Of a stretch of DNA of 64,000 nt, positions 1 to 64,000 are shown piece after piece. Each line of letters opens with the position of its first letter. Position 1 is the stretch's first letter. The translations under genes and the position numbers were made by a program. Under the pieces are notes generated by a model, which was not told where the DNA came from, made no database searches, and saw nothing but the letters and a program-made list of their open reading frames with translations. Location of the stretch: contig NZ_CP089507.1 in NCBI RefSeq assembly GCF_021233355.1, positions 682,001 to 746,000 of the forward strand, given 5' to 3'. This DNA is from Luteimonas fraxinea (GTDB lineage Bacteria; Pseudomonadota; Gammaproteobacteria; Xanthomonadales; Xanthomonadaceae).

Positions 1-634
1 CGCGATCGTCGTAACGCAGCGCCGGCCGCACCGCATCGAAGTACGCCGCCATCGCCGCGCGGCTCGCCGGAATTTCGATCGCGCCCAGCGCAGCGGCGAC
101 GCGATGGCCCTCGGCGTAATAGCGGTCCTGCGCCCACACCGGCATCTCGACGCCGGCGTACGTGCGGAAGCCCTGCAGGAATGCGTAAGCCTCGCTGGCA
201 TGCACCCACGACAGCAGCGCGGGATCGTTCGCTGCGTACGGCGTGCCGTCGGCGGTGGTCCCACGCACGTGCGTGTGGATCGTGCGCACCCGCGTGATCA
301 GCCGCTCCGCTTCCGCAGTCCCGGCGAACGAGGTGCCGGCGACGAAGCCGGTCGTGCGCCGCAGCCGGCCGACGAGATCATCGCGGAAGTCCGAATGGTC
401 CCAGACGCCCGCGAGCACCTGCGGATGCAAGGCCTGCAGCATCAACGCGCACAGGCCACCGGCGAGCATGCCCGGGAAATCCGCATGCACCCGCCAGGTC
501 CCGCTGTCAGGCCCGAACAAGCCGGGGTCGCCCGCTGGCGCGTCGTAATCGATGCCGCTTTGCCCGCGCGGAAACACGCCCAGAACCCAGCGGCGCAATG
601 CGGCGGCGAGTGGCGCGGTCAGGGGTGAAGACAT
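1..634 (-). CDS. Oxygenase MpaB / rubber-oxygenase family protein (DUF2236), 3' end cut by window edge
   Basis: The first 211 residues of a protein that runs off the left edge. The reverse strand reads open from ATG at 634 and begins MSSPLTAPLAAALRRWVLGV. The stretch LMLQALHPQVLAGVWDHS, followed by LVGRLRRTTGFVAGTSFAG and LLSWVHASEAYAF, is the usual signature of the DUF2236 / ER-bound oxygenase MpaB / latex-clearing-protein catalytic domain. Members that have been studied bind haem b and use oxygen; the substrate of most bacterial members, including this one, is unknown. No signal peptide or membrane segment is visible in the part present. No clear Shine-Dalgarno precedes the ATG, so the start is chosen because the family usually begins close to this point. 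It is transcribed away from the TonB receptor gene to its right. Confidence 0.8.
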   Translation of the reverse strand, partial: MSSPLTAPLAAALRRWVLGVFPRGQSGIDYDAPAGDPGLFGPDSGTWRVHADFPGMLAGGLCALMLQALHPQVLAGVWDHSDFRDDLVGRLRRTTGFVAGTSFAGTAEAERLITRVRTIHTHVRGTTADGTPYAANDPALLSWVHASEAYAFLQGFRTYAGVEMPVWAQDRYYAEGHRVAAALGAIEIPASRAAMAAYFDAVRPALRYDDR

Positions 635-941
635 GCCGCGATGCTAACGGACGCGCCGCGACGGGCCGGTCGTCGGCGATGCGCGATGGTTTCGATCGCG
701 CGGCAGCGGCGCACGATGAGAACGGTTTCCGTGGACACCGAAACACCACGCGACGCAAGCCCGGACACCCGCGATGGCATCACTGCAGGCACGACGCAAT
801 GAATACGTATGCAGCGCGCGTCCGGTCGGCGAACGCGCGACTACCATGGCCGCGAACCGATCCACGCCCTGCCCCCACGGCGGTCGTCGACGGCACAAAC
901 GAAGAAACACTGCTGTCCGCCGGACACCCTTGGGAGGGGAG
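635..941. other. Intergenic region between divergent oxygenase and TonB receptor genes
   Basis: No convincing gene is visible here. The receptor reading frame stays open upstream to 774, but that extension is basic and low-complexity and lacks the signal peptide, so I treat it as untranslated. The region must hold both divergent promoters, though no strong -35/-10 pair stands out. Two small symmetric sequences are present: a near-palindrome at 725-744 and the 8-bp palindrome ATACGTAT at 804-811. Confidence 0.5.
725..744. promoter_or_regulatory. 20-bp near-palindrome upstream of the TonB receptor gene, possible operator
   Basis: The two 9-base halves GTTTCCGTG and CACCGAAAC flank a GA centre and pair at eight of nine positions. 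It lies about 200 bp before the receptor ATG. TonB receptors of this subfamily are often controlled by LacI- or AraC-type regulators that bind palindromes, but no regulator gene is present nearby. Only the symmetry is seen; an operator role is a guess. Confidence 0.25.
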
Positions 942-3689
942 ATGTCGAAGCTCGATCGCAACCTGCTCAGTGCTGCGCTGTCGTCGGCACTGCTGATGCT
1001 CGCCGCTGGCGCGCACGCACAGACCACTACGAATTCCTCGAACACCGCCGCCGCGGACGAGGCCACCGAACTCGATGCGGTCAAGGTCACCGGCATCCGT
1101 CGCGGCATCGAGAGTGCGATCTCGATCAAGCGCGATGCGACGTCGATCGTCGAAGCGGTCTCCGCCGAGGACATCGGCAAGCTGCCTGATGTCAGCATCG
1201 CCGAATCGATCGCGCGCCTGCCCGGCCTGTCGGCGCAGCGCGTCGCCGGACGCGCGCAGGTGATCAGCGTGCGCGGCCTGTCGCCCGACTTCGCGACCAC
1301 GCTGCTCAACGGCCGCGAAATGGTCAGCACCGGCGACAACCGCAGCGTGGAGTTCGACCAGTACCCGTCGGAACTCGTCAGCGGCGTCACCGTGTACAAG
1401 ACGCCCGACGCCGGCCTGTTCGGCCAGGGCCTGTCGGGCACGCTGGACATGCAGACGGTGCGGCCGCTGAACTTCAACGAGTCGGTCATCACCCTCAACG
1501 GCCGCTACCAGCGCAACTCGCTGGGCGAAGCGGCGAAGACCGACCCCTACGGCAACCGCATCAGCGGCAGCTGGATCGGCCAGTCCGCGGACCGTCGCTT
1601 CGGCTTCTCGATCGGTTACTCGCACAGCGATACGCCGATCCAGGAGAACCAGGTCGGTCTGTACGAACCGTGGAAGACCGATGCACGGCCCGGCCTGGCC
1701 CCCGGCACCTGGGCCACCGACGGCATGAAGGCCCTGCGTCGCACCGGCTACACCAAGCGCGACGGCGTGATGGCGACGCTGCAGTTCCGGCCGTCGAACG
1801 CGTGGACCAGCACGCTGGACATGTTCCACTCGCGCGCCGAACAGGAAGACACCGCGAACCAGTTCGAGGTCAACACGCAGTTCAACGGCTCGTTCCCGTG
1901 CAATCCGGAATGCGTCTACAGCAACGTGCGCACCAGCGAGAACGGCAGCTTCGCCGGCGGCACGCTGAGCGGCGTGTACCCGCTGGTGCGCGGCATCTAC
2001 AACCACCGCGAGGACCGCATCTCGGCCGTGGGCTGGAGCAACGAGTTCAACTTCGAACGCGCGCGTCTGTTCACCGACATCAGCTGGTCGAAGGCCAAGC
2101 GCTCGGAGATCAGCCTAGAGAACAATGCCCAGCGTCTGCCGAATCCATCGTTCGACACGATCGAGCTCGACATCCGCCGCGATGATTTCACCCAGCTCGC
2201 GCCGGGCCTCGACTACTCGAATCCCGAGCAGCTGTTCCTGACCAACACGATCTACGGCTCGGGGTACGGCAAGACCCCGCAGGTCGAGGACGAACTCAAG
2301 GCCGCGCGCATCGGCCTGACCGTGCCCGCGCCGGAATCGATCGCGTGGCTGGCCGACTTCGACTTCGGCCTCAACCACACCGACCGCGAGAAGTCGAAGC
2401 GCCAGCCCGAGGGCAACATCAATCTGGGCCCGCAGGGCGACACCGCCATCGCCAGCGACCTGCAGTACGGACTCGTCGATCTGGGCTTCGCCGGCGTCGG
2501 TTACATCCCGGCCTGGAACGTGCCGGCCGCGGTCGCCCGCTACATGGTGTTCGAGCCGACCGAGGATCTCGATTACCTGATCCCGAAGGCCTGGACCGTC
2601 AGCGAGAAGATCACCAGCGCCTTCGCCCGCGCCAACCTCAGCACCGACTGGGGCGCGACCACGGTCACCGGCAACGTCGGCGTGCAGATCCAGCGCGTCG
2701 ACCAGTCGTCCGCGTCGCGCTTCTTCGACTCGACGCAGCCGCCCGGCAGCAACGTGCGTCCGTTCGAATCGGGCAAGACATATACCGACGTTCTGCCGAG
2801 CATGAACCTCGCGTTCCAGCTGCCGGGCGAGCACACGCTGCGCGTGGGTCTGGCGGAACAGGTTGCGCGCCCGCGCGTCGACCAGCTGCGTTCCTCGCTG
2901 GAGTTCGGTGTCGACACCGCGACCGGCCGGCCCGGCGGCAGCGGCGGCAATCCGCTGCTCGATCCGTGGCGCGCCTACGCGTTCGACGTGTCGTGGGAGA
3001 AGTACTTCGGCAACCGTGCCTACGTGGCCGCGGCGTTCTTCTACAAGGACCTGCGCACTTACATCTACACGCAGACGCGCGACGACTACGACTTCTCCGA
3101 TTTCGTCGCCAGCTACGTGCCGCCGCCGAACTCGCCGCCGGTGCAGACCATCGGCAACTTCACCGCGCCGCAGAACGGCGAAGGCGGCACGTTGCGCGGT
3201 CTGGAGCTGACGGCCTCGCTGCCGTTCGATCTGTGGACCGAATCGCTGCGCGGTTTCGGCATCGTTGCCAGCGCCAGCTTCAACGACAGCAGCATCCAGA
3301 TCTTCGATCCGGAAAGCGCCAACAGCGTCGGCAGCGGTCCGATCGACCTGCCGGGCCTGTCCAAGCGCGTCTACAACCTGACGGCGTACTACGAGCGCGA
3401 CGGGTTCGAGGCGCGTGTGAGCCAGCGTCGGCGTTCGGACTTCATCGGCGAGATCGGCAACTTCGATGGTGCGCGCACGCTGCGCTACGTGGTCGGCGAG
3501 AACATCACCGATGCGCAGATCAGCTACAGCTTCGGCGAGGGCTCGTCGTTCGACGGCCTGACCCTGCTGCTGCAGGCCAACAACCTGACCAACGAGGCCT
3601 ACCGCACCTACGCCGGCACGCGCGACCGGCCGCTCGAGAACCTCGAATGGGGTCGCACGTATCTGGTGGGTGTGAACTACAAATTCTGA
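942..3689 (+). CDS. TonB-dependent receptor (Xanthomonas/Caulobacter subfamily)
   Basis: A 915-residue outer-membrane active-transport receptor energised by TonB-ExbBD. The ATG at 942 follows a strong purine-rich Shine-Dalgarno (GGGAGGGGAG) and is the only start that gives a signal peptide (LSSALLMLAAGAHAQ). The mature N-terminus has the subfamily-typical region ELDAVKVTGIRRGIESAIS, then a plug domain from about residue 60 to 180 (EDIGKLPDVSIAESIARLPG, VISVRGLSPDFATTLLNGRE). The rest is a beta-barrel ending in the terminal aromatic motif VGVNYKF. This subfamily often imports oligosaccharides in plant-associated and oligotrophic bacteria. No sugar-degradation genes or inner-membrane transporter flank it, so the substrate cannot be assigned. 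A hairpin terminator follows immediately. Confidence 0.92.
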   Translation: MSKLDRNLLSAALSSALLMLAAGAHAQTTTNSSNTAAADEATELDAVKVTGIRRGIESAISIKRDATSIVEAVSAEDIGKLPDVSIAESIARLPGLSAQRVAGRAQVISVRGLSPDFATTLLNGREMVSTGDNRSVEFDQYPSELVSGVTVYKTPDAGLFGQGLSGTLDMQTVRPLNFNESVITLNGRYQRNSLGEAAKTDPYGNRISGSWIGQSADRRFGFSIGYSHSDTPIQENQVGLYEPWKTDARPGLAPGTWATDGMKALRRTGYTKRDGVMATLQFRPSNAWTSTLDMFHSRAEQEDTANQFEVNTQFNGSFPCNPECVYSNVRTSENGSFAGGTLSGVYPLVRGIYNHREDRISAVGWSNEFNFERARLFTDISWSKAKRSEISLENNAQRLPNPSFDTIELDIRRDDFTQLAPGLDYSNPEQLFLTNTIYGSGYGKTPQVEDELKAARIGLTVPAPESIAWLADFDFGLNHTDREKSKRQPEGNINLGPQGDTAIASDLQYGLVDLGFAGVGYIPAWNVPAAVARYMVFEPTEDLDYLIPKAWTVSEKITSAFARANLSTDWGATTVTGNVGVQIQRVDQSSASRFFDSTQPPGSNVRPFESGKTYTDVLPSMNLAFQLPGEHTLRVGLAEQVARPRVDQLRSSLEFGVDTATGRPGGSGGNPLLDPWRAYAFDVSWEKYFGNRAYVAAAFFYKDLRTYIYTQTRDDYDFSDFVASYVPPPNSPPVQTIGNFTAPQNGEGGTLRGLELTASLPFDLWTESLRGFGIVASASFNDSSIQIFDPESANSVGSGPIDLPGLSKRVYNLTAYYERDGFEARVSQRRRSDFIGEIGNFDGARTLRYVVGENITDAQISYSFGEGSSFDGLTLLLQANNLTNEAYRTYAGTRDRPLENLEWGRTYLVGVNYKF

Positions 3690-3711
3690 GTGCGCGACAT
3701 CGGGATTGAAG

Positions 3712-3737
3712 AAGGGGCGGCCCGCAAGCCGCCCCTT
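3712..3737. terminator. Bidirectional hairpin terminator
   Basis: A perfect 10-bp stem, AAGGGGCGGC paired with GCCGCCCCTT, encloses the 6-nt loop CCGCAA. It sits 22 bp after the receptor stop codon and 5 bp after the end of the converging minus-strand gene. On the plus strand it is followed by a short T-rich stretch (TTATTGTT). It can serve both converging transcripts. Confidence 0.75.
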
Positions 3738-3742
3738 ATTGT

Positions 3743-3967
3743 TCAACGACGGCCAGGCCGCGCGCAGCCTGCGTCGGTGAGCATCGTCTCCAGACGCGCC
3801 TGCACCGCGGCCCGTTCGTCCCCATCGCGTGCCCGCGCGAGGATCTTTGCCGAGAGCGCATCGAACTGCGGCCAGAACGCATGCGGGTCGCGCAGCTTCT
3901 CGCGCCAGACCGGGATCATCCCGGCCAGCGCATCGAGTGCACTTTCGAGTTCGATGCGCAGTCCCAT
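3743..3967 (-). CDS. Small hypothetical protein coupled to the cyclic glucan synthase gene
   Basis: A 74-residue protein beginning MGLRIELESALDALAGM. Its ATG overlaps the stop codon of the glucan synthase gene (TGATG), so it should be translated by coupling. The frame is open further upstream inside the synthase gene, but that part is arginine-rich antisense-like sequence and is discarded. The product is soluble and mainly alpha-helical in appearance, with no signal peptide, membrane segment or cysteine pair. I do not recognise a family. Its position suggests an accessory role in glucan synthesis, which is inference only. The gene ends 5 bp before the shared terminator. Confidence 0.6.
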   Translation of the reverse strand: MGLRIELESALDALAGMIPVWREKLRDPHAFWPQFDALSAKILARARDGDERAAVQARLETMLTDAGCARPGRR

Positions 3968-6900
3968 CAGGCCACGCCGCCTGCCGGTCGACGCGGCCAG
4001 TGCAGGACGACTGCATGCACCGCATCGTCGGTGTGCAGCGCGATCTGCAGATCGGCCTGCTCCTGGCCGTCGAGCGTGAGCTTCGGCGCCTCCGCATCCG
4101 TGCGCGTGACTTCGATGCGATATACCGCCGCGCCGTGGCGCAACTGCATCCGGTAGCCGGGCCATTCGTCAGGAATGCATGGCTCGATCCGCAACGTGTC
4201 ACCGCGACGCTGCAGACCCAGCAGCGATTCGCTGAGCAGGCGATACATCCAGCCCGCCGAGCCGGTGTACCAGGTCCAGCCGCCACGCCCGACATGCGGC
4301 GCGACACCGTAGACATCGGCTGCCATGACGTAGGGCTCGACCTTGTAGACCGCCGTGCCGGCAGCGTCCTCGGCGTGGTGGACCGGATTGATCATGCGCG
4401 CGAGTTCCCAGGCGCGCTCGCGATCATCGAGCGCGGCGAACGCCATCGCCGTCCACACCGCCGCATGCGTGTACTGGCCGCCGTTCTCGCGCACACCGGG
4501 CACGTAGCCGCGGATGTAACCCGGATCGTGCGCGGTCTTGTCGAACGGCGGATCGAGCAGCTGGATCAGCCCGGCCTCGCGCTTGACCAGATGCGTGTCG
4601 AGCGCGGTCATCGCCTGACGCGCACGCGCCGGTTCGGCAGCGCCCGACAGCACCGACCAGCTCTGCGAGATCGAATCGATCCGGCACTCGTCGCTGGACT
4701 GCGAGCCGATCGGCGTGCCGTCGTCGAACCACGCGCGCCGGTACCAGCCGCCGTCCCAGGCTTCGGCTTCGAGATTGGCCTGCAGGCGTTCCGCAGCCGC
4801 GACACACGTAGCCGCGAACGTGGCGTCGCCGCGCGCGGTCGCGACCGAGATGAAGCGTTGCAGCACGTCGTAGAGGAAGAAGCCCAGCCACACGCTTTCA
4901 CCGCGGCCGCCCTCGCCCACCCGGTTCATGCCGTCGTTCCAGTCGCCGGTGCCGATCAGCGGCAGGCCGCGCTCGCCGACCAGCGCCATGCCGCGTTCCA
5001 GCGCGAGCACGCAGTGGTCGTAGAACGACTGCACGCGTCCCGAGTTCACCGGCAGGTCGTAGTACGACTCCTCGTCGGCATTGACCAGACGGCCTTCGAT
5101 GAAACCGACGCGCTCGTCGAGCACGCTGGCGTCGCCGGTGACTTCCAGATAGCGGCAGGCCGCGAGCGGCAGCCACAGGTAGTCATCGGAGCAGCGCGTG
5201 CGCACGCCGCGATCGGCCGGCGGGTGCCACCAGTGCAGCACGTCACCCTGCGGGAACTGGTGCTCGGCACTGAGCAGAAGATGCGCGCGGGTCAGCGCCG
5301 GCATCGCGTGCACGGTCGCCATCGTGTCCTGCAACTGGTCGCGGAACCCGAACGCGCCGCCGGACTGGTAGTAACCACTGCGCGCGACATACCGGCAGGC
5401 CAGCGTCTGGTACAGCAGCCAGCCGTTGACCAGTAGATCGGTCGCCGGCTCGGGCGTTTCCACCCGCACGGCGCCGAGCGTCTGCAGCCAGTGCAGGCGC
5501 ACGCCGTCGAGCGCATCGTGCGCGGGCATCGAACCGTGCAGAGCCGTCGCCAGCTGCAGCGCGGCGTGCATGTCGTCGCCGATGCCGAGCCGGAACACGG
5601 TTTCGGTGGCCTGCTCGGGTGCGAGATCCACCTGCACCTGGATCGCGGTGCACGGGTCGAGGCCCGCGCCGAGGCGGCCCGACAGGCGCTCGCGACGCAA
5701 GGCATCCGGATCACGCAGGCTGCCATTGCGGCCGAGGAACTCGGTGCGGTCCGCGGTGAACGTACGGCGATCGCCATCGACATCGAAGAACGCGACGCGC
5801 CCGCCGAATTCGGTGTTGTAGGGATTACGGGCGGTCAGCACGCCAGTCGCCGTGTCCTGCTCGGTCACGACATGCATCTGCGACTTCACCCGGATGTCGC
5901 CGAGCACCCACTCGACGTAGCCGGTCGCCGACAGCCGGCGCGCCCGCCCGGACAGATTGCGCAGCTTCAGTACCGAGAACTTCACCGCATCGCGCAGGCC
6001 GACGTAGATCCACAGCTCGCTGGCGATGCCGTCCTCGACGTGCTCGTAGACGCTGTAGCCGAAGCCGTGGCGCGTGCGATACGCGCCACGGCCGCGCATC
6101 GGCAATGGCATCGGCGACCACACGTGACCGCTCTCCTCGTCGCGCAGATAGAACGCTTCGCCGCCGGTGTCGGACACCGGATCGTTGTGCCACGGCGTCA
6201 GCCGGAACTCGTGCGCGTTCTCGAACCAGGTGTAGCCTGGCCCGCTCTCGCTGACCACGCTGCCGAGCTTCGGATTGGCCATGACGTTCGACCAGGGCGC
6301 CGGCGTCGTCGCGTCATCGTCGAGCACGATCACGTACTCGCGGCCATCGGCGGCGAACGCGCCCAGCCCGTTGTCGTACAGCACCGCATCGGCAACCGCT
6401 TCGAACGGCCACGGATCCTCGTCGTGCGCATCCGGATCGCGCGCCGGCGGCAGGCCATAGAGGCCCGCAACCACGTTCGCCACGGCCGCGTCGTCGTCAT
6501 CGAGCGACGGGCGTGCAGCCGGATCGCTCGCCACCAGCAGCGGCGCGCTGCGCGCCGGCGCCACGTGACGCGCGACCTGCGCCGCCAGCGTGCCGTACTG
6601 GTCGCTGACGATCACCCGCGCCACCGACTGGATCAGGATGCGGTCCTCCTGCGAGATCTGCTGCGCCGGCCGCACGAAGATGCCGCCGGGACGATCGAGC
6701 ACATTGCCTTCCGGCCCCGCCGAAACGAGACCGAGAATCTGCTCCTGCAGTTCCTGGCGGTAGCCGACCTGGTCCTCGTTCCAGATCACCAGATCGACCT
6801 GCAGGCCCTTGAGGCGCCAGTACGCGTGCGCCTGCACCATCTGCCGCACGAGTTCGATGTTCTCCGCCACCGCGATCTGCACCAGCACGATCGGCAGATC

Positions 6901-9900
6901 CCCGGAGATCGAATGGCCCCAGAGTCCCGACTGCCCGCGGCGGTTCTGCAGCAGCACCGCGCTGTCTGCGCGCAGGAACGGGTGCGCGAACGTCAGCAGT
7001 CCGGCAATGCGCTCGTACAGCTGCGCGTCGCCTTGCGTCGCATTGATCTGGCGGCGCACGACCTGGCTGTGGGTCCATGCAAGATCGAACACGCGGTCCG
7101 CCAGGCGCCGGTCGCGGTATTTGTCGAGCAGCGCGGCGCACGCGTCACGATCGCCACCGACACCGGTGACCAGATCGAGGATCGCAGTCTGCTCCGGTGC
7201 CAGCGTCACGCGCACGCGGATCGCCACGACGGGATCGAGCACCGAGCCGGCGGTATCCGACAGCGGGCCCGTGCTGCGCATCGCCAGCGGATCGCGCGGT
7301 GTCAGTCCGCGGCCGATGAAGCGCGCGCGATCGGTCTCGTAGGAAATGTCGACGATGTCGGCGTCGTGCGCGGCGACGAGATGGAACATCCACGGCGGGA
7401 TTTCGTCGTGCGCACGCGGGCGACGCGTGCACAGCAGCGCCTGCTTGTCGCGCACGATTTCGGTCTGCACGAACAGGTTGCTGAAGGCCGGATGCAGCTC
7501 GTCGGAGATCGCCGGCGCCAGCACCACCTCGGCATAGGTCGTGATCTCGATCGTGCGCGAGCGGCGCGAGCGGTTGCTCAGGCGCAGGCGACGCAGCTCG
7601 ATGTCGTCCTCGGCCGAGATCGCGATCTCCAGATGCGTCTCGATGCCGCGCCGGCGACCACGGAACTCGGCCTTGGCGTCTGAGAAGATCGCCTCGTAAT
7701 GCTCCACCGGCACGCAGGTCGGCTGGTGCGCGGCCGACCACATGTCGCCGTTCTCGACATCCTGCAGATAGCAGAAGCTGCCCCACTGATCACGCGTGCC
7801 GTCTTCGCGCCAGCGCACCACCGCCATGTCGTGCTGACGCAGGTAGCCACCACCGGCGCTTGTGAGCAAGGCATGCATTCGGCCGTTCGACAGCATCTGC
7901 ACGGCGGGACGTGTGGTGTCGGGCGTACGGAACACGCGCAGCTGGGTTTCGTCACCGCCGCTGCTGGTGCGCACGCCGACCGATTCGACCTCGTGCGGCC
8001 GGAACACGCCGGTGCGCGGCACGCGTTCCTGCAGCAGCAACAACGTGGCCTGGAACTCGGCGTCGGCGACAAAGCGTTTCTGCATCGGCTGCTCGCGCAA
8101 CAGATGATCGAGCGCGAGGAAACCCATGCCCTGGTGATGCGCCATGAAGGAGCGGACCACCGCATGCGTCTGTCCGCGCGGCAGGCGCGAGGGCGTGTAG
8201 TCGATCGCCTCGAACAGGCCGAAACGCCCCGAGAAACCCGCCGCATCGAGCCGCTGCAGATTCTGCGTCGCCGCTTCCGGCGCGACCATCAGCGCCATCA
8301 TCGTTGCGTAGGGCGCGATCACCAGATCCTCGCCGAGTCCGCGCTTGAGCCCGAGCCCCGGCACGCCGAACGCGCGGTACTGGTAGTTCATCCGCGTGTC
8401 GACGGTGTTGTAGCCGGACTCCGAAATGCCCCAGGGCACGTCGTGCTGGCGGCCATACGCGATCTGCGCCTGCACCGCGTGGCACGCGGTCTGGTCGAGC
8501 AGCGTGTCCGGGTAGCTCGGCATCACCAGCTGCGGCATCAGGTATTCGAACATCGAACCGCTCCACGACAGCAGCGTCGCGTCGCCGTCGACCTCGGTCA
8601 GCAGGCGACCCAGTGCGAACCACGTGTCCTGCGGCAACTGGCCCTGCGCGACCGCGACGAAGCTGCAGAGACGCGCTTCCGAAGCGAGCAGATCGTAATG
8701 CCCCTGATCGAGACGGCGGTTGTCGACGTCGTAACCGATCGACAGCAGATGCCGCGCGCGGTCGTAGAGGAAGCCGTATTCCATCAGCGAGAACTGGCCC
8801 GCAACGTGCGCCAGGCGCTCCAGCTCGTGGACCTGCGCGCAGGCCCAGGCGCGCACATCTGGCGCGATACCCGGCGCGCACAGCGCCCGCAGGGACGGCA
8901 CGCCGTCCTCGGCGGTCAGACTGCCGGCCGTGGCGGCCGATGCGGGCAGGCACGCACCCAGCGCCTGGCGAGCGTGCTCGCAGGCATCGATCAGACGCGC
9001 GGACCAGTGCGCCGGCGCGTCTTCCTGTGGATCGTAGGTATCGACCGGCGGCGACAGCGCCGCCAGCGGCAAGGCGAGCGCGGCCAAAGCTTCGACCGTC
9101 GCCATCGCATCGCGCAGCGTGTCCGGCGTCGTGGCCAGCGCGATCGCGAGACGCGCATCGAATGCATCGATCGCGACGTTCCACGCCGGATCCGCGTTCT
9201 CCTGCACCGCGTGCAGCTCGCGCAGCACGCCCAGCGTGTGCGAGAGACCCGCGAAGGTCTGCGGGGCGAGCACCGGCGCGTCGATCAAACCCAGCAGTCC
9301 CTGGCGCAAGGTCAGCAGATGCCCGGCGAGATTGCCGCTGTCGACGGTGGAGATGTAGCGCGGCGGCAACGGCGCCAGCGTTTCGGTGTCGTACCAGTTG
9401 TAGAAGTGCCCGCGGTGACGCTCCATGCGATCGAGCGTGGCGAACACACGCTGCGTGCGCTGCACCACGGCAGCGGTCTGCAGGTAACCGAAATCCCAGG
9501 CACCGAGATTCGCCAGCAACGACAGGCCGATGTTGGTCGGCGAGGTGCGGCGCGCGACGACCAGCGACGGATGTTCCTGGATGTTGTCGGGCGGCAGCCA
9601 GTGGTCTTCTTCGCGGATGTTGACCTCGAAGAACGCCCAGGTGCGACGCGCCAGGCGGCCGAGAAAGTCCAGCTGGACCGTCGACAGCTGCGCGCTGCGC
9701 TGCGGCGGCGCGCGTCCCAGCCACGCCATCAGCAGCGGCGAGATCGTCCACAGCAGCAGCACCGGTCCGGCGACCCACAGGCCCGCGGGATTCGTGCGCA
9801 TCACCAGCAGCCCGATCAGCACCGACAACACCGGCGCGCCCCACATGCTGCGCAGTTCCGCGGCCATGCCGCTGCCGAGCGAACGCTCGACCTCGCTCGA

Positions 9901-12720
9901 CGGATTCCACTGCAGCAGATGGCGGCGACTCACCAGCGTGCGCCACAGGGTCAACGCGATCGCCGACAGGCTGAACATCGCCTCGTAAGGCAGGCAGGCG
10001 AAGTTGACCGCGGCGCGCACGAGGCCGCGACCGGTCGCGTCTCCGACCTGCAGCAGATGCGTGTCGAGACGCATGTCCGCCGGCTTCGACAGCAGATCGC
10101 GCAGCGCCGGGATCAGCACCGGCGCGAAGAACACCGTCAGCAGCCAGAACGTCCACGCCAGCGGCGCGGCAAGCGTGGCCCAGCCGAACACCAGCAGCAC
10201 GAGCGCGGCGGCGGGCACCAGACTGCGGCGCAGGTTGTCGAGCAGCTTGCCGCGCGACAGCCACGACAGCGGATTGCGCACGCTGCCGTCCTTCGCGGTC
10301 GGCACCCACGGCATCACCCAGGGCAGCAGCTGCCAGTCGCCGCGGATCCAGCGATGGCGACGCTTGACGTCAGCGGCGTAGCGCGCCGGGTAGTCCTCGT
10401 ACAGACGCACGTCGCTGACCAGACCGGCGCGCGCGTGGCAGCCTTCGAGCAGGTCGTGGCTGAGGATGCGGTTGTCGGGGAAGCGGCCGTGCAGTGCCTG
10501 CTCGAACGCATCGACGTCGTAGATGCCCTTGCCAACGAAGGAACCTTCGCCGAACAGGTCCTGATACACGTCCGAGACCGTGCGCGTGTACGGATCGATG
10601 CCCGGCTCGCTGCCGTACATACGTGCATAGCGGCTGATGCGGCGGCCGCTGAAACTGCTGCCGACGCTCGGCTGCAGGATGCCGTAGCCCCGGGTCACGC
10701 GATTGCGCTTCGGATCGAACACCGCGCGATTGAGCGGATGCGCCAGCGTGCCGACGAAGGCGCACGCGGCATCACGCGGCAGCCGCGTGTCGGTATCAAG
10801 CGTGATCACGTAGCGCACGTTGGCCAGCACTTCGGTGCGGCCGACGATCTGCTGGAACGCACCCGTGCCGGCGCCGCGCAGGAAGCCGTTCAACGCGGCG
10901 AGCTTGCCGCGCTTGCGCTCCTCGCCGATCCAGCGCCCTTCGCCCGCATTCCAGGTGCGCGGCCGATGGAACAGGAAGAACCGGTCGCCGCCGGGCGCGG
11001 GACTGTCGGCGAGATAGCGCTGGTTGAGGCCCGCGATCAACGTGGACGCATGCGCCAGCACCGCAGCATCGCCGGGCAATGTCTGCTGGTCGGCGTCGAG
11101 ATCGTCACTGAGCAGGGCGAAATGCAGATGCGGATCGCGATTGGCGAGGAAGCGCACCTCGAGACCTTCGACCAGCGTATCGACGCTGGCGATGTCGCCG
11201 AACATGCACGGCACGACGACCAGCGTGCGTTCGCTCGCCGGCAGGCCGAGCGAGAAATCCAGCCGCGGCAGCGGCTTCGGCGCGACGATCACCGTGGCCA
11301 GCCAGTTGGTCAGCGCGATTCCGAGTTCGCTGAAGACCAGCAGCCCCAGCAGCACCAGCACCCACGTCGGCGCCCAGGGGACCAGATGCGCGCCTGACTG
11401 TCCGACCAGGCCGGTGGTCGCCAGTGCGACGACCACGGCGATCATCGCCAGATAGACCGGCAGCGGCACGGTGCGTGGCGCCATGTGCGCCTTGCGGTGT
11501 CCGTGCGCCGATGCGAGCGTCGCCACGGTGCGGTCGATGCCGTCGTCGACGAGGTAATAACCGACGTGCGCTTCGATGCTGTCGGCGGGATGCGCCTGCG
11601 CCAGCTGCACGGTGGTCTGCGCGACCTGCACTTGGCTGGCGCCGGAGCGCCTGGCGATCGTTTCGACCGCATGGCGGTAATGATCGCGGGTGGCGAAGTC
11701 CATCAGACCGTAGGTCGCGCCCGGGTCTTCGCGCAGCGCCGCGTCGACCAGACTCATGGTCTCGACGTACTCGCGCCAATCCATGTTCGCGAGGAAACGC
11801 AGGCTGCCGATGCTGTTGCCGATCGACACCTGGTCGGCCGCCTGCTGCTGGCTTTCGGCATGGACCAGTGCCTCGATGCGCAGGCCGCTGTCGGTCAGCC
11901 ACTGCTCGATCCATGTCAGCGGCAGCGACAGCAACGCGCCGCGGCCGTGCAGGCCACGCGTCAGTTCGGCGACGAACGCGCCAGTGGCCGGCGGCTGGCT
12001 ACGCGCCATGTCGGCCACGACCAGCACGACATCCTTCGGTGACTCGGACGCGGTGGCATTGAGACGCTCGGCCCAGCGCCGCGCACGTCGATGATCACGG
12101 CCGTCGCGGATCACGCCCGCGGCCATGCGCCGCAGATTCTCCAGCACCGCGAGGCGCAGCATGATCGGGATCGCCCACAGTTCGCCGAGCGTCAGCGGCG
12201 TGACCGACTGGTAGGCCGCGACGAAGCGGCTGAGCGTGACCGCATCCACCTGGCCGTCGCCGTGCGCGACCGCTTCCATCGCCAGGTCGTACACCCGCGG
12301 CAGACCCGCCGACGCGCCTTGCGACAACGCCGGCAGCTCGCGGCTGTAGCCCTTGGGCAGATGGCGCCGTGCCAGCCGGACCTGTTCTTCGATCAGGTGA
12401 TAGTTGTCGAGCAACCACTCGCCGGCCGGGGTGATGCGGATGTCGTCGCGGACCATCAGCGACAGGAACGTGCGCGCGTCTTCGAGCAGCGCCGCGTTGT
12501 CGCTGAGTCGCGCCAGCAAACGATCCGGCACGCGGCCGGCATGGATGCGATGCGTCAGCGCGAGCGCCTTGCCGTGCAATTCCATCTGCTCGGCGCTGAA
12601 GAGCTGCGCGCGGAGCGGCGCCTCGGTCTCGAGGTCGGACGAAACGGTGGTGTGCGACAACCGACCGAACCGGCGGCGCAAGCGCAGCCAGCGGCGGGAC
12701 ATCCTCGAAGCAGCGTGCAT
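3967..12720 (-). CDS. Cyclic beta-glucan synthase, NdvB-like giant membrane protein
   Basis: A 2917-residue inner-membrane enzyme that, in its family, primes, elongates, trims and cyclises beta-1,2-glucan from UDP-glucose for the periplasm. Seen in order: a soluble N-terminal region (WLLDNYHLIEEQVRLARRHL); membrane helices near 420-475; a GT84 glycosyltransferase from about 495 with LDTDTRLPRD near 641 and RRHRWIRGDW near 787; a second helix bundle near 830-1005; a glucoamylase-like domain near 1060-1540 (GISESGYNTVDTRMNYQYRA, SFMAHHQGMGF); beta-sandwich regions; and a C-terminal GH94 phosphorylase-like domain with GTGDWNDGMNRVG near 2590. Rhizobial NdvB/Cgs proteins are about 2800-2850 aa. 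A TTG start is possible at 12735, but the ATG at 12720 has AGGA six bases upstream and is preferred. The gene lies upstream of, and overlaps, the 74-aa gene. Confidence 0.93.
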   Translation of the reverse strand: MHAASRMSRRWLRLRRRFGRLSHTTVSSDLETEAPLRAQLFSAEQMELHGKALALTHRIHAGRVPDRLLARLSDNAALLEDARTFLSLMVRDDIRITPAGEWLLDNYHLIEEQVRLARRHLPKGYSRELPALSQGASAGLPRVYDLAMEAVAHGDGQVDAVTLSRFVAAYQSVTPLTLGELWAIPIMLRLAVLENLRRMAAGVIRDGRDHRRARRWAERLNATASESPKDVVLVVADMARSQPPATGAFVAELTRGLHGRGALLSLPLTWIEQWLTDSGLRIEALVHAESQQQAADQVSIGNSIGSLRFLANMDWREYVETMSLVDAALREDPGATYGLMDFATRDHYRHAVETIARRSGASQVQVAQTTVQLAQAHPADSIEAHVGYYLVDDGIDRTVATLASAHGHRKAHMAPRTVPLPVYLAMIAVVVALATTGLVGQSGAHLVPWAPTWVLVLLGLLVFSELGIALTNWLATVIVAPKPLPRLDFSLGLPASERTLVVVPCMFGDIASVDTLVEGLEVRFLANRDPHLHFALLSDDLDADQQTLPGDAAVLAHASTLIAGLNQRYLADSPAPGGDRFFLFHRPRTWNAGEGRWIGEERKRGKLAALNGFLRGAGTGAFQQIVGRTEVLANVRYVITLDTDTRLPRDAACAFVGTLAHPLNRAVFDPKRNRVTRGYGILQPSVGSSFSGRRISRYARMYGSEPGIDPYTRTVSDVYQDLFGEGSFVGKGIYDVDAFEQALHGRFPDNRILSHDLLEGCHARAGLVSDVRLYEDYPARYAADVKRRHRWIRGDWQLLPWVMPWVPTAKDGSVRNPLSWLSRGKLLDNLRRSLVPAAALVLLVFGWATLAAPLAWTFWLLTVFFAPVLIPALRDLLSKPADMRLDTHLLQVGDATGRGLVRAAVNFACLPYEAMFSLSAIALTLWRTLVSRRHLLQWNPSSEVERSLGSGMAAELRSMWGAPVLSVLIGLLVMRTNPAGLWVAGPVLLLWTISPLLMAWLGRAPPQRSAQLSTVQLDFLGRLARRTWAFFEVNIREEDHWLPPDNIQEHPSLVVARRTSPTNIGLSLLANLGAWDFGYLQTAAVVQRTQRVFATLDRMERHRGHFYNWYDTETLAPLPPRYISTVDSGNLAGHLLTLRQGLLGLIDAPVLAPQTFAGLSHTLGVLRELHAVQENADPAWNVAIDAFDARLAIALATTPDTLRDAMATVEALAALALPLAALSPPVDTYDPQEDAPAHWSARLIDACEHARQALGACLPASAATAGSLTAEDGVPSLRALCAPGIAPDVRAWACAQVHELERLAHVAGQFSLMEYGFLYDRARHLLSIGYDVDNRRLDQGHYDLLASEARLCSFVAVAQGQLPQDTWFALGRLLTEVDGDATLLSWSGSMFEYLMPQLVMPSYPDTLLDQTACHAVQAQIAYGRQHDVPWGISESGYNTVDTRMNYQYRAFGVPGLGLKRGLGEDLVIAPYATMMALMVAPEAATQNLQRLDAAGFSGRFGLFEAIDYTPSRLPRGQTHAVVRSFMAHHQGMGFLALDHLLREQPMQKRFVADAEFQATLLLLQERVPRTGVFRPHEVESVGVRTSSGGDETQLRVFRTPDTTRPAVQMLSNGRMHALLTSAGGGYLRQHDMAVVRWREDGTRDQWGSFCYLQDVENGDMWSAAHQPTCVPVEHYEAIFSDAKAEFRGRRRGIETHLEIAISAEDDIELRRLRLSNRSRRSRTIEITTYAEVVLAPAISDELHPAFSNLFVQTEIVRDKQALLCTRRPRAHDEIPPWMFHLVAAHDADIVDISYETDRARFIGRGLTPRDPLAMRSTGPLSDTAGSVLDPVVAIRVRVTLAPEQTAILDLVTGVGGDRDACAALLDKYRDRRLADRVFDLAWTHSQVVRRQINATQGDAQLYERIAGLLTFAHPFLRADSAVLLQNRRGQSGLWGHSISGDLPIVLVQIAVAENIELVRQMVQAHAYWRLKGLQVDLVIWNEDQVGYRQELQEQILGLVSAGPEGNVLDRPGGIFVRPAQQISQEDRILIQSVARVIVSDQYGTLAAQVARHVAPARSAPLLVASDPAARPSLDDDDAAVANVVAGLYGLPPARDPDAHDEDPWPFEAVADAVLYDNGLGAFAADGREYVIVLDDDATTPAPWSNVMANPKLGSVVSESGPGYTWFENAHEFRLTPWHNDPVSDTGGEAFYLRDEESGHVWSPMPLPMRGRGAYRTRHGFGYSVYEHVEDGIASELWIYVGLRDAVKFSVLKLRNLSGRARRLSATGYVEWVLGDIRVKSQMHVVTEQDTATGVLTARNPYNTEFGGRVAFFDVDGDRRTFTADRTEFLGRNGSLRDPDALRRERLSGRLGAGLDPCTAIQVQVDLAPEQATETVFRLGIGDDMHAALQLATALHGSMPAHDALDGVRLHWLQTLGAVRVETPEPATDLLVNGWLLYQTLACRYVARSGYYQSGGAFGFRDQLQDTMATVHAMPALTRAHLLLSAEHQFPQGDVLHWWHPPADRGVRTRCSDDYLWLPLAACRYLEVTGDASVLDERVGFIEGRLVNADEESYYDLPVNSGRVQSFYDHCVLALERGMALVGERGLPLIGTGDWNDGMNRVGEGGRGESVWLGFFLYDVLQRFISVATARGDATFAATCVAAAERLQANLEAEAWDGGWYRRAWFDDGTPIGSQSSDECRIDSISQSWSVLSGAAEPARARQAMTALDTHLVKREAGLIQLLDPPFDKTAHDPGYIRGYVPGVRENGGQYTHAAVWTAMAFAALDDRERAWELARMINPVHHAEDAAGTAVYKVEPYVMAADVYGVAPHVGRGGWTWYTGSAGWMYRLLSESLLGLQRRGDTLRIEPCIPDEWPGYRMQLRHGAAVYRIEVTRTDAEAPKLTLDGQEQADLQIALHTDDAVHAVVLHWPRRPAGGVA

Positions 12721-13029
12721 GGAGGATCCTGTCAAGCCGACGGCCTGCTTGCCGCTAGGTTGCGCCCCGATCGCCCGCGGCGGTGTGATGAAAGCGCGTG
12801 CGTGCGAGGCCGACGATCAGGCGCCACAGCGCACATCGACGGGACTGCGTGCGACATGTCGGCCTGATCGTCGGACACACGCATGCGACCGGGCATCGGT
12901 CTTCAGAATTAAAAACGGATTCAGCGTGACGGGGCGCTCGGCCAACCCTGCGTCACATCGGCGCGGAGACGATCTCCATCCGCGCCGGATCTTCGTGCCA
13001 CCTCACCCTGCTGCATCAAGGGTTGGAGG
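12721..13029. other. Leader/promoter region of the glucan synthase gene
   Basis: No gene is supported here. The region separates tRNA-Val from the glucan synthase start, both on the minus strand, so it should hold the synthase promoter and a long leader. An A/T-rich patch at about 12905-12922 is the most promoter-like stretch in otherwise G/C-rich DNA. A long inverted repeat lies between it and the gene (listed separately). Confidence 0.5.
12810..12874. repeat. 13-bp perfect inverted repeat with 39-nt loop upstream of the glucan synthase gene
   Basis: CCGACGATCAGGC at 12810-12822 is exactly complementary to GCCTGATCGTCGG at 12862-12874. It lies 90-155 bp before the synthase ATG. Without a T-run it is not a standard terminator. 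If transcribed it would form a stable stem in the 5' leader. It could be a leader structure or a DNA-binding site; only the symmetry is seen. Confidence 0.6.
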
Positions 13030-13104
13030 TGGTGGGCGGTACAGGGTTCGAACCTGTGACCCCTACCATGTCAAGGTAGTGCTCTACCGCTGAGCTAACC
13101 GCCC
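13030..13104 (-). tRNA. tRNA-Val, anticodon GAC
   Basis: The reverse strand folds as a complete cloverleaf. The acceptor stem is GGGCGGT paired with ACCGCCC, the D-arm begins TTAGCTCAGCGGTAGAGC, and the anticodon stem CTACC/GGTAG holds the loop TTGACAT with anticodon GAC. The T-arm is ACAGGTTCGAACCTGT. The discriminator base is A and the 3' CCA is encoded. It is 75 nt long. Confidence 0.97.
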
Positions 13105-13162
13105 GAAGGGTGCGAATCATACACCGGATTCGCGCGTTGTCGAATACCCCACGTGCAAATTT

Positions 13163-15196
13163 TTATCGGACCAGGCTCGCATCCTTGATCTGACGGATCT
13201 GATCGCGGATGCGACCGGCGGCCTCGAACTCCAGGTCGCGCGCGTGCTGGTACATCTGCTGCTCCAGCGCCTTGAGGCGCGAGGCCAGCTTGTCGGGCGA
13301 CAGCGCGGTGTAATTCTCGGCCGGCTCGGCAACCTTGCGGCTCTTGCCGCGCCCTTTCTTCTCCATCTCGGGTTCGGCGCGGGCGCCTTCCATGATGTCG
13401 ACGATCGCGCGCGCCACCGACGTCGGGGTGATGCCGTGCTCGGTGTTGTACTCGACCTGCTTCGCCCGGCGACGGTCGGTCTCGTCGAGCGCCATCTGCA
13501 TCGAGTTGGTGATGCGGTCGGCGTACAGAATCGCCTTGCCACGCAGGTTGCGCGCCGCGCGGCCGATCGTCTGGATCAGCGAACCGCCCGAACGCAGGAA
13601 GCCTTCCTTGTCCGCATCGAGAATCGCGACCAGCGACACCTCGGGCATGTCCAGACCTTCACGCAACAGGTTGATGCCCACCAGCACGTCGAACTTGCCC
13701 AGCCGCAGGTCGCGGATGATCTCCACGCGCTCGACGGTGTCGATGTCCGAGTGCAGATAGCGCACCTTGATGTCGTGTTCGCCGAGGTACTCGGTGAGGT
13801 TCTCGGCCATGCGCTTGGTCAGCACCGTGATCAGCACGCGATCGCCCATCTCGACCCGCTCGCGGATCTCGCCGAGCACGTCGTCCACCTGGCTGGCGAC
13901 CGGGCGGATCTCGACCTGCGGATCGATCAGGCCGGTCGGACGCACGACCAGTTCGGTGATCTGCCCTTCCGACTTCTCCAGCTCGTACTTGCCGGGCGTC
14001 GCCGACACGAAGATCGCGCGCGGCGCACGGCCTTCCCACTCCTCGAACTTCAGCGGCCGGTTGTCCATCGCCGAAGGCAGGCGGAAGCCGAAGTTCACCA
14101 GCGTTTCCTTGCGCGATCGGTCGCCTTTGTACATCGCGCCGATCTGCGGAACGGTCACGTGCGACTCGTCGACGACCAGCAGCGCGTCGGGCGGCAGATA
14201 GTCGAACAGGCACGGCGGCGCCTCACCGGGCATGCGCCCGGTCAGATGCCGCGAATAGTTCTCCACACCGTTGCAGTAGCCGACCTCGGCCATCATCTCC
14301 AGATCGAACTGGGTACGTTGCTGCAGCCGCTGCGCCTCGACCAGCTTGTTCTCGGCGTAGAACTGCTCCAGCCGCGGCGGCAGTTCGGCCTTGATGGCCT
14401 CCACCGCTTCGAGCGTCGTGCGACGCGTGGTGACGTAATGCGACTTGGGATAGATCGTGTAGCGCGGCAGCGTGCGCTTGGTCTCGCCGGTCAGCGGATC
14501 GAACTGGGTGATGCGCTCGATCTCGCCGTCGAACAGCTCGATGCGCAGCGCGTCCATTTCCGATTCCGCCGGATGGATGTCGATGACCTCGCCGCGCACA
14601 CGGTAGGTACCACGGCGCAACTCGGTGTCGTTGCGGCTGTACTGCATCGCGGTCAGGCGCTGGATCAGCTCGCGCTGGTCGATGCGCTCGCCGCGCACCA
14701 TGTGCAGCACCATCCGGAAGTACTCGTTCGGATCGCCGAGGCCGTAGATCGCCGACACCGAGCAGACCACGATCGCATCGCGGCGCTCGAGCAGCGCCTT
14801 CGTCGCGGACAGACGCATCTGCTCGATGTGCTCGTTCACCGAACTGTCCTTCTCGATGTACGTATCCGACGACGGCACGTAGGCCTCGGGCTGGTAGTAG
14901 TCGTAGTAGCTGACGAAATACTCGACGGCGTTGTGCGGAAAGAACGACTTGAACTCGCCGTATAGCTGCGCGGCCAGCGTCTTGTTCGGCGCCATCACCA
15001 GCGTCGGCTTCTGGACCTGCTGGATCACATTCGCGATCGTGTAGGTCTTGCCGGACCCGGTGACGCCGAGCAGCGTCTGATGCGCCAGCCCGGCCTCGAA
15101 GCCATCGACCAGCTTTTCGATCGCCTGCGGCTGATCACCCGCCGGCTGGTAGGGCGAGACGAGCTGGAACGCGGCGGGATGGATGACTTCGTTCAT
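13163..15196 (-). CDS. uvrB: Excinuclease ABC subunit B
   Basis: UvrB, 677 residues, the helicase-like subunit that verifies damage and holds the UvrA-delivered lesion for UvrC incision in nucleotide excision repair. It has Walker A GVTGSGKT (44-51), the beta-hairpin region ([20 protein letters not shown]) that inserts into DNA, the DESH Walker B near 344, helicase motifs such as TIGRAARN, and a C-terminal UVR domain ([18 protein letters not shown]) that contacts UvrC. The start [16 protein letters not shown] gives the usual UvrB length; the open frame upstream is cysteine- and arginine-rich and unlike UvrB. No strong Shine-Dalgarno and no LexA-like box were recognised. It is a single-gene unit between tRNA-Val and the divergent fimT-like gene. 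Confidence 0.98.
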
Positions 15197-15517
15197 GGCG
15201 AGGGGCAATCCGGGGAGCACGGGACATGGGGACGGAAGCGACCGGCGACAACAGAAGCGCGGCGCCACCAGCCAGATGCGGTCAGGGCCCGGACATCCTC
15301 GCGACGCCACCGCCCACGGTAGCAGTGGGCGGTTTCCGACCTCCATGCGGGACGCCGGCCGGCTGCAACGCCGCGGGAACAGGCCGACTCTGAACGACCT
15401 GCAGGATCGCAGGTACCCGGTGCAGGACTTGAGACGGACGCAGCGAACGGGACATGACGGAACCACTCGCCACCGCACGCCGAAGGCCCCGCCCAGCGAC
15501 AGGACAAGGATGTCCTC
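15197..15517. other. Divergent intergenic region between uvrB and the fimT-like gene, with a hairpin
   Basis: No gene is supported. Both flanking genes are transcribed outward, so promoters lie here. The one clear structure is an inverted repeat at 15309-15333: ACCGCCCAC and GTGGGCGGT around a 7-nt loop, followed on the plus strand by TTT. A terminator-like hairpin upstream of both genes is unexpected; it could attenuate either transcript. Confidence 0.5.
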
Positions 15518-16045
15518 ATGCGCCAGCAACACGGACTCACTCTCATCGAGCTGATGACCACGCTTGCCATCCTCGCGCTTCTCGGCACGTTCGGACTCTC
15601 CGCATTCGTCGAGACGCTGGCCCGGCATCGTGTCCAGACCGCCTTGCACCTGATCAGCGCGGACCTCGCAATGGCCCGCAGCACGGCGATCATGCGCCGG
15701 AATCAGGTGGTCGCCTGCCCCGGCAATGCCCTGCTCGGCTGCCGCCCGGACGCCGACTGGAGCCACGGTTGGATCGTCTTCACCGATCCTGACGGCAACC
15801 GTCAGCCCGACACGGAAGACGACCTCATCCGGGTCGCCAACGCGCCATCCGGCGCGCCGCAGAGCATTCGCCTCGCTTCAACCCGCAACTTCGTTAGATA
15901 TCAGCGCGACGGGCGCAGTGCAGGCACCAACCTGACGATCAATGTCTGCCGCGGCGATGCACTGGGCGGACAGGTGGTGGTGAACAATCTGGGGCGGGTG
16001 CGCAGTGCTAGACCCAACGGCGAACAAGCCTGTCCGTTTCGATGA
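15518..16045 (+). CDS. GspH/FimT-family type IV minor pseudopilin, separate from the main pilin operon
   Basis: A 175-residue prepilin-like protein. A very short leader (MRQQHG) precedes the type III signal sequence [17 protein letters not shown], where prepilin peptidase would cut after Gly and methylate the new N-terminus. Glu5 is present. The remainder matches the GspH/FimT fold: [39 protein letters not shown], and three or four cysteines typical of the family. AAGGA lies about ten bases before the ATG. It stands alone, on the opposite strand from and beyond the 3' end of the minor-pilin operon, which has its own FimT-type gene. It may be a specialised minor pilin, for example for DNA uptake, but nothing in the sequence decides this. 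Confidence 0.87.
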
Positions 16046-16190
16046 GCATTCCCACTTCGTGTTCAAGGCGCCTGCAACGTGCACGCAAGCGTTGACCAGA
16101 TCCGCACAGCAGGAGCTATCCGTCACCCACTGCAAGACGATGACATGGCGCTTGACCCGCGCGGTGAACCGACTAGAATGTGCCTCCCCA

Positions 16191-16267
16191 GCCCGAATAG
16201 CTCAGCCGGTTAGAGCACTTGACTGTTAATCAGGGGGTCGTTGGTTCGAGTCCAACTTCGGGCGCCA
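16191..16267 (+). tRNA. tRNA-Asn, anticodon GTT
   Basis: A complete 77-nt cloverleaf with acceptor stem GCCCGAA/TTCGGGC, D-arm TAGCTCAGCCGGTTAGAGC, anticodon arm CTTGA-CTGTTAA-TCAGG (anticodon GTT) and T-arm TTGGTTCGAGTCCAA. The discriminator is G and the 3' CCA is encoded. A strong terminator follows 8 bp later. Confidence 0.97.
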
Positions 16268-16275
16268 AGTGTCAG

Positions 16276-16305
16276 AAAAAAGCCGCGATCACTCGCGGCT
16301 TTTTT
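16276..16305. terminator. Bidirectional intrinsic terminator after tRNA-Asn and pilE
   Basis: The stem AGCCGCG/CGCGGCT is flanked by an A-run on the left and a T-run on the right, which extends pairing and makes it a textbook Rho-independent terminator in both directions. It ends the tRNA-Asn transcript and, on the other strand, the minor-pilin operon that finishes at pilE 29 bp away. Confidence 0.93.
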
Positions 16306-16333
16306 CATGCCAACTGCATGCATATCGATTGCA

Positions 16334-16804
16334 TTACCAGCACTCTGTGGCCGTCATGGTCGGGGCAGGAGAACCCGTCACGCCTTTCTGGCCTGCCTGA
16401 TTCAACGTCAGGGTCCTGCACCTTGCGTCCTGCGCCTGCGAGGTGCCCGCAACAGGCACCGCCTGGAGCTGGAGGACGGCGGGATTGGCGGCATTGTCCA
16501 CCCGTGAAATGGTGTAATACGCCTGTCCCGTGCCGCGGGGCGAACGCGTTTCTGCGGTCGCCAGCGCAAAACTCGTGAAGCTGCCATTGACGGTACGGTG
16601 TCGTTCTGCACGTTGCGCGACGTCGAGCAGATCCACCTTCGCCTGCCCGCGCCGGCCCTTGCGGATCGATTCCTGATAGGACGGCAGTGCGATGGACGCA
16701 AGGATCGCGATCACAGCCACCACCACCATCAGTTCGATCAGGGTGAAGCCGGCGACCCGATGCCGGCCTGTTCGATAGTTCCCACCGATGCGCAAATCCA
16801 TCAT
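16334..16804 (-). CDS. pilE: Type IV pilin, PilE-like, last gene of the minor-pilin operon
   Basis: A 156-residue pilin. The leader MMDLRIGGNYRTGRHRVAG is followed by the prepilin peptidase motif FTLIELM and the hydrophobic helix VVVAVIAILASIALPSY, with Glu5. The C-terminal half has two cysteines (ARCRTL and TECW) that can form the disulfide loop usual for type IVa pilins. The first ATG overlaps the pilY1 stop by four bases (ATGA); a second ATG follows directly. In this group, PilE encoded after pilY1 is a minor pilin of the priming complex rather than the major subunit. The operon ends here with the bidirectional terminator. Confidence 0.92.
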   Translation of the reverse strand: MMDLRIGGNYRTGRHRVAGFTLIELMVVVAVIAILASIALPSYQESIRKGRRGQAKVDLLDVAQRAERHRTVNGSFTSFALATAETRSPRGTGQAYYTISRVDNAANPAVLQLQAVPVAGTSQAQDARCRTLTLNQAGQKGVTGSPAPTMTATECW

Positions 16805-19800
16805 TTCAGCTGCCTCCACGATTGCCGGCCACAAGGACGGGGCAGCACGAAGCCACCGGGATAAATAACGACCTGGCACTGCTCGAAGGTCGCGCAGCTG
16901 CTGACGGCAGGATCACATGTCGGATTGATGCGCTGCACAGGATTGATGTTGGCCACCGCGCTACCCACCACCGGTGGCTGCACCGCGCCATCTGCACTAC
17001 CGATGGCGACCGCGCCACAGTCCGCGCCTGTGCAGGCGACCGTGGCGCTCGGCAACACCTGCACGTTAGCCAGAGCGCCTGCACCCGACAGCAGATCCAG
17101 GCCGTACTGGAAGTTACTGCCACCCGGATCGCAACTGTTCGCAGTTGGCGAATACGTGGTGAAGAACACGCGTCCGCTCTGGATGCGCGGCGTCGCGATA
17201 AATCGTTCTCCCGTGCCGGCACCAGTGCCAATCTTCAGGTCGAGATACCAGCCACGTACGGCGCCGCTACCGAAATAATTCACCGGCGTGCGGGAAATGC
17301 TGCGCGTGATGAACTCACCATTGGTCGACTGTGTGCCGATGGACTGGATTTGCAGATTGGCGCGGGTAATGGGAGTCGTTGTGACGCGTGAATCGTCGTA
17401 GATCGCGTACAGCGACTGCACCTGCGGCGACGCCGGCACATCGTTGTCACGCTCGAAGACATATCGCCCCGTGCCGAAGTACACCATCACGCCATTGCCG
17501 GGCCCGGCAGCAACCCGCAGACCGCCGGTGATTGGCTGGCGCTGCGTCAGTCCCGCTTCGTTCGTGGTGGCCTGGCTGCGGAACAGCGGCGTATTGCTGT
17601 TGGCGACACTCCAGTTCGCGGCACTGGCATTCGACAGATCGAACTTCCACAGATTGCCCTGCAAGTCCCCGCCATACACGGTGTCGACACGGCCGTCCCC
17701 ATCGCGGTCGATTGCGGTGATCTGACCCAGACCATTGACGGGATCGGTACCCCCGGCACGGCAGGCCTGATCCAGAATCCCGCCCAACAAGCCACAAGGC
17801 ACACTGAAGCCAAACAACGTTATCGAAGCCACGGCGCCATCGTTGCCGGTCAGCTTGGTGATCACCTCACCGGTGAACGCGTCCAGCACGTACAGCGACG
17901 GGTCGCTGCGCTGACCACCATAGCCATTGCCAAACAGCACGCCCCACTTCCCATTCTGAAGCGGCACCAGCAAAGGCTTGCCGTACACGTTGCCGATATC
18001 GTTGTCGATGTTGGCGTTCCGCTCCCAGAGAATCTGGGTCGCTGCCAACGTGGCAGGCGCCGAGACATCGAGTGCGAACACCGACTTCGCGCCACCACCG
18101 CCCGAGCCGATCAGCAACGTCTTCCAGCTGGCGTCAGACGCAGTCTGCTTGGCATCACCCACGGTGATCTGTCCATCCACGAAATACTTGTGCTCGAAGC
18201 GCAAGTCCGGTGTGGGCAAAGTACCCAGTGCCCCCAACGCCGCTTGCGGAATGAACGCAAACAGTTCCCGTCCGGAAACTCCCGGCCGAGCGCACGCCAC
18301 ATTCGCATTCGGTGCCGCGCAGGGCTGCGTGCTCGCATCGAACGCGTGCAACATGCCATCGTTCGCGCCGACATACGCCACCGTCGGGCGACCTGCCTTC
18401 TGGCTCACATAACCGCCCGCGCCCGAATAGCCGGAGAACATGGCGCCGCTGTACGACCCGTAGCCGAAGTCTGCGCGCGGTGCCACGACCACCGGCTCAG
18501 AATTGACGATATCGCCCAACACCGAAGACCGCACACGCAGCGTGCCGGCGTTGCCAGCCCCCAGCTCATTGCGCTGATCGCCTCGGAGATATTCCACGAT
18601 CTCGTCCGCCGTGTACGTCTTGCCGTACTGCGTCAGCGTGTTGGTGATTCCCATCTGCGCCAGCGTGACGTTGCCGGTTGCAAACTGCACCTTCGAAGTC
18701 GGCTGCCCGTTACCGTCGAGCGAACGGATCGTCCAGATATTCCGCGACGCCGCAGCCGGGATTCCCGCCTGTGCAGACCAGAGCGTAGTGCCCAGTCGGC
18801 CCTGCGAATCGAGCGATACCGCTGAAAGATTGCCGGTCCAGTCCTTTCCGTTGCGCGCACGCCGGAACGTCGGCTGCAGGGTGAACGAGCTGTCGCCGAC
18901 GCGGGCACCGCTGATCGTGGACACACCCACCGCGAGGTCACGATTGGCAATATCTTCGAAGGCGCGTGACAACTGGTCCTTCAGGTTGAGCGGATTGGTG
19001 ACCAGGAAGTAATTGTCGGGAACGCCGTCACCATTACTGTCCCACTGGGGCGAGTTGGGCGAGCCGTACTTTGCGGCATACCAGAGAGGATTGTTCAGCA
19101 GCACCGCCGCGGTTCCCGTCAACGAGGGCGAGAAGGACCGCGTCGACGTCAATGGCAACTGCTGACCGCACAGCCCGGTCGTGATGCTGCGGCAACCACC
19201 CGGAAGTGTCGGGTTCGGCGTGTTCAGATCGTAGGGAATGAAGCTACCCGCACCGGAGTCACGATCGCGAACCTCCAGATACACGCCATCCTGGGTGGTG
19301 CCGCTGATCACGTACCCCATGTTCTGGTCGGCGCTGCCCGCCGCGTACTCGGAGTCGAGTGTCACTGTGATGGTGGTGCCATCTGCGTTCGCGAGCACGG
19401 TGTAGCGAACGATTGCGTCCATGTCGTAATCGTTGCCCTGCTCCGAATCCTCGTAATTGATCCGGAACACCGCGTAGGGCCGCCCCCCGTTGATCGTAGT
19501 ATCCGTCGGCTGGCCCGGGAGGTTGGCGATACTCTCGACGTAGAAGTGCACGATGTTGTTCGTCGGCTTGCGAGGCCCTTGACCGAACGTACCGCTCGCA
19601 GTTTTTGCGAACGGCACGATCGTAATCGTCCGCCCGTTGACTGGAAATTCGATGCGCGGCAGCGGCGATGCCAGCGCGATGGAGTACGTGCTGAGGTTCT
19701 GTTGTCCCCCAGCCGCGCTCAGATCGGTGTTTCGACCAAAGCGGGCGACGCTTGCCGCATAGTAGGTGCCGTTCTTGGTGGGCTCCTCCGGCGACAGTCC

Positions 19801-22017
19801 GCGGATATTCCCGAAGCTCGTCGCACGTTTCACCGTTGGCGCACCGTCGGTGACACCTGCGGACTCGCCGATAAAGACATCGCGCGGGCCACCGAACTCT
19901 GCATTCCAGATCGCCTGGCCTTCGGATGCGGCGCTGAACCCGGAAATCGTGGCGGGCGTGTTGCCCTGGTTCGTGATCGCACCCGCGAAACTGCTTCCCG
20001 GAAGATCACCGTCGTAGCTCGGATTGATATCGCTGATGATGGTCTGGTAAGGCCGCGCGCAGGACGGATAGCCGCCGGATGCTGCATAGGGGTCGCGCCA
20101 GGTTTCGGTCTCCAGCCCCATCTGCCGCTCTTCTTCGCCGCCCCGGTCGCTTCCGCCCGTCGCAAACCTGGGCGTCGCAGCGCCCGCACCCGCGAAGTAG
20201 CGCATGCTCTCGTACATCATCTCGGCAACCGGATTGCCCCACATCCGGCACTGGCCATTTGCGAGCGGCACGGACGAATTCGGCGTCGGGCAATTGCCCT
20301 GGTTGGCGTCCCAGCTCCAGTTCACGTCGCTGTTGAGGTTGTTGTAGCCCGCTGCCTGTCCCTGATAGCCGCCGCCGATCATGCGGAAGCGGTCGATGGT
20401 GCGTGCAATGCCATTGACATTGGTGCGGAACACACCCGTCGCGGGATCGATTTCGTCTGCGAAGTTGGAAATATTGCGGCGAAGCACGCCGCCTTCGAGA
20501 TTGTTGCGCTGCGAGCCGGTGATCAGCCCGAAATACATCCGCTGGGTTTCACCGTAGTCATGCAGGATGCCGGTCGGCTTGTAGCTGAGATTCGGCGCGG
20601 TGCCGTACACCTTGCAGCTCTCGTCGCGAAGATTCGCCGTCGCGGGACAGGTTTCCACGCGCACGAGATAATCGGTTCGTCGCCGCGCTGAGGCAGGACT
20701 GAACGTCAATAGCCCCCAGTTGTCGTCACCCGTGCCCTCCTGGTGACGGAACATGATCGGATATGTGCCCGCAGCCAAATTCAGCGAGACCGAATACTGG
20801 TCGAGATTCGTGTCGCTCCGGTTGCTGCCATGGCCGCCATACCAGCCCACTCGGCGTACCCCATTCAACCAAAATTCCACCGCGTCATCGCCGTCGACGG
20901 CGAAACGGTAGGTGCCCGCGACCGGAATCACGATGGAGCCGGTGATCTGGGTCAGATAATTATCTTGGCCACAGCCGTTTCGCCCCCCGAACGGATTGTT
21001 GTTGCCGCCTGATGTGTCGATCTGCGCAATGGGCCCGTTGCCGCAAAGGTTCAGCGGAGTCGCCTGCGCCGTGAAGAGCGCGGCCATCTCGACAGCGGTG
21101 GCTGGCGAACCGCTTCCCAAAGCCCGCCGCCACGTCGTGATGTTCAGATTCTGATACTGCGTGGACGGCACAACCGCCCAGTTGCGCGAGCCGTCGAGGC
21201 AGTTGACACGGGCATTGTTCGCGGTGAAACAGGAGTTGCCGGCCACCGGACCTTCGATCGACACCCAGTTCCAGATTCGGTAATCACCATTCTCCAGAAC
21301 GCGCAGCATCGGCGAGCTGTTGTCGACCATGGAGGTCACTGCAAACAGGTGGTACTTGCCGATTCCGGGCGTGCTCAGCGGCGCATAGTCCGCAATGTTG
21401 TAGCCGTCACGCGCAGTGCTCTGGTACTCCTTGCCCCAGCTATGACCATCCTGGGGGAAGAACGCGCCCTGCAGGATCGTGCTGGCAGCCGTATCTGTCT
21501 GACGCCAACCGCCGTACAGCACGCGCCGCAGTGCATCCATGCGAGACATGGACAGATAATTCAGAAAATCGCCACTCCACTGCGACGAACACTTCTTGTC
21601 GCTGGCGACCGACTTGGGTACGAAACGTCCGTTGCCGGTCGGACTGCGATCGCCTTCCCACTCGTAGCAGACGTTGGAGTTGAAGTATCCGTAGTAGTCG
21701 ATCTTGAATTTCGAACTGCCATCGGTCGGCGCCGGGCTCTTGAGCTGCCAACCGCGATAGCCAATGTCGAGAGATCCGTCTCCGTCCAGATCAGAAGCAT
21801 CGTTATAAGCGGGCAGATAATTTTTGTGGTCGCGCCCCATGACGATCATGTTCAACGGCGGCTGCGCATCCTTGATGTACAGCGGCGTCTGCGCAACGAT
21901 CGGCGGCGCCGAGAACAGATACGCAGGATCGGACTTGACGACCGAGACGCCCGCAAACGCGATCGCAACTGCGGCGACTGCGAGGCTGACTTTTGTCTTG
22001 CGGGATGAGAGCGTCAT
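16801..22017 (-). CDS. pilY1: PilY1-type pilus tip adhesin with PA14-like N-terminal insert
   Basis: A 1738-residue exported pilus-tip protein that, with minor pilins, primes type IV pilus assembly and mediates adhesion. The N-terminal helix after MTLSSRKTK acts as signal peptide. Residues about 340-440 (GSIVIPVAGTYRFAVDGDDA, VEFWLNGVRRVGW, LNLAAGTYPIMFRHQEGTGD) look like a PA14 carbohydrate-binding domain. The C-terminal third is the PilC/PilY1 beta-propeller (VAYVGANDGMLHAFDAS, GGDLQGNLWKFDLS) with a calcium-loop motif DRDGDGRVD near residue 1430. Similar acidic loops occur near 75 (DLDGDGSLD) and in the middle (DSNGDGVPD). No von Willebrand A MIDAS motif as in Pseudomonas PilY1 was found. 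A GTG start at 22026 is possible. pilX ends 13 bp upstream. Confidence 0.93.
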   Translation of the reverse strand: MTLSSRKTKVSLAVAAVAIAFAGVSVVKSDPAYLFSAPPIVAQTPLYIKDAQPPLNMIVMGRDHKNYLPAYNDASDLDGDGSLDIGYRGWQLKSPAPTDGSSKFKIDYYGYFNSNVCYEWEGDRSPTGNGRFVPKSVASDKKCSSQWSGDFLNYLSMSRMDALRRVLYGGWRQTDTAASTILQGAFFPQDGHSWGKEYQSTARDGYNIADYAPLSTPGIGKYHLFAVTSMVDNSSPMLRVLENGDYRIWNWVSIEGPVAGNSCFTANNARVNCLDGSRNWAVVPSTQYQNLNITTWRRALGSGSPATAVEMAALFTAQATPLNLCGNGPIAQIDTSGGNNNPFGGRNGCGQDNYLTQITGSIVIPVAGTYRFAVDGDDAVEFWLNGVRRVGWYGGHGSNRSDTNLDQYSVSLNLAAGTYPIMFRHQEGTGDDNWGLLTFSPASARRRTDYLVRVETCPATANLRDESCKVYGTAPNLSYKPTGILHDYGETQRMYFGLITGSQRNNLEGGVLRRNISNFADEIDPATGVFRTNVNGIARTIDRFRMIGGGYQGQAAGYNNLNSDVNWSWDANQGNCPTPNSSVPLANGQCRMWGNPVAEMMYESMRYFAGAGAATPRFATGGSDRGGEEERQMGLETETWRDPYAASGGYPSCARPYQTIISDINPSYDGDLPGSSFAGAITNQGNTPATISGFSAASEGQAIWNAEFGGPRDVFIGESAGVTDGAPTVKRATSFGNIRGLSPEEPTKNGTYYAASVARFGRNTDLSAAGGQQNLSTYSIALASPLPRIEFPVNGRTITIVPFAKTASGTFGQGPRKPTNNIVHFYVESIANLPGQPTDTTINGGRPYAVFRINYEDSEQGNDYDMDAIVRYTVLANADGTTITVTLDSEYAAGSADQNMGYVISGTTQDGVYLEVRDRDSGAGSFIPYDLNTPNPTLPGGCRSITTGLCGQQLPLTSTRSFSPSLTGTAAVLLNNPLWYAAKYGSPNSPQWDSNGDGVPDNYFLVTNPLNLKDQLSRAFEDIANRDLAVGVSTISGARVGDSSFTLQPTFRRARNGKDWTGNLSAVSLDSQGRLGTTLWSAQAGIPAAASRNIWTIRSLDGNGQPTSKVQFATGNVTLAQMGITNTLTQYGKTYTADEIVEYLRGDQRNELGAGNAGTLRVRSSVLGDIVNSEPVVVAPRADFGYGSYSGAMFSGYSGAGGYVSQKAGRPTVAYVGANDGMLHAFDASTQPCAAPNANVACARPGVSGRELFAFIPQAALGALGTLPTPDLRFEHKYFVDGQITVGDAKQTASDASWKTLLIGSGGGGAKSVFALDVSAPATLAATQILWERNANIDNDIGNVYGKPLLVPLQNGKWGVLFGNGYGGQRSDPSLYVLDAFTGEVITKLTGNDGAVASITLFGFSVPCGLLGGILDQACRAGGTDPVNGLGQITAIDRDGDGRVDTVYGGDLQGNLWKFDLSNASAANWSVANSNTPLFRSQATTNEAGLTQRQPITGGLRVAAGPGNGVMVYFGTGRYVFERDNDVPASPQVQSLYAIYDDSRVTTTPITRANLQIQSIGTQSTNGEFITRSISRTPVNYFGSGAVRGWYLDLKIGTGAGTGERFIATPRIQSGRVFFTTYSPTANSCDPGGSNFQYGLDLLSGAGALANVQVLPSATVACTGADCGAVAIGSADGAVQPPVVGSAVANINPVQRINPTCDPAVSSCATFEQCQVVIYPGGFVLPRPCGRQSWRQLK

Positions 22018-22030
22018 GGGAGTCACCGGA

Positions 22031-22501
22031 TCAGGGAATGAAGACGGTGTCGATCACCGCTTCGGAGCTGGACAGCAGAGCGGAACTTCGATCGCGGGCG
22101 AACGAAGTGACCTGATAAATGTGATCGGTGCGCTCCGACTCGTCTACAGGAAGATCCATCGCCCCCCACGCAAAACACAGATCCATTCGCCGAACGTGGG
22201 GCGCGGCGCCGCCGTAGCCCTGCGGATCGAATGCCGCGGTGCAATTGCGAGGCGCGATGTTGGTCGCAGGCAACTGCCCGGCGAGCACTGCAGTCTTCAG
22301 CGCAGTTTCGCGCAGTCGCGCTTCGCCTTCCGCATTCTGGAATGCGCGATTGGTCGCTTCGTAATTCGACGACATCCTTTCCTGGAGTCCGGCGACCTGC
22401 ATCGCCACGATGCCGATCAGCGTCAGCAGAATCAGGATGATCAATGCAACATAGAGCACGGCGCCGCGCTGCCGGGCCGGTGAGTTCATTGAGAGCGTCA
22501 T
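22031..22501 (-). CDS. pilX: Type IV pilus minor pilin PilX
   Basis: A 156-residue minor pilin with an N-terminal hydrophobic helix (RGAVLYVALIILILLTLIGI). The cleavage region RQRG-AVLYVALI lacks the canonical Glu5, which is common in PilX/GspK-type tip subunits. The text following (LQERMSSNYEATNRAFQNAE) is characteristic of the PilX N-terminal domain. The ATG lies two bases after the pilW stop. PilX belongs to the PilV-W-X-Y1 priming complex at the pilus tip. Confidence 0.9.
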   Translation of the reverse strand: MTLSMNSPARQRGAVLYVALIILILLTLIGIVAMQVAGLQERMSSNYEATNRAFQNAEGEARLRETALKTAVLAGQLPATNIAPRNCTAAFDPQGYGGAAPHVRRMDLCFAWGAMDLPVDESERTDHIYQVTSFARDRSSALLSSSEAVIDTVFIP

Positions 22502-22503
22502 GA

Positions 22504-23727
22504 TCAGTTCCCGAACAATCGATTGCGTAGCGCAATGGTGTCTTCGTACACGGCGCGATAGCGCCCGTCATCGGGCGTCGCAAACCGCACACCGAGCGCT
22601 GAAAGCTCGGCCGCGCCAGCTTCGCGCATAGGTGCCGCTGCACGCTCCGTACTCCGGACGACCAGACCGATTTCGACCGATCCGACGCGACGCCAGGCGG
22701 TGACCGGGTCAGCCGTCGGCAGTAGTGCGGATGCCACCAGTCCACTGCCGATATTGCCCGTGGGCCTTACCGTCGCGGAGGTCGCACTGTCCTGTCCGTA
22801 ACGCAGCTGCAGCGACTCGACGCCTTCGACGAGCTCCTCGTTCTCGACCACCAAGGCGCCACCCGGCACAGCGCTGTAGCGCAGGCGGTAAAGCGACGGA
22901 TTCTGTGACGCGTTGATGCCAACATAGAACACGACGACCTCAGCCCGGTAGACGCGCGCCTGGCCGATCACGAACGATTCGTTTCCGGTCAACGCGATCG
23001 CGTTCAACCCACCAACGCCGACTGTCAACAGCCCGTTGGTGCGCGAGGTCGCCTGGAAGACCGCGGCGTTCATGCAGTCGGAAATCCCGAACAATCCCGG
23101 ATTCGCGAGGCCTTCCGTCAGCCTCGGCACCTGCGTCGCATCGACACTGATAGTCATCGGGGTTGCAGCCGGATTGAACGACTGCATCTGCGCACCCATC
23201 GGCGAAAAATAGCGCAGTACGACAATGTCGCTGCCGGCGACCGGATTGCTGAGATTCCCGTACAGGCCTGCGTCCACTTGCGGCAGCCATGCCGCCGCAC
23301 CGCTTGCCACGACAGGCGTGGCAGGCAAGGTGACCTGATTGCCACCAGCCGAACCGACAAATTCAAACCCCTGAATGCCCATGTCGAAGCGCAGCGGGAA
23401 GCTCGCCGTGGTGTAGCCGGCCGGCGTGGTGGTAAATGTGGAAGCCAGTGCGAGCCGTGTGCCAGACGTGTTCTCGGGCAAGAAGCGCGACTGATCATTC
23501 ACGCAACCAAGATGACCGGCCATCCGCAGTTCGCGCTGGAGAAAATCCATGGCGAACCGGGCGTTCTCCTGGTTGCGCGCCAGACCTGTCGACAGCTGAT
23601 AGGACACGCGCGACGCTTCAAAGATCTGGAGCACGCCCAGCAACAACAGACTTCCGATCAGAAGCGCGACCATCAGCTCGATCAGGGAAACGCCGGCTTC
23701 GCGCACGCGCGCTGCGGATCGATTCAC
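22504..23727 (-). CDS. pilW: Type IV pilus minor pilin PilW
   Basis: A 407-residue minor pilin. The start is a GTG that overlaps the pilV stop (GTGA), giving the leader MNRSAARVREAG before the type III signal VSLIELMVALLIGSLLLLGV with Glu5. The next segment, QNARFAMDFLQRELRMAGHLGC, is typical of PilW. The longer open frame to 23793 is overlap with pilV and is not used. PilW links PilV, PilX and PilY1 in the tip complex. Confidence 0.92.
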   Translation of the reverse strand: MNRSAARVREAGVSLIELMVALLIGSLLLLGVLQIFEASRVSYQLSTGLARNQENARFAMDFLQRELRMAGHLGCVNDQSRFLPENTSGTRLALASTFTTTPAGYTTASFPLRFDMGIQGFEFVGSAGGNQVTLPATPVVASGAAAWLPQVDAGLYGNLSNPVAGSDIVVLRYFSPMGAQMQSFNPAATPMTISVDATQVPRLTEGLANPGLFGISDCMNAAVFQATSRTNGLLTVGVGGLNAIALTGNESFVIGQARVYRAEVVVFYVGINASQNPSLYRLRYSAVPGGALVVENEELVEGVESLQLRYGQDSATSATVRPTGNIGSGLVASALLPTADPVTAWRRVGSVEIGLVVRSTERAAAPMREAGAAELSALGVRFATPDDGRYRAVYEDTIALRNRLFGN

Positions 23728-24215
23728 AGCGTCGTCTCCAGAATCACGTTTCCGGTCGAACCCGTTGCGTTGTTGACCAGCGACTCGTCCCATCTGATGT
23801 TCACAGTGACCAGAGAAGCAGGCGTCACGCTGACGGAGGCCGTTGCGTCAGCGCCCAGATTCGCTTTGACTTCGCATTTCCAGCGGGTCGCATTTGTCGA
23901 CGCGGTGGACGTTGCGCCTGCAACGCAACCGGTTGCTGGCACCGTGACGGACGCGAAATCGCTGTCGGTCATCACGTAAGCAGACACCTCGCTTCGATTG
24001 GTTCGCATCGTGTCGAGAAGCTGCCCCGCCAACACGGTCGCCTGTGTCCGTTGCTGCGCGCTCTTGGTGTAGCGCAGGTTCATGGTCTGCAGCATTGCCA
24101 GACCCAACAGACCAACGGCGAGCACGACAAGCGCGATCAAAATTTCGATCAGCGTGAAGCCGCCCGAGGCGCTGTGTCGCGAAGGTGCGCCGCGGTAATG
24201 GATGCCTCGTCTCAT
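23724..24215 (-). CDS. pilV: Type IV pilus modification/minor pilin PilV
   Basis: A 163-residue minor pilin whose ATG overlaps the upstream fimT-like stop (ATGA). The leader is followed by GFTLIEILIALVVLAVGLLGLA with Glu5. The following QTMNLRYTKSAQQRTQATVL and LLDTMRTNRSEV match the PilV family, and two cysteines (TGCVAG, KCEV) may pair. It is translationally coupled on both sides, to the fimT-like gene upstream and pilW downstream. Confidence 0.92.
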   Translation of the reverse strand: MRRGIHYRGAPSRHSASGGFTLIEILIALVVLAVGLLGLAMLQTMNLRYTKSAQQRTQATVLAGQLLDTMRTNRSEVSAYVMTDSDFASVTVPATGCVAGATSTASTNATRWKCEVKANLGADATASVSVTPASLVTVNIRWDESLVNNATGSTGNVILETTL

Positions 24216-24769
24216 GAGCAGTTCACTCGCGTCATGTTGGCCTGCCCCGCGGCGTTGATTGCAAAATTGCGCGCGAGCGTTTGCCCCGACGGGCATTGCT
24301 CGCTCTTGAGCGTCGCAATCCGGCCCGCCGCCGGCTGGTCGGCGAGACGACCGCGACTGTCGAACAGCAGGCGAAACTGCGCGTTGCCCGTCGCGCTGCT
24401 GACCGGCACGCTGAGTGCCAGGCCTTTCTTGCCTTGGACGAACCGCACGAGCGTATCGGCGGCGTCGTAGTCCGGCGCAGCCACGTCCGCGTTGAGCCAG
24501 ATGAGCATCCCATCAGGCCACTGCGTGCTGTTGACGCAGGCGGTACCCGCAGCATTCGCCCCGCAGATGCCAGCGCTGCGCGTGCTGCGGATCGCTTCCG
24601 TCCTGGCGAGCGCCAACGCCGCCGAAAACTCGTTCGACGCACCCGACACGCGGGTGGACCGTAGCGTGTTCTGGAAACTGGGAAATGCAATCGCAGCCAG
24701 AATGGCCACGATCACGATCGTGACCATCAGCTCGATCAACGTGAACCCCTTTGCCTGCATGCGTCGCAT
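24212..24769 (-). CDS. fimT: FimT/FimU-type minor pseudopilin, first gene of the minor-pilin operon
   Basis: A 185-residue GspH/FimT-family protein. The ATG at 24769 is preceded by AGGGGA and gives the short leader MRRMQAKG before FTLIELMVTIVIVAILAAIA with Glu5. The continuation (TRVSGASNEFSAALALARTE, SAGICGANAAGTACVNS, WPDGMLIWLNAD) fits FimT/FimU, with four cysteines. It heads the fimT-pilV-pilW-pilX-pilY1-pilE order found in Xanthomonas. The roughly 200 bp to the ppnN stop upstream should hold the operon promoter; I could not identify a sigma-54 box with confidence. Confidence 0.9.
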   Translation of the reverse strand: MRRMQAKGFTLIELMVTIVIVAILAAIAFPSFQNTLRSTRVSGASNEFSAALALARTEAIRSTRSAGICGANAAGTACVNSTQWPDGMLIWLNADVAAPDYDAADTLVRFVQGKKGLALSVPVSSATGNAQFRLLFDSRGRLADQPAAGRIATLKSEQCPSGQTLARNFAINAAGQANMTRVNCS

Positions 24770-24967
24770 GCCATCCCCTGAAGCGGCGGCCACTTTGGCC
24801 CATCGCAAGTCTAGGAACCCTACGCCCCGACGCAAGGCGAAGCGGACAGACGGGCAACTCGATCGGACGAGCGGTCGACGGGCGAGCGGGCCTGACCACG
24901 CGCCGTCCGACTTCAACCTGCGGGCAGCTGGAAACGGGCGCTAGGCCCCGCCATCCAGGACTCGCTG

Positions 24968-26356
24968 TCAGGCGACGACCTCATAACAGGGCTTGTACTC
25001 ACCCGCGATCTTCATCCGCCGCTGCTCCACGAAGGCGCGCAGCAGGGCGTCCAGCGACTGCATGATGTCGCGGTCTCCGTTGATGCGGAACGGGCCGAAC
25101 TCCTCGACACGGCGCAGGCCGTCTTCCTTGACGTTGCCGGCGACGATGCCGGAGAAGGCGCGACGCAGGTCCGCGGCGAGCTCGTGCGGGGGACGTCCGT
25201 GGTGCAGGTCGAGTGCGGCCATGGCCTCGTGCGTGGGCACGAAGGGCTGCTGGAGGTCGAGTGGAATCGACAGCGACCAGTTGAAATAGAACGAGTCCTT
25301 GTGGCCTACCCGGTACTCCTTGACCTTTCGGATGCCGGCCGACATGCGGCGCGCGACCTGCTCGGGATCGGCGACGATGATCTCGTAGCGCGACGCGGCT
25401 TCGTCGCCGAGGGTCAGGCGGATGAACTGGTCGATCTGCTCGAAGTACGGCGCCGACGCGGTCGGGCCGGTCAGGATGAAGGGAAACGGGATGTCGCGAT
25501 TCTCTTCCTGCAGCAACAGGCCCAGCAGATAGAGGATTTCCTCCGCCGTACCGACGCCGCCTGGGAACACGATGATGCCGTGACCGAGACGCACGAACGA
25601 TTCGAGACGCTTCTCGATGTCCGGCATGATCACCAGCTGGTTGACGATCGGGTTCGGCGATTCGGCGGCGATGATGCCCGGCTCGGTGATGCCGATGTAG
25701 CGCGCCGGGTACTGGCGCTGCTTGGCGTGGGCGACGTTGGCGCCCTTCATCGGGCCCTTCATCGCGCCGGGACCGCAGCCCGTGCAGATGTCCATGCCGC
25801 GCAGGCCGAGCTCGTAACCGACCAGCTTGGTGTAGTCGTACTCGACGCGGTTGATCGAGTGACCGCCCCAGCAGACCACCATGTTCGGATCGCCCGGCTG
25901 CAGCAGGCGCGCATTGCGCAGCAGGCCGAAGACCGCATTGGTGATGCCGGCGGACGACTCGAGATCGGTCGCGTATTCGGGGCCGAGTTCGATCGCGGTG
26001 TAGGCGAGATCGCGCACGACCGCGAACAGCAGCTCGGCGACGCCGCGGATGATCTGGCCATCGACAAAGGCCATCGCCGGCGCACTGACCAGCTCGATGC
26101 GGATGCCGCGATCCTGCTGCAGCACCTGGATATCGAAATCGGGATACAGCTCCTGCGCCGCGCGCGGATCGTCGGACGCGCTGCCGCTGGTCAGCACCGC
26201 GAGCGCGCAGCGGCGCAGCAGGTCGTGCATGCCGCCAGTCGAGGCGTCCTTCAGACGGGCGACTTCATCGCGGGACAGGACGTCCAGGCCGCCGCGGGGA
26301 TAGACGTAGGCATTCACCGTGGGCAGCGCCGTCGCCGCCCCAATCTCGTTGCTCAT
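24968..26356 (-). CDS. ppnN: Nucleotide 5'-monophosphate nucleosidase PpnN (LOG family)
   Basis: A 462-residue homologue of E. coli PpnN/YgdH (454 aa), which splits purine and pyrimidine nucleotides into base plus ribose 5-phosphate and is stimulated by (p)ppGpp. The Rossmann-like lysine-decarboxylase/LOG core carries FPGGVGTAEEILYLLG near 265, the hallmark PGGxGTxxE motif, and GCGPGAMKGPMKGANVAH for phosphate binding. Flanking N- and C-terminal regions distinguish PpnN from short LOG proteins. The start MSNEIGAATALPTVNAYVYP is preferred over an in-frame ATG 17 codons upstream because it matches the family length. It is a single-gene unit. Confidence 0.92.
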   Translation of the reverse strand: MSNEIGAATALPTVNAYVYPRGGLDVLSRDEVARLKDASTGGMHDLLRRCALAVLTSGSASDDPRAAQELYPDFDIQVLQQDRGIRIELVSAPAMAFVDGQIIRGVAELLFAVVRDLAYTAIELGPEYATDLESSAGITNAVFGLLRNARLLQPGDPNMVVCWGGHSINRVEYDYTKLVGYELGLRGMDICTGCGPGAMKGPMKGANVAHAKQRQYPARYIGITEPGIIAAESPNPIVNQLVIMPDIEKRLESFVRLGHGIIVFPGGVGTAEEILYLLGLLLQEENRDIPFPFILTGPTASAPYFEQIDQFIRLTLGDEAASRYEIIVADPEQVARRMSAGIRKVKEYRVGHKDSFYFNWSLSIPLDLQQPFVPTHEAMAALDLHHGRPPHELAADLRRAFSGIVAGNVKEDGLRRVEEFGPFRINGDRDIMQSLDALLRAFVEQRRMKIAGEYKPCYEVVA

Positions 26357-26410
26357 TCTTGCTTCGCTTTTCGTATGGGTGCGGCACTGTAGCGCAGGAC
26401 CCCGCACATA

Positions 26411-26440
26411 AGAAAACGGCCGGGTTTCCCCGGCCGTTCT
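26411..26440 (-). terminator. Intrinsic terminator of the Oar-like receptor gene
   Basis: A 10-bp perfect stem, AACGGCCGGG/CCCGGCCGTT, with a 4-nt loop. On the minus strand it is followed by TTTTCTTATG, a U-rich tail. It lies between the receptor stop codon and the ppnN start, so it insulates ppnN from the receptor transcript. Confidence 0.88.
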
Positions 26441-26462
26441 CGATTACAGCGCCATCAATGGA

Positions 26463-29400
26463 TCAGAACTTGTAGCGGAAGCTCACCTGCGCAGCCCAAC
26501 GCGACACGCCCTTGTCGTCGTAGATGTTGGCGGTGTCCGGATCGTTGAAGCGGTACACGTACTTGCCTGTTGTCTGATCGATACCGCCGTACTCGACGAT
26601 GCCCTTCATTGCCGGGAAGCCGATTTCCTCGATACGACCCCAATCCTTGTTGATCAGGTTGCCGACGTTGAGGATGTCCAGCGCGATTTCGGCTTTGTTG
26701 CCGCGGAAGAAGCCCGGCAGTTCCTGCGAGATACGGATGTCGAACTGGTTCACCCAGTCGTTGCGCACCGCATTGCGGCCGGCGATCTGGCCCATGTGCG
26801 AACGCAGGTACTCGTCGCCTTCGACGTAGGCCCAGAACGCCTGCTCTTCCGCAGCGTTGCCGAACAGCACGTCGCCGCGACCCGCCGGGATGTACAGCAG
26901 ATCGTTGAGACGACCGTCGCCGTTGGCATCGTTGTCGAAGGTGTAGCTGAACGGACGACCCGAACGACCTTCGTAGAACATCGACACCGAGGTGTTGTTG
27001 TCACCGAAGAACGCGTGCTTCCAGGTCAGCGCCGCCGAGAAGCGGTCACGGATCTCGTAGTTCGAGCGACCCGCCACTTCTTCGTTTGCCTGGAATACGG
27101 CCGAGTTGCCCAGCTGCGAGCCCGACGTGGAGCTGGTCAGCGGGTTGATTTCGGTGGCACGCGTGTAGGTGTACGCCACCTGCCAGAACCAGTCGCTGTT
27201 ATTGAAGGGCTTGTTCAACGCGAACGTGTACTGCTGGCTCTCACCCTCGTCGGTGTTGCGCGCGATGATCGCGTTGTTGAAGCCTGTCTTGCGATTGTTG
27301 CCGCGGGGCGTGGTGCCGGTACCCGTGCCAGCATTGTTCCAGTTCGCCGGATTGACGCCGTTGTTGTTCCAGTAGATCAGGCGACCATCCTGGCCCGCAC
27401 CGTAGCCGTACACGGCGTTCGGATCACCCAGGTTGAGCTCCTGGTAGAACAAGGCGTTCTTGACCTGGGTCCAGACGCCTTCCGCGGACGCGACCATGCC
27501 CCACAGCGGCAGTTCGGTCTCGAATGCGAGATTGGCCTTCCAGACAGAAGGCTGGCGGACGGACGGATCGATGAAGTCGATCGTTTCCGTGGCACCGCTG
27601 GCAGCCGTCGGCGGACAAACGCGGCCGTTCAAATTGATGAGCTGGCACTGGTTCGCCGGATCCGGATCGAAGCCGTTGAAGCCCTGGGCCGCCGTGTACT
27701 GGTAATCCACGTACGCATCACGACCATAGTTCGAGTACGGATTGGACAGCCACACATTGGCCGCCTGACCCTGGAACAGACCCACGCCGCCGCGCAGCTG
27801 GGTCGGACGCTCGCTGTCGAAGGTGTAGTTGAAGCCGAAACGCGGCTGCCACAGGCCCTTGCCGTCGATGGTCACGCTGTTGTCAAAACCGAAGGCAGCT
27901 TCCGCACGCGGGTTGTAGAACGGCGCGGTCGGCACGCTCGGCTCGTCGTAACGCAGACCCATGGACAGGGTCAGGTTGTAGTTGACGGCCCAGGTGTCCT
28001 GGATGAACAGACCGAGGTTCTTGAGAGTGAAGGCAGCCGCCATGTTGTCGCGCACGCCATCGCGCGGGTAGAACAGCTGGTAGGCGCTGGCCCGGCCTGC
28101 CGCGAAGTTCGCAATGGCGTTGTCGATACGCGCCTGCGGCGTCGCACCGGTACCGGTAAAGGTGTAAACGCCGTTGAGGTTGCGCCCGAACAGGTTGTAG
28201 ATGTCGTTGTCTTCGTAGTCGAAGCCGAACTTCACCGTGTGGTCGCCGAGGAACAGATTGGCCGCGAAGAACGCGTTCCAGGTTTCGGTGCCGACAGCGT
28301 TCTCGTGGGTGTTCGCTTCGGTGCCGAAGTTCAGGAAGCGGCCGTCGAGGTTGATACCGATCGACGGCAGATTCGCCAGCGGCACGCGCGGCACGAAGTA
28401 GTCACGGTACGAGACCTTCGCTTCGGTCGAGAAGCTGTCGTTCCAGTCACTGAACAACTGCGCGGTCCAAGTGGTGATGTCGTAGTTCTTGACGTAGTGA
28501 TACGTATTCAACGCGAGCGAGTTGTTGCCGAAACCCTGCAGGTACGGCTGGTTCTGCTCAGACTTCGCGTAACGGAACGTCGCGCGATGGTCCTCGTTGA
28601 TGTTCCAGTCGATCTTGATGCCGTATTCCTCGGACTCGGTGTCCAGGGACGGCAGCGCAAGCGCGCCGGCATCGAAGCCATAGCGGGTGCGTGCGATATC
28701 GACGATACGATCGATATCGCTCTGGTTGATGTTGACGATGTTGCTGGCGCCGGAACCATTCGGGCCGAAGCTCGAATTGCCGATGAACATGTCCTTGCCG
28801 GTGTACTTCTCGTAGTTCACGAAGAAGAACAGCTTGTCCTTGATGATCGGACCGCCGAAGGTCGCACCCAGCGTGTTCTCGCTGTCGAACAGCACTGGGC
28901 GGATATCGTTCTGGTTCTTGCCCGACCAGTCGTTGTCACGGTAGATGCCGTAGACAGAACCGGTAAACGTGTTGGTACCGGACTTGGTCACGGCATTGAT
29001 CACGCCGCCCACGCCGCCAGTGATGGTGACGTCGTAATTGGCGACGTCGATCGCGATTTCGTCGATCGTGTCCATCGAGAACGGCTGACGCGGTGCCGAG
29101 AGACCGTTGGTTTCCAGACCGAAGGTGTCGCCGCTGTTGATGCCGTCGACGCGGATCGCGTTGTAACGCGGATTCTGGCCGCCGATCGAGATTTCGTTAC
29201 GCGCCTTGTCGGTGTGGCTGACGCGCGGATCAAGGCGTGCGTAGTCCTGCAGCGTACGGCTGATCGACGGCAGCGACTCGAGCTGCTCGCTCGTCACGTT
29301 GGTGCCGGTGCCCATCTTGTTGGCGCTGAAGATCTCCGAACCACCGACCGCAGTCGCGGTGACCGTGGCCAGCGTCGTCATGTCGCCGGTCAGCGCGGTA

Positions 29401-29732
29401 TTGACGGTATTGACCTGGTTGAGGTTGAGGAAAATGTTGTCCTCGGTCTTCGTCCCCTCGCCCGGCTTGGTCACGGTGATCGTGTACGGACCACCCACGC
29501 GCAGGCCGCGCGCGTTGTAGCGGCCGCTCGCATCGGTCGTGGCGCGGCTGACGGTGCCGGACTCGGTGTGCACGATGGTCACGTCTGCGCCGGTCACCGG
29601 GGCGCCGCCGGCGCCGGTCACCTGGCCGCCGACACCGGCGGCGGTGCTCTGCGCGAATGCGGGAGCGGCTGCAAGGGCAACGATCAGGCCGAGCGACAGC
29701 TTGGAGAGTCGGGCGCGATGCGAGTGGTTCAT
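26463..29732 (-). CDS. TonB-dependent receptor with carboxypeptidase-regulatory-like domain (Oar-like)
   Basis: A 1089-residue outer-membrane protein. The signal peptide (LGLIVALAAAPAFAQ) is followed at about 30-115 by a carboxypeptidase-regulatory-like beta-sandwich (GGQVTGAGGAPVTGADVTIV, TTDASGRYNARGLRVGGPYT). A plug domain lies near 130-240 (ISIGGQNPRYNAIRVDGINS, VGGVINAVTKSGTNTFTGS), then a long beta-barrel ends in VSFRYKF. This order is that of Oar-type receptors; Myxococcus Oar takes part in protease secretion and development, and most relatives have unknown cargo. The barrel contains many asparagine- and glycine-rich loops. The ATG follows GAGG about 11 bases upstream. Repeated GTTAAC sites lie about 110 bp upstream. 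Confidence 0.9.
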   Translation of the reverse strand: MNHSHRARLSKLSLGLIVALAAAPAFAQSTAAGVGGQVTGAGGAPVTGADVTIVHTESGTVSRATTDASGRYNARGLRVGGPYTITVTKPGEGTKTEDNIFLNLNQVNTVNTALTGDMTTLATVTATAVGGSEIFSANKMGTGTNVTSEQLESLPSISRTLQDYARLDPRVSHTDKARNEISIGGQNPRYNAIRVDGINSGDTFGLETNGLSAPRQPFSMDTIDEIAIDVANYDVTITGGVGGVINAVTKSGTNTFTGSVYGIYRDNDWSGKNQNDIRPVLFDSENTLGATFGGPIIKDKLFFFVNYEKYTGKDMFIGNSSFGPNGSGASNIVNINQSDIDRIVDIARTRYGFDAGALALPSLDTESEEYGIKIDWNINEDHRATFRYAKSEQNQPYLQGFGNNSLALNTYHYVKNYDITTWTAQLFSDWNDSFSTEAKVSYRDYFVPRVPLANLPSIGINLDGRFLNFGTEANTHENAVGTETWNAFFAANLFLGDHTVKFGFDYEDNDIYNLFGRNLNGVYTFTGTGATPQARIDNAIANFAAGRASAYQLFYPRDGVRDNMAAAFTLKNLGLFIQDTWAVNYNLTLSMGLRYDEPSVPTAPFYNPRAEAAFGFDNSVTIDGKGLWQPRFGFNYTFDSERPTQLRGGVGLFQGQAANVWLSNPYSNYGRDAYVDYQYTAAQGFNGFDPDPANQCQLINLNGRVCPPTAASGATETIDFIDPSVRQPSVWKANLAFETELPLWGMVASAEGVWTQVKNALFYQELNLGDPNAVYGYGAGQDGRLIYWNNNGVNPANWNNAGTGTGTTPRGNNRKTGFNNAIIARNTDEGESQQYTFALNKPFNNSDWFWQVAYTYTRATEINPLTSSTSGSQLGNSAVFQANEEVAGRSNYEIRDRFSAALTWKHAFFGDNNTSVSMFYEGRSGRPFSYTFDNDANGDGRLNDLLYIPAGRGDVLFGNAAEEQAFWAYVEGDEYLRSHMGQIAGRNAVRNDWVNQFDIRISQELPGFFRGNKAEIALDILNVGNLINKDWGRIEEIGFPAMKGIVEYGGIDQTTGKYVYRFNDPDTANIYDDKGVSRWAAQVSFRYKF

Positions 29733-29841
29733 GGGTTGTATAGCCTCGATACGTGGATTGCGGCGCAGGCCGGATGGCGAGCGACGGTCAGGTCTTGAAA
29801 CAAGAATGGGGGCCCCGCCACGGCTCGCGGCGAAGCGCCGT

Positions 29842-29869
29842 GGTTAACAACAGGTTAACACGGTAAACA
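29842..29869. promoter_or_regulatory. Three iterated GGTTAACA-like sites upstream of the Oar-like receptor gene
   Basis: GGTTAACA occurs at 29842 and 29853, and GGTAAACA at 29862. Two of them contain the palindrome GTTAAC with centres 11 bp apart, one helical turn. They sit about 110-140 bp before the receptor ATG in otherwise G/C-rich sequence, just beside a hairpin (CCACGGC/GCCGTGG, 29818-29843). Spaced repeats like this suggest cooperative binding of a regulator; no regulator is identified. Confidence 0.4.
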
Positions 29870-29987
29870 ATCGAAGTGACAGTGCCATGACAGCCGCGGG
29901 CAGGCGCAAACCACTGACCGCGTTGAGTTTTATGACCCGCTGGAACAAAGACGCGTAAGTCCTTGTCGCACTGTGGTCACGCCGCAC

Positions 29988-30590
29988 TCACATGGGCGCG
30001 AGGCCCGCACGGAGGTAGCTGACGAGGCCGTCGAGCAGCATCTGCACCGAGATTGCGACGAGCAGCATGCCCATCAGTCGTTCGATCGCGGTCAGCGCAC
30101 GCGCACCGAGCAGCTTGTAGAGATAGGTCGCCGAGAACAGGATCGCGGCCGTCGCACCCCAGGCGATCAGCAGCGCGAGGCTCCATTCGCCGAGCCGGTC
30201 AGGCTCGTTGCTGCCCATCAGCATCACCGCGGCCATGCCGGATGGGCCGGCGACCAGCGGGATCGCCATCGGCACGATGAAAGGTTCGCCGTCCGGGATC
30301 TCACCCATCAGCCCTTCCGGCGGAGGGAAGATCATGCGGATGCCGATCAGGAACAGCACGATGCCGCCGGCGATCGCCACCGACTCCTGGCGCAGGTGCA
30401 TGACCTCGAGCGCGTACTTGCCGGCCCACAGGAACAGCATCAGCACGACCAGCGCGATCAGCAGCTCGCGGGCCAGCACGATGCGCTGCCGCTGCGGGGT
30501 GAGCCGCCGCAGCATGCTCAGGAACACCGGGATGTTGCCCAGCGGATCCAGGATCAGGAACAGCAGCAGCGCAGCGGAGGCGATGGTCAT
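29988..30590 (-). CDS. MarC family integral membrane protein
   Basis: A 200-residue protein with six hydrophobic segments (ASAALLLFLILDPLGNIPVFL, GIVLFLIGIRMIF, PMAIPLVAGPSGMAAVMLM and others). DPLGNIPVFL and PLVAGPS are diagnostic of the MarC/UPF0056 family, whose function is not established despite the early link to the mar locus. The ATG at 30590 overlaps the stop codon of the upstream SDR gene (ATGA), so it is the last gene of the grxD-SDR-marC unit. Confidence 0.9.
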   Translation of the reverse strand: MTIASAALLLFLILDPLGNIPVFLSMLRRLTPQRQRIVLARELLIALVVLMLFLWAGKYALEVMHLRQESVAIAGGIVLFLIGIRMIFPPPEGLMGEIPDGEPFIVPMAIPLVAGPSGMAAVMLMGSNEPDRLGEWSLALLIAWGATAAILFSATYLYKLLGARALTAIERLMGMLLVAISVQMLLDGLVSYLRAGLAPM

Positions 30591-31342
30591 GCGGAGCGCG
30601 TCCCGTCTGGTGCCCACAGCTGTCCGCGACGCGACGCGCCTGCAGACGACAGCAACGCGACGCAGTGGGCGGCGACCTCAACGGGCGACCGGGCGATGCG
30701 ATCTTCGGCCTCGACGTGCGCCCTGGCCCGCAGCGGCGTGCGCATCGGCGGCGGCAGCAGGCCACTGACGCGGACGGGCGCATCGCCAAGTTCGGCCTGC
30801 AGCATGCCGACCAGTGCAGACAGCCCGGCCTGGGCCAGTCCGTAGCCGCCCCAGTAGGCACCGGTTGTACGCGCCGGATCGTCGATTGCGAACACCACCG
30901 AGGAATCGCCGGCGCGGCGCAGCAACGGCAGGCAGGCCTGGGTCAGCCACCAGCGCGCGGTGAGATTGACGTGCAGCGCGCGTGCGAACGCGGCCGGATC
31001 AGTGAGCTCAAGCGGGGTCAGTCCATCGAAGGACGCAGCGACGTGCAGGATGCCGTCGAGCCGGCCGAATTCCGCCTCGATCCGCGCGGCGAGCTCGGCA
31101 TGATCGTCCGGGCTGGCGCCTTCGAGATCGAGCGGATACAGCGCGGGCGCCGCGCCGGCCGTCTGCAGGCGGTCGTGCAGACGATTGAGTTTGGGCACGC
31201 GTCGACCGAGCAGCACCAGCGATGCACCGGCATCGGCGCAGGCCAGCGATGCCGCCTCACCGAGTCCACCCGCGGCGCCCACGACCAGCACGACGCGCCC
31301 GGCCAACGCGCCCGGCACGACCTCGGAAGCCGCCGTAATCAC
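30587..31342 (-). CDS. Short-chain dehydrogenase-like protein, YciK-related, lacking catalytic Ser and Lys
   Basis: A 251-residue Rossmann protein with the cofactor motif VVGAAGGLGEAASLACADAG at about 20-40 and the structural Asn in HVNLTARWWLTQ. Aligned by eye with E. coli YciK, the catalytic Ser region TSSSVG reads AIDDPA here, and the YxxxK motif reads YGLAQ, so Tyr is kept but Lys is Gln and Ser is missing. Classical dehydrogenase activity is therefore doubtful; a binding or regulatory role is possible. The GTG start overlaps the grxD stop (GTGA) and the stop overlaps marC, so the three are coupled. Confidence 0.85.
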   Translation of the reverse strand: MITAASEVVPGALAGRVVLVVGAAGGLGEAASLACADAGASLVLLGRRVPKLNRLHDRLQTAGAAPALYPLDLEGASPDDHAELAARIEAEFGRLDGILHVAASFDGLTPLELTDPAAFARALHVNLTARWWLTQACLPLLRRAGDSSVVFAIDDPARTTGAYWGGYGLAQAGLSALVGMLQAELGDAPVRVSGLLPPPMRTPLRARAHVEAEDRIARSPVEVAAHCVALLSSAGASRRGQLWAPDGTRSA

Positions 31343-31659
31343 GCCGCCAGCACCTCGGCCACCATGCGCGACAGCTCGCCGGATTCGTGCAGTTCGAGGG
31401 TGATGTCACATCCACCGATCAATTCGCCGTGGATGAAGAGCTGCGGGAACGTCGGCCAGTTCGAGAACCGTGGCAGGTTGGCGCGGATCTCAGGCGCATC
31501 GAGGACGTTGATCGTGCGGTAATCCTTCGCACCGGCCTCGTGCAGCGCGGCCACCGTGCGACTGGAAAACCCGCACATTGGAAACTGCGGCGTGCCTTTC
31601 ATGAACAACACGATGGCATGACCGTCGATTTCGGCCTGGATGTCTTCGAGGATCGACAC
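31339..31659 (-). CDS. grxD: Monothiol glutaredoxin, Grx4 type
   Basis: A 106-residue CGFS glutaredoxin. Residues include FMKGTPQFPMCGFSSRTVAA with the CGFS active site, TFPQLFIHGELIGGCDI with the cis-proline loop, and a C-terminal GG-like helix. Family members bind a [2Fe-2S] cluster with glutathione and deliver it to target proteins, often with BolA. The start is GTG (first residues MSILEDIQAEID), eight bases after AGGGAG. E. coli GrxD has 115 aa, consistent with this choice. It heads a coupled operon and is divergent from the SOD-like gene. Confidence 0.93.
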   Translation of the reverse strand: MSILEDIQAEIDGHAIVLFMKGTPQFPMCGFSSRTVAALHEAGAKDYRTINVLDAPEIRANLPRFSNWPTFPQLFIHGELIGGCDITLELHESGELSRMVAEVLAA

Positions 31660-31767
31660 GGTGACGCTCCCTGTGGACCTCGCCGCAGGCACGGGGCCTG
31701 CGGGGATCGGGTTTCGGAATTGGTGCATTCTATCGCGTCGTCGCCATCGACCAACGGACCGCCGTCC

Positions 31768-32355
31768 ATGCCCCTCGAACTCACCGCCCTGCCCTACGAC
31801 CGCACCGCGCTGGAGCCGCATCTGTCGGGCGACACGCTCGACCAGCATCACGGGCATCTGCAACGCGGTCATATCGAGCGGCTCAACGCCCTGCTCGCGG
31901 GTGGCGAACTCGCCGACGCGCCGCTGGAGACTATCGTCCGCAAGGCGCAGGGTGCGGCCTTCGACCACGCCGCGCAGGTCTGGAACAACAGCTTCTACTG
32001 GCACTCGCTCAAGCCTGCCGCGGCCGGTGGTGGTGGCGACCCGAAAGGCCGTCTGGCCGAAGCGATCGCGCGCCAGTTCGGCGACTTCGCCGGATTCCGT
32101 TCGCGTTTCGACGCACTGGCCTTGTCGACGTTCGGCGCAGGCTGGGTCTGGCTGCTGCAGCGTCCCGACGGCCGCCTCGCGCTGGCGGCGACCGCGAACG
32201 CGGCCACGCCGATCACCGGACAGGACACGCCGCTGCTGGCGATCTCGCTGTGGGAACACGCCTGGTATCTCGACTACCGCGACAACCGGCAGAAGTATCT
32301 CGACGCGTTCTGGCAGCTGGTGAACTGGGACGCGGTGGCCGCGCGTTTGCGCTAA
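31768..32355 (+). CDS. Fe/Mn superoxide-dismutase-like protein missing two metal ligands
   Basis: A 195-residue protein with the full SOD fold signature: LTALPYDRTALEPHLSGDTL, AAQVWNNSFYWHSLKP, FGAGWVWLLQRPDGRLAL and WEHAWYLDYRDNRQKYLDAF. Compared with E. coli SodB, ligand His26 is kept (H27) and His160 is kept (H164). Ligand His73 is Asn (N74, in WNNSFYW instead of WNHTFYW), and ligand Asp156 is Ser (S160, in SLWEHAW instead of DVWEHAY). The gateway residues His30 and Tyr34 are Leu31 and His35. Normal SOD chemistry is unlikely, so an automatic label of superoxide dismutase would mislead. The frame is intact and ordinary in codon use. It is divergent from grxD and ends 8 bp from the converging EAL gene. 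Confidence 0.88.
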   Translation: MPLELTALPYDRTALEPHLSGDTLDQHHGHLQRGHIERLNALLAGGELADAPLETIVRKAQGAAFDHAAQVWNNSFYWHSLKPAAAGGGGDPKGRLAEAIARQFGDFAGFRSRFDALALSTFGAGWVWLLQRPDGRLALAATANAATPITGQDTPLLAISLWEHAWYLDYRDNRQKYLDAFWQLVNWDAVAARLR

Positions 32356-32363
32356 AGCTGCCG

Positions 32364-33632
32364 CTATTCGTTATGCGGCTGCGGATGCGACAGAGCTGAC
32401 CGCTCCAAAGCCGCGCCAATGACGTCGTCAGCAGGCGCAGGCCGCCCGATCAGATAGCCCTGCACGAAGTCGCAGCGCGCCTCGTGCAGCAGTGCGAGCG
32501 TGGCTTCGTCCTCGATGCCTTCGGCCACGACCGTCAGATCGAGATCGTGCGCCAGCTCGATCATCGTCGCGACGATCCGGCGCGCCCGCAGGTCGTCGAC
32601 CATGTCCCGCACGAAGCTGCGGTCGATCTTCAACTTGTCGATCGGCAGCCGCCGCAGGTACGCCAGCGAGGAATAGCCGGTGCCGAAATCGTCGATCGCG
32701 ATGCGGACGCCGCCCTCCCGCAACTGGCCCAGCAGATGACTGCAGCGCACGATGTCCCGCATCAGCGCGCTTTCGGTGATCTCGAACACCAGCGCGTTGC
32801 CGGGTACATCCCAAAGTCGCAGCAGGTCGAGCACCTGGTCGACGAAGCCGGGCAACTGCAGGGCATCGACCGAAAGGTTCACCGCGATACGCGTCGCCTG
32901 CCCTGCCCTGCGCAGTGTCGCCAGATGGCGCAGCGCGACGTTGACGTTCCAGCGCGTGAGTTCGCCGATCATGCCGCCGCGCTCGGCCACGTCGATGAAG
33001 ACGTCCGGCGGCACATTGCCGAGTCGAGGATGGGTCCAGCGCGAAAGCGCCTCGAAGCTGTGGATACGGCGATCGGGCAGCGCTGCGATGGGCTGCAGAT
33101 GCACGACGAGCTGGTTGTCGGCAATGGCCGCGCGCAGATCGTCATGCAGCGTATCGAGCGGAACAGGCGGCGCCTTCCAGAACGCGTGACGCTCGACGCC
33201 GTCCAGGGCGTCGTCGCAGGCGCGGTCGGCGCGGCGGCACAGCAACTCGGCCTCATCACCGTCTTCCGGCGCGATCGCGATACCGGCCACGACAGAGGCC
33301 TGTGCCCGCTGACTGCCGAAGTCGAGCGGCTGTTGCAGGGCGCGCACGAACTTGGCTGCGCCGAGCGCCGCGTGCGCGCGGCCGCGCAATGCGGGCAACA
33401 GGACCAGAAAATCGTGCTCGCCGATCCGCACCACACGATCGCCCGGCCGCACCGCGGCTTCCAGTGCAGTCTGCATCGCGTGCCCAAGCGCTTCGCCAGC
33501 CGCGTAGCCCAGCGTGAGTTCGATCTCACGCACGCGCTGCGCGCGCAACACGACCACGCCGAGCGGCGCGTCTGATCGCGCCGCCTGCAGGCATGCGGTC
33601 ACTTCGGCCAGCGCCGCCGAGTGGTTCAGCAC
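32364..33632 (-). CDS. EAL-domain c-di-GMP phosphodiesterase with degenerate GGDEF domain
   Basis: A 422-residue cytosolic protein. Residues 1-150 form a degenerate GGDEF domain in which the signature reads GEHDF (71-75), so cyclase activity is unlikely; it may bind GTP and regulate. Residues about 160-410 are an EAL domain with the catalytic set present: EAL 194-196, Asn252, Glu284, Asp314-Asp315 (IDDFGTGYSSLAYL), Lys335 and Glu371 (EGIEDE). It should hydrolyse c-di-GMP to pGpG. The start is GTG, 19 bp after the stop of the HD-GYP gene, so the two probably form one transcript. There are no membrane segments. Confidence 0.9.
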   Translation of the reverse strand: MLNHSAALAEVTACLQAARSDAPLGVVVLRAQRVREIELTLGYAAGEALGHAMQTALEAAVRPGDRVVRIGEHDFLVLLPALRGRAHAALGAAKFVRALQQPLDFGSQRAQASVVAGIAIAPEDGDEAELLCRRADRACDDALDGVERHAFWKAPPVPLDTLHDDLRAAIADNQLVVHLQPIAALPDRRIHSFEALSRWTHPRLGNVPPDVFIDVAERGGMIGELTRWNVNVALRHLATLRRAGQATRIAVNLSVDALQLPGFVDQVLDLLRLWDVPGNALVFEITESALMRDIVRCSHLLGQLREGGVRIAIDDFGTGYSSLAYLRRLPIDKLKIDRSFVRDMVDDLRARRIVATMIELAHDLDLTVVAEGIEDEATLALLHEARCDFVQGYLIGRPAPADDVIGAALERSALSHPQPHNE

Positions 33633-33651
33633 GGGATGACCCGCATCCGCG

Positions 33652-34914
33652 TCACAGGAACAGATCGACCGGATCGAGACCGTAGGCGCCGGGCGCCAGT
33701 GCGCTGGCGATCCGCACCGGATCGTCGCTGTTGGCGCGCACCATCAGGTCGAGCGAGTGGAACTGCGACAGCACCTGCTTGTCCGGATCGGTCAGCACCA
33801 TCACCCGCGGCTGCAGGCGCCGCGCCGCGTTCTGCGCGGTGACGATCGCCACTTCGCCGCTGCTCAGTTCCACCAGCGCGCCGATCGGATAGACGCTCAT
33901 GCACTGCATGAACTGCTCGACGATCTCGGCCGCGAACTGGCTGCCGCGGCCGCGGTACAGCGACTGCAGCGCGATGTGCTGCGCGGCCGCCGGCTGGTGC
34001 GGGCGTTCGCTGGTCATCGCGTCATACGCATCGACGACCGCGGCAACCCGCCCCAGCAGCGGAATCGCATCGCCTTCAAGCCGCCGCGGATAACCGCCGC
34101 CATCGATCCATTCGTGATGCGTGCGGATCATGTCTCGGACGTGCTCGGGCACCGCGCCGCCGGCATCGACGATCGCGAGGCCCTGCTCGACATGCGCCTG
34201 CATCCGCCGGCGCGCATCGTCATCGTATGCGGCGCTGCTGCCGAGCAGATCCGGATCGAGCCGCAACTTGCCGACATCGAGCAGCAGCGCGCCGCTGGCC
34301 ATGTCGATCAGCAGCTCCTGCGGCAAACCGACATGACGGCCGAAGGCGGCCGCGAGTGCGCTGCACGACAGCGCGTGCCGGTATTCGTAGGCGCCGCGCG
34401 CGCGCAGTGCATCCAGCCACAGGAATGCGTCGGCGTTGCGCACCAGGCTGCGGACCATGGGCTCGACCGCACTGCGCACTTCCTCGACCGCGACCGCGCG
34501 GCCCTCGCGCACGTCGTCGAGCACGCGTTCGGCGAACGCCGCGGCCTGTGCGTGCGCTTCGCGCGCCTGCGGCAGTTCCTGTTCGAACTCGATCTGTTCG
34601 GGATAGGTCGCCGCGCCCTGCAGCGCCGATATCTCGTCGTTGCCGTAGGCGCGCCAGCGCGGTTTCAGCGGCGCGGCAGGTTTCGGCGGCGCAGCATCCA
34701 GCAACTGCAACGCCGGGCCAACTGGCGCAAGGCCCCGCTCGACATCGACGAAAACATACGCGCACAGACCGTCAAAGGTCCGGATATCGTCTTCGGACTC
34801 GATCATCACCCCCTGCAACAGGAACGGCGTGCCTTCCCACGGCCGGTCCAGGCGGCAGACATACATCCCCACCTTCAGCTCGTTCACCGCGAGCTTGCGT
34901 TCGTCCAGCGTCAT
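33652..34914 (-). CDS. DUF3391/HD-GYP protein with altered HD dyad
   Basis: A 420-residue protein. The N-terminal DUF3391 domain (ERKLAVNELKVGMYVCRLDR) is followed by an HD-GYP domain at about 175-350: EYRHALSCSALAAAFGRH, then LLLDVGKLRLD, HVEQG, THHEWIDGGGYPRRLEGD and AAVVDAYDAMTSERPH. The GYP loop is intact, but the usual HDxGK reads LDVGK (Leu212-Asp213), so one metal-binding His is lost. HD-GYP proteins hydrolyse c-di-GMP or pGpG; activity here is uncertain. The start MTLDERKL is used because DUF3391 begins there; the open frame upstream is arginine-rich. It is probably cotranscribed with the EAL gene. Confidence 0.88.
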   Translation of the reverse strand: MTLDERKLAVNELKVGMYVCRLDRPWEGTPFLLQGVMIESEDDIRTFDGLCAYVFVDVERGLAPVGPALQLLDAAPPKPAAPLKPRWRAYGNDEISALQGAATYPEQIEFEQELPQAREAHAQAAAFAERVLDDVREGRAVAVEEVRSAVEPMVRSLVRNADAFLWLDALRARGAYEYRHALSCSALAAAFGRHVGLPQELLIDMASGALLLDVGKLRLDPDLLGSSAAYDDDARRRMQAHVEQGLAIVDAGGAVPEHVRDMIRTHHEWIDGGGYPRRLEGDAIPLLGRVAAVVDAYDAMTSERPHQPAAAQHIALQSLYRGRGSQFAAEIVEQFMQCMSVYPIGALVELSSGEVAIVTAQNAARRLQPRVMVLTDPDKQVLSQFHSLDLMVRANSDDPVRIASALAPGAYGLDPVDLFL

Positions 34915-35212
34915 TGTTGCGTCGGCCCTCCCGGCCATGGACCCGGCCACCCCCTCGGCGTCGCCATCGCGGTCGCGCCTGGGGCGGCAACACGCGGTAC
35001 GGCGAACCGGCACGACGGGTCAGGTCCGGCCGGGCGCACAGCGTACATTCTGTCGCCGTCGATGCCGCGTGGTGGCTGGCGGATTTTTCGAATCGGGCCG
35101 AAAACGTCAAACGCGTTGCGTGGCGTCCGGCATCGTCCGCGGGCCTGGCGCCCGACCCTGCCCGGGCGAACCGCCTATGATCGGTAGCCGACCCGATGCA
35201 GGAGTGTCCGCC

Positions 35213-36184
35213 ATGTCGTCCCGTCGCCGTTTCCTCAGCGCCGCCTCGTTCGCCGCCGCCGGCCTCGCCCTGGCCCCGCTCGCGGCCTGCAGCCGCGATA
35301 CCGCTGTACCGCCGCTACCGGCTCCTGCCGGCGCTGCGCCGCCGCCCGCAGCCAATCCGGGCACGTTGATCACGCGCGCGATTCCGTCCACCGGCGAAAC
35401 CGTGCCGGCGATAGGCGCCGGCACGTCCGGCAGCTACGAGATCGCGCTGGACTCGCCGGACTTCGCGCGCCTCCAGGAGACGATCAAGGTTTTCTTCGAT
35501 GGCGGCGCCACGCTGTTCGACACATCCCCTAACTACACCAACGCGGACGAAGTGCTGGGCGCCCTGCTGGCCTCCGGCGGCTGGCGCGACCGCTGCTTCC
35601 TGGCGACCAAGATCGCCGCCGACGATCGAGCCGCGATGGAGGCGCAGTGGAGGCAAAGCCAACGTCGCCTGCAGACCGATCACGTCGAACTGTTGCAGGT
35701 CCACAACCTGCGCGCGCTCGACATCGCCTGGCCTTACGCACAGCAGCTGAAGGCCTCCGGCGCGACGCGATACATCGGCCTGACCCACTATCTCGAAAGC
35801 GGCCACGCCGCGCTCGTCTCGGCGATGCGCGCGCATCGTCCGGATTTCGTGCAGGTCAATTATTCGGTCAACGCACCCCAGGCCGCGCAGACCGTGCTGC
35901 CGGTCGCGCAGGAACTCGGTATCGCGGTGCTGATCAACCGCGCGTTCGACGACGGCAAGCTGTTCGCGCGGGTCAAGGATTCGACGTTGCCGGAATGGGC
36001 AGGCGACGTCGGCGTGACCTCCTGGTCGCAGCTGTTCCTGAAATTCGCGATCAGCCATCCGGCAGTGACTGCGGTGATCCCGGCGACGGGTCGTCCCGAC
36101 CGCCAGGCCGACCAGCTACGCGCCGGAAGAGGGCCTTTGCTGAGCGCGGCGCAGCAGGACGAACTTGTCGCCCGGTTCGCCTGA
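35213..36184 (+). CDS. Tat-exported, lipobox-bearing aldo/keto reductase
   Basis: A 323-residue protein. It starts MSSRRRFLSAASFAAAGLAL with a twin-arginine motif (SRRRFLS) and a lipobox ending in Cys26 (LAAC), so it is probably folded with cofactor in the cytosol, exported by Tat and lipidated. A proline/alanine linker leads into an AKR barrel with LFDTSPNYTNADEVLG (Asp and Tyr of the catalytic tetrad), FLATKI (Lys) and ELLQVHNL (His). Substrate unknown. AGGAG lies 8 bases before the ATG. The HD-GYP gene is divergent; the next gene starts 13 bp downstream. Confidence 0.9.
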   Translation: MSSRRRFLSAASFAAAGLALAPLAACSRDTAVPPLPAPAGAAPPPAANPGTLITRAIPSTGETVPAIGAGTSGSYEIALDSPDFARLQETIKVFFDGGATLFDTSPNYTNADEVLGALLASGGWRDRCFLATKIAADDRAAMEAQWRQSQRRLQTDHVELLQVHNLRALDIAWPYAQQLKASGATRYIGLTHYLESGHAALVSAMRAHRPDFVQVNYSVNAPQAAQTVLPVAQELGIAVLINRAFDDGKLFARVKDSTLPEWAGDVGVTSWSQLFLKFAISHPAVTAVIPATGRPDRQADQLRAGRGPLLSAAQQDELVARFA

Positions 36185-36197
36185 GGGCCGGCCCGCG

Positions 36198-37508
36198 ATG
36201 TCCGACGGAAAGATCGCCGATCTGTTCAACCTGCGCCGCGGCGAGGCCGCGCCGGTGCTGGTCGCGGGCCTGTTCTTCTTCTGCATCCTGACCGCACTGA
36301 TGATGCTGCGGCCCGCGCGCGACGCGCTGGGCATGGAGCGCGGACTCGACAGCGTGCGCTGGCTGTTCATCGGCACTGCGGTCGTCACGCTGCTGGTCAA
36401 TCCGGTATTCGGCTGGCTGGTCGCGCGGCTGCGGCGGCTGCATTTCATCTCGGCGACGTATGCGTTCTTCGCGCTGAGCCTGGTCGGATTCTGGGCGCTA
36501 CTGGTGTTCGCACCGGGCGCGGTCGGCGCGCGCAGTGGCCAGGTGTTCTACGTCTGGTTCAGTGTCTTCAACCTGTTCGTGACGATGGTCTTCTGGGCGC
36601 TGCTCGCCGATCGCTTCAGCAGCGATCAGGGCAAGCGGCTGTTCGCGCTGATCGCGGTCGGTGGCACGCTCGGCGCGATCTTCGGGCCCTGGCTCGCCGC
36701 GCGGCTGGCAGAGCCGCTGGGCACACCTGCGCTGCTGCTGGTCGCCGCCGCATTTCTCGGTGTATCGATCGCGCTGGCCTGGTGGCTGGTGCGGCTGCGC
36801 ACCGACGGGCCACGCGATACGACGATGCAGGACCAGGAGGCGGTGCGTATCGGCGGCAGCGCGCTGGCCGGCATCCGCGCGGTGTTCGCGTCGCGCTATC
36901 TGATGGGCATCGCCGGCTACGTGGTGATCATGACCATCGTCGCGACCTTCATCTACTTCACCCGCCTGCAGATGGTGGCCGTAGCCGAAACCGATCTGGA
37001 TGCACGTACCGGCCTGCTCGGCAATATCGACATGTGGACCCAGGTCGCGGTGCTGGTGCTGCAGGTCACCCTGACCGGCCACATCATCCGCCGGCTCGGA
37101 CTGGCCTTCGCGCTGGCGCTGCTGCCGATCGCGATGGCGGTCGGCTTCATCGGTCTGGCGATCTACGGCTCGTTTCTGGTGCTGATCCTGCTCGAGTCGA
37201 CCAACCGCGCGATCCAGCGCGGCCTGACCCGCCCCGCGCGCGAGACGCTGTTCACCGTCGTCGGCCGCGAGGACAAGTACAAGGCCAAGGCCTTCATCGA
37301 CACCTTTGTCTACCGCGTCGGCGACGTGGTCGGCGCGCAGACCGAGGGCGTGCTCGGACGGCTGGGCCTGGCGCTCGGCGGGCTGGTGAGTGTGGTCGTG
37401 CCGCTGGCGCTGGTCTGGGCGGCGCTGGGCATCTGGCTGGGCCGGGCGCAGCAACGGCAGGCCGACACGGAAACCTTGTCCTCTAAACAGGACGCCGCGC
37501 CGCGCTGA
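36198..37508 (+). CDS. MFS carrier related to nucleotide (NTP/NDP) translocases
   Basis: A 436-residue inner-membrane protein with about 12 hydrophobic segments. The N-terminal text MMLRPARDALGMERGLDSVR and VFWALLADRFSSDQGKRLFA resembles bacterial homologues of the Tlc-type ATP/ADP translocases within the major facilitator superfamily; LTRPARETLFTVVGREDKYKAKAFIDTF in the C-half is also typical. The transported molecule in free-living bacteria is not established. The start at 36198 follows GAGGGC; an earlier ATG overlaps the reductase stop and is less likely. Close spacing suggests cotranscription with the reductase. Confidence 0.82.
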   Translation: MSDGKIADLFNLRRGEAAPVLVAGLFFFCILTALMMLRPARDALGMERGLDSVRWLFIGTAVVTLLVNPVFGWLVARLRRLHFISATYAFFALSLVGFWALLVFAPGAVGARSGQVFYVWFSVFNLFVTMVFWALLADRFSSDQGKRLFALIAVGGTLGAIFGPWLAARLAEPLGTPALLLVAAAFLGVSIALAWWLVRLRTDGPRDTTMQDQEAVRIGGSALAGIRAVFASRYLMGIAGYVVIMTIVATFIYFTRLQMVAVAETDLDARTGLLGNIDMWTQVAVLVLQVTLTGHIIRRLGLAFALALLPIAMAVGFIGLAIYGSFLVLILLESTNRAIQRGLTRPARETLFTVVGREDKYKAKAFIDTFVYRVGDVVGAQTEGVLGRLGLALGGLVSVVVPLALVWAALGIWLGRAQQRQADTETLSSKQDAAPR

Positions 37509-37571
37509 CCGGCGTCCGCCCGCGGCGGGCATCGGCGATGGATAATGCGCGCCCTTGCCGGCGCCCTCCCG

Positions 37572-38513
37572 ATGCAGCCCACGACGAAAGCCCACTGGCA
37601 GATCCACTTCTGCGTCCTGCTGTGGGGCTTCACCGCCATCCTCGGCAAGCTGATCACCCTGCCCGCGTTGCCGCTGGTGTGGTGGCGGATGTTGCTGGTC
37701 GCCGGCACGCTGATGCTGCTGCCGCGGGTCTGGCGCGGCGTGCGCGCCCTGCCGCCGCGCCTGTTGCTGGCCTACGCCGGCGTCGGCGCACTGGTCGCGC
37801 TGCACTGGCTGACCTTCTACGGCGCGGTGAAGCTCGCCAATGCCTCGGTCGCGGCGACCTGCATGGCGCTGGCGACGGTGTTCATCGCGCTGATCGAACC
37901 GCTGGTCGCACGCAGCCGCTTCTCGTGGCGCGAACTCGCGCTGGGCATCGCGGTGCTGCCGGGCGTGGCGCTGGTGGTCGGCGGTATTCCCGACGGCATG
38001 CGCGTCGGCGTCGCGGTCGGCGCGCTGTCGGCGCTGTTCGTCGCCTGCTTCGGGTCCTTGAACAAGCGTCTGGTCGAACGCGCAGATCCACTGACGGTGA
38101 CCGCGCTCGAACTCGGCGCCGGCACGCTGACGCTGACCCTGCTCGCACCGCTGATGCCGCTGCTGTTCCCGGCCTTCGCCGGCAGTCTGCTGACGCTGCC
38201 GGGCCTGCACGACGGCGCCCATCTGCTGCTGCTCGCCTTCGCTTGCACGCTGCTGCCGTTCGCGCTGTCGCTGGTCGCGTTGCGCCACATGAGCGCGTTT
38301 GCCGCGCAGCTCGCGGTCAATCTGGAACCGGTCTATGCGATCGCGCTCGCCATCGTCCTGCTCGGCGAACAGCATGAGCTGACGCCGCGCTTCTACGCGG
38401 GCGTGGCGATCATCCTGGCCGCGGTGCTGGTGTACCCACTGCTGTCGCGTCCACGGCGCATCGTGCATCCGGAGAACCTTGCCGCCGGCGAAGCCAAGCA
38501 GATCGCGGACTGA
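37572..38513 (+). CDS. EamA-family (drug/metabolite transporter) permease
   Basis: A 313-residue inner-membrane protein with ten hydrophobic segments arranged as two EamA repeats. HFCVLLWGFTAILGKLITLP starts the first, and FAAQLAVNLEPVYAIALAIV with LLGEQHELTPRFYAGVAIIL ends the second. Members export or import amino acids, sugars or other metabolites; the substrate cannot be read from sequence. The start MQPTTKAHW matches where relatives begin; an ATG at 37545 is an alternative. It follows the nucleotide-translocase-like gene by 63 bp. Confidence 0.88.
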   Translation: MQPTTKAHWQIHFCVLLWGFTAILGKLITLPALPLVWWRMLLVAGTLMLLPRVWRGVRALPPRLLLAYAGVGALVALHWLTFYGAVKLANASVAATCMALATVFIALIEPLVARSRFSWRELALGIAVLPGVALVVGGIPDGMRVGVAVGALSALFVACFGSLNKRLVERADPLTVTALELGAGTLTLTLLAPLMPLLFPAFAGSLLTLPGLHDGAHLLLLAFACTLLPFALSLVALRHMSAFAAQLAVNLEPVYAIALAIVLLGEQHELTPRFYAGVAIILAAVLVYPLLSRPRRIVHPENLAAGEAKQIAD

Positions 38514-38530
38514 AATCCGCATCGCACACT

Positions 38531-38570
38531 GTTCGTAGGATGGGTAGAGCGCCAGCGAAACCCATCGTTG
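38531..38570. repeat. Hairpin-forming intergenic repeat (GGATGGGT...ACCCATC type)
   Basis: GATGGGT (38539-38545) and ACCCATC (38560-38566) flank TAGAGCGCCAGCGA-like sequence. The motif TAGGATGGGT-AGAGCG-CAGCGAAACCCATC is familiar as a dispersed intergenic element in gammaproteobacteria. Fragments of similar sequence (TGGGTGG, GGTGGGTCATC, TTTCGCTGCGCTCGCC) continue to about 38720. It fills the gap between two converging genes. Confidence 0.5.
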
Positions 38571-38748
38571 CCATCTCGCCGACCGCGGCAACGAACCGCG
38601 GATCGCGCTCGCCTCGCGTTCGTCAGGCGGGTAATGGGTGGCGCACACGGTGGGTCATCAACCCGGGATGCGAACCGTGACAGGGCACTGATGTGTTTCG
38701 CTGCGCTCGCCCCGTCCGACGCGTGGCTTTCCGTCGCGATACACGGCC

Positions 38749-39808
38749 TCAGGCCAACGCGCAGACCCGGTCGCGCCCTTCGTGCTTCGCCTTGTACAGG
38801 GCCTGGTCGGCGCGGGCGAGCAATGAGGACGCATCCTCTTCGGGCTGCAACGCCGCCACGCCGATACTGATCGTCACCGGCAATCCGGTCGGCATCGCGG
38901 CGACTGCTTCGCGCAGATATTCCGATTCTCGCGCGGCGTCGGCCAATGCGCGATCCGGCAGCAGCCGCACGAACTCCTCGCCGCCGAACCGCGCCACGCG
39001 CCCGCGCGCGGCTTCCGTCGACAACAACATCGCGCCCAGCGTCTGCAGCACGCGGTCGCCCTCGGCGTGGCCGTGCAGATCGTTGATCGACTTGAAGTGG
39101 TCGATGTCGACGATCGCGACCGACAACGGATTGCCCAGCGCATGCGCCTGGGTGATCGCCTGGTCCAGCGTGCGCGAGAACGCGCGACGGTTCGCGAGAC
39201 CGGTCAGCGGATCGGTCGACGACTGCTCCTCCAGATCCGCGTTCTGGTTCTCCAGTTCCTGCTGGTAGTGCAGCAATTGCTGTTCGTACCAGCCGCGCTC
39301 TTCGAGCTGCAGGCGCAACTCCTGGCTGATGCGATGCAGTTCCATCAACCGCGAGGCCTGCCGAGACAATGCTTCCAGCGCGCTGCGCTGTTCGGGTTCG
39401 AGTTCGCGCGGCTTGTCGTCGATGACGCAGAACGTGCCCATCGGCGGCGCGCATCGGGGCACCGGCGTAGAAGCGGACGTGCGGCCCACCGGTCACCATC
39501 GGATTGCCGCTGAAGCGCGGGTCCTTGCGGGCATCGGTGACGATCATCGTCTCCGACGGATCGAGAATCGCGTGCGCACAGAACGCGATCTCGCGCGACG
39601 TGCTGTCACCCTCGACACCGTGCGCCGACTTGAACCATTGCCGGTCGTGGTCGATCAGGGTGATGACCGCCATCGGCACATCGCAGATCACCGCGGCAAT
39701 CGCGACGAGATCGTCATAGGCGGCCTCGCGCGGCGTGTCGAGGATTCGGTAGGCGTCCAGCGTGGCCTGGCGCGCGACTTCGTCGGACGGCAGCGGTGCA
39801 CGCATCAT
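38749..39808 (-). pseudogene. GAF-GGDEF diguanylate cyclase interrupted by a frameshift
   Basis: The N-terminal half, starting MMRAPLPSDEVARQATLDAY, reads as a GAF domain (ILDTPREAAYDDLVAIAAVI, SREIAFCAHAIL) as far as FYAGAPMRAADG near 39450. The reading frame must then shift to continue as MGTFCVIDDKPRELEPEQ, a coiled coil, and a GGDEF domain with intact signature ARFGGEEF, ending at 38749. Both halves are otherwise undamaged. Related proteins read DGHALGTLCVID at this junction, so three residues and one frame are missing, as expected from loss of 11 bp. No RxxD inhibitory site precedes GGEEF. It is either a recent null mutation, a phase-variable site or a sequence error. An in-frame ATG at 39489 could in principle start the GGDEF part. 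Confidence 0.85.
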
Positions 39809-40006
39809 GGACGGCAGGCACCTGTAGGGCGCGATCGGCTTGCAGCCATTGCAGTGATCCTGAATGGTCAGCGTGTACGGTAACGCACACCTACTGACCG
39901 CGCCCAGCCCGCAAGTATTCGCGTCGCGATGAATGTGACCCGTCGCACGTGTGACGCGTCTACAGCGCGATCACCGATAATGCCGGCCCGCATCACGAGA
40001 CCGACC

Positions 40007-40231
40007 ATGCCCGCGCCAATCGAATTTCCGCTGGAACGCGACCACGTCGAACTCAACCAGTTGCTCAAGCTTGCAGGCCTGTGCGACAGCGGCGGCGCCG
40101 GCAAGGCCATCGTCGCCAGCGGCGCGGTGTTCGTCGACGGTGTCGTCGAGCTGCGCAAGACCTGCAAGATCCGCGCGGACCAGACCGTCGAACTCGACGG
40201 CCAGGTGATCCGCGTCATCGCCGCGCACTGA
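40007..40231 (+). CDS. S4-domain RNA-binding protein (YbcJ-like)
   Basis: A 74-residue protein that is almost entirely one S4 domain: ELNQLLKLAGLCDSGGAGKA followed by IVASGAVFVDGVVELRKTCK, with the GG/AK turn and basic patch used to bind structured RNA. E. coli YbcJ has 70 aa. The start MPAPIEFPLE is chosen because it fits the family; two ATGs upstream in frame lie in unlikely sequence. Single gene, transcribed toward the converging DUF4019 gene 61 bp away. Confidence 0.9.
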   Translation: MPAPIEFPLERDHVELNQLLKLAGLCDSGGAGKAIVASGAVFVDGVVELRKTCKIRADQTVELDGQVIRVIAAH

Positions 40232-40292
40232 GGCGCGGATACACGAACGGCGCCCGCAGGCGCCGTCCGGCAAAAAGCAATTGACTGTCGGC

Positions 40293-40799
40293 TCAGCGAA
40301 CGCTGTAGCCCGACACGCGCCAGGTGCGGTCCTCGTCGAGACGGAACGACACCAGCTCGCGCACGGCCTGCGGCTGGCTGGCGAACGTGGTCGGCGACGC
40401 GACGTTGATGTAGATGCCTTCCGGCACCGCTTCGCCGGCGCGGAACTGCGAACGGCTGACGACCGGCTGGTCGCGCTTGGTCGGCGCGCCGAGGCGGTTG
40501 CGATCGATGTTGAGCTGGCGCACGAACTCGTCGCGGGTCACAGCGCTCTTCATCGTCGCCGAAGCGCCATCCCAGACTTCGCCGGCGCGGTTGCCATCGA
40601 TCATCTGCATGACCTGCACCGCGGCGGCGCCCATCTCGGCGTCCTGGCGCGCGACCTGCGCCTGCTGCTCGGGCGTGAGCTGTTGCTGCGCGGCGGCGCC
40701 GGGCTGCGCTGCGGGCTGGGCGGCAGGCTGTTGTGCGTGTGCAGCGGAGGCGAAAGCGACCAGCAGAGCGGCCGACAGCGACAGGCGTAGGGTGTTCAT
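40293..40799 (-). CDS. DUF4019-domain exported protein
   Basis: A 168-residue protein with a signal peptide (LRLSLSAALLVAFASAAHAQ), a proline/alanine/glutamine-rich linker (residues about 23-45), and a DUF4019 domain (GNRAGEVWDGASATMKSAVT, RDEFVRQLNIDRNRLGAP, REL and DEDRTWRVSGYSV). DUF4019 proteins are periplasmic and of unknown role. The ATG follows GAGG about 12 bases upstream. It is divergent from the lemA-like gene. Confidence 0.85.
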   Translation of the reverse strand: MNTLRLSLSAALLVAFASAAHAQQPAAQPAAQPGAAAQQQLTPEQQAQVARQDAEMGAAAVQVMQMIDGNRAGEVWDGASATMKSAVTRDEFVRQLNIDRNRLGAPTKRDQPVVSRSQFRAGEAVPEGIYINVASPTTFASQPQAVRELVSFRLDEDRTWRVSGYSVR

Positions 40800-40985
40800 A
40801 TTCGTGACGTTCCTCGCAGAACTGCTTGAAGTGGACCGAGTGTACGCATTGCATCGCGGCCGGCAAGCGCCCCGCACGCAGGGTTCTCCCGGGGTCGACG
40901 GGTCGCTTTCAGCAGGTATGCTCAGCCGCTTCTCTGCTGCCGTGTGATCCATGGATCGAGCTCCGGACATCGCAGGCGATCGTCG

Positions 40986-41543
40986 ATGACGGCCACCATC
41001 ATCGGCGTGCTGCTGATCGCGACACTGCTGGCGTGGGCGGTCGTGGTGTTCAACCGGTTGGTGCGTCTGCGCAACCAGGTACGGACCGCGTGGGCCGACA
41101 TCGACGTGCAGCTGATGCGTCGTCACGATCTGGTGCCGCAGCTCGTCAGCGCGGTGCAGGCCTATGCAGGTCACGAACGCGCCACGCTCGATGCGGTGAC
41201 CGCGCTGCGCACGCGGGCGATGGGTACATCCGATGCCGCGACGCTGTCGGATCTCGAGCAGTCGCTCGGCGACGGCATCAACCGCCTGATCGCGTTGCGG
41301 GAGGCTTATCCGGCGCTCGCGGCCAGCGACAATTTCGCGCAGCTGCAGACCGATCTCGTTGATGTCGAAGCGCAGCTGCAGTACGCGCGACGCTTCTACA
41401 ACGGCGCCGTGCGCGATCTCAACGACGCGGTGCAACGCGTGCCGGACACGTTCGTCGCGCGGCTGACGGGGATCGACGAGGCCGGCTTTTTCCAGGCCGA
41501 CGACGGCAGCCGGCAACCGGTACCGGTGGAGTTGGCGGGCTGA
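40986..41543 (+). CDS. LemA family protein
   Basis: A 185-residue protein with one N-terminal membrane helix (TIIGVLLIATLLAWAVVVFN) and a long helical-bundle domain. NQVRTAWADIDVQLMRRHDL, VPQLVSAVQAY and QYARRFYNGAVRDLNDAVQR are LemA signatures. The function of the family is not settled; in many bacteria it is paired with a DUF2207 or TPM-type membrane protein, as here. Its stop overlaps the next start (TGATG). Confidence 0.92.
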   Translation: MTATIIGVLLIATLLAWAVVVFNRLVRLRNQVRTAWADIDVQLMRRHDLVPQLVSAVQAYAGHERATLDAVTALRTRAMGTSDAATLSDLEQSLGDGINRLIALREAYPALAASDNFAQLQTDLVDVEAQLQYARRFYNGAVRDLNDAVQRVPDTFVARLTGIDEAGFFQADDGSRQPVPVELAG

Positions 41544-43240
41544 TGCGGTGCGCGCTCCTGCTGCTCGCCTGCCTCGCGCTGCCGGCGTGGGCGCAGGAGC
41601 GGATCCTGCGTCACGACGTGGACGTGCGCGTACTCGCCGACGGCCGCCTCGATGTCACCGAACGCATCGAACTGCGCGCGGAAGGCCGCACGTTCCGGCA
41701 TGGCCTGGTCCGCGATCTCCCGGTCCGCGATCGCGATCCGTATGGCGATGTCGTGGTCACCGATCTGGAGATGCAGGACGTGCTGCGCGACGGCCGCGTC
41801 GAGCCGTGGCGGATCGAACGGGTCGGCCGCGTGCTGCGTCTGCGCACCGGCGACGCCGGGCATCTGAAGGTGCCGTCGCAGCCGGTCTACACGCTGCATT
41901 ACCGCACCACGCGGCAACCGCTGTTCGGTGACACGCGTGATGCGCTGTCGCTCGACGCGATCGGCAGTGATCAGTCGGTGCCGGTCGAGCAGGGCTCGGT
42001 CACGGTGACCCTGCCGCGGGCCGTCGCGGTCGACACCTTGCGCGCCGAAGGCATCACCGGCGCGACCGGACGCGATTTCCACGTGTCCCTGTCGGCCGCG
42101 GGCACCGCGCGTTGGACGCTGACGCAAGCGCTGCAGCCGCACACCGGGCTGCACGTGCGGCTGGCATTTCCCAAGGATGTGATCGCCGCGCCGACGTCGC
42201 GTCAGCGCGCCCTGTGGTGGCTGCAGGACAACGCCGGACTGCTGGTCGCGCTGGTCGGACTGCTGGTGCTGGCGGCGTACTGCGTGCTGCGCTGGCGGCG
42301 CGTCCGCCATCCGCAGACGCCGGGCGCCGCACCCGAGCGCCACGAACCACCGACCGGCTTTTCGCCTGCAGGCCTGCGTTACCTGCGCCGCATGCGCTAC
42401 GACGCGCGCAGCTTCGCAGCCGACCTGCTGGCCAGCGCGGTCGACGATCATCTGTGCCTCCATCGCACACCGCAGGGCGCGCGCACCGGCTGGCGGATCG
42501 AACGTACGCACGCAGGCGCACACACGTTGCCGACGATGGAACAGCGCGCGCAGCTGACCGCGCTGCTGCCGGAACCCGATGACGCGGTGGACCTGCGCAG
42601 CCGCGAGCAGGCGCGGGTCGCGCAGGCCTGCAAGGCCCACGAACTCGCCCTGCGCAAACGCTTCGTGCCGGCGCTGTTCCGCGCGCATGGCGGCAGCATT
42701 CTCGGCGCGCTGGCGATCGCGCTCGCGGCTTCGGTGCCGGCCCTGTGGCTCGCGTGGCACTCGCCTTCGCTGCCGGCGACGGTGCTGGTGGTCATATTGA
42801 TGGCGCCGATGCTGCTCGGGTTCGCGCTGCTGGTGCGTGCGCCCACGACCGAAGGGCGACAGCTGCTAGCGCACGCGGAAGGTCTGCGCCGTCATCTGGC
42901 CGGCGGCGCGAAGGCGGGACGCCGTCACGGTGATGCGCCCGCGATGTCCACCCTCGACGCCGCGCGCTACGTGCGGCTGTTGCCGTACGCGGTGGCGCTC
43001 GATGTCGAAGATGCGTGGACGAAAGCCTTTGCCGCGACGGTCGGCGACGACAAGGCGATCGAAGCGGTCGCCGGCATTGCCTGGTATCGCGGCCTCGTAG
43101 TCACCGATCTGGTGCGTTTCAGCCGCTCGATGGGCGACAGCCTCGCCGCGCGGATCGCAGCGGTCGCAAGTCCGAACAAGAAGAAAAAGAACGTACCGGA
43201 ACCGACGCCTCCCGCCGAGCCGCCTCAGCCTTCCAGGTAA
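41543..43240 (+). CDS. DUF2207 membrane protein, partner of LemA
   Basis: A 565-residue protein. A signal peptide ([14 protein letters not shown]) leads to an extracytoplasmic DUF2207 domain to about residue 230 ([46 protein letters not shown]). Then come a membrane helix ([17 protein letters not shown]), a cytoplasmic segment, two further helices near 390-430, and a C-terminal domain ending in a lysine cluster and proline-rich tail. The start is coupled to the lemA-like stop by a one-base overlap. The last 16 bp overlap the end of the converging soxR gene. Confidence 0.88.
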
Positions 43241-43680
43241 CGCGCGCCCGGCCCGCGTGCACCGGCGACATCCTCGGGATTGCGCAGCGGGCAGGCCTTC
43301 AACGACAGACAGCCGCACCCGATGCAGCCGTCGAGCTGGTCGCGCAGGCGCGTGAGCTGGTCGATGCGCGCGTCGAGTTCCGCGCGCCAGCGGCGCGACA
43401 GCCGCGTCCAGTCGGCCGTGGTCGGCGTGTGCCCGTCGGGCAATGTGTCCAACGCTTCGCGGATCGAGGCCAGCGGAATGCCGGCACGTTGCGCGACCTT
43501 GATGATCGCCACGCGCCGCAGCACCTCGCGACCATAGCGCCGCTGGTTGCCCGCGTTGCGGCCGCCGTGGATCAGACCCTGGCGATCGTAGAAATGCAGC
43601 GCCGAGACCGCCACGCCGCTGCGCGCGGCCAGTTCGCCGACCGAGAGCACCTCATCCGCACGCCGTGCACGCGTCGCCAT
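43225..43680 (-). CDS. soxR: Redox-sensitive transcriptional activator SoxR
   Basis: A 151-residue MerR-family regulator. The N-terminal winged helix ([34 protein letters not shown]) binds DNA, a central helix dimerises, and Cys119, Cys122, Cys124 and Cys130 in [12 protein letters not shown] (CX2CXCX5C) hold the [2Fe-2S] cluster that senses redox-cycling compounds. No soxS is present; as in most bacteria outside the enterics, SoxR should act directly on target genes. Its start lies 4 bp from a clear SoxR-type promoter that points toward the neighbouring quinone oxidoreductase gene. Confidence 0.95.
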
Positions 43681-43683
43681 CGC

Positions 43684-43714
43684 TTGACCTCAACATTGGT
43701 TGAGGTCATAGCCT
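43684..43714 (+). promoter_or_regulatory. SoxR-dependent promoter with SoxR box
   Basis: A perfect inverted repeat, GACCTCAAC-N4-GTTGAGGTC (43686-43707), overlaps a -35 TTGACC (43684-43689). A 19-bp spacer separates this from TAGCCT (43709-43714). The long 19-bp spacer with the dyad inside it is the hallmark of MerR-family activated promoters, and CCTCAA/TTGAGG are the conserved halves of known SoxR boxes. It should drive the quinone oxidoreductase gene and may also repress soxR. Confidence 0.88.
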
Positions 43715-43829
43715 GCGCGACATTCCTCCTGCTGTCCATGGCCGCCTGATGACCTTCGACGACTGCACGCCGCACCCCGCTTCCGGCTCCGATGAGGTCG
43801 GCATCGCGTGCGAGACCGCGGACGACACC

Positions 43830-44780
43830 ATGTTCGCCCTCGCCTTCGAGCGCTTCGGCGGGCCCGAAGTGCTGTCGCTGGTCGAACGTCCGATTCCCCT
43901 GCCCGGCCCCGGCCAGGCGCTGGTGCGGGTGCTGTCGGCGGGCTTCGGTCACTGGGACGTGCTGGAGCGCGAAGGCGCGCTGGCGCCGTTCGCTTCGGAT
44001 GCGCCGGTGTTTCCGTACGTGCCGGGCGCCGAAGGTGCGGGCACGGTCGTGGAGGTGGGCGCTGTCGTGCAGCGGCTGCGCGAGGGCGACCGGGTCTGCG
44101 GCCTGCTGCCGCTGCGCAGTCCCAAGCACGGCTTCCACGCCCAGTTCGTCGTCGTCGATGTGGACCATCTGTGGCCGGTGCCGCCGCGTCTGACCCTGCC
44201 GCAGGCCGCCGCGCTGCCGGTCGACGGTGGTCTGGCCATGCACGCGGTCGCGGTCGCGCTGGCACTCGGCCCCGGCGACACGGTGCTGGTGTTCGGCGCC
44301 AGCGGCGGCATCGGCCACATGGCGCTGCAGTTCGCGCGCCAGCGTGGCGCGCGCGTACTCGCGGTTGCCTCCGGAGCAGACGGCGTGGCGCTGGCGGAAC
44401 GCCTCGGCGCGGACATGGCCATCGACGGCCGACGCCATGCACTGGCGCCGGCCCTGCGGATCTTCGCCCCGGACGGGCTCGATGCCGCGTTGCTGACCGC
44501 GCAGACGCCGAATGCGGGCGTGATCGTGGATGCGCTCCGTTCCGGCGGACGTATCGCTTGGCCACGCGGCGTCACGGCGCCCCCCGTGCGCGACGACATC
44601 GCATCCTCGACGTTCGGTGCCGGCGCCGGTGCGCGGCAGGTGCATGCGGCCTGCCGCGCCGCGGCGCGCGGACCCTTCCATCTGCACATCGACGCACGCT
44701 TTCCGCTGGCCGATGCCGCTGCGGCCTCGCGCGCGATCGGACGTCATCATCCGGGCCGCATCGTGCTCGACGTGCCCTGA
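43830..44780 (+). CDS. Zinc-independent quinone oxidoreductase-like MDR protein, SoxR target
   Basis: A 316-residue medium-chain dehydrogenase/reductase of the NADPH:quinone oxidoreductase type. The GroES-like N-domain (PVFPYVPGAEGAGTVVEVGA) lacks the zinc-binding cysteines of alcohol dehydrogenases. The Rossmann domain has VFGASGGIGHMALQFARQRG with the AxxGxxG motif for NAD(P)H. It probably reduces quinones or other electrophiles in the cytosol. The SoxR promoter lies 116 bp before the chosen ATG, and redox-cycling agents are plausible inducers. An in-frame ATG at 43749 would add 27 residues not expected in the family. Confidence 0.88.
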   Translation: MFALAFERFGGPEVLSLVERPIPLPGPGQALVRVLSAGFGHWDVLEREGALAPFASDAPVFPYVPGAEGAGTVVEVGAVVQRLREGDRVCGLLPLRSPKHGFHAQFVVVDVDHLWPVPPRLTLPQAAALPVDGGLAMHAVAVALALGPGDTVLVFGASGGIGHMALQFARQRGARVLAVASGADGVALAERLGADMAIDGRRHALAPALRIFAPDGLDAALLTAQTPNAGVIVDALRSGGRIAWPRGVTAPPVRDDIASSTFGAGAGARQVHAACRAAARGPFHLHIDARFPLADAAAASRAIGRHHPGRIVLDVP

Positions 44781-44880
44781 CCACACGCAGCGTTCGCCTC
44801 GCGTCGCGCCATCGGCGACCGCCATCGCCGACAATAGACCGCCTGTCCCGCGCGCCCGCCGCGCCGCCCCTGGATTCCCC

Positions 44881-46713
<1,833 letters not shown>

Positions 46714-47113
46714 GGCGTTAGCCCCCTTTGAACTCCTGGGGTTCGGCATACACGCGAACTAGAGCCCCTCTCCCTTTGGGGTGAGATGGCACGCTTGCGA
46801 GCCACTGGCTCGCGTGCCGACGAACGTCCTCGCGGCAACGCGAGGGCCGGGGCGCGGAGCGGGGGTTGGGGTGAGGGAGACAGGTCGCGGATCTTCCAGG
46901 CCAGCGCGAGGCTTTCCACGGATGCCTAGTCAAATCCCTGCCGTCACCCGACGCGCTGCGCGCGTCGACCTCTCCCGAAGGGAGAGGTGCTCGGTTCATG
47001 GCGGGCGGTTAAACCCTGAACTTGCAGGCTTCGAGCAATTCTTAGTGGCAGGACGCCGGTCCTAATGCCTGGCGCCACAGCAACGCCTGCCCAGCGCAAA
47101 ACCCCTACGCCGA
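46714..47113. other. 400-bp hairpin-rich intergenic region
   Basis: No gene is supported. The region contains several perfect stems: GCGAGCC-ACT-GGCTCGC (46797-46813), CCTCGCG-GCAA-CGCGAGG (46828-46845), ACGCGC-TGC-GCGCGT (46951-46965) and ACCTCTCCC-GAA-GGGAGAGGT (46968-46988). CCCCTCTCCCTTTGGGG near 46765 and GGGTTGGGGTGAGGGAG near 46863 are of a kind seen in dispersed repeats of related genomes. The two flanking genes converge here, so one or more stems may terminate them. Confidence 0.6.
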
Positions 47114-48382
47114 TTACGGAAGCGGCGCCTCCGCCTCTTCATCCGCTGCCGCATCGCCCTCGTCCGCAGGCTCGCTCGCAGCCCGCGATTCGGCAGAAAC
47201 GGCCGCGGGTGCAGGCACCGGCGTCGCACGCACCGGCGTTGCAGGACGTGCAGCCGGACGCGGCTCGCCGATCGGTACGCCGAGAATGCGCAGGCGGCTT
47301 GCATTGCCGGCCGCTGCGGTCAGCGCACCGACCAGATCGAATTCCGACAGCGGGCTCTCGGTCGGGCACTGCTCATCCGGAAAACCGAACTTGCCGCGCA
47401 GTTCGAGGCCGCAGTTCGCCATCTGTTCAACGTCACGGTCGGGCGCATTGCACGTGGTGTCGAACGCGCGCGCATACGCATCGCGGCGGGCGACGAAATC
47501 CTGGCCGCACTTGCGCATCAAGCGCAGGCGGTCGAGATCGTCCTGGGCCGGGTTCACGCCGTCGAGGCCGTAGAGCTTGAGTTCGTCCGGGGTGAGGATG
47601 CGCAGGCTGCGGTTGGGCACGGCCATCATCAGGTCGGCCACCGCGACCGCGGCGCCGTTGCGCTCGAGGTAATCGCGCACGCGGCCGTAGACCGCGCGCA
47701 GTTCGCGGTTGAGCTCGGCGCGGGTGGAGGCACTGGAGCTCATGCGGATGATGCGGTGGATGCCGACGCGTCCGCCGATCAGGCGGGTGTCGCCGCCGGC
47801 GAGCAGGAACACGCAGGAGCTGTGGCACACCGCGCCCTCGCGCACCCAGATCGTCCAGCGGGTCTCGGCGATCACGTCGCCGGCGCGGATGGCCTCTTCG
47901 ACCATGCCGCCGCTGGAATCGATATCGAGCACGCGCTTGTTGATCGACAGTTCGTCGGCGACCACCGCCAGCCGCTTCATCAGACGGGTGAAATCCTCCG
48001 TGACCCGGCCCTTGAAGCGCAGCCGGAACACACCACGTTCGGCGCAGTCGGCCATCGCCTCGCGCAGCGCGTCGTGGTCGAACGCGGTCAGCGGGGTGCC
48101 GTCGCCGGCGTTGGCGTAATCGAGTTCGCAACTGATCGACGCCGTGCCCGCGGGCAGCGTCATCGGCGACCAGTCCACGCCGCCGGTGTCGGGCTCGGCC
48201 ACCGGCACTGCCGGCACGGCGTCGACATCGACCGGCGCGCTGCTGACCGCGCCGCCTTCTTCCGGGCTCGCAACCTCGACCGTTTCGACCGGCGGCGTGG
48301 TGTCTTCCGCGGTGCGCTGGCAGGCCGCCAGTGCGATGCAGGCGGTCAACAACAGCAGCAGTGGCAGGCGCCGGATCGACAT
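47114..48382 (-). CDS. Lipoprotein with ClpP/crotonase-like serine hydrolase fold
   Basis: A 422-residue lipoprotein: MSIRRLPLLLLLTACIALAAC with lipobox Cys21. After an acidic linker, the core reads VLDIDSSGGMVEEAIRAGDV, then AVCHSSCVFLLAGGDTRL and RVGIHRI. This is the pattern of predicted periplasmic ClpP-like proteins (COG3904): an oxyanion SGG loop, a nucleophile Ser within CxSxC, and a His. The two cysteines around the serine may be disulfide-linked. The C-terminus is low-complexity, with alanine/proline and then acidic residues. Protease activity is inferred from the fold only. Single gene. Confidence 0.82.
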   Translation of the reverse strand: MSIRRLPLLLLLTACIALAACQRTAEDTTPPVETVEVASPEEGGAVSSAPVDVDAVPAVPVAEPDTGGVDWSPMTLPAGTASISCELDYANAGDGTPLTAFDHDALREAMADCAERGVFRLRFKGRVTEDFTRLMKRLAVVADELSINKRVLDIDSSGGMVEEAIRAGDVIAETRWTIWVREGAVCHSSCVFLLAGGDTRLIGGRVGIHRIIRMSSSASTRAELNRELRAVYGRVRDYLERNGAAVAVADLMMAVPNRSLRILTPDELKLYGLDGVNPAQDDLDRLRLMRKCGQDFVARRDAYARAFDTTCNAPDRDVEQMANCGLELRGKFGFPDEQCPTESPLSEFDLVGALTAAAGNASRLRILGVPIGEPRPAARPATPVRATPVPAPAAVSAESRAASEPADEGDAAADEEAEAPLP

Positions 48383-48529
48383 CGGAAGACAGGTCCTGTG
48401 GGCGGGCACGCGCGGTGCGCGACGATGCCCGACAGTCTAGGGGGTGCGCCCCGCGCCGGACGAATGCGGAATGAATGTCGGCCCCATCGCGGCGCCGGTC
48501 GCATCACGCGCCGTCGACAGGCACGCACC

Positions 48530-49528
48530 TCAGCGCGGCGTCAGCCCACGCAGCAACGCGGCGTGGAACTCGTCCGGCGCCTCGACCTGCGGCGAATGGC
48601 CGAGCGCGGGAAACTCGACCAGCTGCGCGTCGGGAATCGCATCGGCGGCCTTGCGGCCCAGCGCCGGGTAATCGCCCAAGCGTGCGGCAACCGCCTCCGG
48701 CGCGCGGTTCGCACCGGGTGCGGTGCGGTCCTTGCCACCGATCATCAGCAGCGTCGGCACGCGCAGCTTCGGAAACTCGTGGACCACCGGCTGGGTGAAC
48801 ACCATCTCCGAGGTCTGGGCCTGGTTCCAGGCGACGATCTCGCGATCGGGGCCGGCGTACATGCCAGCCAGCATGTCGACCCAGCGGTCATAGCGCGGCG
48901 CCCACCGGCCGTCGTAATAGAACTTCAGCTGGTAGGCCTTGATGCTGTCGAACGTGGTCTTGCGCTCGCCCTCGACCATCGCGTCGATGCTGGCGTATGG
49001 CACACCTTCGGCCTGCCAGTCCTCGAGCCCGATCGGGTTGACCAGCACCAGCTGCTCGACCGCGTCGGGATACTGCAGCGCGTAGCGCGTCGCCAGCATG
49101 CCGCCCATCGAATGCCCGATCAGCACCGCGCGCTCGACGCCCAGCGTCTCGAGCAGGCCATGCGTGTTCGCTGCGAGCTGGGCGAACGAGAACTGGTAGC
49201 CGCGCGGCTTGGTCGATCCGCAGAAGCCGATCTGGTCCGGCGCGATCACCCGCCAGCCGGCCTCGACGAGCACGGTGATCGTGTCGTCCCACGTCGGCCC
49301 GCAGAAATTCTTGCCGTGCAGCAGCACCGCCGTGCGGCCGTTGCCCGCGCCTTCGGGCCGCACGTCCATGTAGGCCATCGACAGCGACTGCCCCTGCGAC
49401 GTGAGCGCGTGCGCCTGGCGCGGATGCGGATAGTCGAAGCCCTGCAGTTCGCCGCCGTACGGCGACGCGGACACGGAGGCCGCCGATAGCGCGGCGAGCG
49501 ACAGGACGAGCGGAGCGATGCGGGTCAT
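48530..49528 (-). CDS. Exported alpha/beta hydrolase
   Basis: A 332-residue hydrolase with a signal peptide (RIAPLVLSLAALSAASVSAS). The fold shows the oxyanion region VLLHGKNFCGPTWDDTI, the nucleophile elbow GHSMGG, an acid in LLMIGGKDRTAPG and the catalytic His in FPALGHSPQVEAPDEF. The family acts on esters, epoxides, haloalkanes or C-C bonds; the natural substrate is unknown, but it works in the periplasm or outside the cell. Single gene; no strong Shine-Dalgarno. Confidence 0.9.
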   Translation of the reverse strand: MTRIAPLVLSLAALSAASVSASPYGGELQGFDYPHPRQAHALTSQGQSLSMAYMDVRPEGAGNGRTAVLLHGKNFCGPTWDDTITVLVEAGWRVIAPDQIGFCGSTKPRGYQFSFAQLAANTHGLLETLGVERAVLIGHSMGGMLATRYALQYPDAVEQLVLVNPIGLEDWQAEGVPYASIDAMVEGERKTTFDSIKAYQLKFYYDGRWAPRYDRWVDMLAGMYAGPDREIVAWNQAQTSEMVFTQPVVHEFPKLRVPTLLMIGGKDRTAPGANRAPEAVAARLGDYPALGRKAADAIPDAQLVEFPALGHSPQVEAPDEFHAALLRGLTPR

Positions 49529-49632
49529 GGCGGCGTGTTCTCTTGCAGGGGGCGACGATGATGCCATCGCGCCGCCGGCATACGACCGACGGCGCGCGTG
49601 CTCGAAACCTGTTCGACGCGGTGAGACAGGTC

Positions 49633-50304
49633 TCAGCGCTCGGGCACGGTCCACAGATAGATGCGCGTGCCGTCGACCTCCTGGGTCTGCTCGGGTTCCC
49701 ACTGGTCTGCCATGTCGAAGGCATGGCTGACGATGCGCGTGCCGGGCTTGAGTTCGGCCAGCAGCTTGGGCCGCAGCTTCACGTTGAGGCTCTGCAGCAG
49801 ATACAGCGTCACCACGCTGGCCTCGCTGATGTCTTCCTTGAACAGGTCGGCCTCCTTGAACGTCACCAGATTGGTGACGCCGGCCGTCTCCGCGTTCGCA
49901 TTCGCCTCGCGCACGCGCACCGGATTGATGTCGATGCCGACGCCGCGCACACCGAAGCGCTGCGCCGCGGCGATCGGGATGCGCCCATCGCCCGAGCCCA
50001 GGTCGTAGAGCACATCGCCTGCCTTGACGCCGGCCAGGTTGAGCATCGCGTCGACCACCGGCTCGGGCGTTGGCACATAGATGACGTCCGGTTCGCGCGA
50101 CGGCGGCGGCGCGCCTTCGGCGTGCGGCGAATCCGGGCCGATCGCGGCGGTCACGGTGTGCGTGGTGTTCATCGCGTCTTCGTTCGCCGCCGCGCTTGTG
50201 GCGTTGCCGTCCGCCGGCTCGTAGGCGTTGACCGCCTTGTCGGCGCAGGCCAGCAGGAATGGCGTGCAGATGGCGAGTGCGATCAGGGTCTTCTTCGACT
50301 TCAT
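49633..50304 (-). CDS. SAM-dependent methyltransferase-like protein with lipoprotein signal
   Basis: A 223-residue protein with a class I methyltransferase core: VLYDLGSGDGRIPIAAAQRF at about 98-117 (motif I), GVGIDINPVRVREANANAE, and VTLYLLQSLNVKLRPKLLAE. It starts MKSKKTLIALAICTPFLLAC, a signal peptide with lipobox Cys20, followed by a 50-residue linker, so it is predicted to be anchored outside the cytoplasm. SAM is not expected there, so either the signal is used unusually or the domain has another role. The ATG overlaps the stop of the amino-acid permease gene (ATGA), so the pair is coupled. Confidence 0.85.
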   Translation of the reverse strand: MKSKKTLIALAICTPFLLACADKAVNAYEPADGNATSAAANEDAMNTTHTVTAAIGPDSPHAEGAPPPSREPDVIYVPTPEPVVDAMLNLAGVKAGDVLYDLGSGDGRIPIAAAQRFGVRGVGIDINPVRVREANANAETAGVTNLVTFKEADLFKEDISEASVVTLYLLQSLNVKLRPKLLAELKPGTRIVSHAFDMADQWEPEQTQEVDGTRIYLWTVPER

Positions 50305-51659
50305 GGCGGCGTCTCCTCGGGATGCGGGGTCGGTTTGAACAGCAACAGCAGCAGGCCACCGACCGCGAGCACGGCGACGCCGACGAGCGCCCCGCGTCCG
50401 GTGTAGGCCAGGCTGGAATACAGCAGGTAGGCGCTGGTCGCGCAGAACAGCAGCGGCAGTACCGGATACAGCGGCACGCGGAACGGACGTGGCAGATCGG
50501 GATCGCGCCGGCGCAGCACGAACAGCGAGATGCCGACCAGCAGGAAGAACAGCCAGAACACCGGCGCGGTGTATTCCACCGCAACCTCGAAGCCATCGCG
50601 TGCGAAAGCGCCGAGCCCGACCAGTGCGAGCGCGAGCACACCCTGGGTCACGATCGCAGCGCGCGGCGTACCGCTGCGCGCATCCCAGCGACCGATGAAG
50701 CCGAGCGCCGGGAAATCACGACCGACAGCGTAGACGCTGCGTGCGCCGGTGATCAGCGTCGCGTTCGCCGAGGTCAGCGCTGCGGCGACGACGATCACGC
50801 TCATCAGCACCGCGCCCGTCGGCCCGAACACACGGCCCATGACTTCGGCCGCGACCGCGTTGTGTTCGGCCATGCCACCGAGACCCAGCACTTTCAGGTA
50901 AGCGAGGTTCACCAGCACGTAGAGCGAAGCGACCGCGATCAGGCTCAGGATCAGCACGCGCGGCATCCACTTCTTGGCATCGCGTACTTCGGAGGTCACG
51001 TAGACGGCCTCGTTCCAGCCGCCATAGGTCAGCAGCACGAACACGAGGATCAGACCGATCGCGCTTTCACCGCCGCTGCCGGGAATCGGCGCGATATCGG
51101 TCGGCGCGAACATCAGGCCGGCGACGACGATCACCAGCACGCCGATGATCTCGGCGATCGTCAGCCAGGTCTGCACCGCCGCGCCCTGGCGCGTGCCGAT
51201 CCAGTTGACGATGGTCAGCAACACGACCGCAGCGCCGGCATACAGCGCGGACGACCACGGCCCGAGGTCGAACAGCTGGCCCATGTAGTCGCCCACGATG
51301 AAGCACAGCAGCGCGATCGAGCCGGTCTGGATCACCGACACGCGCGCCCAGGCGAACAGGAAGGCGGGACGTGGCCCGTAGGCGCGGCGCAGATAGTTGT
51401 AGTCGCCGCCGGCCTGCGGATAGGTGGTCGCGAGTTCGGCGTAGCACAGCGCACCGACGATCGACAGGATGCCGCCGACCACCCACGCCGCGAGCATCAC
51501 GAATTCGCTGCCGGATGCACCGGCAATCAACGACGGCGTGCGGAAGATGCCGGCACCGACGACGATGCCGATGGTGATCGCGAACGCATCGCGCGCACGG
51601 AGTGTGGCGCGCGGTGGCACAGGGTCGGCCGTCACTGGCCGGCGTTCGCGTAGTTCCAT
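50301..51659 (-). CDS. APC-family amino acid permease
   Basis: A 452-residue inner-membrane permease with about 12 helices. The first helix carries the family motif GIVVGAGIFRTPSLIAG, followed by YAELATTYPQAGGDYNYLRR and LLTYGGWNEAVYVTSEV, typical of amino acid/polyamine/organocation transporters of the LAT-like branch. Substrate specificity cannot be read. It is the first gene of a two-gene unit with the lipoprotein methyltransferase. Confidence 0.92.
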   Translation of the reverse strand: MELRERRPVTADPVPPRATLRARDAFAITIGIVVGAGIFRTPSLIAGASGSEFVMLAAWVVGGILSIVGALCYAELATTYPQAGGDYNYLRRAYGPRPAFLFAWARVSVIQTGSIALLCFIVGDYMGQLFDLGPWSSALYAGAAVVLLTIVNWIGTRQGAAVQTWLTIAEIIGVLVIVVAGLMFAPTDIAPIPGSGGESAIGLILVFVLLTYGGWNEAVYVTSEVRDAKKWMPRVLILSLIAVASLYVLVNLAYLKVLGLGGMAEHNAVAAEVMGRVFGPTGAVLMSVIVVAAALTSANATLITGARSVYAVGRDFPALGFIGRWDARSGTPRAAIVTQGVLALALVGLGAFARDGFEVAVEYTAPVFWLFFLLVGISLFVLRRRDPDLPRPFRVPLYPVLPLLFCATSAYLLYSSLAYTGRGALVGVAVLAVGGLLLLLFKPTPHPEETPP

Positions 51660-51823
51660 GGGGCTCCAGAGTGGCGCGGACTGATCGCCGGTGGATGGCG
51701 ATTCGGGACTGCTGGGCCCATCGATTCAAGCACTGTCGCGATTCAGGTGACGTGAACGCGATGCGACGCGATGGAGCGTGCGCGTGCGATGCGCTGTCGC
51801 TTCGCCGACACGCGCCATCCGGC

Positions 51824-52759
51824 TCAGTCGAAGTCGGTTTCCGTCATTGCAGGGTCCACATCGTCTGGGACGACCACCGTATCGACGACGGCCTCGTCGC
51901 GCATCGCCTCCAGCACGCCGAACAGGCTGCGCAGATCCTGCGCGTTGTGCAGGCCCACGCGACGCAGCTTGTCCGCGCTGCCGCCGCGCAGGTAATCCAG
52001 CCACGCCGCAGGTGCTTCGCTGCCGGGCAGATCGTCCTCGCGCAACACGCCGAGCAGTTCACGCTCGACCGTCGCCAGCTTGCAGTTCGCCCAGACGCCG
52101 CGATAGCGACGCCGCACCGGATGCAGCAGATCGACATGGCGCAGCTCGATCAGCGGATCACGCAGCCGTGCGAGGCGATAGCGTGTGGTCAGCAGCGGGC
52201 GGTCGTAGCTGCGGCCGTTGTAGCTGACGAGCACCGTCGCCGGTCGCAGCCACTTCGAAAACGTCTTCAGCATCTCGCGCTCGGCACCCAGCGTGGTGAT
52301 GCACAGCTGGCGGATGCGCATGCGTCCATCGATGAAATCGGCGGCGCCGATCATGAAGGCGCGCGTGCCTGTACCGCCGGCAAGACCAGTGGTTTCGGTG
52401 TCGAAGGCCAGCAGATCCGAACGGTGTGCCGGCTCGTGGCGGATGTCGTAGAGCGCGAGTTCGGCGTCCTCGTGCGGCCACGGCGCGGTCTGTTCGAGAT
52501 AGCGCAGGCCCGGGGCGATTTCTTCGCCGGGCAGCGCGCGATCGACCGGTCCTGTCGGGCGCGCTGCCGGCGTCGGTACGCGCAGCTTCATCAACTTGCG
52601 CAGCTGCGCGACGACCTCTTCCGGCGAGCGCGCCCCGTCGGCGCGCGGCCACTGCGCGCGAGGCGCGGTGGTCGGCATCGGTGGCGTCGGGATCACCGAC
52701 GGCAATGCGGTGCCGGCCTGGCTGCGCAGCAGACCGAGGCGTTTGGCGAGTGCACTCAT
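51824..52759 (-). CDS. mrfB: RNase H-like exonuclease, MrfB/YprB type
   Basis: A 311-residue DnaQ-like exonuclease. The DEDD-type core shows LLAFDTETTGLAGGTGTRAF (exo I), VLVSYNGRSYDRPLLTTRYR (exo II), HVDLLHPVRRRYRG and NCKLATVERELLG, with the last acidic residue in LPGSEAPAAWLDYLRG. Bacillus MrfB (YprB) is the nuclease partner of helicase MrfA in a UvrA-independent repair route for mitomycin C damage. The ATG overlaps the helicase stop (ATGA), which supports the pair. The symbol is by homology and context. Confidence 0.85.
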   Translation of the reverse strand: MSALAKRLGLLRSQAGTALPSVIPTPPMPTTAPRAQWPRADGARSPEEVVAQLRKLMKLRVPTPAARPTGPVDRALPGEEIAPGLRYLEQTAPWPHEDAELALYDIRHEPAHRSDLLAFDTETTGLAGGTGTRAFMIGAADFIDGRMRIRQLCITTLGAEREMLKTFSKWLRPATVLVSYNGRSYDRPLLTTRYRLARLRDPLIELRHVDLLHPVRRRYRGVWANCKLATVERELLGVLREDDLPGSEAPAAWLDYLRGGSADKLRRVGLHNAQDLRSLFGVLEAMRDEAVVDTVVVPDDVDPAMTETDFD

Positions 52760-55185
52760 GCGGGCGGCTGTGGCGCTTCGACCAGCAGTTCGATCACGCG
52801 CGCAGCGAGCTGACGCGGCGTGCGTTCGGCATCTTCTTCCGAGGCGAGGATCGGCCCGACGCAGGCCGGGCAGCCGGCGCGGCAACTGCAAGACGCAACC
52901 AGCGCCGCCGCCTGCGCCAGCAGTTCATCGCGGCGCTCGTACAGCGGCGACGACAGGCCCACGCCGCCCGGGTAGTTGTCGTAGAGATACAGCGTCGGCG
53001 TGAACCGGCCGATGCCTTCGAAGTCCAGCGCTGCGCCATCGCCATCGCGCAACTGGCCGCGGCCGCGCTGGTCGGCGGTCGCGAACCAGGTGCCATCGCC
53101 GCTGCCCACCGCCTTCTGCAGATCGCGGCTCTCGGCCATCACCGCGACCTGCGCAACCAGATGCAACGCATACGACGCGCCGAGGAAGCCATCGAGCGCC
53201 TCGTGGCGTGCATCGAACGCGCGATCCAGCGCCTGCTGCGGCAGCTGCCACCACACCGCACTCGTATGCAGTTCCTGGTCGGGCAGGTTCACCGGCCCGT
53301 AGCCGATGTTCTCGTGCGTGTGGAAGCGGATCTTCTTGTAGCCCGACACGCGCCGCACCACGTGCACCTCGCCCAGATGCGCACTGCCCTGCCCGGCGTC
53401 GGCCTGTTCTTCGTCGTCCAGAACTTTCAGCTTGGTGTAGTCGATCGCGTCGGTGTAGTAGTCGACGTGCGTGCGCTGCACGTAGGCCTTGCGGCCTTCC
53501 CAGTCGAGGCGCTCGACCTGGAACGGCTCGGACTGGACCATGTGGATTGCGCCTTCGTACAGCGTGAGCGCCGCAGCGGAGTAATCGACCTCGGCGATGA
53601 TCGTCTGGCGGCCGTCGGTGCGATCGACGACGACGAAATTGCCGTCCGCGACCGAGCGCAGGTTCACCGCCTGCGCCGGATAGCTGTCGGCGATCCATTC
53701 CCAGCGATCACCCTCGTGGTGCAGCACGCCGGATTCGGCCAGCACTTCGAGCCACGGCAAAGGCGCGACCGGCCCGAACATGTCGCCGTCGACGAAGGGC
53801 AGTTCGAAGGCAGCGCAGCGGATGTGATCGAGCAGGATCAGCGGCTGGTCGGGTTCGATGCGCGCGTGCTCGGGATTGGCGTCGGCGAAGAATTCCGGAT
53901 GCCGCACCACGTACTGGTCCATCGGTTCGGAACTCGCGACCAGCACGCCGACCGACGGCTGCTGCCGGCGACCGGCGCGACCGAAGCGTTGCCACGTCGC
54001 CGAGATGCTGCCCGGATAGCCGTTGAGCACGACGACATCGAGACTGCCGATGTCGACGCCGAGTTCCAGCGCCGACGTGCTGACGATGCCGTCGATATTG
54101 CCCGCGCGCATTTCGCGCTCGGCCGCGCGGCGCTCGGTCGGCAGATAGCCACCGCGGTAGGCGCGGATGCGCTTGGGCTTGCGCGGGTCGTGGTCGAAGA
54201 CTTCCTTGAGGTACTTGGTCAGCACCTCGACCATCAACCGCGTCTGGCAGAACACCAGCGTTTTTAGGCCGGCACGGATCGCCATACGCGCGATGCGGTT
54301 GGACTGCGAACGCGCCGACGCACGCAGGCCGAGATCGGGATTGATCACCGGCGGATTCCACAGCAGCACGTGCTTGTTGCCGCGCGGCGCACCGGATTCG
54401 AGGATCGACTCCAGCGCGTCGTCGTCCACCTCCACCAGCGCACGGCCGTGCTCGCGCGCATTGCCGATCGTCGCCGAGCACAGGATGAACTGCGGGGTCA
54501 CGCCATAGAACGCGCAGACGCGCTTGAGCCGGCGGATGACGTTGGCGACGTGCGAGCCGAACACACCGCGGTAGGTGTGGATCTCGTCGATCACCACATA
54601 GCGCAGGTTCTCGAAGAACTGCGCCCACTTGGTGTGATGCGGCAGGATCGCCTGGTGCAGCATGTCCGGATTGCTGACCACGATGTCGCCGTTGATACGG
54701 ATCGCCTGGCGCGCATCACCGGGCGTGTCGCCGTCGAAGGTCGCCGCGCGCAGGCCGAGTTCCCCGGCCGCGTTGAGTTCCAGCAGTTCCGCCACCTGGT
54801 CCTGCGCCAGCGCCTTGGTCGGGAACAGGTACAGCGCCTTGCTGCGCGCGGTGATCGCCGCCGACAGCACCGGCAGCGTGTAGCACAGCGATTTGCCCGA
54901 GGCGGTCGGCGTCGCCACGACGAGATGGCGACCGGCCTGCGTCGCGGTCCAGGCTTCCGCCTGATGGCGGTAGAGCCGGTCGATACCGCGACTGCGCAGC
55001 GCGCGTGCCAAGCCCTCGGGCACATCGTCGGGCAAGGGCGCGTAGTCGCCGGCCTGTCCGGGCAGCAGCAGGGTGCCGGTCACGCGGCCCGGATATTTCG
55101 CCGCGAGCTTCGTCGCCAGCGCGCTGCCGGTCACGGCATCGCTTGTGGTCGCCAGTGCCTGGACAGGCTTGAGAATTGCGTTCAA
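52756..55185 (-). CDS. mrfA: DEAD/DEAH-box helicase with C-terminal cysteine cluster, MrfA/YprA type
   Basis: An 809-residue superfamily 2 helicase. It has the Q-like motif (RLYRHQAEAW), Walker A TPTASGKSL, VIDEIHTYRGVFGSH (DEIH box), CSATIGN (motif III), STSALELGVDIGSLD and QRFGRAGRRQQ (motifs V and VI), a DUF1998-type region, and a C-terminal four-cysteine site CSCRAGCPACVG. This is the architecture of Bacillus MrfA (YprA). The start is set at TTG 55185, which has GGAGCAGG just upstream and gives MNAILKPVQAL; a longer TTG start at 55272 adds an unlikely arginine-rich stretch. It is coupled to the exonuclease gene downstream. Confidence 0.88.
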   Translation of the reverse strand: MNAILKPVQALATTSDAVTGSALATKLAAKYPGRVTGTLLLPGQAGDYAPLPDDVPEGLARALRSRGIDRLYRHQAEAWTATQAGRHLVVATPTASGKSLCYTLPVLSAAITARSKALYLFPTKALAQDQVAELLELNAAGELGLRAATFDGDTPGDARQAIRINGDIVVSNPDMLHQAILPHHTKWAQFFENLRYVVIDEIHTYRGVFGSHVANVIRRLKRVCAFYGVTPQFILCSATIGNAREHGRALVEVDDDALESILESGAPRGNKHVLLWNPPVINPDLGLRASARSQSNRIARMAIRAGLKTLVFCQTRLMVEVLTKYLKEVFDHDPRKPKRIRAYRGGYLPTERRAAEREMRAGNIDGIVSTSALELGVDIGSLDVVVLNGYPGSISATWQRFGRAGRRQQPSVGVLVASSEPMDQYVVRHPEFFADANPEHARIEPDQPLILLDHIRCAAFELPFVDGDMFGPVAPLPWLEVLAESGVLHHEGDRWEWIADSYPAQAVNLRSVADGNFVVVDRTDGRQTIIAEVDYSAAALTLYEGAIHMVQSEPFQVERLDWEGRKAYVQRTHVDYYTDAIDYTKLKVLDDEEQADAGQGSAHLGEVHVVRRVSGYKKIRFHTHENIGYGPVNLPDQELHTSAVWWQLPQQALDRAFDARHEALDGFLGASYALHLVAQVAVMAESRDLQKAVGSGDGTWFATADQRGRGQLRDGDGAALDFEGIGRFTPTLYLYDNYPGGVGLSSPLYERRDELLAQAAALVASCSCRAGCPACVGPILASEEDAERTPRQLAARVIELLVEAPQPPA

Positions 55186-55342
55186 GGGCCTGCTCCGGCG
55201 CTTTCGATAACGGGGCGCAAGCGTGGCCGCGGCGCGTCTCACGAGGCGAGACTGGAAGCTCACGCGCGGCAAACGGGCGCTTCACGGCGGGGGTACCCGG
55301 CCTCGCCCAGCATCGTCGCTCCCATCCCCCGGAGATACCCCG

Positions 55343-55882
55343 ATGCAGAATCTCGACGGCAAAAAGATCGCCATCCTCGCCACCGACGGCTTTGAACAGT
55401 CCGAACTCGAACAGCCGCTCAAGGCGCTGAAAGACGCCGGCGCACAGGTCGATGTCATCTCGCCTGGCGATGCCGGTTCGATCAAGGGCTGGGACAAGAA
55501 GGATTGGGGTCGCAGTGTCGACGTCGACGTAGCGCTGTCCAAGGCCGACCCCGGCAGCTACGACGCGCTGGTGCTGCCCGGCGGCCAGATGAACCCGGAC
55601 GTGCTGCGCGCCGACAAGGAGGCAGTGGCCTTCGTGCGCGCGTTCGGCGATGCCGGCAAGCCGGTCGCGGCGATCTGCCACGGCCCGTGGCTGCTGGTCG
55701 AGAGCGGTCTGGCGAAGGGTCGCAAGGTCACGTCGTGGCCTTCGGTGAAGACCGATCTCGTCAATGCGGGCGCACACTGGGAAGATTCCGAGGTCGTCGT
55801 CGACGGCAACCTCATCACCAGCCGCAAGCCGGACGACATTCCGGCGTTCAACGAGGCGATTGCGAAGGCGGTTGCCGGCTGA
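55343..55882 (+). CDS. DJ-1/PfpI family protein (YhbO-like)
   Basis: A 179-residue protein of the glutamine-amidotransferase-like fold. The nucleophile elbow is AAICHGPWLLVESG with Cys-His, and the acidic partner is in ATDGFEQSELEQPLKAL. YALVLPGG-type text (DALVLPGGQMNPDVLRAD) is also present. Relatives act as proteases, glyoxalases or protein/nucleotide deglycases; which applies here is open. GGAG precedes the ATG at good spacing. Transcribed with the MAPEG gene 22 bp downstream. Confidence 0.93.
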   Translation: MQNLDGKKIAILATDGFEQSELEQPLKALKDAGAQVDVISPGDAGSIKGWDKKDWGRSVDVDVALSKADPGSYDALVLPGGQMNPDVLRADKEAVAFVRAFGDAGKPVAAICHGPWLLVESGLAKGRKVTSWPSVKTDLVNAGAHWEDSEVVVDGNLITSRKPDDIPAFNEAIAKAVAG

Positions 55883-55904
55883 CACCACGCAAGGAGCACG
55901 GACG

Positions 55905-56297
55905 ATGACGATCGAACTGCAGATTCTCGGCTGGGCGATCGTCCTCGGCCTCGTCCATATCGGCGTGGCCGCCGCGTTCGCGACCGCGCAACGCGGCGTG
56001 CGCTGGAATGCCAGCAATCGTGATGGCGCGGACATCCCGCCGTTGACTGGCGCTGCGGTGCGTACCGCGGCTGCCAGTCGCAATTTCCTCGAAACGTTTC
56101 CGCTGTTCGCTGCCGCGGTACTGGCGGTCGTCGTCGCAGGCCGCGCCGACGCCGGCACCGCACTCGGCGCGCAAGTCTATTTCTGGGCGCGCGTCGCCTA
56201 TCTGCCGATCTATGCCATCGGCATTCCCTATCTGCGCAGCGCGGTCTGGGTGGTTTCGCTGTGGGGCACGATCCAGATCATCAAGCCGCTGTTCTGA
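55905..56297 (+). CDS. MAPEG family membrane protein
   Basis: A 130-residue protein with four hydrophobic segments. The text RNFLETFPLFAAAVLAVVVA and VYFWARVAYLPIYAIGIPYL is characteristic of the MAPEG family (membrane-associated proteins in eicosanoid and glutathione metabolism). Eukaryotic members are glutathione transferases or peroxidases; the role of the bacterial branch is unknown. AAGGAG lies 8 bases before the ATG. Probably cotranscribed with the PfpI gene. Confidence 0.9.
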   Translation: MTIELQILGWAIVLGLVHIGVAAAFATAQRGVRWNASNRDGADIPPLTGAAVRTAAASRNFLETFPLFAAAVLAVVVAGRADAGTALGAQVYFWARVAYLPIYAIGIPYLRSAVWVVSLWGTIQIIKPLF

Positions 56298-56491
56298 GTT
56301 GCATTGCAGCAACGCGGGTGTATGACTGCGCGCCTCCGCGCATGTCGATCAAGACTGGATTTTGCTTTTCCGCGACACATCGCATCCGTTGCTGAACACA
56401 CCAGCGCTGTCATCGAAATCGACTGTCGGGTTCACGGAAACGAGACGAACCGGACCGTAGCCTGCGCGCTCCCAACCGGCAGTACCTCCGC

Positions 56492-56728
56492 ATGAAGCAC
56501 GACTCGGACCGCACCCTCGTGATCTCGCTCGGCCGCAACGGCCGCGCGTCCTATCCCGAACGCCCGTGGGAAGACATCGAGCCCGTGCTGCGTCGCATGT
56601 GGGAGTTCGACGGCCGCCTCCGCGCATGGCACGACGTGCGCGCCGAGGTCCAGGCCGCATGGCGCGCCAGCGACGATCTCGTCTCGCCGCGCGCACGACG
56701 CGCCTTCGAGCGCAGCCGCGCTGCCTGA
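56492..56728 (+). CDS. Small hypothetical protein
   Basis: A 78-residue protein, MKHDSDRTLVISLGRNGRAS onward, rich in tryptophan and arginine (RPWEDIEPVLRRMWEFDGRL, AWHDVRAEVQAAWRASDD). No signal peptide, membrane helix or known motif. Codon use is like that of neighbouring genes, and the tryptophan pattern looks like conserved protein rather than noise. No clear Shine-Dalgarno was found. It ends 5 bp from the converging phosphodiesterase gene. Confidence 0.55.
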   Translation: MKHDSDRTLVISLGRNGRASYPERPWEDIEPVLRRMWEFDGRLRAWHDVRAEVQAAWRASDDLVSPRARRAFERSRAA

Positions 56729-56733
56729 TTTTT

Positions 56734-58299
56734 TCAGCGCTGCGCGTTCAGCAGCGCGCGCAGCTCAGCCGCCGGCATCGGCCGGCCGAACAGCCAGCCC
56801 TGTGCGTAGAGGGGGTAGTCGACCGCGCGCAGCCAGTCGCGCTGGGCTTCTGTCTCGACGCCTTCGATGACCACCTGCAGCCCGAGCGTACGGGCGAGGT
56901 CGATGATCTGTGGGACCAGACTGACTTTCACAGCGTCCGTGCCGATGGTGCGGGTGAACGAGCGGTCGATCTTCAGTGCGTGCACGTCGAGTTCGGCCAG
57001 ATACGCGAGACTGGAATAGCCGGTGCCGAAGTCGTCGATGTAGACGTGGTGGCCGAGTTCGCGCAGGCGTTTGGTGCCGGACACGGCGATGTCGCGGGCG
57101 GTCGTGGAGTGCTCGGTGAGTTCGATGCCGATGCGTTCGCGTGCGATGCCGGCGGCGTCGAGTGTCTGCGCCATGCTGGCGTGGAAGCGACTGTTGTCGA
57201 GATCCGCGGCCGAGATGTTGACGTTGATGCGGAATTCGCCCGGTGCGGCCAGCACGTCGCCGAAGTCGGCGGCCACACGGCGCAGCACGAGCTGGGTGAT
57301 ACGGCCGATGCTGCCGTTCTCCTCCGCGATCGGGATGAAGCGCACGGGCGAGACCATGCGGCCATCGCGGTCGCGCCAGCGCACCAGCGCTTCGGCGCCG
57401 ACGAGGGCGCCGTCGGTGATCCGCACGACCGGCTGGTATTCGACGTCGAGTGCGTCCTGGTCGATCGCGCGCAACAGGCGACCTTCGACCGAATGCCGGC
57501 GCAGATGTGCCAGCAGCAACGCCAGCCCGACCGCTGCGCCTGCGCCCGCACCGAGCACCGTGCACACCAGCAACAGCGGCCACTGGCTGTCCGACAGCGC
57601 GGTCTTCGACAACGTGCTCACGACGCAGACCGCGTGGTCGCGTGCGCACATCGGATAGACCAGCACGCCGTCGCGATCAAGCGGTTGCCCTGCGCGCAGC
57701 GTGGCCGCGTCGAGTTGCGTGGCGGCGCCGTACAGCGGCAGGAAGCGTTCACCGCCGTCGACATAGCCCATCGTGAAACCGATGTCGGGTGCGGGCCGCA
57801 GGCGGAACGCGAGCGGGTCAAGGATCACCCGGGTGTCGCCCAGCGCCAGTACCGGCGCGCGGCTGCCGCTCGCGAGCAGCTGCAGTTCCATCGTCGCGAC
57901 CTGGAGACCGTCGCGGGTCACCAGTTGCGGCGGATCGATCGCAGCCGGCACCGGCAAACGGAACAGACTCGCCGTGCAGCGCAGCTGTCCATTCTCGACG
58001 CGCCCGATGTCCTTGACGAAGTAGGTGCGATACACCGCCTCGCGCATCTGCTCGACTTCGCGATCGGTGCAGCGCGCCTGCGGCTGCCGGTTGAAGGTGT
58101 CGAGTGTTTGGCGGGACTCGTCGTCGAGTTCCTGCGCGCGCTCCAACAGCATGGTCGCGTAACCGCCGAGGCGCTGCTCGGCGATGTGGATCACGACCTG
58201 CCACGACACGAACGCCGCCAGCAATGCACCGGCGAGTGCGAAGCCCGCGATCGTTGCCGTGCGGAGAATCCGCTGTCCTGTCGCCTGCGCGTCGTCCAC
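56734..58299 (-). CDS. CSS-motif/EAL membrane c-di-GMP phosphodiesterase (PdeC-like)
   Basis: A 521-residue inner-membrane enzyme. Two membrane helices (ATIAGFALAGALLAAFVSWQ near 15-37; LLLVCTVLGAGAGAAVGLAL near 240-262) enclose a periplasmic CSS-motif-type domain with cysteines at about 77, 108 and 220-227. In PdeC-type enzymes such cysteines form a disulfide that restrains activity. The EAL domain has the catalytic set: VGAEALVRW, NVNISAADL, IELTE, IDDFGTGYSSLAYL, KIDRSF and EGVETE. The GTG start at 58299 has GGAGG four bases before it and is preferred over the ATG at 58335. It ends head-on against the small orphan gene. Confidence 0.88.
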   Translation of the reverse strand: MDDAQATGQRILRTATIAGFALAGALLAAFVSWQVVIHIAEQRLGGYATMLLERAQELDDESRQTLDTFNRQPQARCTDREVEQMREAVYRTYFVKDIGRVENGQLRCTASLFRLPVPAAIDPPQLVTRDGLQVATMELQLLASGSRAPVLALGDTRVILDPLAFRLRPAPDIGFTMGYVDGGERFLPLYGAATQLDAATLRAGQPLDRDGVLVYPMCARDHAVCVVSTLSKTALSDSQWPLLLVCTVLGAGAGAAVGLALLLAHLRRHSVEGRLLRAIDQDALDVEYQPVVRITDGALVGAEALVRWRDRDGRMVSPVRFIPIAEENGSIGRITQLVLRRVAADFGDVLAAPGEFRINVNISAADLDNSRFHASMAQTLDAAGIARERIGIELTEHSTTARDIAVSGTKRLRELGHHVYIDDFGTGYSSLAYLAELDVHALKIDRSFTRTIGTDAVKVSLVPQIIDLARTLGLQVVIEGVETEAQRDWLRAVDYPLYAQGWLFGRPMPAAELRALLNAQR

Positions 58300-58451
58300 C
58301 TCGCCTCCCCAGCATCGGCCGCGTCCGGCGGCCATCCGCAGGACTATAGCCGCGCGTCGGCGGCGCCACTCATCGCACAGGGTTTACATCCGTTTGCCGG
58401 CGGCGTGACATCGACACGCGCAGGCTGCAGCTCCACTCGAGGAGACCGCAC

Positions 58452-58715
58452 ATGAGCACGTCCAACCCCACGCGTCCGGCAGCGCCCGCGGACGAGAAGA
58501 CACTGCGCGATTACGACGACCTGCCGGACACCGACGGCCCGCCGTTGCGCGATCCACGCTCGCAATCCGCGATCGACAACATCGGCCTCGATGACCAGGC
58601 CGATCTGCTGGATCCGGAACTCGACGACCAGTTGGGCGATCGCGATGCGACGGGGCGTTCGTTCGCGGACGATGTCCGCAGCGATACCGGCGTCGAGAAC
58701 GGCAAGCCGAAGTAA
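58452..58715 (+). CDS. Small acidic hypothetical protein
   Basis: An 87-residue, strongly acidic and proline/aspartate-rich protein (RDYDDLPDTDGPPLRDPRSQ, LDDQADLLDPELDDQLGDRD), probably disordered. GAGGAGA at ideal distance before the ATG strongly supports translation. No family is recognised. It is divergent from the phosphodiesterase gene and converges on the small membrane-protein gene. Confidence 0.75.
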   Translation: MSTSNPTRPAAPADEKTLRDYDDLPDTDGPPLRDPRSQSAIDNIGLDDQADLLDPELDDQLGDRDATGRSFADDVRSDTGVENGKPK

Positions 58716-58741
58716 AGCCCGCCGGGTGACATGCAACAACA

Positions 58742-58758
58742 GGCCGGCATTGCCGGCC
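58742..58758. terminator. Hairpin between converging genes
   Basis: The perfect stem GGCCGGC-ATT-GCCGGCC lies between two converging small genes. No T-run follows on either strand, so it is a weaker terminator candidate than the others in this window. Confidence 0.5.
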
Positions 58759-58767
58759 CGTGCTGTC

Positions 58768-58995
58768 TCAGCGGCGATACATCGCGGCGTTGATGCAGGC
58801 GAAGATGCTGACCACGAACCAGCCGAACGGCAGCAGCGACACCGTGAGCAGCCAGGTGATCACGAACGCGATGCACGCAGCGGCGAACCAGAGGATGGCC
58901 GACAGGACGCGGCCCTGCACCAGCTGGCCGAGGCCGGGAATGAAGAAACTGCAGATCGCGGCAATGACGTTGCCAGCCGAACCCTGTGCGCTCAT
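58768..58995 (-). CDS. Small membrane protein with PGLGQL motif
   Basis: A 75-residue protein with two to three hydrophobic stretches: VIAAICSFFIPGLGQLVQGR and ILWFAAACIAFVITWLLTVS, then LLPFGWFVVSIFACINAAMY. FFIPGLGQL-GR is found in small TM2-like inner-membrane proteins of unknown function. GGGAG lies 7 bases before the ATG; the open frame upstream is low-quality and is not used. It is divergent from the VIT/VWA gene. Confidence 0.8.
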   Translation of the reverse strand: MSAQGSAGNVIAAICSFFIPGLGQLVQGRVLSAILWFAAACIAFVITWLLTVSLLPFGWFVVSIFACINAAMYRR

Positions 58996-59135
58996 GGGGA
59001 TGCTCCCGAAAATGCTTGAAGGCGGCGATCCTCCCGCATCAATCTGAATGGGCACGTGAAGGGGGCCGAATGCCCAGTTGCAACCCCACTCGCGGCCGAC
59101 GTCCGTTGAAGACAGCACTGCCCAAGGATGTCGCC

Positions 59136-62021
59136 ATGTCTCGTCTCCGCTTCGGCCTCTGTGCCCTGCTCTGTCTGACCGTGCTGTTGCCGACGATGAC
59201 GACGGCCCAGCGCATGCCCGATCTCGTCGCACCGCCGCTGGTGGTCGCCGATGCCGGCGAATCGCCGGTGCAACTCGAATCCGCGTCGATGCGCGTGGAG
59301 ACCGGCGCCGGTGTCGCGCGGACGACGATCGATCTGACGCTCCGCAATCCATCAAGCCGCGTGCTCGAAGGCAATCTGCAGTTCCCGCTCGCGCCGGGCC
59401 AGCAGATCGTCGGCTTTGCGCTGGACATCGACGGCATGATGCGCGATGCGGTGCCGGTCCCGAAGGATCGCGGCCGTGAGGTGTTCGAGACCATCGTCCG
59501 CGAGGGTGTCGATCCGGGCCTGCTCGAACAAACGGCGGGTGACGCGTTCCGATTGCGCGTCTACCCGTTCGCGCCCGGCGGCACCCGGCAGGTGCGGCTG
59601 GTGCTGATGGCACCGCTGCAGCGCGACGGACGTGCGGACACGGTGACGCTGCCGCTCGCATTCGCCCGCGGGCTCGACCGCATCGAGCTGACGCTGGCAA
59701 CATCCGGTCGACCGGTGCTGTCCGGACTCGTGGGCACACCCGTGATCACGCGATCCGGCGCAGGTCACCGCATCACGCTGCGCGCTGGCGACATCGCGGA
59801 TGCCGGCATCGCGACGCTGAAGGTGCCATTCGAACGGCGACCGGCCGTGCAACTGCAGCGCCGCGACGGCGCGACCTGGTTCGTGGCCGATGTGCCGGTC
59901 GACGCGGCCGATACGCCGCGCGTGCTGCCGCGCCGCGTCAGTCTGCTGTGGGACAGCTCGATGTCCGGCCGCACACGTGCGCATGCATTGGAATTCGCGC
60001 TGCTGGACGCGTATTTCCGCGCGGCCGGCGACATCGAGGTGGAACTGCTGCGTTTGCGCGATGTCGCGGAGGCGCCGCAGCGCTTCCAGGTGCGCGGCGG
60101 CGACTGGCGGGCGCTGCGCTGCGAACTGGAGTCGACGGTCTACGACGGCGCGACCGCAGCCGGCGGCTGGACACCTGCAGCGGACACGCCCGAGTTCCTG
60201 CTGTTCGGCGACGGCCTGTTCAACCACGGCGCCGACGCGTTCCCGGCGCTCGCCGACGGCCAGCGTCTGTACACCGTGCAGTCGGCGAACGGCGACACGG
60301 CGCGACTGGCCGCGCTGGCACAGGCGCGGCATGGACGCGCGATCGACCTGCGCGATGCCGCCGCATTGCCCGCCGCGACCCGCGCACTGCTGCGTGATGA
60401 ACCAATTCTCGATGCGATCGAAGGCATCGGCGCACGCGAACTCGTCGCCGAGTCGAACGTGGCGATGCCCGGCATCTTGCGCATCGCCGGCCGACTCGAT
60501 GCGCAGCGCGCCGACCTGACGCTGGTGGTGCGCACCGGCGGCCGCACGCAGCGCATCCCGCTGTCGATCGATGCTGCGCGCACGCCACAGGGTGAGCTGG
60601 CCGCATTGCAGTGGGCACGCTTCCAGCTTGCGGCGTTGCAGGCCGAACCCGAGCGCAACCGCCAGCGCATTGCCGCACTCGGGCAGCGCTTCGAACTGGT
60701 GACACCCGGCACATCCCTGCTGGTGCTCGAACGCATCGAGGATTACGTGCGCTTCGACATCGCAGCGCCCGCCTCCATCGCCGAAGCGGTGGCCGCCGCA
60801 CGCCTGCAGACCGCGGCCACGCAGGCGCGCGACCGGCAGACGCGACGCGATGCCGTCGCGCGCGGTTGGGCCGAGCGCATCGCGTGGTGGGAACGCGTGT
60901 TTCCGAAGGACGCGCCGCCGCAGATCGCTGCGGCGCAGGAAGCGCTGGACTCCATGGGCGCAATGCCACCGCCACCGCCCGCACCCGCGCCTGCTGCCGC
61001 GCCGATGATGATGGCCGAAGCCGCAGCGGCGCCGATGGCGATGCGGTCCGCACCGGCGCCGATCGCGGGCAGCGCGAACGATCTGGCCAATGCATCCGTC
61101 GCTGCGTCCCCAGCCGCGACGATCCGCCTGAATCCCTGGCAGTCCGATGCCCCGCTCGCCCGAAGCCTGCGAGAGGCGCCCGATGGCGAGGTCTACGCGC
61201 GCTATCTCGATGCGCGCGATGCCGAGGTCCAGGGCACCGCGTTCTATCTGGATGCAGCCGATGTGCTGCAGCGTCGCGGCGAGACCGCGCTCGCACTGCG
61301 CGTGCTGTCGAACCTCGCCGAACTGGATCTCGACAACCCGCATGTGCTGCGCGTGCTGGCCTACCGCCTGCGCGAAATGAAGCGCGACGACCTCGCCGTG
61401 CCGGTTCTCGAACGCGTGCTGGCGATGCGGCCGGAAGAACCGCAGAGCCTACGCGATCTCGCACTCGCGTGTGCAGCGATCGGGAACCGCCAGCGCGCGA
61501 TCGATCTGCTCGCCGAGGTCGTCGACGGCGACTGGAACGGCCGGTTCGCCGAGATCGAACTGACCGCGCTGGCCGAACTCAATGCACTGGTTGCGACCGC
61601 GCCGGCGCCGCTCGATACCTCGGCCATCGACCCGCGCCTGCTGCGCAATCTGCCGCTGGACCTGCGCGCGGTACTGAGCTGGGACAGCGACGACAGCGAC
61701 ATGGATCTGTGGGTCACCGACCCGGACGGCGAGAAGGCCTATTACGGCAACCGGCTGACCCGTCAGGGCGCGCGCATGTCGCCGGACTTCACCCGCGGCT
61801 ACGGTCCGGAAGAATTCGCGCTGCGCGATGCCAAGCCCGGCATCTATCGCGTGGAAGCGAACTTCTTCGGCCAGCACCAGCAGCTGGTCACCGGCGCCAC
61901 GACGCTGCAGCTGTGGTTGAGCACCGGCTTCGGCACCGCGGCGCAGACCGACCAGCGCATCACGCTGCGCCTGTCGGATGCACGCGAGACAGTGTTCGTC
62001 GGCGAGTTCGAAGTCGAATGA
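59136..62021 (+). CDS. Exported VIT / VWA-like / TPR / DUF2135 protein
   Basis: A 961-residue exported protein. Signal peptide (LCALLCLTVLLPTMTTAQ); VIT domain at about 40-190 (TIDLTLRNPSSRVLEGNLQF, PKDRGREVFETIVREGVDPG, FRLRVYPFAPGGTRQVRLVL); VWA-like domain from about 265 with a MIDAS-type DSSMS (273-277); a proline/alanine/methionine-rich linker near 605-650; TPR-like helices near 700-800; and a C-terminal DUF2135 domain (SWDSDDSDMDLWVTDPDGEK, YGNRLTRQGARMSPDFTRGY). VIT-VWA proteins mediate protein-protein contact; the bacterial role is unknown. AAGGA precedes the chosen ATG. Single gene, no partner evident nearby. Confidence 0.85.
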   Translation: MSRLRFGLCALLCLTVLLPTMTTAQRMPDLVAPPLVVADAGESPVQLESASMRVETGAGVARTTIDLTLRNPSSRVLEGNLQFPLAPGQQIVGFALDIDGMMRDAVPVPKDRGREVFETIVREGVDPGLLEQTAGDAFRLRVYPFAPGGTRQVRLVLMAPLQRDGRADTVTLPLAFARGLDRIELTLATSGRPVLSGLVGTPVITRSGAGHRITLRAGDIADAGIATLKVPFERRPAVQLQRRDGATWFVADVPVDAADTPRVLPRRVSLLWDSSMSGRTRAHALEFALLDAYFRAAGDIEVELLRLRDVAEAPQRFQVRGGDWRALRCELESTVYDGATAAGGWTPAADTPEFLLFGDGLFNHGADAFPALADGQRLYTVQSANGDTARLAALAQARHGRAIDLRDAAALPAATRALLRDEPILDAIEGIGARELVAESNVAMPGILRIAGRLDAQRADLTLVVRTGGRTQRIPLSIDAARTPQGELAALQWARFQLAALQAEPERNRQRIAALGQRFELVTPGTSLLVLERIEDYVRFDIAAPASIAEAVAAARLQTAATQARDRQTRRDAVARGWAERIAWWERVFPKDAPPQIAAAQEALDSMGAMPPPPPAPAPAAAPMMMAEAAAAPMAMRSAPAPIAGSANDLANASVAASPAATIRLNPWQSDAPLARSLREAPDGEVYARYLDARDAEVQGTAFYLDAADVLQRRGETALALRVLSNLAELDLDNPHVLRVLAYRLREMKRDDLAVPVLERVLAMRPEEPQSLRDLALACAAIGNRQRAIDLLAEVVDGDWNGRFAEIELTALAELNALVATAPAPLDTSAIDPRLLRNLPLDLRAVLSWDSDDSDMDLWVTDPDGEKAYYGNRLTRQGARMSPDFTRGYGPEEFALRDAKPGIYRVEANFFGQHQQLVTGATTLQLWLSTGFGTAAQTDQRITLRLSDARETVFVGEFEVE

Positions 62022-62042
62022 AGCAGCGCGCCTGCATGCGGC

Positions 62043-62822
62043 TCACATCGCCGCGTGCAGGCCCGGCCATAACAGCGGCGCGAGCAGCATCCAGATCGCC
62101 ATCGCGACCATCATCAGGTTCTCGGTCAGCGACACGAAACCCAGCGGCACGTTGCTGCCGCCACCGACGCAGGCGCATTTGAGCGTGCGCTTCCCGATGT
62201 AGACCGCCTTGAACACCGAGACCGCACCGATACCGCCGATCACCAGCGCCAGCGGCGCGGAGAACCAGGTCAGCGCGCCGGCCACCATCAGCACGCCGGC
62301 GAGCCCCTCGGCGAACGGATACAGCGTCGCGTACGGCACCCAGCGTTTCGCCAGCAGGTCGTAGTTGAGGAACATGCTGGAGAAGGTCTCCACGTCCTGC
62401 AGTTTCAGCAGCGCGAGCACACACATGCTCAAACCCACGAACCATTCGGCCGCGCGCACCGTCAGCACGCTGCCGTAAACCGCATAGGACAGCGCGAGCG
62501 CCATCAGCGCGGCCATCGCGAACAACGCGGCAACCGGCCGATACGTCGTCGCCTTCGGGTCGCGCACCTTCAACCCCAGGAAACGACGCAGATCGTCGTG
62601 GCCGCCGATGCGTATGCCGTCGATGAAGACCTGCGGCGTGGTCTTGACGTCGTGCGCCACCTTGAACGCATCGGTGGCCTCGCGCGTCTCCAGCCAGTGG
62701 TCTTCGACGTCGTAGCCGTGGCTGCGCAGCAGATGCCGCGCCTTCAGGCCGAACGGGCAGACATGGCCGGGCATGACCATGCGGTGGAGCGCCGCGCGCG
62801 GGCGGGAGGCGGACGTCGACAT
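62043..62822 (-). CDS. Glutaredoxin fused to a MauE/DoxX-like membrane domain
   Basis: A 259-residue protein. Residues 10-90 form a glutaredoxin domain with active site CPFG at 22-25 (only one cysteine, so monothiol) and the cis-Pro loop TTPQVFIDGIRIGG. Residues 95-255 hold about four membrane helices of the MauE/DoxX redox-associated type (RWVPYATLYPFAEGLAGVLM, VIGGIGAVSVFKAVYIGKRT), with a conserved CAC-VGGGSNVPLGF segment near 214-230 adding two cysteines. It probably passes reducing power across or within the inner membrane, or handles a thiol-reactive compound. A mer-like promoter drives it, and a MerR regulator is divergent. Confidence 0.85.
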   Translation of the reverse strand: MSTSASRPRAALHRMVMPGHVCPFGLKARHLLRSHGYDVEDHWLETREATDAFKVAHDVKTTPQVFIDGIRIGGHDDLRRFLGLKVRDPKATTYRPVAALFAMAALMALALSYAVYGSVLTVRAAEWFVGLSMCVLALLKLQDVETFSSMFLNYDLLAKRWVPYATLYPFAEGLAGVLMVAGALTWFSAPLALVIGGIGAVSVFKAVYIGKRTLKCACVGGGSNVPLGFVSLTENLMMVAMAIWMLLAPLLWPGLHAAM

Positions 62823-62866
62823 CGGAATTCCTCGAAGCGACGCCTTGCCGGCGCCGGATACCGCCC

Positions 62867-62898
62867 TGTATACCGTCCGTACCAGGGTACGGAGTCAA
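62867..62898 (-). promoter_or_regulatory. MerR-type promoter/operator for the glutaredoxin-MauE gene
   Basis: On the minus strand: -35 TTGACT, then the dyad CCGTAC-N4-GTACGG (62877-62892), then GTATAC or TATACA as -10, spaced 19 or 20 bp. This closely resembles the mercury-resistance promoter, where TTGACT is directly followed by CCGTAC-N4-GTACGG in a 19-bp spacer. It points toward the glutaredoxin-MauE gene and lies 2 bp from the merR start, so it is probably autoregulatory too. Confidence 0.87.
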
Positions 62899-62900
62899 GC

Positions 62901-63302
62901 GTGGACGCGATGACGATTTCCGCGTTGGCGGATGCAGGCGGTGTCGGCGTCGAGACGATCCGCTTCTACCAGCGCCGCGGTTTGCTGGACACACCGTCGC
63001 GCGGCGCGGGCATCCGGCGCTACGGCGAAGCGGACCTGCGCCGGCTGCGTTTCATCCGCAGTGCGCAGGCAGCCGGCTTCACCCTCGACGGCATCGCCGA
63101 ACTGCTGGCCCTCGATGCGACACGCGACCGCAGTCGCGTGCGCAGCCTGGCGACCGAGCGCATCGCCGCGCTAGATGCCCGCATCGCGGAACTGCAGCAG
63201 GCGCGCGATGCGCTGGCCACCTTGGCGCACCGCTGCGGCCGCGGCGGCCGTGGCCCCTGCCCGATCCTCGGCGCGTTCGATGAGGCATCGGAATCCGGCT
63301 GA
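62901..63302 (+). CDS. MerR-family regulator, mercury-regulator-like but lacking one metal-binding Cys
   Basis: A 133-residue MerR protein: winged helix (GVGVETIRFYQRRGLLDTPS, GIRRYGEADLRRLRFIRSAQ), dimerisation helix, and C-terminal CGRGGRGPCPILGAF with Cys112 and Cys120. Classical Hg(II) MerR uses three cysteines; the first (in THCEE) is replaced here (TRDRS), and the C-terminal pair is spaced one residue closer. The inducer is therefore probably not simply Hg(II). The GTG at 62901 has GGAG six bases upstream and is preferred over the ATG at 62910. The mer-type operator lies immediately in front, and the target is the divergent gene. Confidence 0.88.
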   Translation: MDAMTISALADAGGVGVETIRFYQRRGLLDTPSRGAGIRRYGEADLRRLRFIRSAQAAGFTLDGIAELLALDATRDRSRVRSLATERIAALDARIAELQQARDALATLAHRCGRGGRGPCPILGAFDEASESG

Positions 63303-63436
63303 GCGGACGCGGCATTCGCTGAATGCGCTGCGCCGGGATGTCGAAATGGTCGACGCTGCTGCGTCGTCCTATACGAAGCCTGCAGCAGACTGCCGCAGTA
63401 CACCCGCGCAAACCGCGCACCGACAGGAGTTCCGCC

Positions 63437-63808
63437 ATGTCCTACATCGATGGTTTCGTCATCGCCGTTCCCACCGCGAACAAGCAGAAGTTCATCGACC
63501 ACGCCACCAGCGGCGATGCGTTCTTCATGGAACTGGGCGCGTCGCGCATCCTCGAGTGCTGGGCCGACGACGTGCCGGACGGCACCCTCACCGATTTCCG
63601 CAAGGCCGTGCAGGCCAAGGACGACGAGACGGTCGTGTTCTCGTGGATCGAATGGCCCGACAAGGCGACTCGCGATGCCGCGTTCGCGAAGATGATGGAT
63701 GGCAGCGATCCGCGCATGGATCCCGAGAAGAATCCGATGCCGTTCGATGGCAAGCGGATGATCTACGGCGGGTTCAAGCCGGTGGTGGAGTTGGGCGGGA
63801 ACCGCTGA
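63437..63808 (+). CDS. DUF1428 family protein (YbaA-like)
   Basis: A 123-residue protein with the whole DUF1428 fold: MSYIDGFVIAVPTANKQKFI, ILECWADDVPDGTLTDFRKA, ETVVFSWIEWPDKATRDAAF, and DPRMDPEKNPMPFDGKRMIY. The fold is ferredoxin-like and related to dimeric alpha-beta barrels; function unknown. AGGAG lies 9 bases before the ATG. Single gene. Confidence 0.93.
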   Translation: MSYIDGFVIAVPTANKQKFIDHATSGDAFFMELGASRILECWADDVPDGTLTDFRKAVQAKDDETVVFSWIEWPDKATRDAAFAKMMDGSDPRMDPEKNPMPFDGKRMIYGGFKPVVELGGNR

Positions 63809-63848
63809 GGTTGATGGCGTTCTGTCGTCGCAGCGATTGAGGACGACG

Positions 63849-63872
63849 CGCGCGTGCATTGCATCACGCGCG
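63849..63872. terminator. Hairpin downstream of the DUF1428 gene
   Basis: The stem CGCGCGTG/CACGCGCG encloses the 8-nt loop CATTGCAT, itself partly self-complementary. It is 40 bp after the DUF1428 stop. No T-run follows, so termination is possible but not certain. Confidence 0.45.
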
Positions 63873-63923
63873 TGCCGGCCGGCCGGCCAGTTTTCGTGCA
63901 GGAGGACGCGAAGATCAAGATGG

Positions 63924-63943
63924 ATCCCAGCGTGCGCTGGGAT
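63924..63943. repeat. Dispersed hairpin repeat (VIPAHAGI type)
   Basis: ATCCCAGCG-TG-CGCTGGGAT is a perfect 9-bp dyad. The reverse strand of the surrounding sequence translates to VIPAHAGIHLD, the tell-tale product of a palindromic repeat scattered through genomes of this group. A second dyad, GGGCGGAGT/ACTCCGCCC (63947-63955 and 63983-63991), follows to the window end. No gene is visible between 63809 and 64000. Confidence 0.72.
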
Positions 63944-64000
63944 GACGGGCGGAGTATTCAATGCATGCGGCGGTGACAGAGCACTCCGCCCGGTCCGCAC

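Follow-up and report, generated by a model that had tools for sequence, protein, structure and literature searches.

The window, a stretch of 64,000 nucleotides of Luteimonas fraxinea (positions 682001-746000 of a 4.0 Mb genome in a single contig), carries a SodB-like gene at 31768..32355 on the forward strand. Its open reading frame begins with an ATG at 31768, ends with a stop at 32353-32355, contains no internal stop and encodes 195 amino acids. The best solved relative of the protein is the E. coli iron superoxide dismutase (FeSOD; sequence of 1ISA), matched over the whole length with E = 1.7e-62, and both Fe/Mn SOD Pfam domains are recognized, PF00081 with 63.9 bits (cut-off 27) and PF02777 with 119.8 bits (cut-off 20.9). 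The score against the NCBIfam FeSOD equivalog NF007832, for which the window protein alone was scored, is 231.4 bits, under the cut-off of 348. Residues are numbered below as in E. coli SodB unless the window residue is given.

E. coli SodB has a complete set of metal ligands and gateway residues, from which the Luteimonas protein differs at positions 29, 30, 34, 66, 73 and 156. Alignment to 1ISA agrees with every residue call made by eye in a preliminary description of this DNA. Two of the four ligands that characterize an Fe/Mn SOD enzyme are present, namely His26 (window His27, codon 31846..31848, forward strand as for all codons below) and His160 (His164, 32257..32259), and the other two are replaced, His73 by Asn74 (31987..31989) and Asp156 by Ser160 (32245..32247). 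The gateway and proton-relay residues His30 and Tyr34 are replaced by Leu31 (31858..31860) and His35 (31870..31872), respectively, and the second-sphere Gln69 is retained as Gln70 (31975..31977). Beyond the list of the preliminary description, Lys29 is changed to His, His31 to Gln and Asn66 to His67 (31966..31968). Trp77, Trp122, Glu159 and Tyr163 are also kept, so that the E-H motif formed by Glu159 and His160 is present; His160 has a dimer-bridge role in these enzymes.

Upstream, and divergent from the SodB-like gene, lies grxD (31339..31659, reverse strand), encoding a monothiol glutaredoxin of the Grx4 family (TIGR00365, 135 bits, cut-off 117.1), whose end is overlapped by a gene for an SDR-family oxidoreductase (30587..31342, reverse strand), a conserved neighbor. 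The 108 bp between grxD and the SodB-like gene (31660..31767) contain a block, CATTCTATCGCGT, nearly invariant in an alignment of 15 Luteimonas loci, which resembles a -10 element, TAGAAT, in the direction of grxD. A scan of positions 31300-32500 found neither a promoter (sigma-70-like site) nor a terminator. Downstream, a gene for a GGDEF/EAL protein is convergent with the SodB-like gene. The preliminary description had read the vicinity of grxD as a hint of an Fe-S or redox function. This reading was not upheld, and grxD adjacency was discarded as functional evidence, because SodB copies with full ligands adjoin grxD too: grxD was found within the fetched stretch at all 141 SodB loci read outside Luteimonas (111/111 and 30/30 in the two sets described below). 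The adjacency is thus ancestral, and together with its position in the SodB tree, the divergent grxD locus identifies the window gene as a SodB orthologue by descent.

Searches of the host genome with both Pfam domains returned two Fe/Mn SOD genes, the window gene and one at 3.058 Mb, in addition to one Cu/Zn SOD match. The genome search for a canonical SOD proposed in the preliminary description was therefore fruitful, since the gene at 3.058 Mb has all four ligands as well as His30 and Tyr34. It has Gly at the column of the FeSOD Gln69, and its close relatives carry the Gln at the alternative site; by sequence, it is of the Mn type (SodA).

Across the genus, 52 Luteimonas genomes were searched and the loci at the SodB position were fetched. 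Among the 48 grxD-adjacent SodB copies found, 47 lack both His73 and Asp156, and an intact SodA-type gene, inspected in each case, is present in all 47 genomes that carry such a ligand-less copy. The only canonical copy of the 48 is that of genome G019, which forms a basal branch in the careful tree. The incomplete draft G038 has a canonical SodB at a contig end that is grouped with other genera by a quick tree, so this genome may be misplaced in Luteimonas. No SodB is present at the grxD locus of G002 and G043, where purK (Pfam PurK_C, ATP-grasp) flanks grxD (loci L329 and L328), and the draft G034 gave no match at all. Three further sequences were left out of these counts. L092 (G033) and L093 (G002) belong to a divergent third type of Fe/Mn SOD encoded away from grxD, with DYEH aligned for DWEH and odd gateway residues; L096 (G031) is a C-terminal SOD fragment, with 73 amino acids read, separate from two full genes.

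Within the 47 ligand-less copies, position 73 is Asn in 15, Thr in 12, Leu in 7, Asp in 5, Glu in 5 and Gln, Cys or Ile in one each, and position 156 is Ser in 25, Cys in 19, Asn in one, Pro in one and a gap in one. His26 is retained in 44 copies, His160 in 45 and Gln69 in 46. Tyr34 is lost from all 47, and the replacement of His30 by Leu is local (10/47), His being kept there in 23/47. As in the window, where the preliminary description had noted an intact frame, all 47 frames are open. Sequencing error or frameshift was ruled out, since genomes sequenced separately show identical residues at these sites, for example L003-L006 and L016 at 91-97% identity, and the ligands are missing from 47 of the 48 copies of the genus. 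In two copies, L098 2225-2794 (G041) and L099 2390-2968 (G029), the whole W-E-H segment is lost with the frame still open, and L099 also lacks His26.

Outside Luteimonas, 232 genomes were sampled and SodB was read in 141 of them. A set of 111 comprised the best matches listed together with genera having two SODs; 30 weaker-scoring genomes with a single SOD were added to check for bias, and among these 29 full copies were intact and one, shortened, was intact where readable. In the genomes with one Fe/Mn SOD match, every full-length SodB (85/85; 56 and 29 from the two sets) is intact at the ligands and at Lys29, His30, Tyr34 and Gln69. A second SOD was scored where a genome gave at least two Fe/Mn SOD matches, the second match of G100 being weak and partial. 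In the 55 genomes of this class all SodB copies keep the four ligands. Substitutions at His30, Tyr34 or Gln69 are seen in 27 of them, a change confined to Lys29 in another 12, and no change at any of these sites in 16. The changed groups include g16, which bears the signature of named Xanthomonas proteins, g7, corresponding to the X. translucens/sacchari/albilineans group, and g10 (Pseudoxanthomonas). Among 17 Pseudoxanthomonas genomes, only P. jiangsuensis lacks ligands (His26, His73 and Asp156); the others have 15 full copies with ligands and one copy that is broken up. Four genera (g9, g21, g27 and g38) possess a second SOD alongside an intact SodB. In two loci of g9 (L243 and L244) this second SOD has intact ligands and an Ala in the column of Tyr34, a placement that depends on the alignment.

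The history of these losses was followed in a careful tree of 66 sequences, from which the active-site columns were removed and in which 21 ligand-less Luteimonas copies were sampled; g17 and g46 were omitted, and in a quick tree both fell in the same clade. Every changed copy falls in one long-stemmed clade (support 100/99); also in this clade are G019 and g38, whose copies are intact. The preliminary description had asked whether the ligand-less variants form a conserved clade beside grxD. They do in that the 21 copies form one clade (96/93), and site 73 is not fixed as Asn. Five Luteimonas copies with W-P-H and long branches were placed apart from the rest by the quick tree, next to other long branches, so their single origin is less sure. 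On the careful tree, ligand loss takes two changes and gateway loss six. An AU test in which the 22 rows were constrained to one group rejected a shared origin for Luteimonas and P. jiangsuensis (p = 7e-7), and in the latter the ligands were lost independently. A causal effect of a second SOD on SodB was also considered and dropped, as independent pairs gave it no support (two pairs lie on starred branches, and neither shows a difference in site state). Since the second SOD is found mostly on one clade, and g9, g21, g27 and g38 keep an intact SodB despite it, the data show an association between the two, resting on essentially one clade, rather than a cause.

Constraint was estimated by dN/dS (NG86) in seven groups that together cover 26 of the 47 copies. 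Two groups are single pairs, and the values are to be read only relative to those of neighboring genes. In the subclade of the window (seven close relatives, 21 pairs), dN/dS is 0.082, versus 0.113 for grxD and 0.069 for sodA; dN is 0.048 versus 0.018 for sodA, and dS 0.59 versus 0.27. The L072 subclade gives 0.057 versus 0.062 for its grxD. Three other subclades give 0.183, 0.145 and 0.098 against 0.046, 0.021 and 0.055 for grxD, the last two being one pair each, and the two W-P-H groups reach 0.31 and 0.35 against 0.09 and 0.16. Of the seven subclades, five thus have a SodB-like ratio that exceeds the grxD value 2- to 7-fold. For comparison, canonical SodB in seven genera ranges from 0.09 to 0.27. 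Mean column entropy in 38 genomes (a set without L098, L099 and the seven W-P-H copies) is 0.96 for the ligand-less SodB, 0.52 for GrxD and 0.56 for SodA, and in 56 single-SOD genomes 0.44 for the canonical SodB and 0.53 for GrxD. Conservation of 95% or more is reached in each of the two SodB sets by 39 columns, including Gln69, Trp71, Trp77, Trp122, Trp158 and His160. Taken together, the dN/dS and entropy comparisons show that the ligand-less SodB is under selection, tightly in the window subclade and genus-wide less tightly than an active SodB. A pseudogene is not supported in the window subclade, where plain decay is unlikely because a dN/dS of 0.08 is comparable to those of grxD and sodA. 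The view of the preliminary description that the fold is repurposed rather than decaying is therefore sustained for the window subclade, which is under purifying selection, and is weakened by the several other subclades that are less constrained than their own grxD.

Since it has lost metal-holding residues while selection preserves it, the Luteimonas SodB-like protein has probably ceased to be the antioxidant enzyme of its database name. In SOD chemistry, the redox cycling of Fe or Mn depends on the ligands and the gateway; with two of the four ligands and the gateway lost, such cycling is very unlikely here. Because the Trp shell, Gln69, His160 and the W-E-H motif persist, the fold is most likely the ordinary SodB homodimer, in which the old site would most likely hold neither Fe nor Mn and would have no SOD activity. 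The genus-wide clade, the open frames and the purifying selection make a retained non-catalytic or new role likelier than decay in the window subclade, and a binding role is the most economical, because the protein is kept without its catalytic residues. On balance we favor, with somewhat better than even confidence, an ancestral FeSOD retired where the MnSOD works and kept as a folded, non-catalytic binding protein. The family's ancestral SodB, which has stayed at the original grxD locus, would have been freed from catalysis where SodA handles superoxide, and would be retained as a non-catalytic binding, scaffold or regulatory partner. Milder changes of the same gene are found in Xanthomonas, Pseudoxanthomonas and other genera, and suggest a stepwise loss, probably of Asn66 and Lys29 first, then of Tyr34, His30 or Gln69 in some genera, and finally of His73 and Asp156 in Luteimonas.

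It is unlikely, but would account for part of the data, that the gene is instead a remnant in slow decay, a redundant SodB on which selection has weakened, constrained mainly by solubility and folding and heading to loss. The entropy, which in the 38 genomes exceeds that of both GrxD and SodA, the ratios of 0.31-0.35 in the W-P-H subclades and those clearly over grxD in three others, the disappearance of even the W-E-H segment from L098 and L099 and the two SodB-less grxD loci (G002, G043) are all in agreement with such a drift. However, in the window and L072 subclades dN/dS is not above that of grxD, canonical SodB itself gives 0.09-0.27, and neither the 47 open frames nor the persistence of Gln69 in all copies but one would be expected of a remnant. 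We regard as improbable the hypothesis of a relocated metal site, in which His26, His160, new histidines at 34 and 66 and Ser or Cys at 156 would make the protein a metal sensor, a metal store or a new enzyme. In a version of this reading with the same low probability, SodB would be neofunctionalized, with a moved metal or ligand site that serves in metal or redox sensing or in a new catalysis; the stepwise change across the Lysobacteraceae would then be a natural gradation between the enzyme and a protein that is no SOD. Asn66 is replaced by His in 40/47 copies and by Cys in 4/47, Tyr34 by His in 30/47 and by Asp in 6/47, Ser or Cys occupies position 156 in 44/47 with His26 and His160 nearly always kept, and the mean His count is 7.6 in 45 ligand-less copies versus 6.2 in 73 others. 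Nevertheless, 11/47 copies have Leu, Gln, Gly, Thr or Arg at position 34, and the loss of Asn66 is not specific because relatives with normal ligands have lost it too; the fold geometry, which places sites 34 and 66 some turns from the old metal, also counts against a new site there. Because position 73 varies freely, several subclades are laxer and two loci are without SodB, no sharply delimited new active site can be made out. Most doubtful of all is a pseudo-subunit that would heterodimerize with the Mn-type SOD and tune its amount, stability or activity. The W-E-H motif in most copies, the presence of SodA in all 47 genomes and the functional SodM-SodA heterodimers described for S. aureus in the available part of PMC13008324 would fit this proposal, but identity to the own SodA is only about 33% and Glu159 is replaced by Gln in 6/47 and by Pro in 7/47.

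The retired, binding-protein reading can be compared with what is known of related systems. The available passages of PMC6322740 report that the FeSOD of X. citri (Xac3/XAC2677) carries His31Cys and Tyr35Glu (own numbering), that its activity is improbable and that it is Xanthomonas-specific in this respect, the FeSODs of Stenotrophomonas, Arenimonas and Lysobacter having a conventional site; the Xanthomonas MnSOD is probably essential and the FeSOD predicted inactive or of unknown function (PMC6322740). Our g16 copies, mostly Cys/Glu at 30/34 (6 copies) and beside grxD in 6/6, share with the Luteimonas gene the replaced gateway but keep all four ligands, so the window protein, with ligands lost and Leu/His at 30/34, is not an inactive FeSOD of the Xanthomonas type. 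In g7, the X. translucens/sacchari/albilineans group, Leu34 occurs with Glu69 in 13/13. Contrary to the statement in those passages, changes at the active site extend beyond Xanthomonas. The series seen here broadens the published prediction of inactivity beyond a single genus to a clade, in agreement with the reason given there for the seeming essentiality of MnSOD in Xanthomonas. In S. maltophilia, according to the accessible text of PMC6479884, SodB is expressed with growth and "marginalized" beside two MnSODs; SodA2 and SodB both act against metabolic superoxide, with SodA2 dominant, and loss of SodB barely changed viability; its authors suggest further functions. Unlike the Luteimonas copy, that SodB has conserved ligands and is credited with a minor superoxide defense (PMC6479884); in g25, if this genus is Stenotrophomonas as we infer, Lys29 is the sole change at the tabulated sites.

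Relatives of SOD act inside larger assemblies in eukaryotes, as chloroplast PAP9/PAP4 (FSD2/FSD3, which are matches of the window protein) and as yeast mitoribosomal mS42/mS43, proteins of SOD ancestry. These belong to known complexes, whereas the Luteimonas protein is not known to be part of one. The available part of PMC8998825 describes mS42/mS43 as a heterodimer. The parent protein of 1XTM, an SOD-like protein from B. subtilis, is inactive because two metal-ligand histidines are missing (PMC6322740, passages available); it belongs to the Cu,Zn SOD family and is not homologous to SodB, so that the likeness lies in the missing ligands. The metal preference of Fe/Mn SODs is treated in PMC10172142 and PMC13008324, whose available sections make no mention of ligand-less members, and the SODs of L. 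abyssi are listed as antioxidant enzymes in the accessible part of PMC4687298. No report of ligand loss in Luteimonas SodB appeared among the literature matches listed, most subscription papers being outside their coverage.

The Fe/Mn SOD is a textbook case of a conserved metalloenzyme, and annotation labels members of the family as active SODs; public records indeed name the relatives of the window protein "superoxide dismutase", as the preliminary description had anticipated. At one locus of one bacterial family, a single orthologous gene forms a graded series of loss, from intact where there is one Fe/Mn SOD, through a changed gateway (Xanthomonas and several Pseudoxanthomonas) and lost ligands (Luteimonas and, independently, P. 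jiangsuensis), to absence from the locus. With this series, what maintains the SOD fold after catalysis ends becomes directly testable.

Two genes beyond the SodB-like gene, both on the reverse strand, also show altered motifs. The GGDEF/EAL protein (32364-33632) has GEHDF, a degenerate GGDEF signature, together with an EAL motif, and is likely a phosphodiesterase or a c-di-GMP effector. Next to it, a DUF3391 and HD-domain protein (33652-35013) retains HHEWIDGGGYP and has LDVGK (H to L) as its HD motif; it is possibly a second degenerate enzyme near the SOD-like gene.
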